From: Pseudomonadota bacterium | GTDB lineage: Bacteria > Pseudomonadota > Gammaproteobacteria > Burkholderiales > Rhodocyclaceae | NCBI GenBank assembly: GCA_008501585.1 | Contig: QQUN01000055.1 | Location: forward strand, 1-64,000 | Direction: 5' to 3' | Length of the DNA stretch: 64,000 nucleotides | Shown here: positions 1 through 64,000 of the stretch, in pieces | Layout of the letters: each line of letters begins with the position of its first letter | How positions within the stretch are numbered: the stretch's first letter is position 1 | Position numbers and translations under genes: made by a program | The notes under the pieces: model-generated | Told to the model about the DNA's origin: nothing | The model's database searches: none | Seen by the model: only the letters and a program-made list of their open reading frames with translations

Positions 1-362
1 CCACCGAGCTCAACACCCTGTTGCGCGCCGACCCGCACCCGCTCGACGACGTCATCCTGATGGCCGCCATCGGCCGAATCGCCGAGGGGTTGCGACAACT
101 GGCCAGCGCGCTGGGCAACCCCGCTCCGGCCGCCAGCGCGCCCCCACCGCCGCCGGCCCAGACCGAGGCCACACTGAGCGAACTCGCTCGCCTGCTGGCC
201 GCCAACGACATCGGCGCCCGGGATTTCTGCCACCAGCACGCCGCAACACTGGCCAGCGCCTTCGGCCCGCATCATCCCGCGCTGACAGGCCTCGTCGACC
301 GGTTCGAGCTCGAACAAGCCCTGGCACTGCTCAAGCGCGTACGAGGTGCCGCGCTACGCTAG
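1..362 (+). CDS. Partial hypothetical protein, C-terminal end (5' truncated by window)
   Basis: Frame open from window start (TELNTLLRADPHPLDDV...) to stop at 360-362; Ala/Pro-rich linker; no family recognised. Confidence 0.5.
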   Translation, partial: TELNTLLRADPHPLDDVILMAAIGRIAEGLRQLASALGNPAPAASAPPPPPAQTEATLSELARLLAANDIGARDFCHQHAATLASAFGPHHPALTGLVDRFELEQALALLKRVRGAALR

Positions 363-381
363 GCGCTGGGGCCCGGCTGAA

Positions 382-415
382 AACAAAAACGCGGCCCAAA
401 GGCCGCGTTTTTGTT
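382..415 (+). terminator. Intrinsic terminator, possibly bidirectional
   Basis: Perfect inverted repeat acaaaaacgcggcc-caaa-ggccgcgtttttgt directly after the first ORF. Confidence 0.8.
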
Positions 416-422
416 GAATCAC

Positions 423-512
<90 letters not shown>

Positions 513-567
513 GCTCGAAGGACGGCATTATAGAAAGGTTCTGAAAAAAAAGCACCTCCGACGTGCA

Positions 568-918
568 TCAAGCCGGCTGGGGAAGCATTTCATCGTAGGC
601 GCGGACGGCTTCGGCGGCATACATCAGGGTCGGGCCGCCGCCCATGTAGGTGCAGATGGCGAGCGTTTCCATCAGTTGCTCGCGGGTCACGCCGAGGCGG
701 ATCAAGGCTTTGACATGGTAGCCAATGCAGGCGTCGCAGCGCGACGACACGCCGATCGCCAGCGCGATCAACTCCTTGTGGAGCGCATCGATGCTGCCGC
801 CGCTCAGGGCGGCCTTGGCCATGGCGGAGAAACCCTTCATGGTATCCGGCACTTCCCGGTGCATGGCCTCGAGGCCTTTGGACACGTCACTGGTGATCTG
901 CTTGAACGACTTGCTCAC
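568..918 (-). CDS. Carboxymuconolactone decarboxylase / AhpD-like family protein
   Basis: 116 aa; SSRCDACIGYHVKALIRLGVTREQLMETLAICTYMGGGP with CxxC...H motif. Confidence 0.9.
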   Translation of the reverse strand: MSKSFKQITSDVSKGLEAMHREVPDTMKGFSAMAKAALSGGSIDALHKELIALAIGVSSRCDACIGYHVKALIRLGVTREQLMETLAICTYMGGGPTLMYAAEAVRAYDEMLPQPA

Positions 919-1066
919 GGGGGCTCTCCATAAATAAGCATTTTCGAATATTCATTTTATCGAACTTTCGGAGAACGTACCACCGCGTATGGATTCCCTT
1001 GATCCAGGCGGTTTGCGACACGCGCACGCAACGGCGACAATCGGCTCCCTGAGTCGGAGTTCGATC

Positions 1067-3800
<2,734 letters not shown>

Positions 3801-3963
3801 CTAAACCGCTGCGACGCACCATTGAAGAGCGCTATGGCACGAAACAAACCGAGAGAAAAACGGAATTTGCCAAGCGGTGGCGGTGGCTTATTCTGAGAAG
3901 ATAAGAAGCAACAAAGAGCGGGCCGGTTCAGAGAGCCCACACACAGGATCGGAGGAGAACACC

Positions 3964-4227
3964 ATGCTATCCATGCGTGATTGCCTGGACTATTGCGACA
4001 TCACGGACGATGAGGTCGCGCTCATCGCCGAACACGAAGGCATCCCGGACGTTGCGGCCGCACAGGTCGCCTGCGGCCTGGTGCAGACCCCTGAAGGCGT
4101 CTTGCTGCTGTCGCGCTACATGGCCGACCTGGTGGATCGGGCCGAGCGGACAGGGCAGCACGACAAGGCGGTGCGCGCCCGCGCCGTGATCGCCCGCTTC
4201 ATGGCCGACCACCCGACCACCCACTGA
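3964..4227 (+). CDS. Conserved hypothetical protein, 87 aa
   Basis: ATG at 3964 preceded by ggaggagaac RBS; MLSMRDCLDYCDITDDEVALIAEHEGIPDVAAAQVACGL... Confidence 0.75.
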   Translation: MLSMRDCLDYCDITDDEVALIAEHEGIPDVAAAQVACGLVQTPEGVLLLSRYMADLVDRAERTGQHDKAVRARAVIARFMADHPTTH

Positions 4228-4244
4228 GCACGCCAGCGGCCGGT

Positions 4245-5570
4245 TCAGTCGCGCCCCGGCTTGCCGGCGCGGCGGTCGAGCGCGCGCAGGTGATCGAGCT
4301 TTTCTCGGATGCGCGCTTCCATGCCGCGGTCGGTCGGCGCGTACCACTGCTGTGCGTCGACGCCATCGGGCAGGTAATGCTCGCCCGCGGCGTAGCCATC
4401 GGCTTCGTCGTGTGCATAGCGGTAGCCGTCGCCATGGCCCAGGGTCTTCATGAGCTTGGTCGGGGCGTTGCGCAGGTGCATGGGCACCGGGCGTGAGCCG
4501 TCTTCGGCAATGAAGCGCCGCACGGCCTTGTAGGCGGTGTACACCGCGTTCGATTTGGCCGCGCAGGCGAGAAACACCGTGGCCTGCGCCAGCATCAACT
4601 CCCCTTCCGGTGAGCCGAGCCGCTCGTAGGCCGCACAGGCCTGCAGGGTCATGTCGAGCGCACGCGGGTCGGCCAGGCCGATGTCCTCGCTGGCCATGCG
4701 GACCAGGCGCCGGCCGACGTAGCGCGGGTCGGCGCCGCCGTCGAGCATCCGGCACAGCCAGTACAGCGCCGCATCCGGGTTTGATCCGCGCACCGATTTG
4801 TGCAGCGCCGAGATCTGGTCGTAGAAGGCGTCGCCGCCCTTGTCGAAGCGGCGCAGGTTGCGCGACAAGGCCTGATCGACAAACTCGGCCGACACCGGAT
4901 TGACGCCGGCCGTCTGCGCCGCGACCACCAGTTGCTCCACCAGCCCGATCAGCCGGCGCCCATCGCCATCGGCAAAGCCGATCAAGCGGTCGCGCGCCGC
5001 ATCGTCGATCACCAGTTCGGCATCGGCGGTGCTGCGCGCCCGCTCGAACAGCACCTTCAACTCGGCCTCGTCGAGCGACTTGAGCACATACACCGCCGCC
5101 CGCGACAGCAAGGCGGCGTTGACTTCAAACGACGGGTTTTCGGTGGTGGCGCCGATGAAGGTCAGCAGCCCCTGCTCGACGAAGGGCAGGAAGGCGTCCT
5201 GCTGGGCCTTGTTGAAGCGGTGGACCTCATCGACGAAGAGGATGGTGTGACGCCCGCGCTCGCGCGCCATCTGCGCCCGCTGCACCGCTTCGCGGATCTC
5301 CTTGACGCCGGAGAACACCGCCGACAAGGCGATGAAATCGGCCTCGAAGGCCTCGGCCATCAGCCGCGCCAGCGTGGTCTTGCCGACCCCGGGCGGCCCC
5401 CACAGGATCATCGAGTGCAATCGCCCCGAGGCGAAGGCCAGCCGCAGCGGCTTGCCCTCGCCCAGCAGGTGCGCCTGACCGACCACCGCGTCCAGCGTCG
5501 CCGGGCGCAGGCGCTCGGCCAGCGGCACGCTGCCCGAGGGCGTCTCGGCGAACAGGTCTCCCGAACTCAC
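4245..5570 (-). CDS. rarA: Replication-associated recombination protein A (AAA+ ATPase)
   Basis: 441 aa; RPATLDAVVGQAHLLGEGKPLR, WGPPGVGKTTLARLMA, DEVHRFNKAQQDAFLP. Confidence 0.95.
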   Translation of the reverse strand: MSSGDLFAETPSGSVPLAERLRPATLDAVVGQAHLLGEGKPLRLAFASGRLHSMILWGPPGVGKTTLARLMAEAFEADFIALSAVFSGVKEIREAVQRAQMARERGRHTILFVDEVHRFNKAQQDAFLPFVEQGLLTFIGATTENPSFEVNAALLSRAAVYVLKSLDEAELKVLFERARSTADAELVIDDAARDRLIGFADGDGRRLIGLVEQLVVAAQTAGVNPVSAEFVDQALSRNLRRFDKGGDAFYDQISALHKSVRGSNPDAALYWLCRMLDGGADPRYVGRRLVRMASEDIGLADPRALDMTLQACAAYERLGSPEGELMLAQATVFLACAAKSNAVYTAYKAVRRFIAEDGSRPVPMHLRNAPTKLMKTLGHGDGYRYAHDEADGYAAGEHYLPDGVDAQQWYAPTDRGMEARIREKLDHLRALDRRAGKPGRD

Positions 5571-5582
5571 CGCGATGGCCGC

Positions 5583-6218
5583 TTACTCGCCGACCACGTC
5601 GACGCCGGCCGGCGGCGTGAAGCGGAACAAGCTGGCGTCCAGCGGCGGGTTGGTCTTGAACTCGGTAAAGCGCAGCAACGTGGTCTGGCCGAAGTTGTCC
5701 TGGATTTCCATCGCCGCCAGCTGGCCGTTGGCAAAGCCCATCTTCATGCGGGCAAAGCTGCTGTCGGCCGCCCGCGGCGTGGCCACGGCCCAGTCCAGCT
5801 CGTTCATCCGGCCGCCGTCTTCCAGGGTGAAATTCTTGTCGAGTTCGCCATTGCCGGCCAGGATGGCCGCCGGCGTGGCGCCCAGGGCATCGCCCAGCGC
5901 CTTGACCGTCACTTGCTGCAGCTCCGGGTCATACGCCCACAGCTTCTGGCCGTCGCCGACCAGCAGTTGCGGATAGGGTTTGGCGTATTCCCAGCGGAAC
6001 TTGCCGGGCCGCTCGAAGGCAAAACGCCCGTCGGACTGCTCGCCCCGGCCGCCATTCTGGCGATAGACCGACTGCACGAACTGCCCCTGGGCACGCTCGG
6101 TCTGCTGCACGAAGCGCTTGAGCAAGACCACGCCCGATTCGGCCGCCGCCGTGCCCGCGGCGCCAAACACCATCACGGCGACGAGCCAGCGGCCCGCGCC
6201 CTTCAACACATGCTTCAA
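5583..6218 (-). CDS. lolA: Outer membrane lipoprotein carrier protein LolA
   Basis: 211 aa; signal peptide, RAQGQFVQSVYRQNG...GKFRWEYAKPYPQLLVGDGQKLWAYDPELQQVTVK; lies between rarA and ftsK. Confidence 0.93.
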   Translation of the reverse strand: MKHVLKGAGRWLVAVMVFGAAGTAAAESGVVLLKRFVQQTERAQGQFVQSVYRQNGGRGEQSDGRFAFERPGKFRWEYAKPYPQLLVGDGQKLWAYDPELQQVTVKALGDALGATPAAILAGNGELDKNFTLEDGGRMNELDWAVATPRAADSSFARMKMGFANGQLAAMEIQDNFGQTTLLRFTEFKTNPPLDASLFRFTPPAGVDVVGE

Positions 6219-8522
6219 TCAGTTCTCCTCGCGCGCCGGGGCCAGCACCTCGCGGTTGCCGTTGCTCCCCATCGGGGAGACCAGCCCGGAGCGCTCCATT
6301 TGTTCGATCAGGCGGGCCGCCCGGTTGTAGCCGATGCGCAGATGCCGTTGCACCAGCGAAATCGAGGGGCGGCGTGTTTTCACCACCACTTCGACCGCCT
6401 GGTCGTACAAAGGATCCGCCTCCATGTCCTCGCCCTCACCGCTGGAGAGGCCGTCGCCGGACTCTTCCGGCGCGTCGAGAATGCCTTCGACATAGTCCGG
6501 CTCGCCCTGCTTCTTGAGGTACTCGACCACCGCATGCACCTCCTCGTCGGCGACGAAGGCGCCGTGCACCCGCACCGGCAGCCCGGTCCCCGGCGGCAGG
6601 TAGAGCATGTCGCCCATGCCGAGCAGGTTTTCGGCGCCCATCTGGTCGAGGATGGTGCGCGAATCGATCTTGGACGACACCTGGAAGGCCATGCGGGTCG
6701 GGATGTTGGCCTTGATCAGGCCGGTGATCACGTCCACCGAGGGGCGCTGGGTCGCCAGGATGAGATGGATGCCGGCAGCGCGCGCCTTCTGCGCCAGGCG
6801 GGCGATCAACTCCTCGACCTTCTTGCCCACCACCATCATCATGTCGGCCAGCTCGTCGACCACCACCACGATATGCGGCAGGGTGTCCAGCGGCTCGGGG
6901 TTGTCCGGGTTGATGGCGAAGGGGTTGGTCAGCGGCTTGTCGTTCTTCTTCGCCTCCATGACCTGCTTGTTGAAGCCGGCGAGGTTGCGCACGCCGACGG
7001 CGGCCATCAGCTTGTAGCGCTTTTCCATCTCGGCCACGCACCAGTTCAGCGCGTTCGAGGCGTGCTTCATGTCGGTGACCACCGGCGCGAGCAAGTGCGG
7101 GATGCCTTCATACACCGACAGTTCGAGCATCTTCGGGTCGACCATGATCAGCCGCACCTTGTCCGGCTCGCTCTTGTAGAGCAGCGACAGGATCATGGCA
7201 TTGATCCCCACCGACTTGCCCGAGCCGGTGGTGCCGGCCACCAGCAGGTGCGGCATCTTGCCCAGGTCGGCCACCACCGGGTTGCCGGAGATGTCCTTGC
7301 CCAGGCCCATGGTCAGCGGCGAGTGCATGTCGTGATAGGCCTTGGAGCCAAGGATCTCGGACAGGCGCACGGTCTGCCGCTTGGGGTTGGGCAGCTCGAG
7401 CGCCATGCACGACTTGCCCGGCACCGTCTCGACCACGCGGATCGAGATCAGCGACAGCGCACGGGCCAGATCCTTGGCCAGATTGACGATCTGCGAGCCC
7501 TTGACCCCGGTGGCCGGCTCGAACTCGTAGCGCGTGATGACCGGCCCCGGATAGGCCGCGATGACCTTCACCTCGACGCCGAAGTCCGCCAGCTTCTGCT
7601 CGATGAAGCGCGAGGTGAATTCCAGCGTTTCGGCGCTTGGCGGGGTCACATCCTGCGATGCTTCGTCGAGCAGCGAGACCGGCGGCAAGGCACCGTCGCC
7701 CTCGGCGCCGAACAGGGTCTGCTGGCGCTCCTTCTGGACACGCTCGGAAGGCACCACCACGGCCATGGCCGGTTCGATACGCACCGGCGGCGCCGGCGTG
7801 CGCACGGCCTTTTCGCGCCGCGTCTTGACCACCGCCTCGCGCTTCTGCGCCAGCTCACGGCCGGCGCGGCGATCGCGCCAGGCCTGCCCGCCGCGCTGCA
7901 GGGTGAGCCAGGTGTGTTCCAGCCACAGGCCGAGGCGCTCGGTCGCCGCCAGCCATGAAATTCCGGTAAACAGGCTCAGCCCGCCAGCGATCAGGGCCAG
8001 CAAGACCAGGGTGCCGCCGGTGAAACCGAGATAGCGCAGCGCCGCCGCGCCCAGTTCCGATCCCAGCAAGCCGCCCGGCGCCAGCGGCAGCCCCGCCCCG
8101 GTCGAGTGAAAGCGCAAGGCCTCCAGGGCCGCGCTGGACAGCAGCACGACCAGGAAACCGGCCATCACGATGAAGAAGGACCGTTTGTCGGCGTTGAACT
8201 CGTGGCGAAATCGCCGGAAGCCCCAGGCGATGCCATAGCCGAGAAAGACCACCAACCACCAGGCCGAACCGCCGAAGAGATAGAGCAGCACATCGGCCAG
8301 CCAGGCGCCGAAGCGCCCGCCCGGGTTGGTCACCCGCGCCACCTCGGTGGCATGCGACCACCCCGGATCGGCCTTGTTGTAGCCGAGCAGGATCATCGCC
8401 ACATAAATGGACACGACCCCCAGCACGATCCACCGGGTTTCCTGGAGCAGATGGGCAATACGCTCAGGCAGCGGTTGATTGCGGGAACGGGTTTGAGACG
8501 GAGACGCCATGGAAGAGCACAC
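6219..8522 (-). CDS. ftsK: DNA translocase FtsK
   Basis: 767 aa; N-terminal TM helices, [21 protein letters not shown] Walker A, C-terminal gamma winged helix. Confidence 0.96.
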
Positions 8523-8641
8523 ACACGCTGTGCGACACAGCGGCCAGAAAACACTGCCGCATTATACGAAAACGGCCCGCCCGATGCGGCGAGCCACACT
8601 TGATGCCCCGGGCCCGCCAAGCGGCGGGCACGACGCCCCGG

Positions 8642-9313
8642 TCAGAGCTCCTGGATGCGATCGCGCAGGATGATGCCGCGCGGCGTCTCCTCGATCAGCC
8701 CCTGCAGGCCCAGGTCTTTCATGACGCGGCTGACCATCTCGCGCGAGGCGCCGATCATCTTGGCAATATCCTGTTTCGAAATCTTGCGCACCACGATCAT
8801 CTCGCCATCGTGCTCCTCGCCCATTTCGAGCAGCAGATGCGCCACCCGGCCGTAGACATCCATCAGCGCCAGGCTCTCGATCTTGCGGTCGGCATTGCGC
8901 AGCCGGTCGGCCAGGTTGCTCATGATGCGCCAGGCGATGTCGAAATCGTCGCGCATCAGCTGCTTGAAATCGTGCTTGGAGATCATCACCAGATCGGAGG
9001 GCATCACCGCCACCACCGAGGCCGAGCGCGGCTGCTCGTCGAAAATGCCCATCTCGCCGAACAGCTCGCCCTGGCCGAGGATGGTCAGGATCACCTCGCG
9101 GCCATCTTCGTCACTGACCAGCACCTTGAGGCTGCCGGTGAGCACGAAATAGACATAATCCGGCGCATCGCCCGCGTGCACCACGGCTTGACCGCGCGGC
9201 ACACGCCGCATCATGGCGCAGCGCGACACGCTTTGCAGACGATCGTCTCCAAGGCCCTGGAACAACGGGAAAGTGCGCAACGCAATGGGTGAAACCGCGG
9301 CCGTCTGGACCAT
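8642..9313 (-). CDS. Crp/Fnr-family transcriptional regulator
   Basis: cNMP-binding fold (GQGELFGEMGIFDEQPRSASVVA) and HTH (SKQDIAKMIGASREMVSRVMKDLG); lacks FNR N-terminal Cys cluster. Start taken at MVQTAAV. Confidence 0.9.
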   Translation of the reverse strand: MVQTAAVSPIALRTFPLFQGLGDDRLQSVSRCAMMRRVPRGQAVVHAGDAPDYVYFVLTGSLKVLVSDEDGREVILTILGQGELFGEMGIFDEQPRSASVVAVMPSDLVMISKHDFKQLMRDDFDIAWRIMSNLADRLRNADRKIESLALMDVYGRVAHLLLEMGEEHDGEMIVVRKISKQDIAKMIGASREMVSRVMKDLGLQGLIEETPRGIILRDRIQEL

Positions 9314-9459
9314 ACAACTCTCCTGTCGGTAAAGCAGCGCCGGCGCCAAACCGCTGAGCGCGCGGGTGATTTCCTGCGGCCGGGCAACTGCGACACTATC
9401 ACGTTCTCATAGAAACGTAACGCCCCCCGGGCCTTTGGCACAGACTATCGCGCCGATAA

Positions 9460-10500
<1,041 letters not shown>

Positions 10501-10503
10501 GCC

Positions 10504-11493
10504 ATGGCCCGCAAGCGCCGTCCGGCCGCCGCGCCCGCGGCAGCGCCGGCGCGCTTGCCGGACGGCCGTTTCGCTGCGCTCAAACCGCTCAAGGCGGCCC
10601 GGCGCGGCGCCCCTGCCCGGCCGCCCGCCCCGGTCGACGACGATGCCGCCGCCACGCCGGACGCCGGCGTCGACGCGGACGAAGCGCTGTTTCGGACCGC
10701 CATCGGCGCAGTGCAACCGATCGACGACGGCAACCGCGCCGACATCACCCCACCGCGACCGGCCCCACGGCCCAAGCCCAAAGCCGACGAGGCCGACACC
10801 CCCGCCCTGCCTCGACCGGCGCCCCCGCCGGCGCATGACGAGGCCGCCTGGTTTCAGCACCAGATGCAGGATGTGACCCCGCTGCCCGCGGACGACCGCG
10901 CCTGGCCGCGCGCGCCCACGCCCGCCGCCGCGCCGCCCGAACCGGCCGCAGCGCCCCCCACGGACATCATGGCCTGGCTGGCCAGCGCCACCACACCGCT
11001 CAAACCGGCCAACCGCGCCGACGTGCTCACGCCGCCGCCGGTGGCTGCACCGCGTCTGCGCGAGGCCGACGAGCAGGCCGCACTGCGCGAGAGCCTGGAG
11101 TCCCCGCTCAGCTTTGAAGACCGGCTCGACATGGGTGACGAAGCCGCCTTTCTGCGTGCCGGCCTGCCGCGGCGGGTGCTCACCGACCTGCGCCGCGGCC
11201 GCTGGGTGGTGCAGGGCGAGATCGATCTCCACGGACTGACCCGCGACGAGGCCCGCGCAGCACTGGCCGAGTTCCTGGCCGGCGCACTGCGTCGCGGCGA
11301 GCGCTGCGTGCGGGTGGTGCATGGCAAGGGCCTGCGCTCGCCGGGCAAGGTCGGCATTCTCAAGCAACTGTCCAAAGGCTGGCTGGCGCAGCGCGAGGAA
11401 ATCCTCGCCTTCTGCCAGGCCCGCGCCAACGAAGGCGGCAGCGGCGCCCTGCGCGTGCTGCTGCGCGCGCCGGACAAGACCCGCCCGGCGTAA
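10504..11493 (+). CDS. Smr domain-containing protein
   Basis: Pro/Ala-rich N-terminus and C-terminal Smr domain (EIDLHGLTRDEARAALAEFL...VRVVHGKGLRSPG). Confidence 0.88.
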   Translation: MARKRRPAAAPAAAPARLPDGRFAALKPLKAARRGAPARPPAPVDDDAAATPDAGVDADEALFRTAIGAVQPIDDGNRADITPPRPAPRPKPKADEADTPALPRPAPPPAHDEAAWFQHQMQDVTPLPADDRAWPRAPTPAAAPPEPAAAPPTDIMAWLASATTPLKPANRADVLTPPPVAAPRLREADEQAALRESLESPLSFEDRLDMGDEAAFLRAGLPRRVLTDLRRGRWVVQGEIDLHGLTRDEARAALAEFLAGALRRGERCVRVVHGKGLRSPGKVGILKQLSKGWLAQREEILAFCQARANEGGSGALRVLLRAPDKTRPA

Positions 11494-11498
11494 ACGGC

Positions 11499-11526
11499 AC
11501 AACGGCCACCCGGGGGCGGCCGTTGT
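11499..11526 (+). terminator. Stem-loop after Smr gene, possible terminator
   Basis: acaacggcc...ggccgttgt; no clear T-run. Confidence 0.5.
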
Positions 11527-11547
11527 GGTGCGGCGCCGGAGAGGCGC

Positions 11548-13535
<1,988 letters not shown>

Positions 13536-13601
13536 AGGCGTGTAACTATACCGTCTGGCCCCGGATTTGTGCGGTCTCCCCCGCGCCGTGCGTTCGGCGA
13601 G

Positions 13602-13647
13602 CTATCCACAATCCCGGTGCACAAGGCTGTGGATAATCCGTGGATAA
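13602..13647. promoter_or_regulatory. Cluster of three DnaA-box-like 9-mers
   Basis: ctatccaca (13602-13610), tgtggataa (13628-13636, reverse complement of TTATCCACA), cgtggataa (13639-13647). Confidence 0.5.
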
Positions 13648-13760
13648 ATCCGGCATGACCACCACCCCGGTCGGGCCGGGACACTTTGCCTCATCCTGCA
13701 GCAACCGGCCGCCGTGCAGCGCGGTGCGCGGGGCCTCCGGCCAAGACGACTTCAACGACA

Positions 13761-14897
13761 ATGACCGACGTACTCCGGTTTTTTCCTGCGATCGACGACA
13801 TTCCAGCCCACGCCTGGAACGCGCTCGCCGGCACCCATGCCGGCCTCCAGCATGCCTTCCTGCGCGCACTCGAAGTCACGGGCTGCGCCAGCGGCGAGAC
13901 CGGCTGGACGCCACACCATGCCACGCTGTGGCGGGGCGACACGCTGCTGGCCGCCATGCCGCTCTACCGCAAGACGCATTCCTGGGGCGAATATGTGTTC
14001 GACTGGGCGTGGGCGCAGGCCTATGAACAGCACGGCCTCGCCTACTACCCCAAGTGGCTGTGCGCGATCCCCTTCTCGCCCCTGCCCGGCCCGCGGCTGC
14101 TCGGCGTCGATGCCGACGCCAAGCGCCGCCTGCTGCACGCCACCCTGAGCGCCATTGCCGAGGGCGACGGCAGCTCCTTCCATGTGCTGTTTCCCGACGC
14201 CGACGACACCGCCCTGCTGGCCGAGGCCGGGCTGCAGATCCGCCATGGCGTGCAGTTCCACTGGCGCAACGCGGGCTACACCGACTTCGCCCATTTCCTG
14301 AGCCACCTGACCCGCGACAAGCGCAAGAAGATCCGCCAGGAGCGCCAGCGCGTCGCCGCCGCCGGCGTCAGCTTCGCGTGGAAGCACGGCGACGGGATCA
14401 CCGCCACCGAACTCGACTTCTTCTACCGCTGCTACAGCCTGACCTACGCGCTCCGGCGCTCGACGCCCTACCTCACGCGCGACTTCTTTGCCCGCCTCAA
14501 CGCCGACGCCCCGGACTCGGTGCGCCTGCTGCTGGCCTACCGCGACGGCCGCCCCGTGGCCTGCGCCTGGTTTCTGGCCGACGACGACGCGCTGTACGGC
14601 CGCTACTGGGGTGCCGTGGAGGACATCTCCTGCCTGCATTTCGAAGCCTGCTATTACCAGGCCATCGACTACGCCATCGGCCACGGGCTGTCGCGCTTCG
14701 AGGGCGGCGCGCAAGGCGAGCACAAACTTTCGCGCGGCCTGGCCTCGACACCCATCACCTCGGCCCACTGGATTCGCGACACCCGCTTCGCCAACGCCAT
14801 CGCCGACTACCTGCGGCGCGAGCAGGCCGGCGTAGCCGGCTATCTCGACGAACTGGACGAGCGCAGCCCCTTCCGGCGCCCCCCGCCGGGGGCATAA
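13761..14897 (+). CDS. GNAT-superfamily / peptidoglycan-precursor-type N-acyltransferase (DUF482-like)
   Basis: Start at MTDVLRFFPAIDDIPAHAWNAL; SHLTRDKRKKIRQERQRVAAAGV, FEACYYQAIDYAIGHGLSRFEGGAQGEHKLSRG. Confidence 0.85.
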   Translation: MTDVLRFFPAIDDIPAHAWNALAGTHAGLQHAFLRALEVTGCASGETGWTPHHATLWRGDTLLAAMPLYRKTHSWGEYVFDWAWAQAYEQHGLAYYPKWLCAIPFSPLPGPRLLGVDADAKRRLLHATLSAIAEGDGSSFHVLFPDADDTALLAEAGLQIRHGVQFHWRNAGYTDFAHFLSHLTRDKRKKIRQERQRVAAAGVSFAWKHGDGITATELDFFYRCYSLTYALRRSTPYLTRDFFARLNADAPDSVRLLLAYRDGRPVACAWFLADDDALYGRYWGAVEDISCLHFEACYYQAIDYAIGHGLSRFEGGAQGEHKLSRGLASTPITSAHWIRDTRFANAIADYLRREQAGVAGYLDELDERSPFRRPPPGA

Positions 14898-14898
14898 A

Positions 14899-14924
14899 AA
14901 AAGCCCGCACATCGGCGGGCTTTG
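14899..14924. terminator. Bidirectional intrinsic terminator between convergent genes
   Basis: aaagcccgc-acatcg-gcgggcttt with flanking A-run. Confidence 0.75.
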
Positions 14925-14942
14925 GTACAGCGGCGACGGCGC

Positions 14943-15467
14943 TCAGCCGGCGTTGGCGATGCCGTTCAGGATTTCCTGACGGGCCTCGTCCACCGTGCCC
15001 CAGCCGACCACCTTGACCCACTTGCCCGGCTCGAGGTCCTTGTAGTGCTCGAAGAAGTGCACCACCTGCTTCATCAGCAGCTCGGGCAGGTCGTCCGTGG
15101 TTTCGACCTTGTTGTACAGCGGCGTGAGCTTGGACACCGGCACGGCGACGACCTTGGCGTCCTCACCCGACTCGTCTTCCATCTTCAGCACACCGACCGG
15201 ACGGCAGCGGATGACCACGCCCGGCTGCAGCGGGAAGGGCGTGACCACCAGCACATCCACCGGGTCGCCGTCGCCGGCCACGGTGTGCGGCACATAGCCG
15301 TAGTTGCACGGATAGCGCATCGACGTGCCCATGAAGCGATCGACGAACACGCAGCCGCTGTCCTTGTCCACTTCGAACTTGATCGGCTCGCCCTGTGCCG
15401 AGATCTCGATGATGACGTTGACGTCGTTCGGCACATCCTTGCCGGCTTTGACCTGATCGAATCCCAT
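14943..15467 (-). CDS. ppa: Inorganic pyrophosphatase
   Basis: 174 aa; [32 protein letters not shown]. Confidence 0.96.
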
Positions 15468-15646
15468 ACAACCCTCCCCTTGAAAAAATTCGCATGATTA
15501 TAGGGGTTTTTGCGGATGGCCAAAAACCCCGCCGCCAAATCCACCGCGCGCCGCTCAAGCTCGCTGCCGTGCGACCGTTAATTCAAACGATTGATTCAGA
15601 CCGATGCGCCGGCCATGTCCCGGTGCCCCTGGAGACACCACGCCTG

Positions 15647-18595
15647 ATGAACGACTCGCGCCAGACGCCGGTCCGGCCTTCGTCCGCCCCTGCCAGCGCC
15701 CCACCCGAAGACAGCACCGCGCGCGTCGAACGGTGGCTGCCGCGCGTCATGCTCAGCGCCATGCTGGCACTCATCCTGGTGCTGCTGGTCAGCATGGGCA
15801 GCTACTACATCTACCGCCACGAACAGGCCTTCCAGGCCCGCGCCGCCGACATCGAGGCCCAGGCCTACGCCCGCCTCGAGCAGTCGCTGCAGGACGAAGT
15901 GAGCTACCTCAACAAGACGCTGAACGACCACCGCGCCACCTTCGACACCACGCTGGCCTCGCAGCTGGCCAAGCACGCCCAGCTGGCGCTGCAGGCGGTC
16001 AATCGCAGCTACAGCAAGCTCCATGGCGAAACAAGCCCGGCGCAGATGCGCTTCATCCTGACCGAATTGCTCCGCCCGATGGGCCAGCCCGACGACGGCA
16101 TCGCCCCCTTCATCATCGAGGCCGACGGCACGGTGCGACTGTTTGCACTCGACCCGCGCCAGGAAGGCCACTCACTGGCCAAGGTGGTCGATGACGCCGG
16201 CCAGCTGCTGACCGAACGCCTCTCCGACACCGCCACCCTCGGCGACGGGCACACCCGCCTGCGCTGGCGCGGCGCCAACCCCGCGGCGGACATGACCGAC
16301 ATCTACGCCCAGGTCTCGCACTTTGCGCCGTTTGACTGGATCATCGGCGTCGGCGTCTTCCACCACCGCGCGCAAAGCACCGTGCGCCGCCAGGCGCTTG
16401 AAGACCTGGCCCGCTACAGCCCGGCGGAAAACCGGACCCTCCTGCTGGTCGACCAGAACGCCAACATCGTGGCCAGCAGCGCCGGCGCAACGCCGGTCGC
16501 AAGCACCGCCCGCACGCCCGCGCCGGACTGGGTGCGCACCATCGCCCGCGCCGGGCGTACCGGCGGCAAGACGCTCTACCTCGACCTGCCCCTGCCACCG
16601 GGCACGGCCGCTGAGCCACACCTGGCCTTCGTGGCCGGGCAGGACCCGTGGGGCTGGACCCTGGCCGCCATTGCCCGGCTCGACGATGTCGCCGCCATCA
16701 TCGCCAGCGAGCGCCGGCGCATGGAAGCGAGCAAACGCGAGGACTTCATGGTCACCCTGCTGACCATGCTCACCGCCACGGCCATCGCGCTGCTGTTGTC
16801 GATGGTGTTCTATCGCTGGATCGATCGCCGGTTTCGCCACTATCAGCAGGATATCGACGCCCGCAACCGCGCCCTCAAGGAGAGTGCGCGCGAACTGCGC
16901 CTGTCGGCCCAGGTGTTCGAAGCCAGCAACGAAGCCATCGCCATTCTCGACCACCGCTTCCGCATCGTCTCGGTCAACCCCGCCCTGGAGCGGATCAGCG
17001 GCTACCACCATGCCGACATCGTCGGCCGTCACTGCGGCGAGCTGCTGATCGGCGAACAGACCGGCAGCGACCTGTGGCGTCGCACCGCCTCGCGGCTGCG
17101 CTCGGCCCGCCACTGGGCCGGTGAGATCACGCTGCAGCGTGCCGACGGCGCCGAATATCCGGGCTGGATCTCGCTCGGCGCCATTGCCAACGACAGTGGC
17201 CGGGTGACGCATTTCGTGGTCTCGATTGCCGACATTTCCGAGCGCAAGCGCACCGAGCAGCGCCTGCGCCAGTTGGCCGAATACGACGCCCTCACCGGCC
17301 TGCCCAACCGCATCCTGCTGCTCGACCGGCTCGGCGGCGCCATCGAGCAAGCCCGCCGGCACAGCACGCACCTGGCGGTGCTGTTCATCGACCTGGACCG
17401 CTTCAAGAACATCAACGACTCGCTTGGCCACGCCGTCGGCGACGGCCTGCTGCGCCAGGTCGCGGCCCGCCTGGGGGCCGTCGTCCGCGGCAGCGACACG
17501 GTCAGCCGGCTCGGCGGCGACGAATTCGTCGTGCTGCTGCCCGAGCTGGACACGGCCGCGCGAGCCGGCGCGGTCGCCAGCAAGATCCTCAAGGCCCTGG
17601 CCACCCCGTACGATGTCGACGGCCACGAGCTGTCGATCACCCCGAGCATCGGCATCACCGTGTTCCCGGAAGACGGCGACAACCGCGACCTGCTGCTGAA
17701 GAACGCCGACGCGGCCATGTACCACGCCAAGGAAAACGGCCGCAACAGCTACCAGTTCTTCACCGAAGACCTCAACGACCGCGCCCAGACCCGCCTCGCC
17801 CTCGAGAACGAGCTACGCCGGGCCCTGTCGCGGCACGAATTCTCGCTGCACTTCCAGCCACAGTTCGACCTGGCCAGCGGCCGCCTGGTCGGTGCCGAAG
17901 CCCTGTTGCGCTGGCAGCACCCCGAGCGCGGCATGGTCCCGCCCGACCAGTTCATCCCGATCGCCGAGGAGACCGGCCTGATCATTCCGCTGGGCACCTG
18001 GATCCTGCGCCAGGCCTGTGCCATCGCCCAGCAATGGCGCGCCGAGGGCCTCGGCGATCTGTGCATCGCGGTCAACATCTCCGCGCTCCAGGTCCAGCGC
18101 GAACACCTCGAGGCCACGGTCATTGAAGCGCTCGGCCACAGCGGGCTGCCCGCCCACCTGCTCGAGCTTGAAGTCACCGAAAGCGCCCTCATGACCCACC
18201 AGGCCGATGTCTCGGCCACGCTCGACGCCATTCACGCACTGGGCGTGAAGCTAGCCATCGACGATTTCGGCACCGGCTACTCCTCGCTCGCCTACCTCAA
18301 GCGCTTCAAGCTCGACAAGCTGAAGATCGACCGCTCCTTCATCCGCGATCTGCCCGACGATGAAGAAGACGCCCACCTCACCCATGCCATCATCGGCATC
18401 GCCCACCACCTGGGCATGTCCGTGGTGGCCGAAGGCGTCGAAACCGAAGCGCAGGAAGCCTTCCTCTCCAACCTCAGGTGCGACCTGGCCCAGGGCTATC
18501 TCTACGCCCGGCCGCTCCCCCCCGAGGCCTTCCGCCAGATGCAGATCGACCTCGGCTATCAGGCCGCGTCAAATCCGGCCGACTCCACCGCCTGA
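15647..18595 (+). CDS. Membrane GGDEF/EAL protein with periplasmic sensor and PAS domains
   Basis: TM helices around extracytoplasmic region, PAS (VFEASNEAIAILDHRFRIVSVNPALERISGY), RLGGDEFVVLLP with upstream RGSD I-site, EALLRW and DDFGTGYSS. Start at MNDSRQ. Confidence 0.93.
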   Translation: MNDSRQTPVRPSSAPASAPPEDSTARVERWLPRVMLSAMLALILVLLVSMGSYYIYRHEQAFQARAADIEAQAYARLEQSLQDEVSYLNKTLNDHRATFDTTLASQLAKHAQLALQAVNRSYSKLHGETSPAQMRFILTELLRPMGQPDDGIAPFIIEADGTVRLFALDPRQEGHSLAKVVDDAGQLLTERLSDTATLGDGHTRLRWRGANPAADMTDIYAQVSHFAPFDWIIGVGVFHHRAQSTVRRQALEDLARYSPAENRTLLLVDQNANIVASSAGATPVASTARTPAPDWVRTIARAGRTGGKTLYLDLPLPPGTAAEPHLAFVAGQDPWGWTLAAIARLDDVAAIIASERRRMEASKREDFMVTLLTMLTATAIALLLSMVFYRWIDRRFRHYQQDIDARNRALKESARELRLSAQVFEASNEAIAILDHRFRIVSVNPALERISGYHHADIVGRHCGELLIGEQTGSDLWRRTASRLRSARHWAGEITLQRADGAEYPGWISLGAIANDSGRVTHFVVSIADISERKRTEQRLRQLAEYDALTGLPNRILLLDRLGGAIEQARRHSTHLAVLFIDLDRFKNINDSLGHAVGDGLLRQVAARLGAVVRGSDTVSRLGGDEFVVLLPELDTAARAGAVASKILKALATPYDVDGHELSITPSIGITVFPEDGDNRDLLLKNADAAMYHAKENGRNSYQFFTEDLNDRAQTRLALENELRRALSRHEFSLHFQPQFDLASGRLVGAEALLRWQHPERGMVPPDQFIPIAEETGLIIPLGTWILRQACAIAQQWRAEGLGDLCIAVNISALQVQREHLEATVIEALGHSGLPAHLLELEVTESALMTHQADVSATLDAIHALGVKLAIDDFGTGYSSLAYLKRFKLDKLKIDRSFIRDLPDDEEDAHLTHAIIGIAHHLGMSVVAEGVETEAQEAFLSNLRCDLAQGYLYARPLPPEAFRQMQIDLGYQAASNPADSTA

Positions 18596-18765
18596 CGCAG
18601 CGCCGCCGGGCCGGTGTGCTGCGGGTCGAAATCCACCCGCGCCTCGCCAGCGCCCAGGTCCACCTGCACCGCCTGCACGCCGGCGACCGCCTGCAGCGCG
18701 CTGGTCACGCCCTTCACACACCCCTGGCAGCTCATACCGCCGACCTTGATCGTTACCTGTTCCAT
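18559..18765 (-). CDS. copZ: Copper chaperone / heavy-metal-associated domain protein
   Basis: 68 aa; KVGGMSCQGCVKGVTSAL (MxCxxC). Confidence 0.88.
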   Translation of the reverse strand: MEQVTIKVGGMSCQGCVKGVTSALQAVAGVQAVQVDLGAGEARVDFDPQHTGPAALRQAVESAGFDAA

Positions 18766-18787
18766 GCTGTACTCCTGAAAGAAAAAA

Positions 18788-21175
18788 TCACCGCCCCGGC
18801 CGCCAGCGCTTGAGCCATAGCGAATTGCTCACCACCGACACCGAACTGAGCGCCATGGCCGCCCCGGCCACCACCGGATTGAGAAACCCGAAGGCCGCCA
18901 GCGGAATGCCCAGAATGTTGTAGATAAAGGCAAAGAAAAGATTCTGGCGGATCTTGGACAGCGTGGCCCGCGACAGCTCGACCGCGTCGGCCACCCCGTT
19001 GAGGTCGCTGCGCATCAGCGTGATATCGGCCGCCGCCACTGCCACATCGGCCCCCGTCCCGATGGCAAAGGACACATCGGCCGCCGCCAGTGCCGGCGCA
19101 TCGTTGATGCCGTCGCCCGCCATGCCCACCCGGTGGCCATCGGCCGCCAGCGCCTGCACCGCCTTCGCCTTGTCAGCCGGCAACACCCCCGCCTCGAAGC
19201 GCGCAATGCCCACCGCCGAGGCCACCGCCCGTGCCGTGGCCGGATGGTCGCCGGTCAGCATCACCACCTCGATGCACTCGCGCTGCAAGCGCGCCACCGC
19301 GGCCACCGAACTGCCGCGCAGCGGATCGGCCACGCCGATCACGCCCGCCACCTGACCGTCGACCGCCACGGCCACCAGGGTGCGCCCCTGCGCCGCCAGC
19401 GCATCGACATCGGCCTCGGGCAGCGCCACGCCGGCGCCGCGCAGGAAGGCCGGGCTGCCCACCATCACCGACCGCCCCTCGACCGTGCCACGCACGCCCT
19501 GGCCCGGCACGGTCTCGACCCCTTGCGCCGCCGGCACCGAACCGGCCGCGGCGACGATCGCCCGCGCCAGCGGATGGCCACTGGCCGACTCCAGCGCCGC
19601 CGCCCAGGCCAGCACGCGCTGCCGGTCGCTACCGGGCGAGGGCCGCACATCGGTCACCTCCGGGCGGCCCTCGGTCAAGGTGCCGGTCTTGTCGACCGCC
19701 AGCACGCTCAAGCGCTCCGCGCGCTCGAGCGCCTCCGCATTCTTGACCAGGATGCCGTGCTGCGCCCCCAGGCCGGTACCGACCATGATCGCGGTCGGCG
19801 TCGCCAGGCCCAGCGCACACGGGCAGGCAATCACCAGCACCGCCACCGCGTTGACCAGGGCCTCGGTCGGCAGACCGGTCCACCACCAGCCGCCAAAGAA
19901 GGTCAGCACGGCAATGACCACCACCACCGGCACAAAGACGGCCGACACCTGGTCGGCCAGGCGCTGCACCGGCGCCTTGCTGCCCTGTGCCGCCTCGACC
20001 AGCCGGATGATGCCCGCCAGCAGCGTCTCGCTGCCCACGCCGGTCGCCTCGCAGTGCAGCGCCCCGTCCCCATTGACCGTCGCCGCAAACACCGTATCGC
20101 CCGTGGCTTTCGCCACCGGCAGGCTCTCGCCGGTCAGCATCGACTCATCCAGCGCCGACTGCCCGTCGCGCACCACGCCGTCGACCGGCACGCTGTCGCC
20201 AGCGCGCACCACGAAGCGGTCGCCGGGCGACAGGCTCGCCACCGGCACCTCGACCAGGGCACCGTCGCGCTCGACCCAGGCCGTGCGCGGCTGCAATCGC
20301 ACCAGCGCCTCGATGGCCGCCGAGGTCCGCGCCTTCGCGCGCGCCTCCAGCAGCTTGCCCATCAACACCAGGGTGATGATGGCGGCCGACGCCTCGAAGT
20401 ACACATGCAGGTCCATCCGCCCGAGCAGCGTCACGACGGCGCTGAAACCGTAGGCCACGCTGGTGCCCAGCGCCACCAGCACATCCATGTTGGCCCCGCC
20501 GCCACGCAGCGCCGACCAGGCGCCGCGATAAAAGCGCAGACCGATCCAGAACTGTACCGGCGTGGCCAACAACCACTGCCAGGCGCGGGGGATCAGGTCA
20601 TGCTCATCGGGACTGAAGAACATCGCCGGCATCTGCGCCACCAGCGGCGCGGTGAGCAGCAATGCCACCAGGAAGCGGTTGCGCTCGGCCCGCCACTCGG
20701 CCGCCTTGCGCGCCTTCTCCTCGGCGCGCCCCGCTTCGCCGCGCAGACGGGCGGTGAAGCCTGCCCCGGCCACCGCAGCGACAATCTGCGCGTCGGTCGC
20801 GGTGCCGGGCGAACGGCGCAGTTGTGCCGTCTCGGTCGCGAAGTTGACCGTCGCCGCCACCCCCGGCAAGCGGTTGAGCACCTTCTCCAGCCGGCTGGCG
20901 CAGGCCGCGCAGGTCATGCCGGCGATGCTCAGTTCGGTCAGTTGATCGGGCACCTCGAAACCCGCCTGGCGGATCGCCGCAATCACCGCATTGGCGTCGG
21001 CGGCGTCGCCGCCGCCAAACTGCACCGAGGCGCGTTCGGTGGCGAAATTGACCTGCGCATCCACGCCCGGCAGGCGCTTGAGCACCCGCTCGATGCGGCT
21101 GGCGCAGGCAGCGCAGGTCATCCCCTGGATCGGGAGGTCGAGACGCACGGGGCGTGGGACGGCAGACGTAGTCAT
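18788..21175 (-). CDS. copA: Copper-translocating P-type ATPase (P1B-1)
   Basis: Two N-terminal [12 protein letters not shown] domains, [23 protein letters not shown]-terminal [18 protein letters not shown]...[13 protein letters not shown]. Start at MTTSAVPRP. Confidence 0.95.
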
Positions 21176-21204
21176 GGCTTGACGGAATGAACGAGACAGG
21201 CGCA

Positions 21205-21235
21205 GTCTAAAGTCTGTAGTCAGGTACGGAGTCAA
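21205..21235 (-). promoter_or_regulatory. MerR-family operator/promoter for copA
   Basis: Minus strand TTGACTccgtacctgactacagactTTAGAC: 19-bp spacer and imperfect dyad CCGTAC-N4-CTACAG. Confidence 0.7.
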
Positions 21236-21237
21236 GC

Positions 21238-21642
21238 ATGAAAACGATGACCATCGGCCGCCTGGCCGCCGCCGCCGACGTCGGCGTGGAGACGGTGCGC
21301 TATTACCAGCGGCGCGGCCTGCTCGCCGTGCCCTCGCCGGACGTCGGGCAGGTGCGCCACTACGGCGATGCGGCGCTGTCGCGTCTGCGTTTTATCCGCC
21401 GGGCGCAACAGCTCGGTTTCAGCCTCGACGAGATCACCGAGTTGCTCGATCTCGACGAGAACACCGACCGCACGGCCGCTCGCACCCTGGCCAAGGAAAA
21501 GCTGGCACAGATCGACGAACGCATGGCCCGCCTCGCCGCCATGCGCAGCGCGCTGACCGAACTGGTGAGCTGCTGCGAGCACACCACCACGACGCAGCCC
21601 TGCCCCATCCTGCACACTCTCGCCCACCCGGACGACGCCTGA
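21238..21642 (+). CDS. MerR-family heavy-metal-responsive regulator
   Basis: [44 protein letters not shown]-terminal [17 protein letters not shown]. Confidence 0.92.
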
Positions 21643-21648
21643 AACACA

Positions 21649-22032
21649 TCACTCGAAGTCGATCGGCGCCGGCTGGTCGATGGGCAGATCGGCGGCGGCC
21701 CAGGCGTCGAATCCCCCGGCCAGCGACACCGCGTTGCTCACCCCCATGACCTGCAGCACCACCGCGGCCAGCGCCGCACGGCCGCTGGTCTTGCAATACA
21801 CCAGGATCGGGCGTCGCGGATCGTTCAGCTCGGGCGTGCCGGCCAGCTTGAACTCCAGCAGACCGCGCGGAATGTTCATCGCCCCCGGCAGATGCCCGGC
21901 CGCGAACTCGCCTGGCTCACGCACATCGAGCACCGTCGCACCGCTTTGGATCAGGCGCCGCGCCTCGTCAAGGCTGACTTCGCGAATCGCCGCCTTGGCT
22001 TCGACCACCAGGTCATGACTGGTTTTGCCCAT
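21649..22032 (-). CDS. Rhodanese-like domain protein
   Basis: 127 aa from MGKTSHDL; VLDVREPGEFAAGHLPGAMNIPRG and active-site VYCKTSGRA. Confidence 0.92.
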   Translation of the reverse strand: MGKTSHDLVVEAKAAIREVSLDEARRLIQSGATVLDVREPGEFAAGHLPGAMNIPRGLLEFKLAGTPELNDPRRPILVYCKTSGRAALAAVVLQVMGVSNAVSLAGGFDAWAAADLPIDQPAPIDFE

Positions 22033-22106
22033 CGTGTTCTCCCCCATGCACCACGGCGCCCGGTTGGCGCCAAAACATAAGGATACCCTGATGTAGCGCC
22101 GTGGCG

Positions 22107-22814
22107 TCAGGTCACGCAGAGCACGCCGTTCCACAGGCGGCTGCCCAGCGTCGAGGCATTGAGCAAGCCGAACACGCCAAAGCCGAGCACCACCGCGCCG
22201 GCGAAGGTCCGCACCCAGGCACGGCGGGTGACCCCCTGCAGGCGCTTGAGCAGCATGCCGGCCAGCATCAGGTTGGGCAGGGTGCCCAGGCCGAAGGCCA
22301 GCATCAGGCTGGCGCCACCCGCCGAGGAACCGGTGACGAGCGCCGTGGCCAGCACACTGTAGACCAGGCCACAGGGCAGAAAGCCCCACAGCAGGCCAAG
22401 CGGAATCGCCTGACGCAGCCCGCGCACCGGCAGGAAGCGGCGCGTGAGCGGCTGAACGCGCCGCCACAGCGACTGGCCCATGCGCTCGAGCGGCGCCAGC
22501 AGCCGCGTGAAACCGGTCAGGTACAGCCCCAGCGCGATCAGCATCAGGTTGGCCATGAGGTACAGGCCCATCTGGATCGGCAGAAAGTCCTCGAACAGCA
22601 GGCCGAGCGTGCCGATGGCGCCGAACAAGGCGCCCAGCGCAGTGTAGGTGGTGATGCGGCCGAGGTTGTAGGCGAGGTGGATCGGCCACTGCCGGCCGAC
22701 CTGTCCGGGAATCTGCACGGTCAGCGCGCTGACGATGCCACCGCACATGCCGACACAATGCGTGCCGCCTAGCAGGCCGATCAGGAAGACGGCGATATAG
22801 CCGGTTTCAGGCAT
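22107..22814 (-). CDS. Sulfite exporter TauE/SafE-family (cytochrome oxidase-cluster type) membrane protein
   Basis: 235 aa; FLIGLLGGTHCVGMCGGIVSAL, polytopic; next to hemN/fnr. Confidence 0.85.
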   Translation of the reverse strand: MPETGYIAVFLIGLLGGTHCVGMCGGIVSALTVQIPGQVGRQWPIHLAYNLGRITTYTALGALFGAIGTLGLLFEDFLPIQMGLYLMANLMLIALGLYLTGFTRLLAPLERMGQSLWRRVQPLTRRFLPVRGLRQAIPLGLLWGFLPCGLVYSVLATALVTGSSAGGASLMLAFGLGTLPNLMLAGMLLKRLQGVTRRAWVRTFAGAVVLGFGVFGLLNASTLGSRLWNGVLCVT

Positions 22815-22880
22815 GGGAGGGCTTGAATCGGAGGTCGGGCGCCGAGCCTATCACATCACGGCCCGGCCCCGCCCCGCCAG

Positions 22881-23034
22881 CGCCCGATCGCTTTTCTGGC
22901 ATGGCCGAGCGGCGCCCCAAAGACAGCCGGATCAAGGCGCAAAGCACCGCCATGGCGCGGGCCATGGCGAGCATTTGCAACAACGCGCGGGTCATCTTTG
23001 GGGGGACGAGCGGGCCTGAACGAAAGACGCTCAG
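22881..23034. repeat. Palindromic intergenic repeat, copy 1
   Basis: 154 bp aligning without gaps to 29518-29671 with about 20 mismatches by hand; internally a long imperfect inverted repeat (ccccaaaga / tctttgggg; gcaaag / tttgc). Confidence 0.85.
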
Positions 23035-23038
23035 GCGC

Positions 23039-24430
23039 TCAGATCACCTTGGAGTAACGCGCGCGTTCCCGGTCGGAGCGCAGGTAGCGGTCGAAGACCA
23101 TGGCAATGCCGCGCACCAGCATGCGGCCGGCCGGCAGCACGGTGATCCACTTGTCTTCGATCGTGAGCAGACCGGCGGATTCCATGGTGCGCAGATCGGC
23201 GATCTCGTCGGCGAAGTACCGCTTGAAGTCGACCATGTGGGCCACTTCGATGGCGTCGATCGACAACTCGAAATGGCACATCAGCGCCTGGATGATGGAG
23301 CGGCGCAGGATATCGTCGGGCGTCAGCTCGATGCCACGCAGCACCGGCAGACGGTCCTGGTCGAGGATGTCGTAGTACTCGTCCAGCGTTTTCACGTTCT
23401 GCGCATAGGTCGGCCCGACCTTGCCGATGGCCGACACACCAAAGGCCAGCAGGTCGCACTCGGCGTAAGTCGAGTAGCCCTGGAAATTACGGTGCAGGCG
23501 GCCCTGGCGCTGCGCCACGGCGAGTTCATCGTCGGGCTTGGCGAAGTGGTCCATGCCGATATAGACATAGCCGGCCTCGGTCAGGCGGCGGATCGCCAGT
23601 TGCAGGATCTGCAGCTTGGTGTCGGCCGTGGGCATGTCGTTGGGCTCGATCCGGCGCTGCGGCTTGAACAGGCCCGGCAGGTGCGCATAGCTGTAGAGCG
23701 AGATGCGGTCGGGCGACAGCTCCAGCACCCGCTCCAGCGTGCTGTTGAAGCTGATCACGTTCTGCTTGGGCAGGCCGTAGATGAGGTCCATGCTCACCGA
23801 CTTGAAGCCGGTCTGGCGCGCGGCATCCTGCACCAGCTTGGTCTCTTCGTAGCTCTGCACACGATTGACTGCGCGCTGCACGTCGATGTTGAAATCCTGC
23901 ACCCCGATGCTCATGCGATTGAAGCCGAGCTCCGCCAACAGCGCCACGGTTTCAAAATCCACTTTGCGCGGATCCACCTCAATGGAATATTCTCCATTGG
24001 GCAGCAGCTTGAAGTGCTGGCGAACCGTGGCCATCAACTGGCGCATTTCGTCATGCGACAGGAAGGTCGGCGTGCCGCCGCCCAGATGGAGCTGGATCAC
24101 ATCGCGCCCGCCATCGAGCTGGGCCGCCTGCATGGCGACCTCTTTGGCGAGGTACTTGAGGTATTTTTCGGAGCGCCCGTGATCCTTGGTGATGATCTTG
24201 TTGCAGGCGCAGTAGTAGCAGATCGTGTTACAAAACGGGATGTGGAAGTACAATGACAGCGGTCGGCCAAACCCGCCGACACTGCGTTGCCCCAGCCAGC
24301 TCTCCAATGCCTCGGCATTGAAGGCCTCGACGAATCGGTCAGCCGTCGGGTAGGAGGTGTACCTCGGGCCATTCACATCGAAACGACGGATCAGCTGAGG
24401 ATCGAAGACGAGTTCTTTCTGGTTGTCCAT
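23039..24430 (-). CDS. hemN: Oxygen-independent coproporphyrinogen III oxidase
   Basis: 463 aa; radical-SAM FCNTICYYCACNKI, HLGGGTPTFL, QDFNIDVQRAVNR. Confidence 0.96.
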   Translation of the reverse strand: MDNQKELVFDPQLIRRFDVNGPRYTSYPTADRFVEAFNAEALESWLGQRSVGGFGRPLSLYFHIPFCNTICYYCACNKIITKDHGRSEKYLKYLAKEVAMQAAQLDGGRDVIQLHLGGGTPTFLSHDEMRQLMATVRQHFKLLPNGEYSIEVDPRKVDFETVALLAELGFNRMSIGVQDFNIDVQRAVNRVQSYEETKLVQDAARQTGFKSVSMDLIYGLPKQNVISFNSTLERVLELSPDRISLYSYAHLPGLFKPQRRIEPNDMPTADTKLQILQLAIRRLTEAGYVYIGMDHFAKPDDELAVAQRQGRLHRNFQGYSTYAECDLLAFGVSAIGKVGPTYAQNVKTLDEYYDILDQDRLPVLRGIELTPDDILRRSIIQALMCHFELSIDAIEVAHMVDFKRYFADEIADLRTMESAGLLTIEDKWITVLPAGRMLVRGIAMVFDRYLRSDRERARYSKVI

Positions 24431-24484
24431 AATCAGGCTTTAGCTCACTAGCAGTCACGATCTCAAAATCCGGAACCAAGCGGG

Positions 24485-24498
24485 TTGACGTGGATCAA
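24485..24498. promoter_or_regulatory. FNR box in hemN-fnr divergent intergenic region
   Basis: TTGACGTGGATCAA (consensus TTGAT-N4-ATCAA). Confidence 0.8.
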
Positions 24499-24543
24499 AC
24501 GCCCCAACGCAGGGCAAAAACCGAATCAAGGAGAACGCAGGTC

Positions 24544-25287
24544 ATGCAACAACGGGCCGTCGTGCCGATCACCGTCGAGGGCCTGAAAACGGCCTGTTCG
24601 CAATGCAACCTGCAAGAGCTCTGCCTGCCCTTTGGCATGAGCGACGGCGACATCGACCAGCTCGACGCACTGGTCGGTGCGCGCCGCAAGGTCAAGCGCC
24701 ACCAGCACCTGTATCGGGTCGGTGATGCGTTCGAGTCCATCTATGCCGTGCGCACGGGGTCGTTCAAGACCGATGTGCTGCTCGAAGACGGTCGGGAGCA
24801 GGTCACCGGCTTCCAGATGTCGGGCGAGATCCTCGGCCTGGATGGCATTAGCACCGATGCGCACACCTGCAATGCCATCGCGCTCGAAGACAGCGACGTG
24901 TGCATCATCCCCTTCGCCAACCTCGAGACGCTGTCGCGCGAGGTCGAGTCGCTTCAGCACCAGTTCCACAAGGTGATGAGCCGCGAGATCGTGCGCGACC
25001 ACGGCGTGATGATGCTGCTCGGCTCGATGCGCGCCGAAGAGCGCCTGGCCGCCTTCCTGATCAACATGTCGCAGCGCTTCACCGCACGCGGCTTCTCGGC
25101 CGCCGAGTTCCATCTGCGCATGACGCGCGAGGAGATCGGCTCTTACCTCGGCCTGAAGCTGGAGACCGTCTCGCGCGCCTTCTCGCGTTTCCAGGAAAAC
25201 GGCCTGATCACGGTGCAGCAAAAGCACATTCGCATCCGCGACATCGACGGCCTCAAGGCCCTGCTCAGCCACCTGCCCTGCGTGTAA
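24544..25287 (+). CDS. fnr: FNR-type oxygen-responsive transcriptional regulator
   Basis: N-terminal CSQCNLQELC Cys cluster, FNR core, HTH MTREEIGSYLGLKLETVSRAFSRFQ. Confidence 0.94.
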   Translation: MQQRAVVPITVEGLKTACSQCNLQELCLPFGMSDGDIDQLDALVGARRKVKRHQHLYRVGDAFESIYAVRTGSFKTDVLLEDGREQVTGFQMSGEILGLDGISTDAHTCNAIALEDSDVCIIPFANLETLSREVESLQHQFHKVMSREIVRDHGVMMLLGSMRAEERLAAFLINMSQRFTARGFSAAEFHLRMTREEIGSYLGLKLETVSRAFSRFQENGLITVQQKHIRIRDIDGLKALLSHLPCV

Positions 25288-25824
25288 TCAGCGCGGCAGG
25301 CGGCGGCGCGCCACCATCTGCTCACTCAGGCCCGCCAGATCGGCGGGGGTGAGCAGCTGGGCGGCGTAGGGGAACAGCTCGTTGTCTTCCCGGTCGATGT
25401 GGCTGTGATAGCGCGAGGCGAAGTTGGCGACCTCGTCGGCATCGAGTTCGGCCGACGTCCCGGCGGCAACCCCTTCCAGCTGCGCCCGCAGCCGCAGCCA
25501 CGCCGCGGTCATCTCGGCATGGTCCCGGCGAATCCACTCCACCAGATTGCGCAGGCGCGGCCGCCCCGCCGTTGACACGCGCTCGAACAGCAGCGGAAAC
25601 AGGCTGTCTTCCTCGTCCTGGTGGTGACTCACCGCCGCCGTATCAAAATAGCGAATGACGTTCGCCGCCGCGCGGCAGGCATCGGCATCGGCGCCATGCT
25701 CGGGCAGCCAGCGCACCAGTCTGTCCAGCGTCTGCAACTGCGCCATCATCCGTCCGTGGCAGGCGGTCAGCACCTCGAGCGGCTGGTCCAGCCCCGGCGC
25801 CAGCGGCAACAGCGATTCAGTCAT
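25288..25824 (-). CDS. Hemerythrin domain-containing protein
   Basis: CHGRMMAQLQTLDRL...HHQDEEDSLFPLLFER...HSHIDREDNELFPYA. Confidence 0.9.
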   Translation of the reverse strand: MTESLLPLAPGLDQPLEVLTACHGRMMAQLQTLDRLVRWLPEHGADADACRAAANVIRYFDTAAVSHHQDEEDSLFPLLFERVSTAGRPRLRNLVEWIRRDHAEMTAAWLRLRAQLEGVAAGTSAELDADEVANFASRYHSHIDREDNELFPYAAQLLTPADLAGLSEQMVARRRLPR

Positions 25825-25840
25825 CCTGCGTCCTTCCTGC

Positions 25841-26218
25841 TTATATCCATCCGAAAAAGCCGGCGGCAGACTTCGAGAGCGCGACCGACACGATCCAGCC
25901 GAAGGTCAGCACCGCCGCCACCAGCGCGATCCGGCGGCTGGCCGGCGTACGGCCACGCTTGAGGGCAATCGTGCCAAGCACGACATAGGCCACCAGCCCG
26001 CCGATCTTCGCCCAGACCCACACCGGCACGCCGTCATAGTATGTCACCAGCACGATCGCGGTGGTCAGCAACACGGTATCGACGACATGCGGCAGCACCC
26101 GCGTCAGCCGATGCTTCAGCCGGGGCGAGCCCGACAGCATCCACGCCGCGCGCAGCAAGAAGCCCAGGCCGCTGAGCACCACGCAGGTCACATGAAGATG
26201 TTTGATTGCCAGATACAT
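25841..26218 (-). CDS. SirB2-family membrane protein
   Basis: 125 aa; YLAIKHLHVTCVVLSGLGFLLRAAWML, polytopic. Confidence 0.85.
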   Translation of the reverse strand: MYLAIKHLHVTCVVLSGLGFLLRAAWMLSGSPRLKHRLTRVLPHVVDTVLLTTAIVLVTYYDGVPVWVWAKIGGLVAYVVLGTIALKRGRTPASRRIALVAAVLTFGWIVSVALSKSAAGFFGWI

Positions 26219-26224
26219 CGGTTT

Positions 26225-27442
26225 TTACCCCGGCCGGCCATCCGCCCGCGGGCGCAGATAGACCGGCATGTAACGCCTTGCCCAGAATCCGAAAACGACC
26301 AGCCAGCCCACGGCCGCCAGCACCAGCAACATGGCCTGCGCCGAGGCCCACAGCTCGGCCAGGATGCGCAGCACGGCCACCGCCTGCACCGCCCAGCACA
26401 GGCGCCAGGTCATCGCATCGGCGCGCAGCGCCTGGCCGGAATGGCCAAGGGTGACCCGCGACACCATGCCCAGCGCAATCACGGTAAACATGCCAATGCC
26501 GAGGGCATGCAACGGCGCCAGCCCGAGCACGGCACTGCCTTGCCATGCGGCTAGACTCTGCACGCCGAACAGCGCCAGCGCAAGGCCGAGCCACATGAAA
26601 CCCAGGTGCAGCATGGCCAGCAACGGTACTTCGAAACTGCGCACCAGCCCCCAGCGCACGGTCAGGAACACCGCCAGACCGGCCGCCGGCAGGTCCACCA
26701 GCCAGGTCAGCGGCGCTTCGCCGAGCAGTGTCAGCGCCCCATGGCCGACGGCCGCGCCGAGCATCATGAACAAGGCCCACGGCGGCCGGAAGGCCGTGTA
26801 GTCGTCCAGCACCGCACTGGAGAAGAACGGGATCATGCGATGGCTGACGGTAAAGAACACCGGCAGCAGGAAGCCCCACACCCCCACCTCGATGGCCACC
26901 CGCGCCCAGACGCCCTCACCGGTCGCGGCGAACCCCATCCACGCCCCCCAGCCCGCCAGCCCGGCCACCGTGGCCAGCCAGGCCGGAACGGCGTGGAGGC
27001 GGCCATTGCCAGCCCGGAACGCGATCGGCGCCAGCATCACCAGCAGCCAGGCCCAGCCGGCAAACACCAGCGCCATGCCCGGTAGGCGCAGCACCGGCAG
27101 CAGCGCGCTGGCGTAGATCAGCGCCCAGCCGGCGACGAGCACGCTCCACGGGCGCACGAACACGCCGGCCGGCAGGTCACCATAGCCCTGCCAGCGCGGC
27201 ATGGCGGTGAGCAGGAAACCGAAGACAAAGAAGGGAAAGACGCCATCGATGGCCAGCAAGGCATGCCACCAGCCGGGCGGCCATGACCACGGCAGGGCCT
27301 GGCCGGTGAGCCGGGCGAGCATCTCGGCGGCCCAAGGCAGCATCACCAGCAGCAGCTGAAGTGCGCCCAGAAAGAACATGGCACGGTGCGGCGCCGCCAG
27401 AAGCCAGCGCCAGTGAAGTGTCGAGCCGAGCTGATTCATCAT
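26225..27442 (-). CDS. nnrS: NnrS-family protein
   Basis: APHRAMFFLGALQLL, FFTVSHRMIPFFSSAVL, FTVIALGMVSRVTLGHSGQAL. Start uncertain (27439-27463). Confidence 0.9.
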   Translation of the reverse strand: MMNQLGSTLHWRWLLAAPHRAMFFLGALQLLLVMLPWAAEMLARLTGQALPWSWPPGWWHALLAIDGVFPFFVFGFLLTAMPRWQGYGDLPAGVFVRPWSVLVAGWALIYASALLPVLRLPGMALVFAGWAWLLVMLAPIAFRAGNGRLHAVPAWLATVAGLAGWGAWMGFAATGEGVWARVAIEVGVWGFLLPVFFTVSHRMIPFFSSAVLDDYTAFRPPWALFMMLGAAVGHGALTLLGEAPLTWLVDLPAAGLAVFLTVRWGLVRSFEVPLLAMLHLGFMWLGLALALFGVQSLAAWQGSAVLGLAPLHALGIGMFTVIALGMVSRVTLGHSGQALRADAMTWRLCWAVQAVAVLRILAELWASAQAMLLVLAAVGWLVVFGFWARRYMPVYLRPRADGRPG

Positions 27443-27524
27443 GAGATTCTGATATGTATCCACCCATTACGCTGGGCTTGGGAGCGTGGTACATTCTGCC
27501 GCTACCGATGGCTTTTGCCCGATC

Positions 27525-28229
27525 ATGAGTCAAGAAAAAATCGATATCCCCGGACTTCTGAGCCGCATGCCCCTGTTCAGCGCGCTGTCGGCGGACGACT
27601 TGCAGCAAGTCGCCGACGCCACGCGCGAAAAGCGCATCCAGAAGGGCGAAATGCTCTTCCAGCGCGGCGACCAGCCCAAGGGCTTCTACTACGTCATCTT
27701 CGGCCAGATCAAACTGGCCTTCTCCTCGCCCAACGGCAACGAGAAGGTGGTCGAGATCCTCGGCCCGCACCAGAGCTTCGGCGAGGCGGTGATGTTCATG
27801 GACCGCCAGTACCCGGTGTTTGCCGAATCCCTCGCCGACACCCTGCTGCTGCACATCACCCGTGACGCGGTGTTCAACCTGATCGACCAGGACGCCGGCT
27901 TTGCCCGCCGCATGCTCGCCGGCATGGCCATCCGCCTGCACAGCATGGTGCGCGACGTCGAGTCCTACTCCTTGCGCTCGAGCACCCAGCGCGTCATCGG
28001 CTACCTGCTGCAGCAGGTGCCCGACGCGCCCTGCCAGGGCACCCAGCAAGGTACCCAGGCCGACGTGGACCTGCCGACCAGCAAGCAGATCATCGCCTCC
28101 CGCCTCAACCTGACGCCCGAGACCCTTTCGCGCATCTTCCACGAACTGAGCAGCGCCGGTCTGATCACCGTGCAGGGCAAGCACATCTCCCTGCACAACG
28201 TCGGCAAGCTGCGCAACTACGAAGGCTGA
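27525..28229 (+). CDS. Crp/Fnr-family regulator, Dnr-like
   Basis: LLSRMPLFSALSADDLQQVA...GQIKLAFSSPNGNEKVVEILGPHQSFGEAVMFM; HTH TSKQIIASRLNLTPETLSRIFHEL; no Cys cluster; adjacent to nnrS. Confidence 0.88.
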   Translation: MSQEKIDIPGLLSRMPLFSALSADDLQQVADATREKRIQKGEMLFQRGDQPKGFYYVIFGQIKLAFSSPNGNEKVVEILGPHQSFGEAVMFMDRQYPVFAESLADTLLLHITRDAVFNLIDQDAGFARRMLAGMAIRLHSMVRDVESYSLRSSTQRVIGYLLQQVPDAPCQGTQQGTQADVDLPTSKQIIASRLNLTPETLSRIFHELSSAGLITVQGKHISLHNVGKLRNYEG

Positions 28230-29458
28230 ACGCGCCGCAAGGCGGCGCGGGCGTGCCCGACCACCCGTAGCAGCTGCCCGCCCAGCAGCAGCCCACAGGC
28301 GATCATCAAGACCCCGGCCGGATACACCATCGGCCACCACACGGTCGCCAGCACACAGACCCCCACCAGCGCCACATGGCAGCGCCAGTGCCATGTCACC
28401 CAGCGCTCGTTGAGCATGCGCGTCATCGGCGGCACGCCCTTGACTCTCGGCTGCAGGTACAGCCAGAGGATGAAGGGCACGATCTTGTAGAGCATGCCGG
28501 CAATCACCGACACGAAGCCGCCCAGGATCGCCAGAATGCCGACGGCGATCGGCACCGCATTGCCGCCCCACTGAAACATGGCCGGCACCGCCAGCGCACA
28601 GGCCGCCAGGGTGCAGCCCATGGCCAGGCGCCAGAAGTGATAGGTAGCATCCACCTTGGCGCGTCGCCGCCGCTGCTGGCGGTCCACCGTCACGGCGGCG
28701 AACAATGCAATCACCCCCACCAGAGGCAACCATGCCGCCGCATGCGGCACGACCACACCCACACCGATCGCCACCGCCACCGCACCGGCAAAGCTGCGTG
28801 CAAACCAGACGGGATAGGCCGGCGTGAGCTGGAACATGGGCACCACCAGATACCCCGCGGCGGCCACCAGCACACCGCCCCAGCCGCCCAGCCCGAGCGC
28901 CACATGGCCTGGCGACAGGCGTAGCCACCAGGTGTCGATGATGCCGGCACGGGCCAGCGCCATGGTGACACCGGCGAGTACGGCGAAGAACAAGGCCAAC
29001 AAGGCGATGCGGATGGCCACCAGGGAGTGGCTCCGCCCGGGGGTGCGCCACAGCGCAATCATGGCCGCGGGAAAGAACAACAGCACGCTGGCGCCCAGCG
29101 CCACCACCGCCCCCTGGTAGGCCCAGGCAATCTGGTGATGAAAGCCAAGGACCAGCAGCACCGCCCCGACGGCCGACAGCAGGTGCACCGGCATGGCCAG
29201 CAGTCGCGGACGCCACAGATTGGCGCCTGCCGCCACCGGCATCAGCTGGAACAGCGCGCCGAGCATGACCTGCAGCATGAAGCCCGCAGTCATCAGATGG
29301 GTGAGCGCCAGCGCCGTGGGCGTCCAGCGCGAGGCCATTGCCACCTGGCCGTCGGCGAGCAGCAGCACGCCGGCCATGAGCAGAAACACCGGCGCGGTCA
29401 GGAAGAAACGCAACGGGACGAACGGCGGGGGCGCCTGCTCGAAGGACAATGCCTGCAT
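28217..29458 (-). CDS. Uncharacterised polytopic membrane protein of the nnrS neighbourhood
   Basis: 413 aa, many hydrophobic segments with His in TM contexts (ALTHLMTAGFMLQ, SPGHVALGLGG, TYHFWRLAMG). Confidence 0.8.
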   Translation of the reverse strand: MQALSFEQAPPPFVPLRFFLTAPVFLLMAGVLLLADGQVAMASRWTPTALALTHLMTAGFMLQVMLGALFQLMPVAAGANLWRPRLLAMPVHLLSAVGAVLLVLGFHHQIAWAYQGAVVALGASVLLFFPAAMIALWRTPGRSHSLVAIRIALLALFFAVLAGVTMALARAGIIDTWWLRLSPGHVALGLGGWGGVLVAAAGYLVVPMFQLTPAYPVWFARSFAGAVAVAIGVGVVVPHAAAWLPLVGVIALFAAVTVDRQQRRRRAKVDATYHFWRLAMGCTLAACALAVPAMFQWGGNAVPIAVGILAILGGFVSVIAGMLYKIVPFILWLYLQPRVKGVPPMTRMLNERWVTWHWRCHVALVGVCVLATVWWPMVYPAGVLMIACGLLLGGQLLRVVGHARAALRRVQPS

Positions 29459-29517
29459 GGTTCAGATCTCGCCTTGGCGCAGCGGACACCGCAGCGCCTG
29501 TGAGCGGCGCAGCTCAG

Positions 29518-29671
29518 CGCCTGAGCGTTTTTCGGGCGTGGCTGAGCGGCGCCCCAAAGAAAGCCTGACCGAGGCGCAAAGCACCGCCATCGCGCGGGCC
29601 AGGGCGAGCATTTGCAACGACGGGCAGGTCGTCTTTGGGGGGACGAGCGGACATGGACGAAAGGCGCTCAG
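29518..29671. repeat. Palindromic intergenic repeat, copy 2
   Basis: Ungapped match to 22881-23034; ends ctgagcg / cgctcag inverted. Confidence 0.85.
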
Positions 29672-29904
29672 TCCGCCTCGTGGCGGATGTGTATGTGGAA
29701 CATGCCGTCGGGCTGCGACTCGACCGTATAGGTGTAGCCGTTGTTGCGCAGCATGTCGAACAAGGGGGCGGGTTGGCGCGGAATCATCAACAGCACCGCC
29801 TGGCCCGGCTTGAGTTCGTCCAGCGCTTCGAGCGTGCGCTCCATCGGCTCGGGTGGCAGCAAGTGGCGGGCATCGACAACGATGGGGGGAAGTTGATCGC
29901 TCAT
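29668..29904 (-). CDS. DUF2249 domain-containing protein
   Basis: 78 aa; VVDARHLLPPEPMERTLEALDELKPGQAVLLMIPRQPAPLFDML. Confidence 0.85.
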   Translation of the reverse strand: MSDQLPPIVVDARHLLPPEPMERTLEALDELKPGQAVLLMIPRQPAPLFDMLRNNGYTYTVESQPDGMFHIHIRHEAD

Positions 29905-30350
29905 GAGGGCACCTTGCTGACCAGTCCATCGACGGCGGCGTCGACGGCCGGATTCGCGCCGACCGCCTGGTCACACATCGGATACAGAATGTTCTCTTCC
30001 TTCATGTTGTGCTGCTGCAGCAGGATGAGCAGGGTTTCGGCGGCGTCGGAGAATGCGCCGGCATCGGCCGCCGACGCGGCGTCGACCAGCAGCGTCATCA
30101 GTTCGCGCATCTGCACATGCTCGCCGCGCATCACCCGGGTCGGCCCTTCGGTCATGCCGGTCGCGGCTTCGAACGCGGGAAAGATCGCGTCTTCCTCGAT
30201 GGCGAAGTGCGCCAGCACATCGTCCCGGAACTGCGCGGCGGCCTGCGCACAGGCGGGCCAGTCACCCCGCTCCGCGGCGGCCTCGGCCTGCGCGAAGACG
30301 TCATCACAATAAGTGTGATGCGCGGCCATTTTTCTGGAAAGGGATGTCAT
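29901..30350 (-). CDS. Hemerythrin domain-containing protein
   Basis: MTSLSRKMAAHHTYCDDVFAQAE...HFAIEEDAIFPAFE...QQHNMKEENILYP; overlaps DUF2249 gene start (coupled). Confidence 0.9.
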   Translation of the reverse strand: MTSLSRKMAAHHTYCDDVFAQAEAAAERGDWPACAQAAAQFRDDVLAHFAIEEDAIFPAFEAATGMTEGPTRVMRGEHVQMRELMTLLVDAASAADAGAFSDAAETLLILLQQHNMKEENILYPMCDQAVGANPAVDAAVDGLVSKVPS

Positions 30351-30418
30351 ACCGTTCGATGCTCCGTGAATTCCATCGATGTCTTGCGTTGATTGTCTCG
30401 CACCGACACTGAGCCGCA

Positions 30419-30432
30419 TTGACCCGCATCAA
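30419..30432 (-). promoter_or_regulatory. FNR box upstream of hemerythrin-DUF2249 operon
   Basis: TTGACCCGCATCAA; minus-strand GACAAT -10 at 30397-30392 gives class II (about -41.5) geometry. Confidence 0.75.
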
Positions 30433-30484
30433 CCGACCCTTTGTGCGTGATCAAATGCGTTCAGCCGGCGCGCACGAGCGCGCC

Positions 30485-31651
30485 TCAGGCCGTGGCCGGC
30501 GCACCGCTGTCGCCGCCCGTCAGATAGGCGATGAGTTCGCGCACCGGGCGAATCGCCGCGCCGAACGGCAGGCGTTCCGAGCCGCGAAAGAAGAGCCCGC
30601 GCTCGAGGTCGCCCCGCAGGGCGGCGGCGAGCTGGTTGTCGATGCAGAACTGCCCGGCCCGCGACAATCCGTCGCGCAGGCCGCAGGACACCAGGCAGTC
30701 CCAGGCCAGCGTGCACTTGTGCGCCGCACTGGCCACGCGCTGCAGCTTGCCTTCGCGGCGCAGGTAGTTCTCGAGCCACGGGGTACGCACTGCCCGCGCC
30801 GGCAGGCCGGCAACGCTCATGAAGGTCACGATGTCTTCCGGACGGGCCTCGGCCAGCACCTGCTTGAACACGGGGTGCGCGTCGCCCTCCTCGGTCACCG
30901 CGAAAGCGGTGCCCAGTTGCACGCCAGCTGCACCGAGCGCGATCAGCTCGCGGACCTGGGCCGGGCTGTTGATGCCGCCGGCGCAGATGATGGGGATATT
31001 CTCGTCGGCGATGCCAAGGGCCTCGTAGGCAGCCAGCACGCCCGGCACGGCGGTGGCGAAATCGAAGCGGGCATCACCCATGTCTTCTGGGCTGGCAGCG
31101 CCGAGGTGGCCGCCGGCGAAGCGCGGATGCTCGATCACGATGGCGTCGGGCAGGCGGTGCTTGCGCATCCATTTCTTGAGCAGCAGCGTCACGCCGCGGG
31201 CGTCGGAGAGGATCGGGATCAGCGCCATGTCGGGGAAGTCGGCGGCCAGGTCCGGCAGATCCAGCGGCAGGCCGGCCCCCATCACCACCGCGTCGGCGCC
31301 GTTCTCGCCGGCACAGCGCACGCAATCGGCGTACTGGGTGACCGCGCGCATCACGTTGACGGCAATCGCCCCGCGCCCGTTGGCAATCTCCTGCGCCAGG
31401 CGGATCTCTCGGGCCAGGGCCGTCAGGTTGGCGGCCTCGATGCTGGCCCGGTCACGGCAGCGCCCGGTGGCGGCCATCAGGTCTGGATGGAGGCGCCGCA
31501 GGTCGACGCTGGCGATGGTGCCCACCGCGCCTTCGCGTGCCACGTTGCCGGCGAGCCGGTGCGCCGACACGCCGACGCCCATGCCCCCCTGGATGACGGG
31601 CAGCAGTGTCTTTCCGCGCAGGCGCAGCGGCGGCAAGGGCAAGGTGTTCAT
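30485..31651 (-). CDS. Nitronate monooxygenase family protein
   Basis: 388 aa; PVIQGGMGVGVSAHRLAGNVAREGAVGTIASV, CAGGINSPAQVRELIALGAAGVQLGTAF. Confidence 0.92.
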   Translation of the reverse strand: MNTLPLPPLRLRGKTLLPVIQGGMGVGVSAHRLAGNVAREGAVGTIASVDLRRLHPDLMAATGRCRDRASIEAANLTALAREIRLAQEIANGRGAIAVNVMRAVTQYADCVRCAGENGADAVVMGAGLPLDLPDLAADFPDMALIPILSDARGVTLLLKKWMRKHRLPDAIVIEHPRFAGGHLGAASPEDMGDARFDFATAVPGVLAAYEALGIADENIPIICAGGINSPAQVRELIALGAAGVQLGTAFAVTEEGDAHPVFKQVLAEARPEDIVTFMSVAGLPARAVRTPWLENYLRREGKLQRVASAAHKCTLAWDCLVSCGLRDGLSRAGQFCIDNQLAAALRGDLERGLFFRGSERLPFGAAIRPVRELIAYLTGGDSGAPATA

Positions 31652-31840
31652 CAGCGTTCATCCGGCGAGACAGGGGGGACGAAGCCTAACCTGCCCCGCC
31701 GGGACGCTGCATTGATGGAGCGCAAGCCCCGCCGGGCGGCCCGCGCTTCTTGCCTGCGACAAGGCCCGCAGGCCTCACGCCGCGCCTGGCTGGCCGCCGC
31801 CGGCTTCCCGACGCCCTCGGGACACCCAATGGCAACTCAA

Positions 31841-33598
31841 CTAGTGCTCGTGCACATACACGCCGGGCGCCGGCGCCAGGCTCGGATGCTCGGCGTTGGC
31901 CACCGGCCGCGCCCGGCCCAGCGGGCCGCTGCGCGGCTTGAGCCAGCGCATCCAGTCTTCCCACCAGCTGCCGTCGGTGGGCGTGGCGCGCTCGTGCCAG
32001 GCTTCCCAGCGGTCGGCGCGGTGTGCGGTGGCCGCCCAGTAGCGCCGCTTGGCGGGTTTGGTCGGCGGGTTCACGATGCCCAGGATGTGGCCGGAGCTCG
32101 ACAGCACAAAGCGCTTTTCGGCGGTCACGAAGTGGACGATCCGGAAGGTCTGCTGCCATGGTGCGATGTGGTCGTCTTCGGCCGACACCACATACAGCGG
32201 CTGGGCGATCTGGTGCAGGTCGATGGGCTCGCCGGCGACCGTCAGCGCGTTCGACTCGATCAGCCGGTTGTGCAGGTAGAGCTCGCGCAGATACCAGGCG
32301 TGCATGCGGTAGGGCATGCGCGTGGTATCCATGTTCCAGAACAGCACGTCGAAGGCCGGCAGCTTTTCGCCATACAGCCAGCTTTGCACCGCAAAGTGCC
32401 AGATCAGCGAGTTGGCGCGCAACAGCCGGAAGGCCGAGGCCATCTGGGCGCCATCGAGGTAACCCTTGCGAGCCATGCCCGAGGTGATGAAATTGACGCT
32501 GCCCTCGTCGATGAACACTTCGATGTCGCCCGGCTTGCGGAAATCCACCAGCGTGGTGAGCAAGGTCCAGTCGTCCACCGGCATGGCCTCGGCACCGAAG
32601 CGCCGGTTGGCCCAGGCCATGTAGATCGACAGCGCGGTGCCGCCGATGCAGTAGCCTACGGCATGCACCGTCGGCTGGCCGCTCTGCGCTCGCGCCGCCT
32701 CGATGGTGGCATGGACGCCGTCGAGAATGTAGTCGTCGAAGCTGACCTCACGCATGCTGGCGTCGGGGTTCTTCCAGCTGGTGATGTAGACATCGAGCCC
32801 CTGGTCGAGCAGGTAGCGCACCATGCTCTTGCGCTCGTTCAGATCGAGAATGTAGAACTTGTTGATCCACGGCGTGATGATCACCACCGGCCGCGCCCGC
32901 ACCCGGTCGCGGGTCGGCGCGTAGTGGATGACCTCCACCAGCCGGTTGCGGAAGATCACCTCGCCCGGCGTCGTGGCCAGGTTGCCGCCGACCTCGAAGC
33001 CATCGGGGTCGCTCATGCGCACCATGCCGGCCTGCATGTCGTCGATGAAGTTCTGCCACCCCGCGTGCAAGCTGCCGCCCTGCGTCTCGACGGCCTTGCG
33101 CAAGGCCACCGGGTTGGTGGCCAGGAAGTTGGTCGGGGCCACGGCGTTGAGCCAGTTACGCCACCAGAACGCGGCGCGCCGGCGCTCCGCGCTGGACAGG
33201 CCCGGCGTGCTGTAGAGCATGTCCTGGGTGTGCCGGGTGGTCATCAGATACCACGACTTGACCAGATCCCAGGTGGCCGATTCGTGCCAGATCGGGTCGT
33301 TGAACCGGGTGTCGTCTTCATGCGGGCGCACCGGGTCGGTGCTGGGTGCGCCGATCAGGCGCCGCAGGCTGTGCCATTGCAGCTCCCACAGCCGCCCCGA
33401 GAAGCCCACCATGGCCTCGGCCAGCTCCTGCGGGTGCGACATCCAGCCCAGCTGGGCGTGCACCAAGGGCGCGTAGAGCCCCATCGGATCGATCATCGAC
33501 TCCCACTGGACATGCATCCGGCGGATCGCCTGATCGACGAGCTGCGCGGGCGCCATGCTGTGATTCGAGCCGTTCGCTTTATGCGTCGGGGTGTTCAT
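31841..33598 (-). CDS. phaC: Polyhydroxyalkanoate synthase (PhaC-like)
   Basis: PhaC N-terminal domain, lipase-like box VGYCIGGTA, TRDRVRARPVVIITPWINKFYILDL. Start at MNTPTHK. Confidence 0.88.
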   Translation of the reverse strand: MNTPTHKANGSNHSMAPAQLVDQAIRRMHVQWESMIDPMGLYAPLVHAQLGWMSHPQELAEAMVGFSGRLWELQWHSLRRLIGAPSTDPVRPHEDDTRFNDPIWHESATWDLVKSWYLMTTRHTQDMLYSTPGLSSAERRRAAFWWRNWLNAVAPTNFLATNPVALRKAVETQGGSLHAGWQNFIDDMQAGMVRMSDPDGFEVGGNLATTPGEVIFRNRLVEVIHYAPTRDRVRARPVVIITPWINKFYILDLNERKSMVRYLLDQGLDVYITSWKNPDASMREVSFDDYILDGVHATIEAARAQSGQPTVHAVGYCIGGTALSIYMAWANRRFGAEAMPVDDWTLLTTLVDFRKPGDIEVFIDEGSVNFITSGMARKGYLDGAQMASAFRLLRANSLIWHFAVQSWLYGEKLPAFDVLFWNMDTTRMPYRMHAWYLRELYLHNRLIESNALTVAGEPIDLHQIAQPLYVVSAEDDHIAPWQQTFRIVHFVTAEKRFVLSSSGHILGIVNPPTKPAKRRYWAATAHRADRWEAWHERATPTDGSWWEDWMRWLKPRSGPLGRARPVANAEHPSLAPAPGVYVHEH

Positions 33599-33672
33599 GA
33601 CTCGCTCCTTTTGCATGCGGCATCCACACGCATGCGTCATTGCTTATTGTGCACCGCCTCAATCCGGAGGGG

Positions 33673-33686
33673 TTGATCGGCGTCAA
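33673..33686 (+). promoter_or_regulatory. FNR box upstream of usp (and divergent phaC)
   Basis: TTGATCGGCGTCAA followed by TATAAT at 33711-33716. Confidence 0.75.
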
Positions 33687-33746
33687 TCACGGTTTCGCCA
33701 ATGCGCCGACTATAATCGGTACGACCATCCGAAAAGGAGCAAGGCC

Positions 33747-34190
33747 ATGTTCAAGCATCTGCTGGTACCCACCGATGGCTCCGACCTGTCCGAGGCCACC
33801 GTCAACCGTGCCATCTCCTTTGCCAAGGAAGCCGGCGCCCGGATCACCTACTTTTATGCACAGCCGGATTTTCCGATGCCGATCTACGGCGAAGGCGCCC
33901 TGATCGACCCGACCACGCCCGAGCAGTTCGCCAAGGGCGCGCAGGAAGAAGCCGACAAGATCCTCGCCAGTGCGCGCAGCAAGTCCGAAGCGGTCGGCGT
34001 GCCCTGCGACACCGACACCGCGGTCAACGAAGTCCCCTACGAGGCCATCATCGACGCCGCCGAACGTCACGGCTGCGACCTGATTTTCATGGCCTCGCAC
34101 GGCCGCCGCGGGCTGGCCAGCCTGCTCCTCGGCAGCGAAACACAGAAAGTGCTGACCCACACCAAGATCCCGGTACTGGTCTATCGCTGA
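33747..34190 (+). CDS. Universal stress protein
   Basis: MFKHLLVPTDGSDLSEATVNRAISFA...ASHGRRGLASLLLGSETQKVLTHTKIPVLVYR. Confidence 0.94.
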   Translation: MFKHLLVPTDGSDLSEATVNRAISFAKEAGARITYFYAQPDFPMPIYGEGALIDPTTPEQFAKGAQEEADKILASARSKSEAVGVPCDTDTAVNEVPYEAIIDAAERHGCDLIFMASHGRRGLASLLLGSETQKVLTHTKIPVLVYR

Positions 34191-34206
34191 TTGGCGGAGG
34201 CGCGTC

Positions 34207-34797
34207 ATGTTCAACCAAGCCATCAACATCATCCAGGAGGAGCACCGCTCACTGGCCGCGATCGTGCACGGGCTGAAGTACCTGGTCAATGACGCACGCA
34301 GCAACACCGCCCGCGCCGACTTCAAGGTGTTGCGGGCGATGCTGCACTACATCGACGCCTTTCCCGAGCGCCTGCACCACCCCAAGGAAGACGCCTATGT
34401 CTTCGCCCGGCTGGCCACCCGGACGCACGAGGCCGACGAGGTCATCCGCGACCTGAAGCAGCAACACGAAGAGGGGACGCAGCTGGTCGCCGCCCTGCAC
34501 ACCCGGCTCGACGCCTACGAAGCCGGCGCAGCGGGCGGCCTGGCCGCCTTTGCCGAAGCGGTCGACGCCTTCACCGATGCCATGTGGCAGCACATGGCGC
34601 TGGAAGAAAAGGTGTTGTTGCCCCTCGCCAGGCAGCACCTGAGCGAGGCGGACTGGGTGGAGATTGCCGAAGCGTTCGGCGAGAACGGCGACCCACGCTT
34701 CAGCGCCGATGCCGAAGACGAATTCAGCGCCCTGTTCTCGCGCATTGTCGCGCTTGCTCCGCCGCCGATCGGCGTCGGCCCCTCAAGCCACCGCTAG
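34207..34797 (+). CDS. Hemerythrin domain-containing protein
   Basis: IIQEEHRSLAAIVHGL...ERLHHPKEDAYVFARL...WQHMALEEKVLLPLA. Confidence 0.88.
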   Translation: MFNQAINIIQEEHRSLAAIVHGLKYLVNDARSNTARADFKVLRAMLHYIDAFPERLHHPKEDAYVFARLATRTHEADEVIRDLKQQHEEGTQLVAALHTRLDAYEAGAAGGLAAFAEAVDAFTDAMWQHMALEEKVLLPLARQHLSEADWVEIAEAFGENGDPRFSADAEDEFSALFSRIVALAPPPIGVGPSSHR

Positions 34798-34859
34798 CAG
34801 CCGCGCGGCGCGACACGGCGCACCGGAGCGCACCTCGCCGGCAGCCCCGGCCCCGGTTG

Positions 34860-35105
34860 TCAGCGGGCGTGCTTTCCTGCCTGATTGATTTCCTCGCCCG
34901 GCCGCAGGAAAAACATCGTCAGCAGGCTCGAGGCCGCACACACCAGCCAGAACCCGAAGAAACCGATCGAGTAGGTGGCGATCGGCGAAAACTCGACCGG
35001 CTGGCCGAACAGATACAACTGCTGCGGATCCATCACTGTAAAGAACACCATTTCAGCAATGCCGGCCACCAGGAACGACGGCCAAAGTACGAGAATCTGT
35101 TTCAT
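34860..35105 (-). CDS. Small membrane protein of cco cluster, 81 aa
   Basis: MKQILVLWPSFLVAGIAEMVFFTVMDPQQLYLFGQPVEFSPIATYSIGFFGFW; two or more TM segments; co-directional with ccoH. Confidence 0.75.
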   Translation of the reverse strand: MKQILVLWPSFLVAGIAEMVFFTVMDPQQLYLFGQPVEFSPIATYSIGFFGFWLVCAASSLLTMFFLRPGEEINQAGKHAR

Positions 35106-35141
35106 GTTTGATCCTTGTCTGATCCGCAGCGGTCGCGGCGC

Positions 35142-35288
35142 TCAGTGGCCCTGACCGTGGGCGCGCTCATCTTCCTGCACATGCTGCTTCACATAGCGCC
35201 CGATGAAGACCGCCATGCCGATGATGAACGCAATGGTAAAGACGCTCAGCAATCCGATATCAGTACTGAACAGTTCCTTTAAAGCCAT
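35142..35288 (-). CDS. DUF3149-like small membrane protein, 48 aa
   Basis: Manual translation, below ORF-track cutoff: MALKELFSTDIGLLSVFTIAFIIGMAVFIGRYVKQHVQEDERAHGQGH*. Confidence 0.8.
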   Translation of the reverse strand: MALKELFSTDIGLLSVFTIAFIIGMAVFIGRYVKQHVQEDERAHGQGH

Positions 35289-35300
35289 GATGCATCTCCT

Positions 35301-35816
35301 TCAGTTCACAGGGGGCTGCGCCACGAGGCGCACTTCTGTCTCTGAGGGGAGGTCAATGGTCCCGGTCAAACGCCATGCGCGGGACTCGTCTTCGAGCAAG
35401 ACTTGCCAACGCCCGTCCAGCGCGTCGGTGCTTGCCGTGTAGTTGCCGTTGTCACCCACCAGCGAGATGGCACGGTCCAGCTCTGTGCGGGTTGGGTGAA
35501 TCAGGCTCAGAAAAACGGTAGCCGGAGCAGCCATGCCGTCGCTGGAGAGATTCAGCGCCACACGGCCACCTTCGAAACGCAGCTGCGCCACCAGCCCGAG
35601 GCGCGCGGCTTCCTTGTCGCGAACAATCGACTGCTGCAGCGCCAGGCCCTGCTTGTAATAGTCGTCGGCGACCAGGCCGTCATCGGACTCGACCGCCAGC
35701 CAGAAGGTGATGAAACCGGCGATCACGGCGATCGCCGGCAGGGACAGCAGGAACCAGGGCCAGGACTGACGGAACCAGGGCAATGCGGGTTTGTTCAGGG
35801 ACATGCTCATACTCAA
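35301..35816 (-). CDS. ccoH: FixH/CcoH-family protein
   Basis: N-terminal TM, ESDDGLVADDYYKQGLALQQSIVRDKEAARLGL; follows ccoG. Confidence 0.9.
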   Translation of the reverse strand: MSMSMSLNKPALPWFRQSWPWFLLSLPAIAVIAGFITFWLAVESDDGLVADDYYKQGLALQQSIVRDKEAARLGLVAQLRFEGGRVALNLSSDGMAAPATVFLSLIHPTRTELDRAISLVGDNGNYTASTDALDGRWQVLLEDESRAWRLTGTIDLPSETEVRLVAQPPVN

Positions 35817-37261
35817 CGCGGCAAAAGGAAGGTGGACGCCTCTCGGACAGCGACGGAGGCATCGTCGTTCGCCTTGAGTTCAAAATGAATCACATTCGAC
35901 GAGCCGGGCTCGCCGGTGTCGACCGGCACCTGCACCTGCAGGGTCAATGCCTGCATGCTCGCCGGCGGCACGTCGACCTGGCCATCGAAATCGGCAAAAC
36001 GGATCCCCTCGAGGCCATCGACAGTCACCGAGAAGCGGCGCGGCGCCTCGGTCATGTTCATGATCTGCAACTGGTAGACGTTCTCGATGAAGCCCCCGGC
36101 CACCTCGCGCGACAGCGTCGTGCGGTCGCGGATGATATCCAGCCGCAGGGGCTCGCGCGTGGCCAGCCCCCACACGAAGGCCAGGCACACCGCGGCCAGG
36201 ATGCCTCCGTAGATCAGCGTGCGCGGGCGCATCACATGACCGAGGATCTCCTTGCGCCCCCAGTGCTTCTTGATCGCGTTCTCGGTGGAGTAGCGGATCA
36301 GGCCACGCGGATAGTTCATCTTGTCCATCACCTCGTCGCAGGCATCGATGCAGGCCGCGCAACCGATGCACTCGTACTGCAGGCCGTCGCGAATGTCGAT
36401 GCCGGTCGGGCAGACCTGGACGCAGATGCCGCAGTCGACACAATCGCCCTTACCGACCGACGCCGGCTCGACGCCCTTCTTGCGCGCGCCACGCGGCTCG
36501 CCCCGCTCCTCGTCGTAGGTGATGACCAGCGTATCCGGGTCGAACATGACCCCCTGGAAACGGGCATACGGGCACATGTACTTGCACACCTGCTCGCGCA
36601 TGATGCCGGCAAAGAAATAGGTGAAGGCCCCGTAGAACAGGATCCAGAAGATTTCCCAGCCACCGAAGGAGAACGGCACAAAGGAGGCCAGCAACTCCTT
36701 GAGCGGCGTGAAGTAGGCCACAAAGGTGAAGCCGGTCCATAGTGCGACAGCGCCCCAGACGGCGTGTTTGACGGCCTTGATGCCGAACTTGCGCCCGCTC
36801 ATTGGCGCCTTGTCGAGCTTCATGCGCTTGTTGCGGTCGCCCTCGATCTTCTCCTCGATCCACATGAAGATCTCGGTATAGACCGTTTGCGGACAGGCAT
36901 AGCCGCACCATAGCCGGCCGGCGATGGCGGTGAAGAAGAACAGCGCATATGCGGAGATGATCAGCAGGATGGCAAGGAAAAACACATCCTGCGGCCAGAA
37001 CACCCAGCCAAAGATATAGAACTTGCGCTCGACCAGATGAAACAGCACGGCCTGGCGTCCGTTCCAGGACATCCACGGCAGGCCGTAGTAAAGAATCTGC
37101 GTGACCCAGACCAGAATCCATCGCCAGTTCGTGAACACTCCGCTGATAGCGCGCACATAGATTTTCTTGCGCGATTCGTAGAGCGAACCTTCTTGACCTT
37201 CGAGCGCGGCCGATTTCTTGGAAGGCACGATTTTGATGGGTTGGGGGGCTGGGTTGGTCAT
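35813..37261 (-). CDS. ccoG: Cytochrome c oxidase accessory protein CcoG (FixG)
   Basis: 482 aa; polyferredoxin CVDCGICVQVCPTGIDIRDGLQYECIGCAACIDACD. Confidence 0.95.
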   Translation of the reverse strand: MTNPAPQPIKIVPSKKSAALEGQEGSLYESRKKIYVRAISGVFTNWRWILVWVTQILYYGLPWMSWNGRQAVLFHLVERKFYIFGWVFWPQDVFFLAILLIISAYALFFFTAIAGRLWCGYACPQTVYTEIFMWIEEKIEGDRNKRMKLDKAPMSGRKFGIKAVKHAVWGAVALWTGFTFVAYFTPLKELLASFVPFSFGGWEIFWILFYGAFTYFFAGIMREQVCKYMCPYARFQGVMFDPDTLVITYDEERGEPRGARKKGVEPASVGKGDCVDCGICVQVCPTGIDIRDGLQYECIGCAACIDACDEVMDKMNYPRGLIRYSTENAIKKHWGRKEILGHVMRPRTLIYGGILAAVCLAFVWGLATREPLRLDIIRDRTTLSREVAGGFIENVYQLQIMNMTEAPRRFSVTVDGLEGIRFADFDGQVDVPPASMQALTLQVQVPVDTGEPGSSNVIHFELKANDDASVAVREASTFLLPR

Positions 37262-37302
37262 GATCGCTATATCAATATGTTCTAATTTTGTTGCTGCAAA
37301 TA

Positions 37303-37322
37303 TCCCCGGGCGTACCCGGGGA
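37303..37322 (-). other. Stem-loop between ccoP and ccoG
   Basis: ccccggg-cgta-cccgggg; possible intra-operonic attenuator or processing hairpin. Confidence 0.5.
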
Positions 37323-37354
37323 CACCTGCGCTACCAACAGACAGACTGACAGGA

Positions 37355-38275
37355 TTACTTGGCACCCGCCTTGTTCGACAGCCCGTACACATAGGCGGCC
37401 AGAAGATGCGTCTTGTCGTTGCCGAGGAAGGCTTCGAACGCCGGCATGCGGTTGCTGCGACCCTTGGTGATGGTCTCGATGATGGTCGCCTTCGAGGAAC
37501 CGTACAACCAGGTTTCGTCGGTCAGGTTCGGCGCGCCGACAGCGTGCATCCCCTTGCCGTCCGCCCCGTGGCAGGCCGCGCAGTTCTGCTCGAACAGTTC
37601 CTTGCCACGGCCCGCGCGCAGCGAGTCGTTGGCCAGGCCGGAGAGCGAACGCACGTAGTTGGCGACATCTTCGGTGCCGTCACTGCCCAGCGCTGCGCCC
37701 ATCGGCGGCATCATGCCCTGGCGGCCGCCGAGGATCGTGGTCTTGATCACGTCGGGTTCGCCACCATACAGCCAGTCATTGTCGGCCAGGTTCGGGAAGC
37801 CCTTGGCACCACGGGCATCGGCGCCATGGCACTGCGCGCAGTAGGTCAGGAACAGGCGACGGCCCATGGCCTGTGCCTCCGGATCGGCTGCCACGGCAGC
37901 CAGGTCCATCTCGGCATACTTCTTGAAGATCGGCGCGTAGGTCGCGTCGGCCTTGGCCATTTCCCCTTCGTACTGCCCCTTGGACGACCAGCCCAGGAAG
38001 CCTTTCACATTACCGAAACCCGGGTAGGCCGCGACATAGAAGATCGCAAAGAACACGGTGATCCAGTACAGGTACTTCCACCACTGCGGCAGCGGGTTGT
38101 TGTACTCGGCCAGCGTCTCGTCCCACACGTGACCGTGCAGTTCGACCTTTTCGCCCTTTTGGGCGCCCTTTCCCTTGCCCATGTTGGACACGAGGATGAA
38201 GACACAGAACGCCAGGCTCAGGGCCACCAGGACCATGACGTACGCGTTCCAGAAGCCGCTCACAAAGTCAGCCAT
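37355..38275 (-). CDS. ccoP: cbb3-type cytochrome c oxidase subunit III
   Basis: N-terminal TM, haem motifs CAQCH and CAACH. Start at MADFVSGFW. Confidence 0.95.
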   Translation of the reverse strand: MADFVSGFWNAYVMVLVALSLAFCVFILVSNMGKGKGAQKGEKVELHGHVWDETLAEYNNPLPQWWKYLYWITVFFAIFYVAAYPGFGNVKGFLGWSSKGQYEGEMAKADATYAPIFKKYAEMDLAAVAADPEAQAMGRRLFLTYCAQCHGADARGAKGFPNLADNDWLYGGEPDVIKTTILGGRQGMMPPMGAALGSDGTEDVANYVRSLSGLANDSLRAGRGKELFEQNCAACHGADGKGMHAVGAPNLTDETWLYGSSKATIIETITKGRSNRMPAFEAFLGNDKTHLLAAYVYGLSNKAGAK

Positions 38276-38279
38276 TTTT

Positions 38280-38462
38280 TTATCCTTCCTTCCGTTGCTG
38301 GTCCGGATCCTTCCGGACCGGCAGATCGTCATCGGTGAAGGGCAGTTGCGCCGCTTCGTCAAACCCCTGCTTCGCCGACTTGCTGTACGCCCACAGGCAG
38401 ATGCCCAGGAAGCACACGAAGCCCAGCACCGTCAGGATCGACCGCATATCGTTGAGTTCCAC
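38280..38462 (-). CDS. ccoQ: cbb3-type cytochrome oxidase subunit IV
   Basis: 60 aa, single TM, between ccoO and ccoP. Confidence 0.9.
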   Translation of the reverse strand: MELNDMRSILTVLGFVCFLGICLWAYSKSAKQGFDEAAQLPFTDDDLPVRKDPDQQRKEG

Positions 38463-38479
38463 GACGCTACCTCACCCTC

Positions 38480-39103
38480 TCACTGCACGTTCTGAAGCGC
38501 GAGACCCATACCCTGCAGGTAGGCGATCACGGCATCCATCTCGGTCTTGCCCTCGAGGGCCGCCTTGGCGCCGGCGATCTCCTCGTCCGAGTACTTGTGC
38601 AGGCCAACCATGTTCAGCGAGCGCATCTTGTCTTCGATGTCGCTGGCATTGACCGGGCGCTCGAGCCAGGGGAAAGCCGGCATGTTCGACTCGGGCACCA
38701 CGTCACGCGGATTGATCAGGTGAACACGGTGCCACTCGTCGGAGTAGCGGCCGCCCACGCGGGCCAGGTCCGGCCCGGTGCGCTTGGAGCCCCACTGGAA
38801 GGGGTGGTCATAGACGAACTCGCCAGCGACCGAATAGTGGCCATAGCGCTCGGTTTCCGCACGGAAGGGGCGGATCATCTGCGAGTGGCAGTTGTAGCAG
38901 CCTTCACGCACATAGACGTCGCGACCGACCAGACGGAGCGGATCGTAGGGCTTGACCATTTCGTTGGCCGGCGTGGTCGTCGACTTCTGGAAGAACAGCG
39001 GAACGATCTCGACCAGACCGCCAACGCTCACCACCAGCAACGTGAGGACGATCATCCAGCCGACGCTACGCTCGATGAAATCATGCTTCGATTGTTGAGC
39101 CAT
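38480..39103 (-). CDS. ccoO: cbb3-type cytochrome c oxidase subunit II
   Basis: 207 aa; haem motif [23 protein letters not shown]. Confidence 0.96.
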
Positions 39104-39118
39104 TTTCGTCTCTCCGGA

Positions 39119-40552
39119 TTAGGCGTGTGCGGCCTGCGGCGCGACCACCGGTGCGCTGTAGGCTTTCTGACCAGCGATCGTCTTCACCATGTTGTAGAAC
39201 ATGAGGAACATGCCGCCGAGGAAGAGCACGCCGCCGAGCAGACGGATGGACCAGAACGGGTAGCTGGCCTTGACCGACTCGACGAAGGAGTAGGTCAGCG
39301 TGCCGTCCGGGTTGGTTGCACGCCACATCAGGCCCTGCATCACACCGGCAATCCACATCGAGGCGATGTACAGCACCACGCCGATGGTCGCGATCCAGAA
39401 GTGGGTCGTGATCAGCTTGGTGGAGTACATCTCGGTCTTGCCGTACATGCGCGGCAGCAGGTAGTAGATGGCGCCGATCGACACCATGGCCACCCAGCCC
39501 AGCGCGCCGGAGTGCACATGGCCGACGGTCCAGTCGGTGTAGTGCGACAGCGCATTGACGGTCTTGACCGACATCATCGGGCCTTCGAAGGTCGACATGC
39601 CGTAGAAGGACAGCGAGGTGATCAGGAACTTCAGGATCGGATCGGTGCGCAGCTTATGCCAGGCGCCCGACAGGGTCATGATGCCGTTGATCATGCCGCC
39701 CCACGACGGTGCCAGCAGGATCAGCGAGAAGATCATGCCCACCGACTGGGTCCAGTCCGGCAGCGCGGTGTAGTGCAGGTGGTGCGGACCCGCCCACATG
39801 TAGGTGAAGATCAGGGCCCAGAAGTGGACCACCGACAGACGATACGAATACACCGGGCGATCGGCCTGCTTCGGCACGAAGTAGTACATCATGCCCAGGA
39901 AGCCGGCGGTCAGGAAGAAGCCCACCGCGTTGTGGCCGTACCACCACTGGATCATCGCGTCCTGCACGCCGGCGTAGGCCGAGTAGGACTTGGTCAGGCT
40001 GACCGGAATCGCAGCGCTGTTGACGATGTGCAGCAGGGCCACGGCGAGGATGAAGGCGCCGTAGAACCAGTTGGCCACATAGATGTGCGAGGTCTTGCGC
40101 TTGGCGATGGTGCCGAAGAAGACAATCGCGTACGAAACCCACACCACGGCAATCAGGATGTCGATCGGCCACTCGAGCTCGGCGTACTCCTTGCTGGTGG
40201 TGATGCCCAGCGGCAAGGTGATGGCCGCGAGCACGATGATCAACTGCCAGCCCCAGAACGTGAACGACGCCAGCTTGGGCGCGAACAAGGGCACATGGTT
40301 CGTGCGCTGCACCACATAGTAGGACGTCGCGAACAACGCACAGCCACCAAAGGCAAAGATCACGGCGTTGGTATGGAGCGGGCGCAGCCGACCAAAGTGG
40401 AACCACTCGGCGAAGTTCAGTTCGGGCCATACGAGCTGTGCTGCGACGATCACGCCGACCAGCATGCCCACAATCCCCCACACCACCGTCATGATGGCGA
40501 ACTGGCGCACGACTTTATAGTTGTAAGTCGCTTGCGATTGCATGTGAGTCAC
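39119..40552 (-). CDS. ccoN: cbb3-type cytochrome c oxidase subunit I
   Basis: 477 aa; [69 protein letters not shown]. Confidence 0.97.
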
Positions 40553-40643
40553 CTCTTAGAATTAAAACCTGGAACCCCCCTGCACCGCGGCATAACGCCG
40601 CGATGCTCCGGACGAAGGATACGCTCGCACCCGGAGGGGCTTT

Positions 40644-40657
40644 TGACACAGATCAAT
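40644..40657 (-). promoter_or_regulatory. FNR box of ccoN promoter
   Basis: TTGACACAGATCAA; minus-strand TAATCC near 40622-40617 at class II spacing. Confidence 0.8.
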
Positions 40658-40723
40658 ATTGTATTGCACCGCAAGATGCGCGCAAAGCCTTGACGTTACG
40701 CGGGTTAAGGGTATAGAGAACGC

Positions 40724-40752
40724 AAAAAAAAGGGTGCGTTTGCACGCACCCC
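40724..40752 (-). terminator. Intrinsic terminator (minus strand) between ccoS and ccoN
   Basis: Minus strand GGGTGCGT-GCAA-ACGCACCC followed by TTTTTTTT. Confidence 0.88.
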
Positions 40753-40829
40753 CAACCCCAACAGAGAGACTTGAAACCGTTCGATTGGCCGGCCTGCGCC
40801 GCTTTGGCCCAGCCCTTGCCAATACCCAT
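40724..40829 (-). ncRNA. Candidate FNR-activated small RNA, about 105 nt
   Basis: FNR box 40863-40876, -10 CATACT at 40841-40836, predicted TSS near 40829, terminator at 40724-40752; no convincing complete ORF inside. Confidence 0.5.
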
Positions 40830-40862
40830 GTGCGTAGTATGACTTTTCAAAAATAATGGGCG

Positions 40863-40876
40863 TTGACATGGATCAA
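40863..40876 (-). promoter_or_regulatory. Second FNR box, downstream of ccoS
   Basis: TTGACATGGATCAA. Confidence 0.78.
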
Positions 40877-40905
40877 TTTAGAAAAATTGATGCACGGCAC
40901 ATCGT

Positions 40906-41121
40906 TTACCGAGGGGGTGGGGGCGCCGACGCGTCATTGGCGTCGGCATGCGATTCACTGTCCGGGCGGCCCGCCGGCGGGCGGTCGTCGTCCATCATCA
41001 TGCGGTAAGCCGGCCCTTCCAGGTCGTCGAACTGCCCCGAACGAACGGACCACCAGAACAACAGGCCGATCACGAACACCAGCACGACAGACAGCGGGAT
41101 CAGCAGGTACAGGCTATCCAT
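40906..41121 (-). CDS. ccoS: cbb3 oxidase assembly protein CcoS
   Basis: MDSLYLLIPLSVVLVFVIGLLFWWSVRSGQFDDLEGPAYRMMMDDD. Confidence 0.93.
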   Translation of the reverse strand: MDSLYLLIPLSVVLVFVIGLLFWWSVRSGQFDDLEGPAYRMMMDDDRPPAGRPDSESHADANDASAPPPPR

Positions 41122-41123
41122 GA

Positions 41124-43589
41124 TTACTCACGCAAGGCTTTGACGCGCTGCAGGCGCAAGGCGTTGAGCACGACAAAAAGGGAACTGGCCGACATGCCGA
41201 TGCCCGCCATCCAGGGGGTCACCCACCCGGTCACGGCCAGCGGAATAGCCAGGAAATTGTAGCCGAACGACCAGAACAGGTTTTGCCGGATGATCTTCAG
41301 CGTCCGCCGGGCCAGCGCGATGCCATCGGTCAGCGCCAGCATCTGGCCACCCAGCAGGACGATATCGGCATGCGTGCGCGCCAGTTCGGTGCCCTCGCCC
41401 ATGGCGATCGACACATGCGCCTTGGCCAGCACCGGCGCATCGTTCACGCCGTCGCCCACCATCGCCACCACATGGCCCTTGGCCTGCAACGCCTCGATGG
41501 CGGCGTGCTTGTCCTGCGGCGACAGCCCGCCACGGGCGTCGGCCACGCCGAGCGATTCGGCAAAGGCCTGCACCGTCGACGGTGCATCGCCACTCAGGAT
41601 GCCCACGCCCAGGCCGTGACCGGTCAGCCAGTGCAGCGCCTCGGCGGCTTGCGGCCGGGTCACATCCTCCAGCAGCAGCGCGGCCTGCCAGCCATGGGCC
41701 GAGCCCAGGAAGACCCGCGTCTGAATGCCGCCCCCGGCAGCACGCAGGCTGTCCGGCGCGGGCGTGCCCACCAGTTCTTCGACGAAGTCCTCGCGCCCGA
41801 TGCGGTAGCGCACGCCATCGACCAGGCCCTCGACGCCGCGCCCGGTTTCGGCCATCACCGCCATGGCCTGCTTGCGCGCGCCTTTCGCGGCGGCCCGCAC
41901 ACCCGAGGCAATCGCGTGTTCGGAGCCCTGCTCCAGCGCCGCCGCCGTAGCCAGCGCCATCGCCCGATCGACCCCGTCGGCCGTGACGATGCGCGACAGG
42001 TGCACCGCGCCTTCGGTGAGCGTGCCGGTCTTGTCGAACATGACCGTATCGGCCTTGGCCAGCGCCTCGATGGCATGCCCGCGGGTCACCAGCACCCCGA
42101 TCCGCGCCATCGCATCCGACGACACGGTCAGCGCGGCCGGCGTGGCCAGCGACAGCGCGCAGGGGCAACTGACCACCAGCACCGAGACGAAGATCCACAA
42201 CGCGCGGTCCGGATCGACCAGATACCAGCCGATGCCCGCCGACACCGCCAGCACGATCAGGCCGGCAATGAACCAGGCCGCAATCCGGTCGGCCTGGCGC
42301 ACCAGGCGCGGCTTCTCTGTCGCTGCCCGCTCCATCAGCCGCAGGATGGCCGCCAGACGGGTCGCATCGCCAACCTGCTGGATCTCGAGCACCACCGGGC
42401 TGCCGACATTCAGGCTGCCGCCGGTCACCGCATCGCCCACGGACTTGGGCACCGGCCGGCTCTCGCCGGTGAGCAAGGACTCATCCGCCGCGCTGGCGCC
42501 ATCGACCACCACGCCATCGGCGGGAATCGCCTCGCCCGGTTTGACCCGCACCCGGTCACCGGGCACCAGCGTGGATACCGGCACCCGCTCGTCCGACCCA
42601 TCGGCCAGCACCCGCTCGGCAAAGGCCGGCAGGACCTTGCCCAGCGCCTCGACCCCCCGCACGGCCTTCTGCCGCGCCAGCATTTCGAGGTAGCGCCCGC
42701 ACAGCAGGAAGAACACGAACATCGCCACCGAATCGAAGTACACCTCACCCGAGGCGACGACCGTGGCATAGCAGCTGGCAGCAAATGCGCTGCCCACCCC
42801 CAGCGCCACCGGCACATCCATGCCCAGGCGGCGCAGGCGGATGTCCCGCCAGGCGCGCTGGAAGAAGGGCGCGGCCGAATACAGCACCACCGGCACGGTC
42901 AGCACCAGGCTGGCCCAGCGCAACAGCTGGTCGATGTCGGCCGTCATCTCGCCATCACCAGCCACATAGGCAGGGATGGCATACATCATCACCTGCATCA
43001 TCCCGAAGCCGGCCACGAACAGCCGCCACAGCGCACTGCGGCGCTCGCGGCGGGCGATCTGCTCGGAGCGCGCCTCGTCGTACGGGTAGGCGCGATAGCC
43101 GATCGCCTGAATGGCACCAAGGATGCCCGAGAGCTTGACCCGCTCGGCATCCCAGCGCACCCGGGCGCGGCGCGTGGCGTAGTTGATCTCGATCGCCTCG
43201 ACACCGGGCAGGCGTGCCACATGCTGTTCGTTGAGCCACACGCAGGCGGCACAAGTGATGCCCTCGAGCAGCAGCGAGGCCTCGCGGCTGTGCTCCCCGA
43301 GCGGGCGCACGAAGGATTTCTGGAAATCGGGGTGGTCGAACAGGCCGAGCTCGCCGAGCGCTTCGGGCAGCGCTTCCTTGCGCGACTCGGGCAAGGCGTC
43401 ACGGTGACGGTAGTAGTCCGCCAGCCCGTTATCGACAATCGCCTGCGCCACGGCCTGGCAACCGGCGCAACACATGCGGCGGCTGACGCCGTCGACCACC
43501 ACGTCGTAGCGCACCGTTTCGGTCGCGGGCAGCCCGCAGTGGTAGCACTCGGGGCTGTCGGCTTCGGCAGCCTGGGCTTGATCAGACAA
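41124..43589 (-). CDS. ccoI: Copper P-type ATPase for cbb3 assembly (CcoI/FixI)
   Basis: N-terminal CYHCGLPA...[50 protein letters not shown]. Probable TTG start at 43589; ORF open to 43682. Confidence 0.93.
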   Translation of the reverse strand: MSDQAQAAEADSPECYHCGLPATETVRYDVVVDGVSRRMCCAGCQAVAQAIVDNGLADYYRHRDALPESRKEALPEALGELGLFDHPDFQKSFVRPLGEHSREASLLLEGITCAACVWLNEQHVARLPGVEAIEINYATRRARVRWDAERVKLSGILGAIQAIGYRAYPYDEARSEQIARRERRSALWRLFVAGFGMMQVMMYAIPAYVAGDGEMTADIDQLLRWASLVLTVPVVLYSAAPFFQRAWRDIRLRRLGMDVPVALGVGSAFAASCYATVVASGEVYFDSVAMFVFFLLCGRYLEMLARQKAVRGVEALGKVLPAFAERVLADGSDERVPVSTLVPGDRVRVKPGEAIPADGVVVDGASAADESLLTGESRPVPKSVGDAVTGGSLNVGSPVVLEIQQVGDATRLAAILRLMERAATEKPRLVRQADRIAAWFIAGLIVLAVSAGIGWYLVDPDRALWIFVSVLVVSCPCALSLATPAALTVSSDAMARIGVLVTRGHAIEALAKADTVMFDKTGTLTEGAVHLSRIVTADGVDRAMALATAAALEQGSEHAIASGVRAAAKGARKQAMAVMAETGRGVEGLVDGVRYRIGREDFVEELVGTPAPDSLRAAGGGIQTRVFLGSAHGWQAALLLEDVTRPQAAEALHWLTGHGLGVGILSGDAPSTVQAFAESLGVADARGGLSPQDKHAAIEALQAKGHVVAMVGDGVNDAPVLAKAHVSIAMGEGTELARTHADIVLLGGQMLALTDGIALARRTLKIIRQNLFWSFGYNFLAIPLAVTGWVTPWMAGIGMSASSLFVVLNALRLQRVKALRE

Positions 43590-43684
43590 GATGAACCTCG
43601 GATTCAAACGGGCGCACGCTGCGCCGCACCAACGGACGCCTTGTATCACACTTGCCCCGCTCCCCCCAAACCGGCCGGGCATAA

Positions 43685-43712
43685 AAAACGCGACCCCGGG
43701 GCCGCGCTTTTT
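43685..43712 (-). terminator. Intrinsic terminator after SDR gene
   Basis: Minus strand CGCGGCCCCGGGGTCGCG followed by TTTTTT. Confidence 0.75.
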
Positions 43713-43730
43713 CCGTGCTACGCCAACGGC

Positions 43731-44498
43731 TTACTTCGGCGCCATGCGGATCGCACCATCCAGGCGGATCACCTCGCCATTGAGATAGCTGTTTTCGGCA
43801 ATATGACGCACCAGGGCGGCATACTCGGCGGGTTTTCCCATGCGCGAGGGGAAGGGCACCATCTTGCCCAGCGCATCCTGCACCTCTTGCGGCATGCCCA
43901 TCAGCATCGGGGTTTCCATGATGCCCGGGGCGATGGTCATCACACGAATGCCCGAGCGCGCCAGCTCGCGCGCCACCGGCAGGGTCAGCGCCACCACGCC
44001 GCCTTTCGAGGCGGCATAGGCAGCCTGGCCGATCTGGCCGTCGTAGGCCGCCACCGAGGCGGTGCTGACGATCACGCCGCGCTCGCCCATGGCGTTCGGC
44101 GTGTTCTGGCTCATCGCTTCGGCCGCCAGGCGGATCATGTTGAAGGTGCCGACCAGGTTGATGTTGATGACCTTGGCAAACGACGCGAGCCGATGCGCGC
44201 CTTCACGGCCGACCACCTTCTCGGCCGGCGCCACGCCAGCGCAGTTAACCAGGCCGGTCACCGGGCCGAAGGCCTCGGCCGCCGCGGCAAAGGCCGCGCG
44301 GGCACTGTTTTCGTTGGTCACGTCGGTCTGCACGAAGCGCGCCGCAGTGCCCAGCTCGGCCGCACGGGCGGCACCGGCCTCGGCATTCACATCGGCCAGC
44401 ACCACGCGACCGCCAGCCTCGACCACCATCTGCGCGGTCGCCGCCCCCAGGCCGGAACCGCCACCGGTCACCACAAATACGCTGCCTTTCAAATCCAT
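43731..44498 (-). CDS. SDR-family dehydrogenase (3-hydroxyacyl-CoA dehydrogenase type 2-like)
   Basis: 255 aa; [47 protein letters not shown] active site. Confidence 0.9.
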
Positions 44499-44536
44499 GG
44501 TCCTGCCCTCCTCAAGTCAATCCATGACAATAGGCG

Positions 44537-44555
44537 ACGTTGACGTCAACGTCAA
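44537..44555. promoter_or_regulatory. Palindromic operator-like site upstream of SDR gene
   Basis: acgTTGACGTCAACGTCAA; contains perfect 16-bp palindrome ACGTTGACGTCAACGT (44537-44552). Confidence 0.55.
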
Positions 44556-44751
44556 CACACCCCGCCCGCCGTCGGATCGCAGGCCGCGCCAGCAGCATCG
44601 CATGCGTGCTTGCCGCTGTCGTGTCGGCCGACCGCCTTTTGTCGGATCGGGCACCGCATCGCCCCCATGTGTCGTGGTCACACCACCGTCGACCACTGCC
44701 GCTAGAATGAGAGGCTGTCATCGACCGTCGTCCATAAGAACAGGAAGCCAC

Positions 44752-46194
44752 ATGTCCCGTCACACCAAGATCGTTGCCACGCTCGGCCCCGCCTCGTCCG
44801 ACCCCACCGTTCTCGAAGCCATGGTGCACGCCGGCGTGGACGTCGTGCGCATGAACTTCTCGCACGGCACGCCTGAGGATCACATCGCCCGCGCCAACGC
44901 CATCCGCGAGGTCAGCGCCCGCACCCGCCGGCCGGTCGGCATCCTGGCCGATCTGCAGGGCCCGAAGATCCGCGTGGGCAAGTTTGCCGACGGCAAGGTC
45001 ACGCTCAAGAAAGACGCCGCCTTCATCCTCGACGCCACCTGCGAGCTGGGCGACGAGCACCGCGTCGGCCTCGACTACCCGGACCTGCCCGGCGATGTCG
45101 GCCCCGGCGACGTTCTGCTGCTCGACGACGGCCGGCTCAAGCTGGGGGTGGAGAAGGTCATCGGCACCGCCATCCACTGCAAGGTCCGTGTCGGCGGAAC
45201 GCTGTCCAACAACAAGGGCATCAACCGCCAGGGCGGCGGCCTCTCGGCCCCGGCGCTGACCGCCAAGGACATGGACGATGTGCGCACGGCGGCCAAGATC
45301 GGCGTCGATTTCATCGCCGTCTCCTTCCCCAAGAGCGCGGCCGACATGTACATGGCCCGCCAGCTGATGCGCGCGGCCGGCGGCAAGGCGCTGCTGATTG
45401 CCAAGATCGAGCGCACCGAGGCGGTCACCAACCTGGAAGAAATCCTCGACGCCTCAGACGGCATCATGGTGGCGCGCGGCGACCTGGCGGTCGAGGTGGG
45501 CGACGCGGCCGTTCCGGCGCTGCAGAAGAAGATGATTCGCGCCGCCCGCGAGAAGAACAAGCTGACCATCACCGCCACCCAGATGATGGAGTCGATGATC
45601 ACCAGCCCGGTGCCGACCCGCGCTGAGGTGTCGGACGTGGCCAACGCAGTCCTCGACGGCACCGACGCGGTCATGCTGTCGGCCGAGACCGCGGCCGGCA
45701 GTTTTCCGGTCGAGGTGGTCGAGGCCATGTCGCGCGTCTGCCTGGAGGCGGAAAAGTCCTCCGAAGTCACGCTCGACCGCGATGTGCTCAACCGCACCTT
45801 CACCCGCATCGACCAGTCCATCGCCATGGCCGCCATCTGGACCGCCCACCACCTCAAGGTCAAGGCCATCGCCGCGCTGACCCAGACCGGCTCCACCGCG
45901 CTGTGGATGAGCCGCCTCAACAGCGGCGTGCCGATCTACGCCCTCACCCCCGAAAAGTCCGCCCGCAACCAGATGACGCTGTACCGCGAGGTCTATCCGC
46001 TGCTGATGTCGCAGCCGCACCAGGACCGCGACATGCTGCTGTGGGAGGCCGAGCGCATCCTGCTCGACCAGGGCGTGGTCACCTATGGCGACATGATCGT
46101 GCTCACCATTGGTGAGCCGATCGGCAGCGCTGGCGGCACCAACACGCTGAAAATCGTCAAGGTGGGCGAACACGCGGCGCCCGACGCCCACTGA
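44752..46194 (+). CDS. pyk: Pyruvate kinase
   Basis: MSRHTKIVATLGPASSDPTVLEAMVHAGVDVVRMNFSHG; ITATQMMESMI; DGTDAVMLSAETAAG. Confidence 0.96.
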   Translation: MSRHTKIVATLGPASSDPTVLEAMVHAGVDVVRMNFSHGTPEDHIARANAIREVSARTRRPVGILADLQGPKIRVGKFADGKVTLKKDAAFILDATCELGDEHRVGLDYPDLPGDVGPGDVLLLDDGRLKLGVEKVIGTAIHCKVRVGGTLSNNKGINRQGGGLSAPALTAKDMDDVRTAAKIGVDFIAVSFPKSAADMYMARQLMRAAGGKALLIAKIERTEAVTNLEEILDASDGIMVARGDLAVEVGDAAVPALQKKMIRAAREKNKLTITATQMMESMITSPVPTRAEVSDVANAVLDGTDAVMLSAETAAGSFPVEVVEAMSRVCLEAEKSSEVTLDRDVLNRTFTRIDQSIAMAAIWTAHHLKVKAIAALTQTGSTALWMSRLNSGVPIYALTPEKSARNQMTLYREVYPLLMSQPHQDRDMLLWEAERILLDQGVVTYGDMIVLTIGEPIGSAGGTNTLKIVKVGEHAAPDAH

Positions 46195-46239
46195 CGCCCC
46201 AACGCACCACCCCGGCCGCCACCCTGCTAGACTGGCGGC

Positions 46240-46440
46240 CGTTTCACCTGTCGCTTTCCGGTGTCCGTCGCAGGACGGAAGAATCGGGAATGCGGTGAGG
46301 CGCCGGGCTTCGCCCCGGCCGCCGAGTCCGCAACGTGCCCAACGCTGTGAGGGGGATGTCTGCCGCAACATGCCACTGCCCGACCGGGCGGGAAGGCGCG
46401 GCAGACGCTGAACCCGAGTCAGAAGACCGGCCGGAGAGCG
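46240..46440 (+). promoter_or_regulatory. Cobalamin riboswitch upstream of bluB
   Basis: B12-box GAGTCAGAAGACCGGCC at 46416-46432, core GGGAATGCGGTG and CCGCAACGTGCCC; boundaries approximate. Confidence 0.88.
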
Positions 46441-46498
46441 TTTAACCCCGGCAGCCAGGCCCGGCCGCCGGATCACGCGCTTGAATCAAGGGGACTCC

Positions 46499-47251
46499 AT
46501 GCAAGCGACCGAAGGTCATCAGACCATCCATCAGTTCAGCGACGCCGACCGCGCCGTCGTCTACCGCAACATCCTCGCCCGCCGCGATGTGCGCGGCCAG
46601 TTCCTGCCCGACCCGGTACCGGACGACATGCTGGCGCGCATCCTCACCGCCGCCCACTTCGCGCCCTCGGTGGGCTTCATGCAGCCGTGGAGCTTTGTGC
46701 TGGTGCGCGATGCGGCGGTCAAGCAACGGGTGCACGAGGCATTCACCACAGCCAATGCCGAAGCCGCCGACATGTTCGAAGGCGAACAGCGCGAGGTATA
46801 CAAAACCCTGCGGCTCGAAGGCATCGTCGAGGCGCCGATCAACCTGTGCATCACCTGCGACCGCGACCGCGCCGGCCCGGTGGTGATCGGCCGCACCCAT
46901 ATCAAGGCCATGGACATCTACAGCTCGGTGTGCGCAGTGCAGAACCTGTGGCTGGCCGCGCGCGCCGAAGGCCTTGGCGTGGGCTGGGTGAGCATCTTCA
47001 AGCAATCGGCGATCCGCGAGATCCTGCAGCTGCCCGAGCGCATCATGCCGGTGGCCTACCTGTGCATCGGCAAGGTCAGCCATTTCTTCGACAAACCCGA
47101 GCTCGAAGCGGCCGGCTGGCGTCCGCGTCTGCCGCTCGACGAGCTGCTGCACTTCGACACCTGGGGCGGCACCGATGAAAATGCCGATGGCCTGAATGCC
47201 GAAATACGGGCGTGCCAGGCCAAGGCAGCCCGGGGCATCGCCCCCGTGTGA
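46499..47251 (+). CDS. bluB: 5,6-dimethylbenzimidazole synthase
   Basis: RRDVRGQFLPDPVPDDMLARILTAAHFAPSVGFMQPWSFV; downstream of B12 riboswitch. Confidence 0.93.
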   Translation: MQATEGHQTIHQFSDADRAVVYRNILARRDVRGQFLPDPVPDDMLARILTAAHFAPSVGFMQPWSFVLVRDAAVKQRVHEAFTTANAEAADMFEGEQREVYKTLRLEGIVEAPINLCITCDRDRAGPVVIGRTHIKAMDIYSSVCAVQNLWLAARAEGLGVGWVSIFKQSAIREILQLPERIMPVAYLCIGKVSHFFDKPELEAAGWRPRLPLDELLHFDTWGGTDENADGLNAEIRACQAKAARGIAPV

Positions 47252-47360
47252 CGGCTGACGCACCGCAGCAGCATCACTCACGGTAAAATAGTCGCATTTC
47301 GCCGGGGCCTGGCACTTCACCACGGCCCCGGCCTGCATCGACCCCATTCAGGAGACACCC

Positions 47361-48425
47361 ATGCCGCTCGTATCCATGCGACAGCTTCTCGACCACGCTG
47401 CAGAGCACAGCTATGGTCTGCCCGCGTTCAACGTCAACAACCTGGAGCAGGTGCAGGCCATCATGGAAGCGGCCGCCGAGCTTGACGCGCCGGTGATCAT
47501 GCAGGCCTCGGCCGGTGCCCGCAAATACGCCGGCGAAGCCTTTCTGCGCCACCTGATCGACGCCGCCGTCGAAGCCTACCCGCACATCCCGGTCGTCATG
47601 CACCAGGACCACGGCCAGTCGCCCGCGGTGTGCCTCACCGCGATCCGCTCGGGCTTCTCCTCGGTGATGATGGACGGCTCGCTGCTCGAAGACGGCAAGA
47701 CGCCGTCCTCCTACGACTACAACGTCGAAGTCACCCGCAAGGTGGTCGAGATGTCGCACGCCATCGGCGTCACCGTCGAAGGCGAGCTGGGCTGCCTCGG
47801 CTCGCTCGAGACCGGCGAGGCCGGCGAGGAAGACGGCATCGGCGCCGAAGGCAAGCTCGACCACTCGCAGCTGCTCACCGACCCCGACCAGGCCGCCGAT
47901 TTCGTCAAGCGCACCGACTGCGACGCCCTGGCCATCGCCATCGGCACCAGCCACGGCGCCTACAAATTCACCCGCAAGCCCACCGGCGACATCCTCGCCA
48001 TCGACCGCATCAAGGCCATCCACGCCCGCATCCCCAACACCCACCTGGTGATGCACGGCTCCTCCTCGGTGCCGCAGGAACTGCTCGCCATCATCCGCGA
48101 GTTCGGCGGCGACATGAAGGAAACCTACGGCGTGCCGGTCGAGGAAATCGTCGAGGGCATCAAGTACGGCGTGCGCAAGATCAACATCGACACCGACATC
48201 CGCCTGGCCATGACCGGCGCGATCCGCAAGTTCATGTTCGAGAACCCGTCCAAGTTCGACCCGCGCGAGTACCTCAAGCCCGCCCGCGAAGCCGCCAAGC
48301 TGGTGGTCAAGGCCCGCTTCGAGGCCTTCGGCTGCGCCGGCCAGGCGAGCAAGATCAAGCCGGTCTCGCTGGACAAGATCGCCGCCCGCTACAAGGCCGG
48401 CGAGCTGACCCAGGTCGTGCGCTGA
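47361..48425 (+). CDS. fba: Class II fructose-bisphosphate aldolase
   Basis: 354 aa; [43 protein letters not shown]. Confidence 0.96.
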
Positions 48426-48445
48426 TCGCCACGCACCCGGCACAC

Positions 48446-48471
48446 ACGACGGCACCTGCGGGTGCCGTCGT
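48446..48471 (+). terminator. Stem-loop after fba
   Basis: acgacggcacc-tgcg-ggtgccgtcgt perfect stem; no T-run. Confidence 0.55.
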
Positions 48472-48486
48472 CGCATCCGGCCCGTC

Positions 48487-48915
48487 GTGACCGCCCCCAC
48501 CGCCTGCTTTACCTACGGCTCGCTGATGTGCGAGGACATCTTCCGCGCCGTCGCCGGGCAAGCCTGCGCCGCCGAACCCGCCCATCTGGCCGGCTACCGC
48601 CGCCATCCGGTGCGCGGCGAAGACTATCCCGGCATCCGCCCGGCCGCCGGCGCCGCCGTTGACGGCGTGCTCTACCACGGCCTCAGCGCCACGGCGCTGG
48701 CACGGCTCGACGCCTTCGAAGGCATGCAGTATCGGCGCGAAGCGGTGATGGTGCGCACCGCGGACGGTTCGCTCACACCGGCCTGGGCCTATGTTTTTCA
48801 CCCCGCGCACACCCACCGCCTCGGCCGCGGCGACTGGGACAGCGAGGCCTTCCGGCGCCATGGCCGGGCGCGTTTCCTGCGCCGCTACCGGCCGACCGGC
48901 CGGTCGGACATGTAA
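48487..48915 (+). CDS. Gamma-glutamylcyclotransferase-family protein
   Basis: FTYGSLMCEDIFRAVAG...VDGVLYHGLSATALARLDAFEG. Confidence 0.88.
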   Translation: MTAPTACFTYGSLMCEDIFRAVAGQACAAEPAHLAGYRRHPVRGEDYPGIRPAAGAAVDGVLYHGLSATALARLDAFEGMQYRREAVMVRTADGSLTPAWAYVFHPAHTHRLGRGDWDSEAFRRHGRARFLRRYRPTGRSDM

Positions 48916-48993
48916 CCCGCGCCGTCACTGGCCTACCTCGCCACGGAACGGGCTGCTACAGTAAGCCGCTTTCACCCCTCGCCGCAGCCCGCC

Positions 48994-50286
48994 ATGACGC
49001 TGTTTGAAGAACATCCGCTCCGACAAAGCCTCAACGACGAGGTCCACGCCCGCCCGCCGATCCCGCTGCGCGGGCCGACGCGCATCAGCTACCTGGCCTT
49101 CGTGCACGACAACGGCAGCAGCGACCAGGAACACCACCACCTCCAGCAACTCGCCCGCCAGCTGCAGATCCCCGTTCCCGAAACCGCCAGGGGCCACCTG
49201 CTGATCGACGCCGGCGACTTCCGGCTCAAGTGGGAGCGCCACAACGAATTCTCCAGCTACACCTTCCTGCGCGACGTCGACGACACCGAGCCCGAAGACG
49301 CCACCGCCCTGCTCGCCGTGCCCGCCGCCTGGCGCAAGGCCATCCCCGGCAAGCTGATGGTCGCCTCGCATGTGGCGGTCCTGTCGGCTGGACAGCACCC
49401 CGCCGAGGCGCGCGCCGCCCAGCTGGCCGACCCGGGCCGCTCGGTCATCGTCTCGCGCTTCGCCGACGGCGCCGGCTGGATGTTTACCGACTTCCAGATC
49501 CACGACGGCTTCTCGCGCTTCACCATCATCGACGACGGCCTCGACCCCCGCCAGGCCGGCCGCAACGTGCAACGCATTCTGGAAATCGAAACCTACCGGA
49601 TGATGGCGCTGATGGCCTTCCCCGTCGCCAAGGCGATCAGCAAGACGCTCAAGGCCGCCGAAGACGAGCTGGCCGACCTGATGGACGCCATGGGCCAGTC
49701 CGACACCGCCAGCGACGAGCGCGACATCCTCACCCGCCTGACCCGTCTGGCCACCGAGGTCGAGCATGCCGTCGCCCGCACCACCTACCGTTTCGGCGCC
49801 GCCGCGGCCTACTATCGCCTGGTTCAGCAACGCACCGCCGAACTGCGCGAACAGCGCCATGCCGGCTACCCGAACATCGCCGACTTTGTCGAACGCCGCC
49901 TCGCGCCGGCCATCAACACCTGCGCCGCCATCGCCCGCCGCCAGGAAGAACTCTCCGCCCGCATCGCACGCAGCAGCCAGTTGCTGCGCACCCGCGTCGA
50001 CATCGCCCTGCAGCAGCAGAACCAGGAACTGCTCGGCCAGATGAACCGACGCGCCAAGCTACAGCTGCGCCTGCAGGAAACCGTCGAAGGCCTGTCGGTG
50101 GTCGCCATCACCTACTACGCCTCGCAACTGGTCAACTACATGGCCAAGGGCGCCAAGCCCGTCATCACGCCGCTCACCCCGGAGATCCTCACCGCCATCA
50201 CCATCCCCATCATCGCCACGGCGGTGGCGCTCGGCCTGCGCCGGATGCGCAAGGCGCTGGCGGCGGAAGAATCGGGCGGGCATTGA
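48994..50286 (+). CDS. DUF3422-family membrane-anchored protein
   Basis: 430 aa; LNDEVHARPPIPLRGPTRISYLAFVHD, C-terminal TM segments. Confidence 0.85.
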   Translation: MTLFEEHPLRQSLNDEVHARPPIPLRGPTRISYLAFVHDNGSSDQEHHHLQQLARQLQIPVPETARGHLLIDAGDFRLKWERHNEFSSYTFLRDVDDTEPEDATALLAVPAAWRKAIPGKLMVASHVAVLSAGQHPAEARAAQLADPGRSVIVSRFADGAGWMFTDFQIHDGFSRFTIIDDGLDPRQAGRNVQRILEIETYRMMALMAFPVAKAISKTLKAAEDELADLMDAMGQSDTASDERDILTRLTRLATEVEHAVARTTYRFGAAAAYYRLVQQRTAELREQRHAGYPNIADFVERRLAPAINTCAAIARRQEELSARIARSSQLLRTRVDIALQQQNQELLGQMNRRAKLQLRLQETVEGLSVVAITYYASQLVNYMAKGAKPVITPLTPEILTAITIPIIATAVALGLRRMRKALAAEESGGH

Positions 50287-50385
50287 TGACAGACTGCACA
50301 TTCGCCCGAGAAAAGGCACGCCAGCGCACCCGCAGATGCTCTAGGCTAGTCCGAACGCACTAGCCGATCGACATTCGAACGCCCC

Positions 50386-51864
50386 ATGCTCTTCACCAGC
50401 GCGGCCTTTGCATTCCTCTATCTCCCGATCGTCGCCTTTGTCTTCTACCTTTTGCCCAGCCGCCACCGCACGCTGGCGGCGGGCTGGCTGTTCGCCGCCT
50501 CGGTGTTTTTCTATGGCTACTGGATGCCCGAGTTCGTGGCGCTGCTGCTCGGCTCCATCGTGTGGAACTACAGCGTCGGCCGCCGCATCGCTCGGTGCGG
50601 CGCACGCAGCCCGGGCGCGCGACGCTGGCTGATCATCGGCGTCACGGTCGACCTGCTGCTGCTGGGCTATTTCAAGTACGCCAATTTCTTTGTCGACAGC
50701 GTCAATGCGCTTGTCGGCACCGGCTGGCACCTCGGCGAGGTCGTACTGCCGATCGGCATTTCCTTCTTCACCTTCACCCAGATTGCCTTCCTGGCCGACG
50801 GTTACCAGAAAGGCGTGCGCGAATTTGCCTTCATGCACTACGGCCTGTTCGTCACCTACTTTCCGCACCTGATCGCGGGGCCGGTGCTGCACCATGCGCA
50901 GATGATGCCGCAGTTCCGCGACACCGCGAACGACCGCTTCAAGGCCGGCAACTTCGTCGGCGGACTGGCGATCTTCGCGCTGGGGCTGTTCAAGAAGGTG
51001 GTCCTGGCGGACGGCATCTCGCCGTACGCCGACACCGTGTTCAACGCCGCCGAGGCCGGCGCCCAACCCGACATGGTCGAAGCCTGGATCGGCGCGCTGG
51101 CCTACACCTTCCAGCTCTACTTCGATTTTTCCGGCTACTCGGACATGGCCATCGGCCTGTCCTGGATGTTCAACATCCGCCTGCCCTACAACTTCAACTC
51201 CCCCTATCGCGCCACCTCCATTTCTGAATTCTGGCGCTGCTGGCACATGAGCCTGTCGGCCTTCCTGCGCGACTATCTCTACATCCCGCTCGGCGGCAGC
51301 CAGAAGGGGCCGGCGCGGCGCTATGTGAACCTGTTCATCACCATGCTGCTCGGTGGCCTGTGGCATGGCGCAGCATGGACCTTCGTGGTGTGGGGCGGCC
51401 TGCACGGCCTGTACCTGGCAATCAACCACGCCTTCCGGGCGGCGGTGGCACGCCATGCGCCGCAATGGCCCGAGCGGCTCGCCTACAAGCTGGCCGCCTG
51501 GGGCATCACGATGTTGGCGGTGATCGTCGGCTGGGTGTTCTTCCGCGCCGAGAGCTTCGCCGCAGCGGGCCGCATCCTGATGGGCATGGCCGTCACGGAC
51601 GCACCGGCCGATGCGATCCATCCGCTCTTGTGGAACGCCGGCCTGGACACCGCGCGCGGCGCCCTGTGGTGCATCGTGCTGGGCGCACTGGCCTTCCTGT
51701 GCCCCAACAGCAACCGCATCGGCGAAGCCCTGCTCAGCCGCACCCGCACCCGGCCCGGCCTGTGCGCCCTGCTCGCCGGCGTGGGGCTGACGCTGGCCGT
51801 GCTGCTGGTGTTCATCAACGAAACGCGCGACGCGGCCAGCGCGTTCATCTACTTCAATTTCTGA
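50386..51864 (+). CDS. MBOAT-family O-acyltransferase (AlgI-like)
   Basis: 492 aa; YFPHLIAGPVLHH, DFSGYSDMAIGLSWMFNIRLPYNFNSPYRATSISEFWRCWHMSLSAFLRDYLYIPLGGS, GLWHGAAWTFVVWGGLHG. Confidence 0.94.
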   Translation: MLFTSAAFAFLYLPIVAFVFYLLPSRHRTLAAGWLFAASVFFYGYWMPEFVALLLGSIVWNYSVGRRIARCGARSPGARRWLIIGVTVDLLLLGYFKYANFFVDSVNALVGTGWHLGEVVLPIGISFFTFTQIAFLADGYQKGVREFAFMHYGLFVTYFPHLIAGPVLHHAQMMPQFRDTANDRFKAGNFVGGLAIFALGLFKKVVLADGISPYADTVFNAAEAGAQPDMVEAWIGALAYTFQLYFDFSGYSDMAIGLSWMFNIRLPYNFNSPYRATSISEFWRCWHMSLSAFLRDYLYIPLGGSQKGPARRYVNLFITMLLGGLWHGAAWTFVVWGGLHGLYLAINHAFRAAVARHAPQWPERLAYKLAAWGITMLAVIVGWVFFRAESFAAAGRILMGMAVTDAPADAIHPLLWNAGLDTARGALWCIVLGALAFLCPNSNRIGEALLSRTRTRPGLCALLAGVGLTLAVLLVFINETRDAASAFIYFNF

Positions 51865-52874
51865 TGAAGATCCTGCGCCCGCTCCGCCTGCTGCTGCTCG
51901 GCGCCCTGCTCACCTTGCTTGGGCTGGAAGGACTCCTGCGCCTGCTGCCGGTGTCGACCGCCACCCGGGTCGATTACCATGTGGCGCCGACCATCCTCAC
52001 CTATCCGCCGCACCTCGATTTCACGGTGGCCACCGGCTGGGACCTGAAGAACGCGCGCCATCTGCGCAGCAACAACTACGGTTTCGTCGACACCCAGGAC
52101 TTCGTGCCCAACCCGCAAGCCATCGCGGTGATCGGCGACAGCTTCGTCGAGGCCAACATGCTGGCGCCCGACGATCGCATCGGGCCGGCACTGTCACGTG
52201 CGCTGGGCGGCGCGGCGGTATATTCCATGGGCGGGCCCGGCTCCAGCCTGCTCGACTATGCCGAGCGCGCCCGCCTGGCAGCCAGTCGTTTCGGCATCCA
52301 GCGGTTTGTGTTCGTACTGGAACTGGGGGATGTCCAGCAGGCCCTGTGCGGCTCCGGCAACCACCACGGCCCATGCATCGACCCGAAAAGCGGCGCCCTC
52401 ACCCCGTACGCCCGGCCATCGGCGACCGGCCTCAAGACCTGGGCGCGACATTCGGCACTGGCGCAATACGTGTTCTCTCAGCTCAAGTTCAGTCCCGCCC
52501 GGTTGTGGCAATCGCTGCGCCCGGCCATCGCCGCCGGCCATGTGCAAAAGACGATGCCACAGGCGCTGACCCGCAGCATCCTGACGCGCTTTTTCGACGG
52601 ACTCCCCGCCACCGCCCACCCGCCGGTCGTGCTGATCGACGGGCCGCGCGGCCGCGACGGCGCTGAAACCGACCGGCAACTGGCGCAGATGGCCGAACTG
52701 CGCGCCATGGCGGAGGCCGCCGGCGTCCGCGTCATCGATCTGGCGCCGCATTTTGCGGCCTGGCGTGCGGCCAGCCCCCTATCGCTCGAAGTCGGACCCT
52801 ACGACGGCCACTGGAACCCGCTCGGCCACCGGATCGCGGCCGAGGCCGCCGCCGAGGCCATGCGCGCCCCCTGA
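51864..52874 (+). CDS. SGNH-hydrolase-like protein paired with MBOAT
   Basis: Start overlaps MBOAT stop (TGATG); VIGDSFVEANMLAPDDRIGPALS and DGHWNPLGHRIAAEA. Confidence 0.8.
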   Translation: MKILRPLRLLLLGALLTLLGLEGLLRLLPVSTATRVDYHVAPTILTYPPHLDFTVATGWDLKNARHLRSNNYGFVDTQDFVPNPQAIAVIGDSFVEANMLAPDDRIGPALSRALGGAAVYSMGGPGSSLLDYAERARLAASRFGIQRFVFVLELGDVQQALCGSGNHHGPCIDPKSGALTPYARPSATGLKTWARHSALAQYVFSQLKFSPARLWQSLRPAIAAGHVQKTMPQALTRSILTRFFDGLPATAHPPVVLIDGPRGRDGAETDRQLAQMAELRAMAEAAGVRVIDLAPHFAAWRAASPLSLEVGPYDGHWNPLGHRIAAEAAAEAMRAP

Positions 52875-52887
52875 AGCCAGCGCGGCC

Positions 52888-53103
52888 CTACTTGCCGACC
52901 TGGTCGCCAATGACGCCACCGATCGCTGCGCCACCGACCGTGCCCAACACTCCACCGTCGGTCATGACCGCACCGGCCACGCCCCCGACGCCGGCACCGA
53001 TAGCCGCGCTGCGCTCGCGGTGAGACATGCCTTCCCAGGTGCTGCAGCCACTCGCCCCGATCATCAGCAATGCGGCCACCAAGAGTGAGAGATGCGTTTT
53101 CAT
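52888..53103 (-). CDS. Glycine-zipper lipoprotein, 71 aa
   Basis: MKTHLSLLVAALLMIGASGCSTWEG lipobox; GAGVGGVAGAV...GGAAIGGVIGDQVGK. Confidence 0.85.
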   Translation of the reverse strand: MKTHLSLLVAALLMIGASGCSTWEGMSHRERSAAIGAGVGGVAGAVMTDGGVLGTVGGAAIGGVIGDQVGK

Positions 53104-53368
53104 GATGCCTCCTTTGACGACGTCCGATACCGTCGTCCGCATTCCTTGGACCACAGCCACCGGCGGAATTTCCGTCCAAATGTATCCGGATCTGTCCAGC
53201 TGCCGCCGTGTCGCGGGCGACCCGCCATGGCCGCCCGCCCGGGATCCCCCGCGCCAGAACGCCCGCCGCCTTGCATCCGATGACCGTCGATCGCCACCGT
53301 GCAGCAGAGGCCACGGACCGCGGCCGAGGCCGCTATAATTCCGCTTTGCTCCGCTCTGGCCGACACTC

Positions 53369-54304
53369 ATGACCACGCCCCTGTTCCAGTCCAGCATCAC
53401 CTCCCTGCCCCTGCTCGCTCGCGGCAAGGTACGCGACATCTATGCCGTCGATGACGAAAAGCTGCTCATCGTCACCTCCGACCGCCTGTCCGCCTTCGAC
53501 GTGATCCTGCCCGATCCCATCCCGCGCAAGGGCGAGGTGCTCACCGCGCTGGCCAGTTTCTGGTTCGACCGCCTGGCCCATGTGGTGCCCAACCAGCTCA
53601 CCGGCATCGCGCCTGAAACCGTGGTCGCCCCCAACGAGCGCGACCAGGTCACCGGCCGCGCGCTGGTGGTCAAGCGCCTCACCCCACTGCCCATCGAGGC
53701 GGTGGTGCGTGGTTATGTGATCGGCTCCGGCTGGAAGGACTACCAGCGCACCGGCGCCATCTGCGGCATCGCGCTGCCGGCCGGCCTGCAGCAGGCGGCC
53801 AAGCTGCCGTCCCCCATCTTCACCCCGGCCTCCAAGGCCGACGTGGGCGACCACGACGAGAACATCTCCTTCGCCGAAGCGCAGACCCGCACCGCCGCCG
53901 CGCTCTCCGGCCTGCTCGCCGGCACCGGCAAGAACGGCGCACAGCTGGTCGAAGAGGCGCGCAAGGCGGCCGTGCAGCTGTACACCGAGGCGGCCAACTA
54001 CGCCGCCGGGCGCGGCATCATCATTGCCGACACCAAGTTCGAGTTCGGTGTCGACGCTGCCGGCACGCTGCACCTGATCGACGAGGCGCTCACCCCCGAC
54101 TCCTCCCGCTTCTGGCCGGCCGACCAGTACCGCGAGGGCATCAGCCCGCCGTCCTACGACAAGCAGTATGTGCGCGACTACCTCGAGACGCTGGACTGGA
54201 ACAAGACCGCCCCCGGCCCGCGCCTGCCCGCCGACGTGGCAGCGCGCACCGGCGCCAAGTATGTCGAGGCCTACGAGCGACTGACCGGCCGCCAGCTGGG
54301 CTGA
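53369..54304 (+). CDS. purC: Phosphoribosylaminoimidazole-succinocarboxamide synthase
   Basis: 311 aa; [33 protein letters not shown]. Confidence 0.96.
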
Positions 54305-54401
54305 CGGACACGGCGGCGCTCGATGCCGCAATGCAGCTTTCCTTTGCCGGAAATGCGTTCTAGATTGAGAGGACGGCCCCCTCTCGATCTGGAGCGCTTT
54401 C

Positions 54402-55175
54402 ATGGATAGACACGTCGATTTTCTATCGCAGCATTTCGACCTGCCCCGCATCCGCGAAGTCCCCCCGCAACGCCCGCTCGACTGGCTGCAACGCGGCTGG
54501 TCGGACATGCGCGACAACCTCGGCGCCAGCCTGGCCTACGGCCTGTTTTTTGCCCTCATCGGCTACCTGCTGCTGGCTTTTGCCGCGCCGCGCCCCTACC
54601 TGTTCTCGACCGCCATTTCCGGCTTTCTGCTGATCGGCCCGCTGGCCGCTGCCGGGCTGTACGAGATCTCGCGCCGGCACGAGGCCGGCGAGCGCACCGG
54701 CCTCAAGGCCTCGCTGGCGGGGCTGCGCCAGCGCGCCGACGTGCTGTTCCATTTCGGCATCCTGCTGGCGCTGATGCTGATCGTCTGGGAGCGCGTCTCG
54801 GCCGTGGTCTTCGCGCTGTTCTATGCCGACAACGTGCCCGACCTGAGCAACTTCTTCCAGTCGATCTTCTTCTCCGGCGAATACACCATGCTGGTACTGG
54901 CCTACATCGCCGTCGGCGGCATTCTGGCGGCAGTCGTCTTCAGCGCCACGGTGATCGCCATCCCGATGATGATCGGCCGCGACACCGACATGATGACCGC
55001 CATGGCCACCAGCCTGCGCGCCGTCGCTCTCAACCCCGTGCCCATGCTGGTGTGGGCAGCGCTCATCGTCATCCTCATGCTGCTTGGCTTCGCCACGCTG
55101 ATGGTCGGCATGGCGATCCTGCTGCCGCTGCTCGGCCACGCCTCCTGGCACGCCTACCGCGACCTCGTCGACTGA
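54402..55175 (+). CDS. DUF2189-family membrane protein
   Basis: 257 aa; polytopic; RPLDWLQRGWSDMRDNLGASLAYGLFFALIGYLLL. Confidence 0.85.
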   Translation: MDRHVDFLSQHFDLPRIREVPPQRPLDWLQRGWSDMRDNLGASLAYGLFFALIGYLLLAFAAPRPYLFSTAISGFLLIGPLAAAGLYEISRRHEAGERTGLKASLAGLRQRADVLFHFGILLALMLIVWERVSAVVFALFYADNVPDLSNFFQSIFFSGEYTMLVLAYIAVGGILAAVVFSATVIAIPMMIGRDTDMMTAMATSLRAVALNPVPMLVWAALIVILMLLGFATLMVGMAILLPLLGHASWHAYRDLVD

Positions 55176-55319
55176 GAACGTTTGAAGAAATCGTAGCGAG
55201 CAGGGTCGAGTGCAAGGCGCGAGCTCGCGAACGACGAGACATATCAAATAGATAGGCGAGGAGTGAGCGAGTGAGCAACGCAGCAATCGGCACGCGCAGT
55301 AGATTTATTCACACGTTCT
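55175..55319. repeat. MITE-like element with terminal inverted repeats
   Basis: agaacgtttgaagaaatc ... gatttattcacacgttct TIRs; lower-GC interior; starts on last base of preceding stop codon. Confidence 0.65.
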
Positions 55320-55488
55320 GACCGCTTACCCCCTGCGGGCCCACCCGGCCCGCCGCCCCCGGCCATTGCGCCGGGGGCTCTTGATTCCCCGCCCCGCGCC
55401 CCGACCTGATGCCTGAGCGGCCACGCACCCGCGCGCAGCCGCGCCCGAACTTGCCTACAATCGGCGCATTCCCTTTTCTGGAACTGTC

Positions 55489-57558
55489 ATGTCTGCCGTC
55501 TCCGACAATCCGCTGCTCGATTTCACCGACCTCACGCACTTCGACCGCATCACCCCGGCCGATGTCGAGCCGGCCATCCGCCATCTGCTCGACACCGCCC
55601 GCAGCACGCTGGCCGAACTCGAAAGCGAGGCCACCCCGGCCACCTGGGACGGCTTCGTGATCCCCATGACCGAGGCCACCGAGCACCTCGGCCGCGCCTG
55701 GGGCGTGGTCGGCCACATGCACAGCGTGATGGACACCCCCGACTGGCGCGCCGCCTACAACGCGCTGCTGCCCGAGATCAGCGGCTTCTATGCCGATCTG
55801 GGCCAGAACGAAGCGCTCTACGCCAAGTACCGCGCCCTGCGCGACAGCGCCGAATACGCCACCCTCACGCCGGTGCGCCAGCGCATCATCGACCATGAAC
55901 TGCGCGACTTCCGCCTCTCCGGCGCCGAGCTGCCCGAGGCGCAGAAACCGCGCTTCAAGGCCATCAGCGAGGAACAGTCCGCCCTCGGCGCCCGGTTCTC
56001 CGAGAACCTGCTCGACGCCACCAACGCCTTCGCCGAGTGGGTCACCGACGAGGCCGAACTGGCCGGTCTGCCCGAGGACGTGGTCGACGCCGCGCGTGCC
56101 GCGGCCGACAAGGACGGCCGCGAGGGCTGGAAGTTCACCCTGCAGATGCCCTCCTACCTGCCGGTGATGCAATACGCCGACAGCGCCCGGCTGCGCGAGG
56201 TGATGTACCGCGCCAACGGCACGCGCGCCTCCGAACTGGGCAAGCCGGAATGGGACAACGGCCCGATCATCGGCCGCCTGCTGGCGCTGGCCGCCGAAGA
56301 AGCGAAGATGCTCGGCTACCGCAGCTACGCCGAGCTGTCGCTGGTGCCCAAGATGGCCGAGACCCCCGAGCAGGTGCTCGACTTCCTGCGCGAGCTGGGC
56401 GCCAAGGCCAAGCCCTACGCCGAACGCGACCTGGCCGAACTGAAGGCCTTCGCCGCCAAGGAACTGGGTATCGCCGAGCTGCAGCCCTGGGACATGGGCT
56501 ACGCCAGCGAAAAGCTGCGCCAGGCGCGCTATGCCTTCTCGGAAAACGAGGTGCGCCAGTACTTCCCCGAGCCGCGCGTGCTCGACGGCCTGTTCGGCGT
56601 CATCCAATCGCTCTACGGTGTGCAGCTGCGCCATGACAGCGCGCCGGTGTGGGACCCGTCGGTCAAGGTGCTGCGCATCGAGCGCGACGGCCGCCTCATT
56701 GGCCAGCTCTATCTGGACCTGCATGCCCGCGACACCAAGCGCGGCGGCGCCTGGATGGATTCGGCGCGCAACCGCCAGCGCAGCGGCAGCCGCCTGCTCA
56801 CGCCGGTCGCCTACGTGGTGTGCAACTTCTCGCCGCCGGTCGGCGACAAGCCCGCCACACTGACCCATGACGACGTGCTGACCCTGTTCCACGAGTTCGG
56901 CCACGCCCTGCACCACCTGCTCACCGAGGTCGACGAGGTGGCCGTTTCGGGCATCCACGGCGTCGAGTGGGACGCCGTCGAGCTGCCCAGCCAGTTCATG
57001 GAAAACTTCTGCTGGGAGTGGGATGTGCTCAGCGGCATGAGCGCCCATGTCACCACCGGCGAGGCGCTGCCGCGCGAACTGTTCGACAAGATGCTCGCCG
57101 CACGCCACTTCCAGAGCGGCATGCAGATGGTGCGCCAGCTCGAGTTCAGCCTCTTCGACCTGCGTCTCTACCACGAGATCGAGGCCGAGCAGCCGGTGCC
57201 CATCGCCACCGTGCTGGCCCTGCTCGACGAAGTACGGCGCGAGGTGGCCGTCACCTTCCCGCCGGCCTGGCACCGCTTCCCGCTGAGCTTCTCGCACATC
57301 TTCGCCGGCGGCTACTCGGCCGGCTACTACAGCTACAAGTGGGCCGAGGTGCTCTCCGCCGACGCCTTCGCCGCCTTCGAGGAAGCCGGCGCCGGCAACC
57401 ACAGCCTGCTCGACCGCGCCACCGGCGAGCGCTTCTGGCGCGAAATACTGGCCGTCGGCGGCAGCCGCCCGGCGCTCGACTCGTTCATCGCCTTCCGCGG
57501 CCGCGAACCGCAGGTCGACGCCCTGCTGCGCCACAGCGGCATGCTCGAAGCCGCCTGA
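55489..57558 (+). CDS. prlC: Oligopeptidase A (M3 family)
   Basis: 689 aa; zinc motif TLFHEFGHALHHLL. Confidence 0.95.
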   Translation: MSAVSDNPLLDFTDLTHFDRITPADVEPAIRHLLDTARSTLAELESEATPATWDGFVIPMTEATEHLGRAWGVVGHMHSVMDTPDWRAAYNALLPEISGFYADLGQNEALYAKYRALRDSAEYATLTPVRQRIIDHELRDFRLSGAELPEAQKPRFKAISEEQSALGARFSENLLDATNAFAEWVTDEAELAGLPEDVVDAARAAADKDGREGWKFTLQMPSYLPVMQYADSARLREVMYRANGTRASELGKPEWDNGPIIGRLLALAAEEAKMLGYRSYAELSLVPKMAETPEQVLDFLRELGAKAKPYAERDLAELKAFAAKELGIAELQPWDMGYASEKLRQARYAFSENEVRQYFPEPRVLDGLFGVIQSLYGVQLRHDSAPVWDPSVKVLRIERDGRLIGQLYLDLHARDTKRGGAWMDSARNRQRSGSRLLTPVAYVVCNFSPPVGDKPATLTHDDVLTLFHEFGHALHHLLTEVDEVAVSGIHGVEWDAVELPSQFMENFCWEWDVLSGMSAHVTTGEALPRELFDKMLAARHFQSGMQMVRQLEFSLFDLRLYHEIEAEQPVPIATVLALLDEVRREVAVTFPPAWHRFPLSFSHIFAGGYSAGYYSYKWAEVLSADAFAAFEEAGAGNHSLLDRATGERFWREILAVGGSRPALDSFIAFRGREPQVDALLRHSGMLEAA

Positions 57559-57579
57559 AGCCGGGCGCGCCGGGGCGGC

Positions 57580-59376
57580 TCAGGCCGCCTCGGCGCAGCA
57601 CACCTCGGCCGGCAGCACATGGAAGTAGTCCGGCCGGCTCTTGGCCACCTTCTTTGCCGCCGCGGCCGCCGACGCAATCGCCTCGGGGTCGCGCTGGCAA
57701 TCGCGCGGGATGACCACCACGCCAACCGACAAGGACGTGATCGGAAAGAAGGCCTTGAAGCCGCGCCGGTCTTCGGCGTCGAGCCCGCCTTGGGCGCGCT
57801 CCACATCGTCGTAAAGCGACGGCGCCTTGTCGGCAAAACTGCTGATCACCGCCCGGCAACGCGCCTCCCAGTCCTCGCTCTGGAACAGCACCACGAAATC
57901 ATCGCCGCCGACATGGCCAAGGAAGTCGCAGGTCTTGTCGCACTGCGCCGAGATCGCACTGGCCGCCAGCTTGATCATCTCGTCACCGCGCCAGTAGCCG
58001 TAGCGGTCGTTATAGGGTTTGAAGTTGTTGAGGTCGAAGTACGCCGCGGCAAAATCGACCCGAGCGTCGAGCAGCCGGCGGATATGCGCGGTGATCGGCA
58101 GGTTGCCGGGCAGACAGGTCAGCGGATTGGCCAGGCGCGCCGCCTCGATACGCCGCTCGGTCACCGCCCGCACCAGGCCGTCGCCGGTAGCCAGCCCGGC
58201 GTAGCGCCCGCCATCGGTGATGATGAAGCCCTCGCTCAGATAGCCCTGGTTCTCGCCCATCAGGATGCTCACCAGCGAATCGATGGTGCTCGAACGATCC
58301 ACCCGCAGGGGCTCCGCATTCATGAACAGGGTGCATGATCGCCGGCCAAACAAATCGGCATGAAACGGTCGCGCCAGCTGGTCGATAAACACCCGGCGGT
58401 GAATCAGGCCGATCGGCGTCTCGCCCTCGACCACCGCCACGGCATGCAAGGCCGGATGCGCTGCGAACAGGCGCAGCACACTCTGGCAGGTCTGTGCCGC
58501 GGTGACGGTGGGCGCAGCAATGCACAAGGCATCGACGGTCAGCAAGGGGTCGGCATGTTGCGGCGCGCTGGGCAGCACCGCCAGCTTTGACGAGCGCAGC
58601 ACCGTCATCACCGCCTCGTCCAGCACGCGCGGCGGCTCGGCCTGCGGCCGGGCGAGGAAAAATCCCTGTGCGAAGCGGCAGCCCAGATCGCGCACCACCG
58701 CCAGTTCCTCCGCCGTCTCGATGCCTTCGACCACCAACGGCGTACCGAAGGCCTTGGCCAGCCCCATCACCGTGCGCAACACCTCCAGCTTCCGGCTGTC
58801 CCGGTGCACCGCGTGCACAAAGTAGCGGTCGATCTTGACCACTTCGGGGTTGAGCTGCGACCACAGGCGCAGGCTGGAGCGCCCGTCGCCGAAATCATCA
58901 ATCGCCAGCTGCGGCCCCTCCGCACGCAGCGTCGCCACCGCCGCCTCCAGCGCGGCGATATCCTCGACCCGCTCATGCTCGGTCAGCTCAAACACCAGGC
59001 GCCCCGGCGCCACACCCACCTCCCGGGCCAACTGGAGAACATGCCCGCCGGCGCCCACGGCAATCCGCTGCAGGGTCGGTGCGCTGACATTGAGAAACAG
59101 CTTGCCGCCCAGCCGCTGCCGCGCAAACGCCTCGATCGCCAGTTCGCAACACCGTTGCTCGAATATGGCGGTCATGCCGGCCTGGCGGGCAGCGTGCAGC
59201 AGGGCGTCGGGGGTCGCCAGGGCAGAGCCTTCCGGCCCTCTGACCAAGGCCTCGTATCCATGGATTTCACCGCCCTTGAGGCTAGCGATCGGCTGAAAGA
59301 CAAAACGCAGCCCCTCACCTTCGATCAGAGGCTGGATCCGCGTTGCATGGATAGGGTTGAAACGGGCCGAATTCAT
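57580..59376 (-). CDS. EAL-CBS-GGDEF domain protein
   Basis: YEALVRGPEG, IDDFGDGRSSLRLWSQLNPEVVKIDRYF; CBS-like middle region; GGDDF in the GGDEF position. Confidence 0.9.
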   Translation of the reverse strand: MNSARFNPIHATRIQPLIEGEGLRFVFQPIASLKGGEIHGYEALVRGPEGSALATPDALLHAARQAGMTAIFEQRCCELAIEAFARQRLGGKLFLNVSAPTLQRIAVGAGGHVLQLAREVGVAPGRLVFELTEHERVEDIAALEAAVATLRAEGPQLAIDDFGDGRSSLRLWSQLNPEVVKIDRYFVHAVHRDSRKLEVLRTVMGLAKAFGTPLVVEGIETAEELAVVRDLGCRFAQGFFLARPQAEPPRVLDEAVMTVLRSSKLAVLPSAPQHADPLLTVDALCIAAPTVTAAQTCQSVLRLFAAHPALHAVAVVEGETPIGLIHRRVFIDQLARPFHADLFGRRSCTLFMNAEPLRVDRSSTIDSLVSILMGENQGYLSEGFIITDGGRYAGLATGDGLVRAVTERRIEAARLANPLTCLPGNLPITAHIRRLLDARVDFAAAYFDLNNFKPYNDRYGYWRGDEMIKLAASAISAQCDKTCDFLGHVGGDDFVVLFQSEDWEARCRAVISSFADKAPSLYDDVERAQGGLDAEDRRGFKAFFPITSLSVGVVVIPRDCQRDPEAIASAAAAAKKVAKSRPDYFHVLPAEVCCAEAA

Positions 59377-59543
59377 GACGCTCCTTGTGCGCTGCACCTA
59401 AGACTTTCGCCCGAATGATCGTCAAACTCACCGCCGCCTTGAATGAAGATTTCGTGACAGCCTCGGCGCCCGCGGCTCAAGGAAACCACTGTCCGCACCG
59501 TTGGTCATAGAGAAGCGGCAACGCCGCAGCCGGGAGGAGGCAC

Positions 59544-59843
59544 ATGTTCATTGCTGTCAGCCGATTCGTGATCGCCAACGGAATGGAAGAGGCCGTGCGC
59601 GAGGCCTTCATCCGACGCCCGCATCAGGTCGACGACGCCCCCGGCTTCCAGCGCATGGAGGTGCTCCGCCCGATCGCCCAGCCCGCCGAGTTCTGGCTCA
59701 TGACCTGGTGGGACGACGAAGCCGCGTTTGACGCCTGGCACCGCAGCCACGCCTTCCGCGACGCGCATCGGGGCATGCCGCCCGGCCTGCGGCTCAAACC
59801 CGGGGAGAACCACATCACGCGCCTGGAGCGTGTGGCGGACTGA
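59544..59843 (+). CDS. Antibiotic biosynthesis monooxygenase-family protein
   Basis: 99 aa; MFIAVSRFVIANGMEEAVREAFIRRPHQVDDAPGFQRMEVLRP...FWLMTWWDDEAAFDAWHRSHAFRDAH. Confidence 0.87.
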   Translation: MFIAVSRFVIANGMEEAVREAFIRRPHQVDDAPGFQRMEVLRPIAQPAEFWLMTWWDDEAAFDAWHRSHAFRDAHRGMPPGLRLKPGENHITRLERVAD

Positions 59844-60919
59844 TGCCAGCCATGACGCCCGTCGCGCCGCTCGACGCCGAGCAACTGAACGCCTTCGCCG
59901 CCCTGCGGGAAGCGGCGGTCGCCCACGCGCTCAAGGCCAGCGAAGCCGCCCACCCCGAGGTGTTCGCCCGCTTCGGCGCCCGCGGCCGGGCGGCCTGCGC
60001 CGACGATCTCGCCTATCACCTGGATTTTCTCGCTCCGGCACTGGAGAGCGGTCAGCCCGACGCCTTTCTCCACTATCTGGCCTGGCTCGCCCAGGTGCTG
60101 CGCAGCCGGGGCGTGCCGACCGCCTCGCTCCCCGACTCACTGCGCCACCTCGACGACTTCTATCGTCGCACGCTGCCGGCGAGCATTGCCGACACCATCA
60201 GCCAGATACTCACCGCCGGCCTGGCCCACCTCGCCAGCGACGCCGAGCCCCCCGCCTACGACCACCCCGGCCCCGCCCCATGGGAGGAGACCGACCCCTT
60301 CCGTGATGCCATTCTCAAGGGCGAACGGCGGACCGCTCAGCGCTGCTTCGACGACGCCCTGAACCGCAGCGCCACCCTGATCGGCAGCGAGGTCCATGTC
60401 ATTCAGCCCGCCTTGTACGGTATCGGTCGCGCCTGGCAGGAAAACCGTGTCACCGTCGCGCAGGAACACCTGGCCACCGCCATGTCCCATTCGCTGATGG
60501 CCCGCGCCTTCGGCCTTGTCTTGCCCGCCGACGACAACGGCGGTCGGGCGATCTTTGCCTGCATGACCGGCAATCACCATGACCTCGGCCTGCGCATGGT
60601 CTCCGACGCCTTCGAAATGGATGGCTGGCAGACCCAGTTCCTCGGAGGCAACACGCCGCTGCCCGCCCTGCTGAGCCAATGCACCGCGTATGCCCCGCAT
60701 GTGCTGTGCCTGTCCGCCTCGCTGCCGCAGCACCTTCGCATGCTCAAAGAGACCCTCGCCGCCCTGCGCCGGCAGCTCGGCGACGCCAGCCCCCGGGTGG
60801 TGGTCGGCGGGCTGGTGTTCAACCACTTCCCGGCGCTGGCCAACACACTGGACGCCCAGTGGCTCGGCCCCACCGCCGAAGACGCCGCGATCGGCGCGCG
60901 CCAGTTGCTGCCCCGCTAA
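59843..60919 (+). CDS. Cobalamin-binding-domain sensor protein (CarH-like sensory half, no MerR DNA-binding domain)
   Basis: WQENRVTVAQEH (W-x9-EH), GNHHDLG (NxHxxG, cf. D/ExHxxG), LGGNTPLPALLSQ, VVVGGLVF; start overlaps preceding stop (TGATG). Confidence 0.82.
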   Translation: MPAMTPVAPLDAEQLNAFAALREAAVAHALKASEAAHPEVFARFGARGRAACADDLAYHLDFLAPALESGQPDAFLHYLAWLAQVLRSRGVPTASLPDSLRHLDDFYRRTLPASIADTISQILTAGLAHLASDAEPPAYDHPGPAPWEETDPFRDAILKGERRTAQRCFDDALNRSATLIGSEVHVIQPALYGIGRAWQENRVTVAQEHLATAMSHSLMARAFGLVLPADDNGGRAIFACMTGNHHDLGLRMVSDAFEMDGWQTQFLGGNTPLPALLSQCTAYAPHVLCLSASLPQHLRMLKETLAALRRQLGDASPRVVVGGLVFNHFPALANTLDAQWLGPTAEDAAIGARQLLPR

Positions 60920-60922
60920 GCC

Positions 60923-61867
60923 ATGTCGCTGCCACCGCTCCCCGACGCCCTGGAGACGCTCGAATCGCTGGTCGTCGCCGAATTCGACGCTCACATGACG
61001 CTGCGCCACGGCAACGCCGGCCTGCGCCGCCTGCTCAGCGATCAGGAGACCGGCGCATGGCAGTTGTTTGCCGAACCCACGCTCGACCGCTTCACCCTGC
61101 CGGCCACGGGCACCTGCATCTGCTTCGAAGGCCTGATCACCGTCAACGGCCCCGGCGACCGCATGAGTTCGCTGCGCGGGCGCATCGAAGCCGACGCGCA
61201 TCGCCTGCGGGTGATTGCCGGCTACGACCTCGACGACATCCTGAGCGCCACCGACACCCTGATGGAGCTGAACGCCGCGCTGGTGGCCACCCAGCGTGAG
61301 CTGGCCCGGACCAACCACAAGCTGACCCGCAGCGAGGCGACCGTCCGGCGCCTGTCGCTCACCGACCCGCTCACCGGCGTCGCCAATCGCCGGGCGCTCG
61401 ACACCCACACCGTCGAAACCCTCGCCCGCTGCGACGAGACCGACACCCCGGTGTGGCTGATCCTCGTCGACATCGACCACTTCAAGCAGGTCAACGACCG
61501 CTGGGGCCATGACGCCGGCGACATGGCCCTCACCGCCGTCGCCACCGCCTTGCACAACCACTGCCGCGACGGCGACTTCGTCGCACGCTTTGGCGGCGAA
61601 GAGTTCGTCATTCTCGCCCCCGCCCTCACCCGCGAGGCGGTGGCGACCTACGCCGAACGGCTGCGCAAGCTGGTGGCAGCGCTCGAACAGCCCCCGCTCG
61701 GCCGCATCACTGCCAGCTTCGGCGTCGCCCGCCGCCGACCGGGCGACACCGGCCGGGCCCTCTTTGCCCGCGCCGACGCTGCACTCTATCGGGCCAAGGC
61801 CAAGGGCAGAAACTGCGTGGCCTTTGCCGACGACACGGACCTGGCCACGACCACCCCCCCGGCCTGA
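60923..61867 (+). CDS. Diguanylate cyclase
   Basis: LTDPLTGVANRRALD, RDGD I-site then FVARFGGEEF; 3 nt after the B12-binding gene. Confidence 0.93.
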   Translation: MSLPPLPDALETLESLVVAEFDAHMTLRHGNAGLRRLLSDQETGAWQLFAEPTLDRFTLPATGTCICFEGLITVNGPGDRMSSLRGRIEADAHRLRVIAGYDLDDILSATDTLMELNAALVATQRELARTNHKLTRSEATVRRLSLTDPLTGVANRRALDTHTVETLARCDETDTPVWLILVDIDHFKQVNDRWGHDAGDMALTAVATALHNHCRDGDFVARFGGEEFVILAPALTREAVATYAERLRKLVAALEQPPLGRITASFGVARRRPGDTGRALFARADAALYRAKAKGRNCVAFADDTDLATTTPPA

Positions 61868-61934
61868 GCGCGCTGTCTGGCCCCGCTCGCGTGTCGCTGG
61901 CACAATAGCCGGCCCGCTCTCCTGCTGCGCCGCC

Positions 61935-62696
61935 ATGAAAATCGCCACCTGGAACGTCAACTCCCTCAAGGTCCGTCTGCCGCACGTGCTCGACTGGCTG
62001 GCCGCCGAGCAGCCAGACGTGCTGTGCCTTCAGGAACTGAAGATGGAAGACGGGGCTTTCCCGCGCGCTGACATAGAAGCGGCCGGCTACCAGGCCGTGT
62101 TCAATGGTCAGAAGACCTACAATGGCGTGGCCATTCTCAGCCGTCAGGCCCCGGGCGACGTCATCAAGAACATCCCGGGCTTTGACGACCCGCAAAAGCG
62201 CATCATTGCCGCCACGATCGGCGACGTTCGCGTCATCTGTGGCTATTTTCCCAACGGCCAGGCCGTCGGCTCGGACAAGTTTGCCTACAAACTCGACTGG
62301 CTCGCAGCGCTCACCGAGTGGGTGCGCGGCGAACTGCGCCAGCACCCGCGGCTGGTGCTGGCCGGCGACTTCAACATTGCGCCGGAAAACCGGGATGCCC
62401 ACCCGGCCTGGAAGGACGAGATCCATGTCTCGGCGCCCGAGCGCGCGGCTTTTGTCGCCCTCGAACTGCTCGGCCTCACCGACGCCTTCCGCCTGTTCGA
62501 CCAGGCTGACAAGGCCTTCTCGTGGTGGGACTACCGCATGAACGCCTTCGAGCGGAACTTCGGCCTGCGCATCGACCACCTGCTCATCTCTGACCCGCTG
62601 GTGGCCGAGTGCCGGCGCTGTTGGGTCGACACCGCGCCGCGCCAGCTGGAGCGCCCCTCCGACCACGCCCCGGTGTTGATCGACCTGCAGCCATGA
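61935..62696 (+). CDS. xth: Exodeoxyribonuclease III
   Basis: MKIATWNVNSLKVRLPHVLDWL, CLQELKMED, LAGDFNIAP, RIDHLLIS, SDHAPV. Confidence 0.95.
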   Translation: MKIATWNVNSLKVRLPHVLDWLAAEQPDVLCLQELKMEDGAFPRADIEAAGYQAVFNGQKTYNGVAILSRQAPGDVIKNIPGFDDPQKRIIAATIGDVRVICGYFPNGQAVGSDKFAYKLDWLAALTEWVRGELRQHPRLVLAGDFNIAPENRDAHPAWKDEIHVSAPERAAFVALELLGLTDAFRLFDQADKAFSWWDYRMNAFERNFGLRIDHLLISDPLVAECRRCWVDTAPRQLERPSDHAPVLIDLQP

Positions 62697-63406
62697 GCTG
62701 CGGGGTGGTGTTGCTCCACGGCAAGTGGGACGCGCCGCCCTTTGCCATCGCCGCACTGGCCGATCCGCTGGCCGAGGCCGGCTACCTGGTACGCCAGCCC
62801 ATGCTGCCATGGGCCCTGCGCCGGCGGTACGACGCCCCCTTTGACGCCGCGCTCGACCAGATTGCGGGCGAAGTGCTCGCCCTGCGCGAGGCCGGATGCC
62901 GGCGTATCGTCCTGTGCGGGCACAGCCTCGGCGCCGGGGCGGCACTGGCCACTGCGGCGCGTCGCGGCCATGTCGACGGCCTGGTCCTGCTCGCCCCCGG
63001 CCACTTCCCGGAACGCCTTGCCGCCGACGGCCACACCACCGCCTCGCTCGCCAACGCCGCGCACGCGGTCGCCAATGGGCGTGGCCAGGCGCGCGTCCCC
63101 CTCGTTGATGTGCATCAGGGCCAGCCGCGTAGACTACGCATCCGGCCCGACCACTACCTCGGCTACTTCGCGCCCGACGGGCCGGCCGCGTGGCCGGGCA
63201 ACTGCCAGCGCCTGAGCACCGCACTGCCGATGCTGTGGCTGGTTGAAGACGCCCCGGGCACCGCAGCGCCCGGAATCGATTATGCTTTCCGGCAGGTGCC
63301 GCCGCATCCCGCCAGCCAATGGCGCCGCGTCACCGCCACGCATCACGACACGCCCGCCAGCTCGACCGCCATCGTGATCGACTGGCTGACCCAACTGGAC
63401 TGGTGA
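62693..63406 (+). CDS. Alpha/beta hydrolase (DUF3530/dienelactone-hydrolase-like)
   Basis: GVVLLHGKWDAPPFAIAALADPLAEAGY, LCGHSLGAGAAL; start overlaps xth stop (ATGA). Confidence 0.82.
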   Translation: MSCGVVLLHGKWDAPPFAIAALADPLAEAGYLVRQPMLPWALRRRYDAPFDAALDQIAGEVLALREAGCRRIVLCGHSLGAGAALATAARRGHVDGLVLLAPGHFPERLAADGHTTASLANAAHAVANGRGQARVPLVDVHQGQPRRLRIRPDHYLGYFAPDGPAAWPGNCQRLSTALPMLWLVEDAPGTAAPGIDYAFRQVPPHPASQWRRVTATHHDTPASSTAIVIDWLTQLDW

Positions 63407-63414
63407 TTCGCCTC

Positions 63415-64000
63415 ATGACCGCCACTGCCGCGCTTGCCGACCGCTACCCCATCCTCAGCGAACTCCCCGCCGCGGTGCGCGATGCCGTCCTTCCCCGACT
63501 GCACTGGCTGAAGGTGCCGGCCGGCACCGTGCTGTTCGACGACCACCAGGCCTGCGAAGGTTTTCCTTTCGTGGTGCATGGCTCGATCCGCGTCATCAAG
63601 GCCTCGGCCAGCGGCCGCGAGCTGCCGCTGTACCGGGTAACGCCGGGCGAAACCTGCGTCATCTCCTCGTCCTGCCTGCTCGGCCACGAGGACTACAACG
63701 CCCGCGGCGTGGCCGAAACCGACACCGAACTGGTACTGCTCCCCAAGGCCGTGTTTGACGAACTGCTGGCCGAACCGGCCTTCCGCGGCTTCGTCTTTCA
63801 CCTGTTCGCCGAGCGTATTGCCGACCTGATGCACCTGATCGAGGAGGTGGCCTTCCACAAGCTCGACCAGCGCCTCGCCGCCCTGCTGCTGGGCAAGGGC
63901 CGGCTGCTGCACACCACCCACCAGCACCTGGCGGACGAACTGGGCAGCGTGCGCGAGATCGTCAGCCGGCTGCTCAAGGGCTTTGCCGCGCAGGGCCTGG
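63415..64000 (+). CDS. Crp/Fnr-family transcriptional regulator, 3' truncated by window
   Basis: Manual translation, absent from ORF track: MTATAALADRYPILSELPAAVRDAVLPRL...HQHLADELGSVREIVSRLLKGFAAQGL. Confidence 0.88.
   Translation, partial: MTATAALADRYPILSELPAAVRDAVLPRLHWLKVPAGTVLFDDHQACEGFPFVVHGSIRVIKASASGRELPLYRVTPGETCVISSSCLLGHEDYNARGVAETDTELVLLPKAVFDELLAEPAFRGFVFHLFAERIADLMHLIEEVAFHKLDQRLAALLLGKGRLLHTTHQHLADELGSVREIVSRLLKGFAAQGL

Follow-up and report, generated by a model that had tools for sequence, protein, structure and literature searches.

The ccoS-ccoN intergenic region

The genes ccoS and ccoN, which belong to a high-affinity oxygen-using enzyme, are separated in the window (the whole stretch of 64,000 nucleotides analysed here) by a gap that, read along the minus strand, contains an FNR box, the hexamer CATACT, a potential start A, an intrinsic terminator and a second FNR box, in that order (Table 1). 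Pfam confirmed FixS, COX1, FixO and a copper-type ATPase (CcoI) among the products of the surrounding genes. An earlier note on this DNA had already placed the FNR box, -10 element, start A and terminator, and on re-reading the sequence we found these positions correct to within a base; the discrete transcript of about 105 nt that it had proposed comes out at a predicted 106 nt, with the terminator hairpin recovered by a terminator scan. This predicted RNA folds to -46 kcal/mol and thereby beats 198 of 200 shuffled sequences (z -3.1). The predicted fold of its core forms CUC/GGG pairs and leaves UGUU in a loop, and the core on its own is predicted to be partly paired, with a mean unpaired probability of 0.56 for CUCUGUUG and 0.41 for GGGGUU.

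Table 1. Features of the putative small RNA locus (window coordinates) and of one candidate target leader elsewhere in the same genome
Feature	Position	Strand	Remarks
ccoS (FixS, PF03597)	40906..41121	-	constant upstream neighbour; confirmed by Pfam
FNR box TTGATCCATGTCAA	40863..40876	-	centre at about -40.5 from the predicted start, a class II position
-10 hexamer CATACT	40836..40841	-	first base 28 bp from the centre of the FNR box
Predicted small RNA, 106 nt	40724..40829	-	from start A40829 through the end of the T8 tail
Variable 5' part of the predicted small RNA	40772..40829	-	stem-loop in the window species, not kept between genera
Ultraconserved core GTCTCTCTGTTGGGGTTGGGGGTGCG	40745..40770	-	first part is the proposed mRNA-pairing region
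Intrinsic terminator GGGTGCG-loop-CGCACCC-T8	40724..40753	-	terminator scan places the stem at 40753-40730
Separate FNR box TTGATCTGTGTCAA for ccoN	40643..40656	-	between the small RNA terminator and the ccoN ATG
ccoN (COX1)	39119..40543	-	ATG at 40543; usual but not invariable downstream neighbour; confirmed by Pfam
Three tandem 31-nt repeats with CCCCAACAGAGC	G000:C23:1209-1287 (L261)	-	upstream of the YeiH-type gene

Conservation across the family

A query of 401 bases matched 27 genomes among 61 relatives; in matches from other genera than that of the window, conservation was nearly always limited to one segment of 45-57 bases (window 40778-40724). The loci of these relatives read GTCTCTCTGTTGGGGTTGGGGGTGCG, then a loop that varies, CGCACCC and finally a T run; nearly all of this first set also have a TTGA-N6-TCAA box ca. 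76-117 nt upstream. Across 23 aligned sequences, fourteen consecutive core columns (T12-T25) and others beyond them are invariant. Pairing of the terminator stem is kept in 99% of cells and shows little covariation because the stem hardly varies; the terminator loop differs between genera, and the segment between the -10 element and the core varies in both length and sequence from genus to genus.

What recurs across the GTDB family of the window is a 26-nt core (GUCUCUCUGUUGGGGUUGGGGGUGCG) together with its terminator. The covariance search across relatives that had been suggested on the basis of the window, carried out with a model of the core (R1), matched 320 of 399 genomes of this family, representing 58 of 68 genera, including named records of Azoarcus, Thauera, Aromatoleum, Parazoarcus, Azonexus, Dechloromonas, Zoogloea, Uliginosibacterium, Tepidiphilus, Sulfuritalea, Accumulibacter and Denitromonas halophila. 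A T run ends the element in all 154 non-redundant loci, and the median length of the predicted transcripts is 96 nt. Among 400 genomes of the order, strong matches were confined to the same family with the exception of two genomes placed in other families (G569 and G588), which show the full order of ccoS, box, small RNA, box and ccoN (L067 and L069, respectively); G569 is listed as 6% contaminated, and the arrangement in this pair may reflect contamination, misplacement or true spread. Those weak out-of-family matches that we read (24-39 bits; e.g., L074-L076) were unrelated terminators and were discarded.

A predicted FNR-dependent promoter

In 184 of the 187 loci with enough upstream sequence (some duplicate loci included), an exact TTGA-N6-TCAA occupies the position that corresponds to the FNR box of the window, 60-200 nt ahead of the core. 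With the loci aligned on this box, the 60 bases that follow contain only one further conserved block, a -10-like A+T stretch whose distance from the box is fixed. In 138 of 154 non-redundant loci (59 at 28 bp and 79 at 29 bp), a hexamer with 4 or more matches out of 6 begins 28-29 bp away from the centre of the box, compared to 2 such hexamers in a control interval downstream in the same loci. A box and -10 element spaced in this way correspond to a class II FNR promoter, though from sequence the protein binding there may be FNR itself or another member of the CRP/FNR family. In 155 of 180 loci, a second FNR box follows no more than 350 nt downstream. FNR box, -10 element and terminator are present together across dozens of genera, which is the co-conservation that the earlier note had named as a test of its proposal. 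Promoter and terminator anatomy and their family-wide co-conservation are features of the DNA itself, and as read there they recur far beyond chance; from them we infer that the element is transcribed, with FNR as the probable activator.

Predicted pairing with start-codon regions and candidate targets

Complements of the core were searched by pattern in 13 genomes of 11 genera and their contexts fetched, with a start site called where a start codon lay 0-45 nt downstream and was supported by an open frame and third-position GC. Sites matching CCCCAACAGAGA with at most one mismatch were followed by an ATG start at this distance in 22 of 55 cases, compared to 10 of 67 for the reversed sequence (one-sided Fisher p=0.0017; 13 genomes), and 19 core-complement sites versus 7 of the reversed control lay within 25 nt of a start (p 0.0012). 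The total number of complementary 12-mers is no higher than for the reversed control (55 versus 67 in the 13 genomes), and position alone differs. Part of this positional signal could be likeness to Shine-Dalgarno sequences because the reversed control sets purines differently relative to the start codon; the two controls reduce this possibility but do not abolish it. A 17-nt pattern allowing wobble pairs found 95 places, including 13 small RNA genes themselves, versus 35 for a control matched in composition that kept the Shine-Dalgarno-like CAGAG end, and in the contexts examined an ATG start followed 20 of 80 sites versus 3 of 31 for this control. Only two copies of the exact 9-mer CAACAGAGA are present in the window genome, one in the small RNA itself and one without a convincing start-site target.

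The sites with the highest complementarity include CCCCAAC just upstream of the Shine-Dalgarno sequence, and predicted duplexes with candidate targets range from -24 to -38 kcal/mol, most of them beyond those of shuffled leaders. The conserved region proposed to pair is longer than the pyrimidine stretch originally suggested to pair with Shine-Dalgarno sequences and, as UCUCUGUUGGGGUUGGGG, runs into the terminator stem.

Pfam assigned the genes behind these sites to HPPD, a PaaA/PaaC-type oxygenase, a luciferase-like monooxygenase, allantoicase, glutathione peroxidase, IspF, an HlyD-type fusion protein, two 4HBT thioesterases, an Fe-S biogenesis protein, CydA, cytochrome c, DsrC, a 2Fe-2S reductase, FolE2, LytB/IspH and a Cons_hypoth698 (YeiH-type) membrane protein. 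Candidate targets predicted from these sites include cydA, HPPD, paaA, a flavin monooxygenase, glutathione peroxidase, folE2, ispH, erpA and a YeiH-type transporter. In our reading, many of them use, replace or are damaged by oxygen, which would fit an FNR-induced repressor. Three target families recur between genera, namely the YeiH-type protein (genera g1 and g91), IspH (g69 and g82) and the 4HBT thioesterase (g1 and g67). For folE2 orthologues, complementarity did not differ significantly between genera with and without the small RNA (p=0.18). Orthologues of ispH differ in the expected direction, a comparison with just two sequences lacking the small RNA, both of one genus, and the genus of the window itself lacks the ispH site. 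In the window genome, the YeiH-type gene (PF03601) has three tandem CCCCAACAGAGC copies, 31 nt apart, directly before its ATG (Table 1), and this leader is a candidate multi-site target or sponge of the small RNA. A species of the same genus (L262) and one of another genus (L299) each carry one site at this gene, and YeiH-type orthologues retain the site only in part.

Alternative origins and functions

The neighbourhood of the element invites the reading that it is a cis-acting leader or attenuator of ccoN, given that ccoN directly follows in 128 of 144 testable loci and that the terminator lies ahead of it. Yet ccoN is preceded, below the terminator, by an FNR box of its own, and the element persists where ccoN is replaced: in one group of genera an rlmN-like gene follows the small RNA, which is still found beside ccoS (L143, L161, L175, L184 and L190), and the RNA is likewise unchanged ahead of an rrf2/fnr block (L164, L169, L188, L104 and L155) or an aldehyde ferredoxin oxidoreductase-like gene (L107; names of replacement genes by inspection of translations). 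Since the small RNA gene stays in these loci, it is not a ccoN leader, a role that we regard as highly improbable, and the INDEPENDENCE from ccoN that had been proposed for the window alone holds across the family. The constant neighbour is ccoS, directly upstream in 146 of 151 testable loci, and together with ccoI on the same strand it would be compatible with the element being the 3' UTR and terminator of an upstream ccoGHIS-type operon, with the RNA as a processed fragment rather than a primary transcript; given this orientation, the terminator would also stop read-through from that operon. An FNR box with a correctly spaced -10 element between ccoS and the core in nearly every genus would be needless for a purely processed RNA, and we consider this origin unlikely, though a primary transcript and a processed 3' UTR fragment can coexist.

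Open frames that overlap the region in the window species could point to a small-protein gene, but they run through the terminator, upstream length and frame drift freely between relatives, and 116 of 154 predicted transcripts of relatives contain no complete ORF of at least 5 amino acids. A conserved ORF across the region, which the earlier note had set as a finding that would overturn its proposal, did not appear among the 154 relatives, and a coding function is extremely improbable. The RNA might also be FNR-induced and act by binding protein, e.g., by sequestering Hfq or another RNA-binding protein, with its complementarity to mRNAs being incidental. Conservation of the core over its whole length including the stem, which is unusual for a seed alone, and the lack of enrichment in the total number of complementary sites would agree with this; against it, these sites cluster at start codons, many of them of functionally related genes, and titration of CsrA is unlikely from inspection of the core, which has no GGA motif. 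Altogether, we judge a protein-binding function quite unlikely. The likely reading, in our view, is a stand-alone, FNR-induced small RNA that acts in trans by pairing with ribosome-binding sites, functionally like FnrS and unrelated to it in sequence.

Comparison with known small RNAs

No Rfam family reaches its gathering threshold for the small RNA, in agreement with the initial impression that it is not a known one. The open-access literature on FNR, ccoN and small RNAs in this group, which defined the scope of our search to the exclusion of subscription papers, yielded no published description of a small RNA between ccoS and ccoN. FnrS of enterobacteria is similar in that the RNA described here is, by its promoter anatomy, predicted to be FNR-activated, has a length of ca. 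100 nt and an intrinsic terminator, and would repress mRNAs of aerobic metabolism. The targets of FnrS include folE, and a folate-type GTP cyclohydrolase is shared in kind, with folE2 as the candidate here. The two differ in locus, seed and host group, and Rfam comparisons gave no sequence or covariance match to FnrS up to E=5-10. PhrS of Pseudomonas is induced by ANR and hence likewise controlled by an FNR-type regulator, but it comes from an unrelated locus and has no Rfam match here. On present evidence, the RNA would work like FnrS or PhrS while belonging to neither by sequence.

Other resemblances are more limited. FNR-induced AniS of Neisseria (RF02274) is a betaproteobacterial FNR-linked small RNA with a similar terminator, but we rejected it at 15.8 bits versus a cut-off of 50, with an alignment that is mostly terminator. 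SorY and SorX of Rhodobacter (RF02651/RF02784) have CUC(C/U)CUGUUGG ahead of the terminator in common with the core (window 40724-40795, minus strand); SorY was rejected at 28.9 bits (E 0.0002-0.0003) versus a cut-off of 111. These RNAs are of a different class and regulated by oxidative stress, and the resemblance is probably convergence or a very remote relation. S17 of Bordetella, considered together with bdhR1 of Burkholderia (RF02278), is comparable as a betaproteobacterial small RNA with an ultraconserved region, in its case of 27 nt, and many targets at ribosome-binding sites including phenylacetate genes, and it has been reported as conserved into Aromatoleum (PMC11722255). It is not the same RNA, as its printed primer TGGTGGATTTAGCCCGAGATCGCAAG (PMC11722255) is absent here and its locus lies next to coq7; RF02278 has no match in the small RNA loci.

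Proposed role in the oxygen response

We propose that at low oxygen a class II FNR promoter would switch on the small RNA gene (40829-40724, minus strand), whose transcript would end at the intrinsic terminator. Its ultraconserved UCUCUGUUGGGGUUG would then pair in trans with sequences resembling CCCCAACAGAG, located at ribosome-binding sites or immediately before them, and block translation of the target mRNAs, probably with Hfq; a terminator with a long U tail is the sole feature consistent with an Hfq-dependent small RNA. The mRNAs repressed in this way would encode oxygen-using, oxygen-protective and redox-cofactor enzymes, making the small RNA a putative RNA arm of the FNR response in Rhodocyclaceae-type bacteria. 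Whereas the enrichment of complementary sites at start codons can be counted directly in the genomes, we infer Hfq dependence, repression and each single target.

A more far-reaching version of this model is possible, and we put it forward tentatively: an undescribed, family-wide, FNR-dependent small RNA might form the RNA branch of the response to oxygen in Rhodocyclaceae-type denitrifiers and in wastewater and aromatic-degrading bacteria. Through one invariant pairing stretch it would shut down, at low oxygen, enzymes that require oxygen (oxygenases, cytochrome bd and aromatic catabolism), a set both large and evolving, and the three-site YeiH-type leader would be a strong target or sponge. 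FNR-type regulators control respiration and denitrification in this group, e.g., in Accumulibacter (PMC6446978) and Aromatoleum (PMC9765128). The Accumulibacter paper mentions FNR sites and assigns no small RNA (PMC6446978); the Aromatoleum paper assigns none either and allows for a possible small-RNA part (PMC9765128). With one easily recognised RNA in most genera, the switch between oxic and anoxic life in organisms of wastewater treatment and anaerobic aromatic degradation would gain a post-transcriptional layer. The RNA offers a ready target for knockout. Its near-invariant core and shifting candidate targets would make it a natural case for studying how small RNA regulons evolve.

Elsewhere in the window, a cobalamin riboswitch (RF00174, 116 bits) lies on the plus strand at 46242-46449.

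Follow-up and report, generated by a model that had tools for sequence, protein, structure and literature searches.

Three co-directional open reading frames lie nearly overlapping on the + strand of the window, by which we mean the whole 64,000-nucleotide stretch that was analyzed. They encode, in order, a small ABM-fold protein, a cobalamin-binding protein (hereafter the sensor), and a diguanylate cyclase. The ABM stop codon and the sensor ATG overlap by one base in a TGATG junction, and a gap of three bases separates the sensor from the cyclase, which bears out the tight packing described in the initial annotation. The features are as follows, in window coordinates.

59533..59540, + strand: likely ribosome-binding site of the ABM gene, GGAGGAGG (direct reading of the sequence)
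59544..59843, + strand: ABM-fold protein, 99 aa, IsdG/HmuQ-like (Pfam ABM, HmuQ model, PDB profile matches)
59559-59561, 59736-59738, and 59766-59768, + strand: ABM triad positions Ser6, Trp65, and His75 (IsdG alignment)
59843..60919, + strand: photocobilin-like sensor, 358 aa, N-terminal globin followed by C-terminal cobalamin domain
59864..60244, + strand: sensor phycobiliprotein-like (photoglobin) domain of the bilin-binding type, residues 8-134 (PDB search, profile matches, alignment)
60005-60007 and 60083-60085, + strand: sensor Asp55 and Trp81 (aligned to SasPcob Asp270 and Trp296)
60290..60907, + strand: sensor CarH-type cobalamin domain, four-helix cap and Rossmann fold (Pfam B12-binding_2 and B12-binding; fold match to 8j2w/8j2x)
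60425-60436, 60464-60469, 60569-60589, and 60644-60658, + strand: cobalamin-domain motifs GxxW, EH, GNHHDLG (axial His246), and GxxxP
60923..61867, + strand: diguanylate cyclase, 314 aa (Pfam GGDEF, 2.8e-43)
60923..61363, + strand: cyclase PAS-like N-terminal domain and coiled coil (profile against kinases, AlphaFold, nearest PDB folds)
61565-61576 and 61592-61606, + strand: cyclase RxxD I-site and GGEEF motif (read from the sequence)

A divergent gene for an EAL-CBS-GGDEF protein (GGDDF; 57580-59397, − strand) has its upstream region in common with the operon; the nearest congeners (L002, L003, and L008) have this gene in the same place, and L004 does not.

Domain content and ligand residues of the sensor

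In a PDB sequence search, the photocobilins 8j2w and 8j2x are the top matches of the sensor and 8j2y is the fourth, each over two separate stretches. Specifically, residues 186-349 resemble the photocobilin B12 domain, and residues 6-101 resemble the globin that is placed after the B12 domain in those proteins. When the sensor family profile is compared with the PDB, the B12 domain matches 8j2w at 7e-57, and residues 8-134 hit phycocyanin, allophycocyanin, and smURFP, a protein that binds biliverdin. A Pfam Phycobilisome match is also found in 21 of 82 sensor homologs. The initial annotation had left about 170 N-terminal residues without a function, and this is where it needs correction: residues 8-134 form a phycobiliprotein-like globin. 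The AlphaFold2 model of the sensor (pLDDT 95.4, pTM 0.90) has six helices ahead of the B12 domain, and its B12 part superposes on SasPcob (8j2w/8j2x) at 1.8-1.9 Å over 202 columns with 30% identity (Foldseek). The Foldseek matches cover this part only, the globin being matched by sequence, because the aligner is sequential and the domain order is reversed.

With both photocobilin domains matched in reversed order, the sensor is, as judged from sequence, a photocobilin/photoglobin homolog of the group with a C-terminal B12 domain. Photocobilin-type proteins have been grouped by whether this domain is N- or C-terminal (PMC10979010), and the globin-first order is therefore not new. Photoglobin-B12 proteins (Schneider et al. 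2022, as cited in later papers) are likewise globin-B12 fusions and have been proposed as a light-sensing bundle.

The light signature of B12-binding domains consists of GxxW, EH, GxxH, and GxxxP (PMC11796333), and the sensor carries it in full (G195xxW198, E208H209, G243xxH246, and G268xxxP272). The W-x9-EH motif and the GNHHDLG motif with its axial His are present as initially quoted (W198-x9-E208H209 and N244-x-H246-xx-G249). Since W198, E208, H209, and H246 are invariant among the 82 aligned homologs, these motifs are not due to chance. An AdoCbl domain with Wx9EH and an axial His is also found in CarH repressors, but these differ in having a DNA-binding domain and in lacking a cyclase output. 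Pfam finds no MerR-type DNA-binding domain in the sensor, as had been noted initially, and the CarH model matches the cobalamin domain only, scoring 74 bits where 400 are required. CarH membership is ruled out by the absence of the DNA-binding domain.

In SasPcob, biliverdin is contacted by Asp270 and Trp296 (PMC10979010). These residues align to Asp55 and Trp81 of the sensor (SasPcob chain positions 264 and 290, with a constant offset of 6 inferred), which are kept in 75/82 and 81/82 homologs, respectively. The Asp55 column holds a His in AbPcob, in agreement with PMC10979010.

The cyclase partner and conservation of the gene trio

The GGEEF and RxxD I-site motifs reported initially are both intact in the cyclase, and the enzyme looks active on this basis. 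Among 33 adjacent cyclases, GGEEF is present in 33 and RxxD in 32. The N-terminus of the window cyclase has no Pfam match, although PAS_4 is matched in 8 of 53 homologs, and a sequence search of the PDB with this region returned no match. Its AlphaFold model (pLDDT 92.6) has the strand and helix order of a PAS domain followed by a coiled coil; the nearest PDB folds are PAS/LOV domains, but none is found at E ≤ 0.001. The profile of this region matches the N-termini of the kinases described below, down to 5e-55.

Neighborhoods were compared in the best 80 of 465 related loci, using an ABM profile built with length limits. The pairing anticipated by the initial annotation is conserved across genomes in this sample: in 54/80 loci (including two fragments recovered by translated search) an ABM gene immediately precedes the sensor in the same orientation, and the gene directly downstream encodes a diguanylate cyclase in 31 loci and a histidine kinase in 33, i.e. 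one or the other is adjacent in 64/80. The remaining loci comprise 22 without an ABM gene, 3 with too little sequence, and 1 with the ABM gene on the opposite strand. Two further loci are fused, with the cyclase joined to the upstream ABM gene in one and the kinase joined to the sensor in the other. On the sensor tree, the output changes between cyclase and kinase at least 8 times, and a similar N-terminal region is common to the cyclases and to 20 of the 33 kinases in the same best 80 of 465 loci. Across the operon relatives, the receiver domain is retained while the output enzyme is exchanged. More tentatively, the PAS-like domain could be the docking site for the sensor. In the congener G006 (L126, 410-2063), the operon has decayed, with a stop in the ABM gene, the middle of the sensor missing, and the GGEEF stretch of the cyclase lost; that all three genes are broken together fits one functional unit.

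Other arrangements were seen among the loci. For example, L090 (3595-4893) encodes an ABM-linker/PAS-like-GGDEF fusion, L017 (2505-3485) an ABM-PAS fusion with a CxxC...CPxC tail, and L094 (4977-7577) a photocobilin-PAS-histidine kinase fusion. A third type of output is found in L063 (6056-6724) and again in L017 (2505-3485), where a cysteine-rich CxxC...CPxC domain ends the partner and replaces the cyclase or kinase. In Adhaeribacter (L074, L084, and L098), the sensor is followed by a partner of ~165-173 aa with a coiled-coil end and without a recognized output domain. Three MAGs labeled Bordetella parapertussis or Klebsiella pneumoniae (L039, L040, and L044) carry betaproteobacterial-type operons, and their names are probably wrong.

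The ABM protein and bilin supply

The small upstream protein matches Pfam ABM at 5.5e-18 and the HmuQ model at 1e-14, under the cut-off of that model, and its profile matches TT1380, HmoB, IsdI, IsdG, and MhuD in the PDB. Sequence comparison thus points to IsdG/HmuQ-type heme degraders as its closest characterized relatives. The IsdG family is defined by an N-W-H triad, and replacement of the Asn by Ala abolishes activity (PMC5557675); the product of the HmuQ-type enzyme of Bradyrhizobium is biliverdin (PMC6449446). The ABM protein resembles IsdG, MhuD, and HmuQ (PMC5557675, PMC6449446) in its fold and in the triad Trp and His, which are kept in nearly all members of the photocobilin-linked clade. 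In contrast to the N-W-H of ordinary IsdG-like proteins, the triad of this clade is S-W-H with the Ser invariant, and the clade has a photoreceptor-like operon context and a C-terminal PKGLKL motif of its own, which those proteins lack. The Ser at the catalytic Asn position rules out assignment as an IsdG heme oxygenase; heme or bilin chemistry could still be possible with a Ser triad.

The specificity of this companion was assessed in 470 genomes (101 relatives and 369 class-level genomes, with the window genome in both). With the clade delimited at 100 bits, its members occur in nine of the 470, all scoring at least 116 bits and found only beside photocobilin genes; the next matches are a truncated fragment (74 bits) and, at no more than 73 bits, IsdG-like proteins of the ordinary kind. 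Of the sensor's companions, the ABM gene is the most specific, a point that the initial operon reading had missed, along with the PAS-like docking or relay domain that the cyclase shares with kinases in this operon position. In the relative G062 (L109, 1504-1797), an ABM gene of the photocobilin clade survives only as a truncated piece beside a hybrid kinase, likely a remnant of a lost operon.

The window genome has the AdoCbl-forming BtuR, while searches of it for HO-1, HugZ-type, and phytochrome genes found none. HO-1 is carried by 19 of 79 other host genomes. By ABM status, it is present in 9/55 genomes with the ABM gene and 9/21 without it (Fisher P = 0.03, kinship ignored). Asp55 is present in 54/54 ABM-linked sensors and in 19/25 others (P = 6e-4, kinship ignored). 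Neither association is significant after tree correction, and we keep both only as hints, there being too few independent events on the tree.

We tentatively assign the ABM protein a role in bilin supply or delivery, which may well be correct though we stop short of favoring it. The narrower proposal, that it is a dedicated Ser-triad heme degrader making bilin for the adjacent photocobilin in hosts without a canonical heme oxygenase, is possible but rather doubtful. It is quite conceivable, without being our expectation, that the protein is instead part of a complex with the sensor and the cyclase, in which it would act as a signaling subunit or adaptor, either by binding heme or bilin or simply by docking on the PAS-like domain. 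The loss of the catalytic Asn and the private PKGLKL motif would fit such an adaptor, as would the ABM-PAS-GGDEF and ABM-PAS fusions (L090 and L017), which adjoin photocobilin genes; by contrast, the conserved triad Trp and His, the heme-degrading nature of the nearest characterized relatives, and the lack of any other recognized heme oxygenase in the window genome, among the families tried, count against it. Because the adaptor reading concerns the ABM protein alone and can hold together with everything else in the explanation given below, our confidences in the different readings do not sum to one.

A putative split photocobilin signaling system

Taken as a whole, the operon is probably a split photocobilin signaling system, with a light sensor, a separate cyclase, and an ABM protein on the tetrapyrrole side. 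The domain content, the ligand residues, and the conserved and specific gene linkage are computed here; we infer that the sensor responds to light, binds a bilin, and regulates the cyclase in trans, as well as the direction of this regulation and the role of the ABM protein. The C-terminal domain of the sensor would bind AdoCbl, and its N-terminal globin would probably hold a bilin, e.g. biliverdin. Green light, or red light via the bilin, would break the Co-C bond and change the assembly of the sensor, which would then contact the PAS-like N-terminal domain of the separate cyclase and alter its output of c-di-GMP, a biofilm signal. The steps from AdoCbl photolysis to altered assembly and direct contact with the cyclase are suggested by published relatives. 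Stand-alone photocobilins affect a cyclase in trans, and AbDPcob is >10-fold more active in light (PMC10979010); light most likely increases cyclase activity here, as it does in AbDPcob. The ABM protein, within this scheme, would most likely cleave heme to the bilin, or bind and deliver it.

The sensor shares with the stand-alone SasPcob and with AbDPcob, which is a fusion to a diguanylate cyclase, a CarH-type AdoCbl domain, a globin of the bilin-binding type, and the light signature; with SasPcob it has the biliverdin-contact Asp and Trp in common, and with AbDPcob the cyclase output (PMC10979010). Unlike either, it has the globin before the B12 domain, a separate cyclase with a PAS-like domain, and a dedicated ABM companion gene. 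BBAG-2 globins (PMC10151467) are also of the bilin-binding kind and are associated with a B12 protein and with genes for heme degradation; here, however, globin and B12 domain are fused, and a nearby IsdG-like protein takes the place of HO-1. The initial proposal of a B12-based light sensor acting on the cyclase by protein contact stands as the best reading, given the conserved pairing, but it was incomplete: the photocobilin identity and the globin were missed, as was the fact that light control of a diguanylate cyclase by a photocobilin is already published (PMC10979010).

Several observations count against the split photocobilin explanation. The Asn-to-Ser change removes a residue needed by characterized IsdG enzymes (PMC5557675), the ABM gene is missing from about a quarter of loci in the best 80 of 465, and some other hosts have HO-1 (19/79, as above). 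The two associations with the ABM gene also lose significance on the tree, and the globin is matched by sequence, the Foldseek matches covering the B12 part only. It is improbable that the sensor gauges the supply of AdoCbl, or the redox/oxygen state, instead of light, with the globin a structural relic and the cyclase under B12 control. AbDPcob activity is indeed altered by AdoCbl binding alone and this protein binds biliverdin poorly (PMC10979010), and the operon is found in heterotrophs without phytochrome; however, the homologs conserve Wx9EH and GxxxP, the adenosyl-specific signature by which light-responsive domains are recognized, and a relic would not need the biliverdin-contact residues that nearly all homologs keep. 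Chance adjacency of three genes with separate functions is very improbable. In its favor, no more than about half of the congeneric genomes sampled have the operon; against it, the gene order is kept across several phyla, with fusions, overlapping genes, and joint decay in addition.

Photocobilin action on a cyclase in trans has been reported in vitro only, using isolated domains and a single sensor that was non-cognate (PMC10979010). In this operon, nature provides cognate pairs that have a common PAS-like receiver and swappable outputs, which makes photocobilin signaling to a separate protein directly testable. Compact split cyclases and kinases responsive to green or red light would also be useful optogenetic parts. 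The most valuable point of the operon is the ABM protein. The operon also raises the question of where bacteria without heme oxygenase obtain a bilin. If the Ser-triad proposal is true, these proteins would make bilins for photoreceptors by a new route, perhaps yielding a bilin other than biliverdin, and that route would belong to a cassette whose output can be exchanged, from light to cyclase or from light to kinase. The trio recurs across many bacteria and could reveal how light sensors act on separate partners and how they get their pigment.
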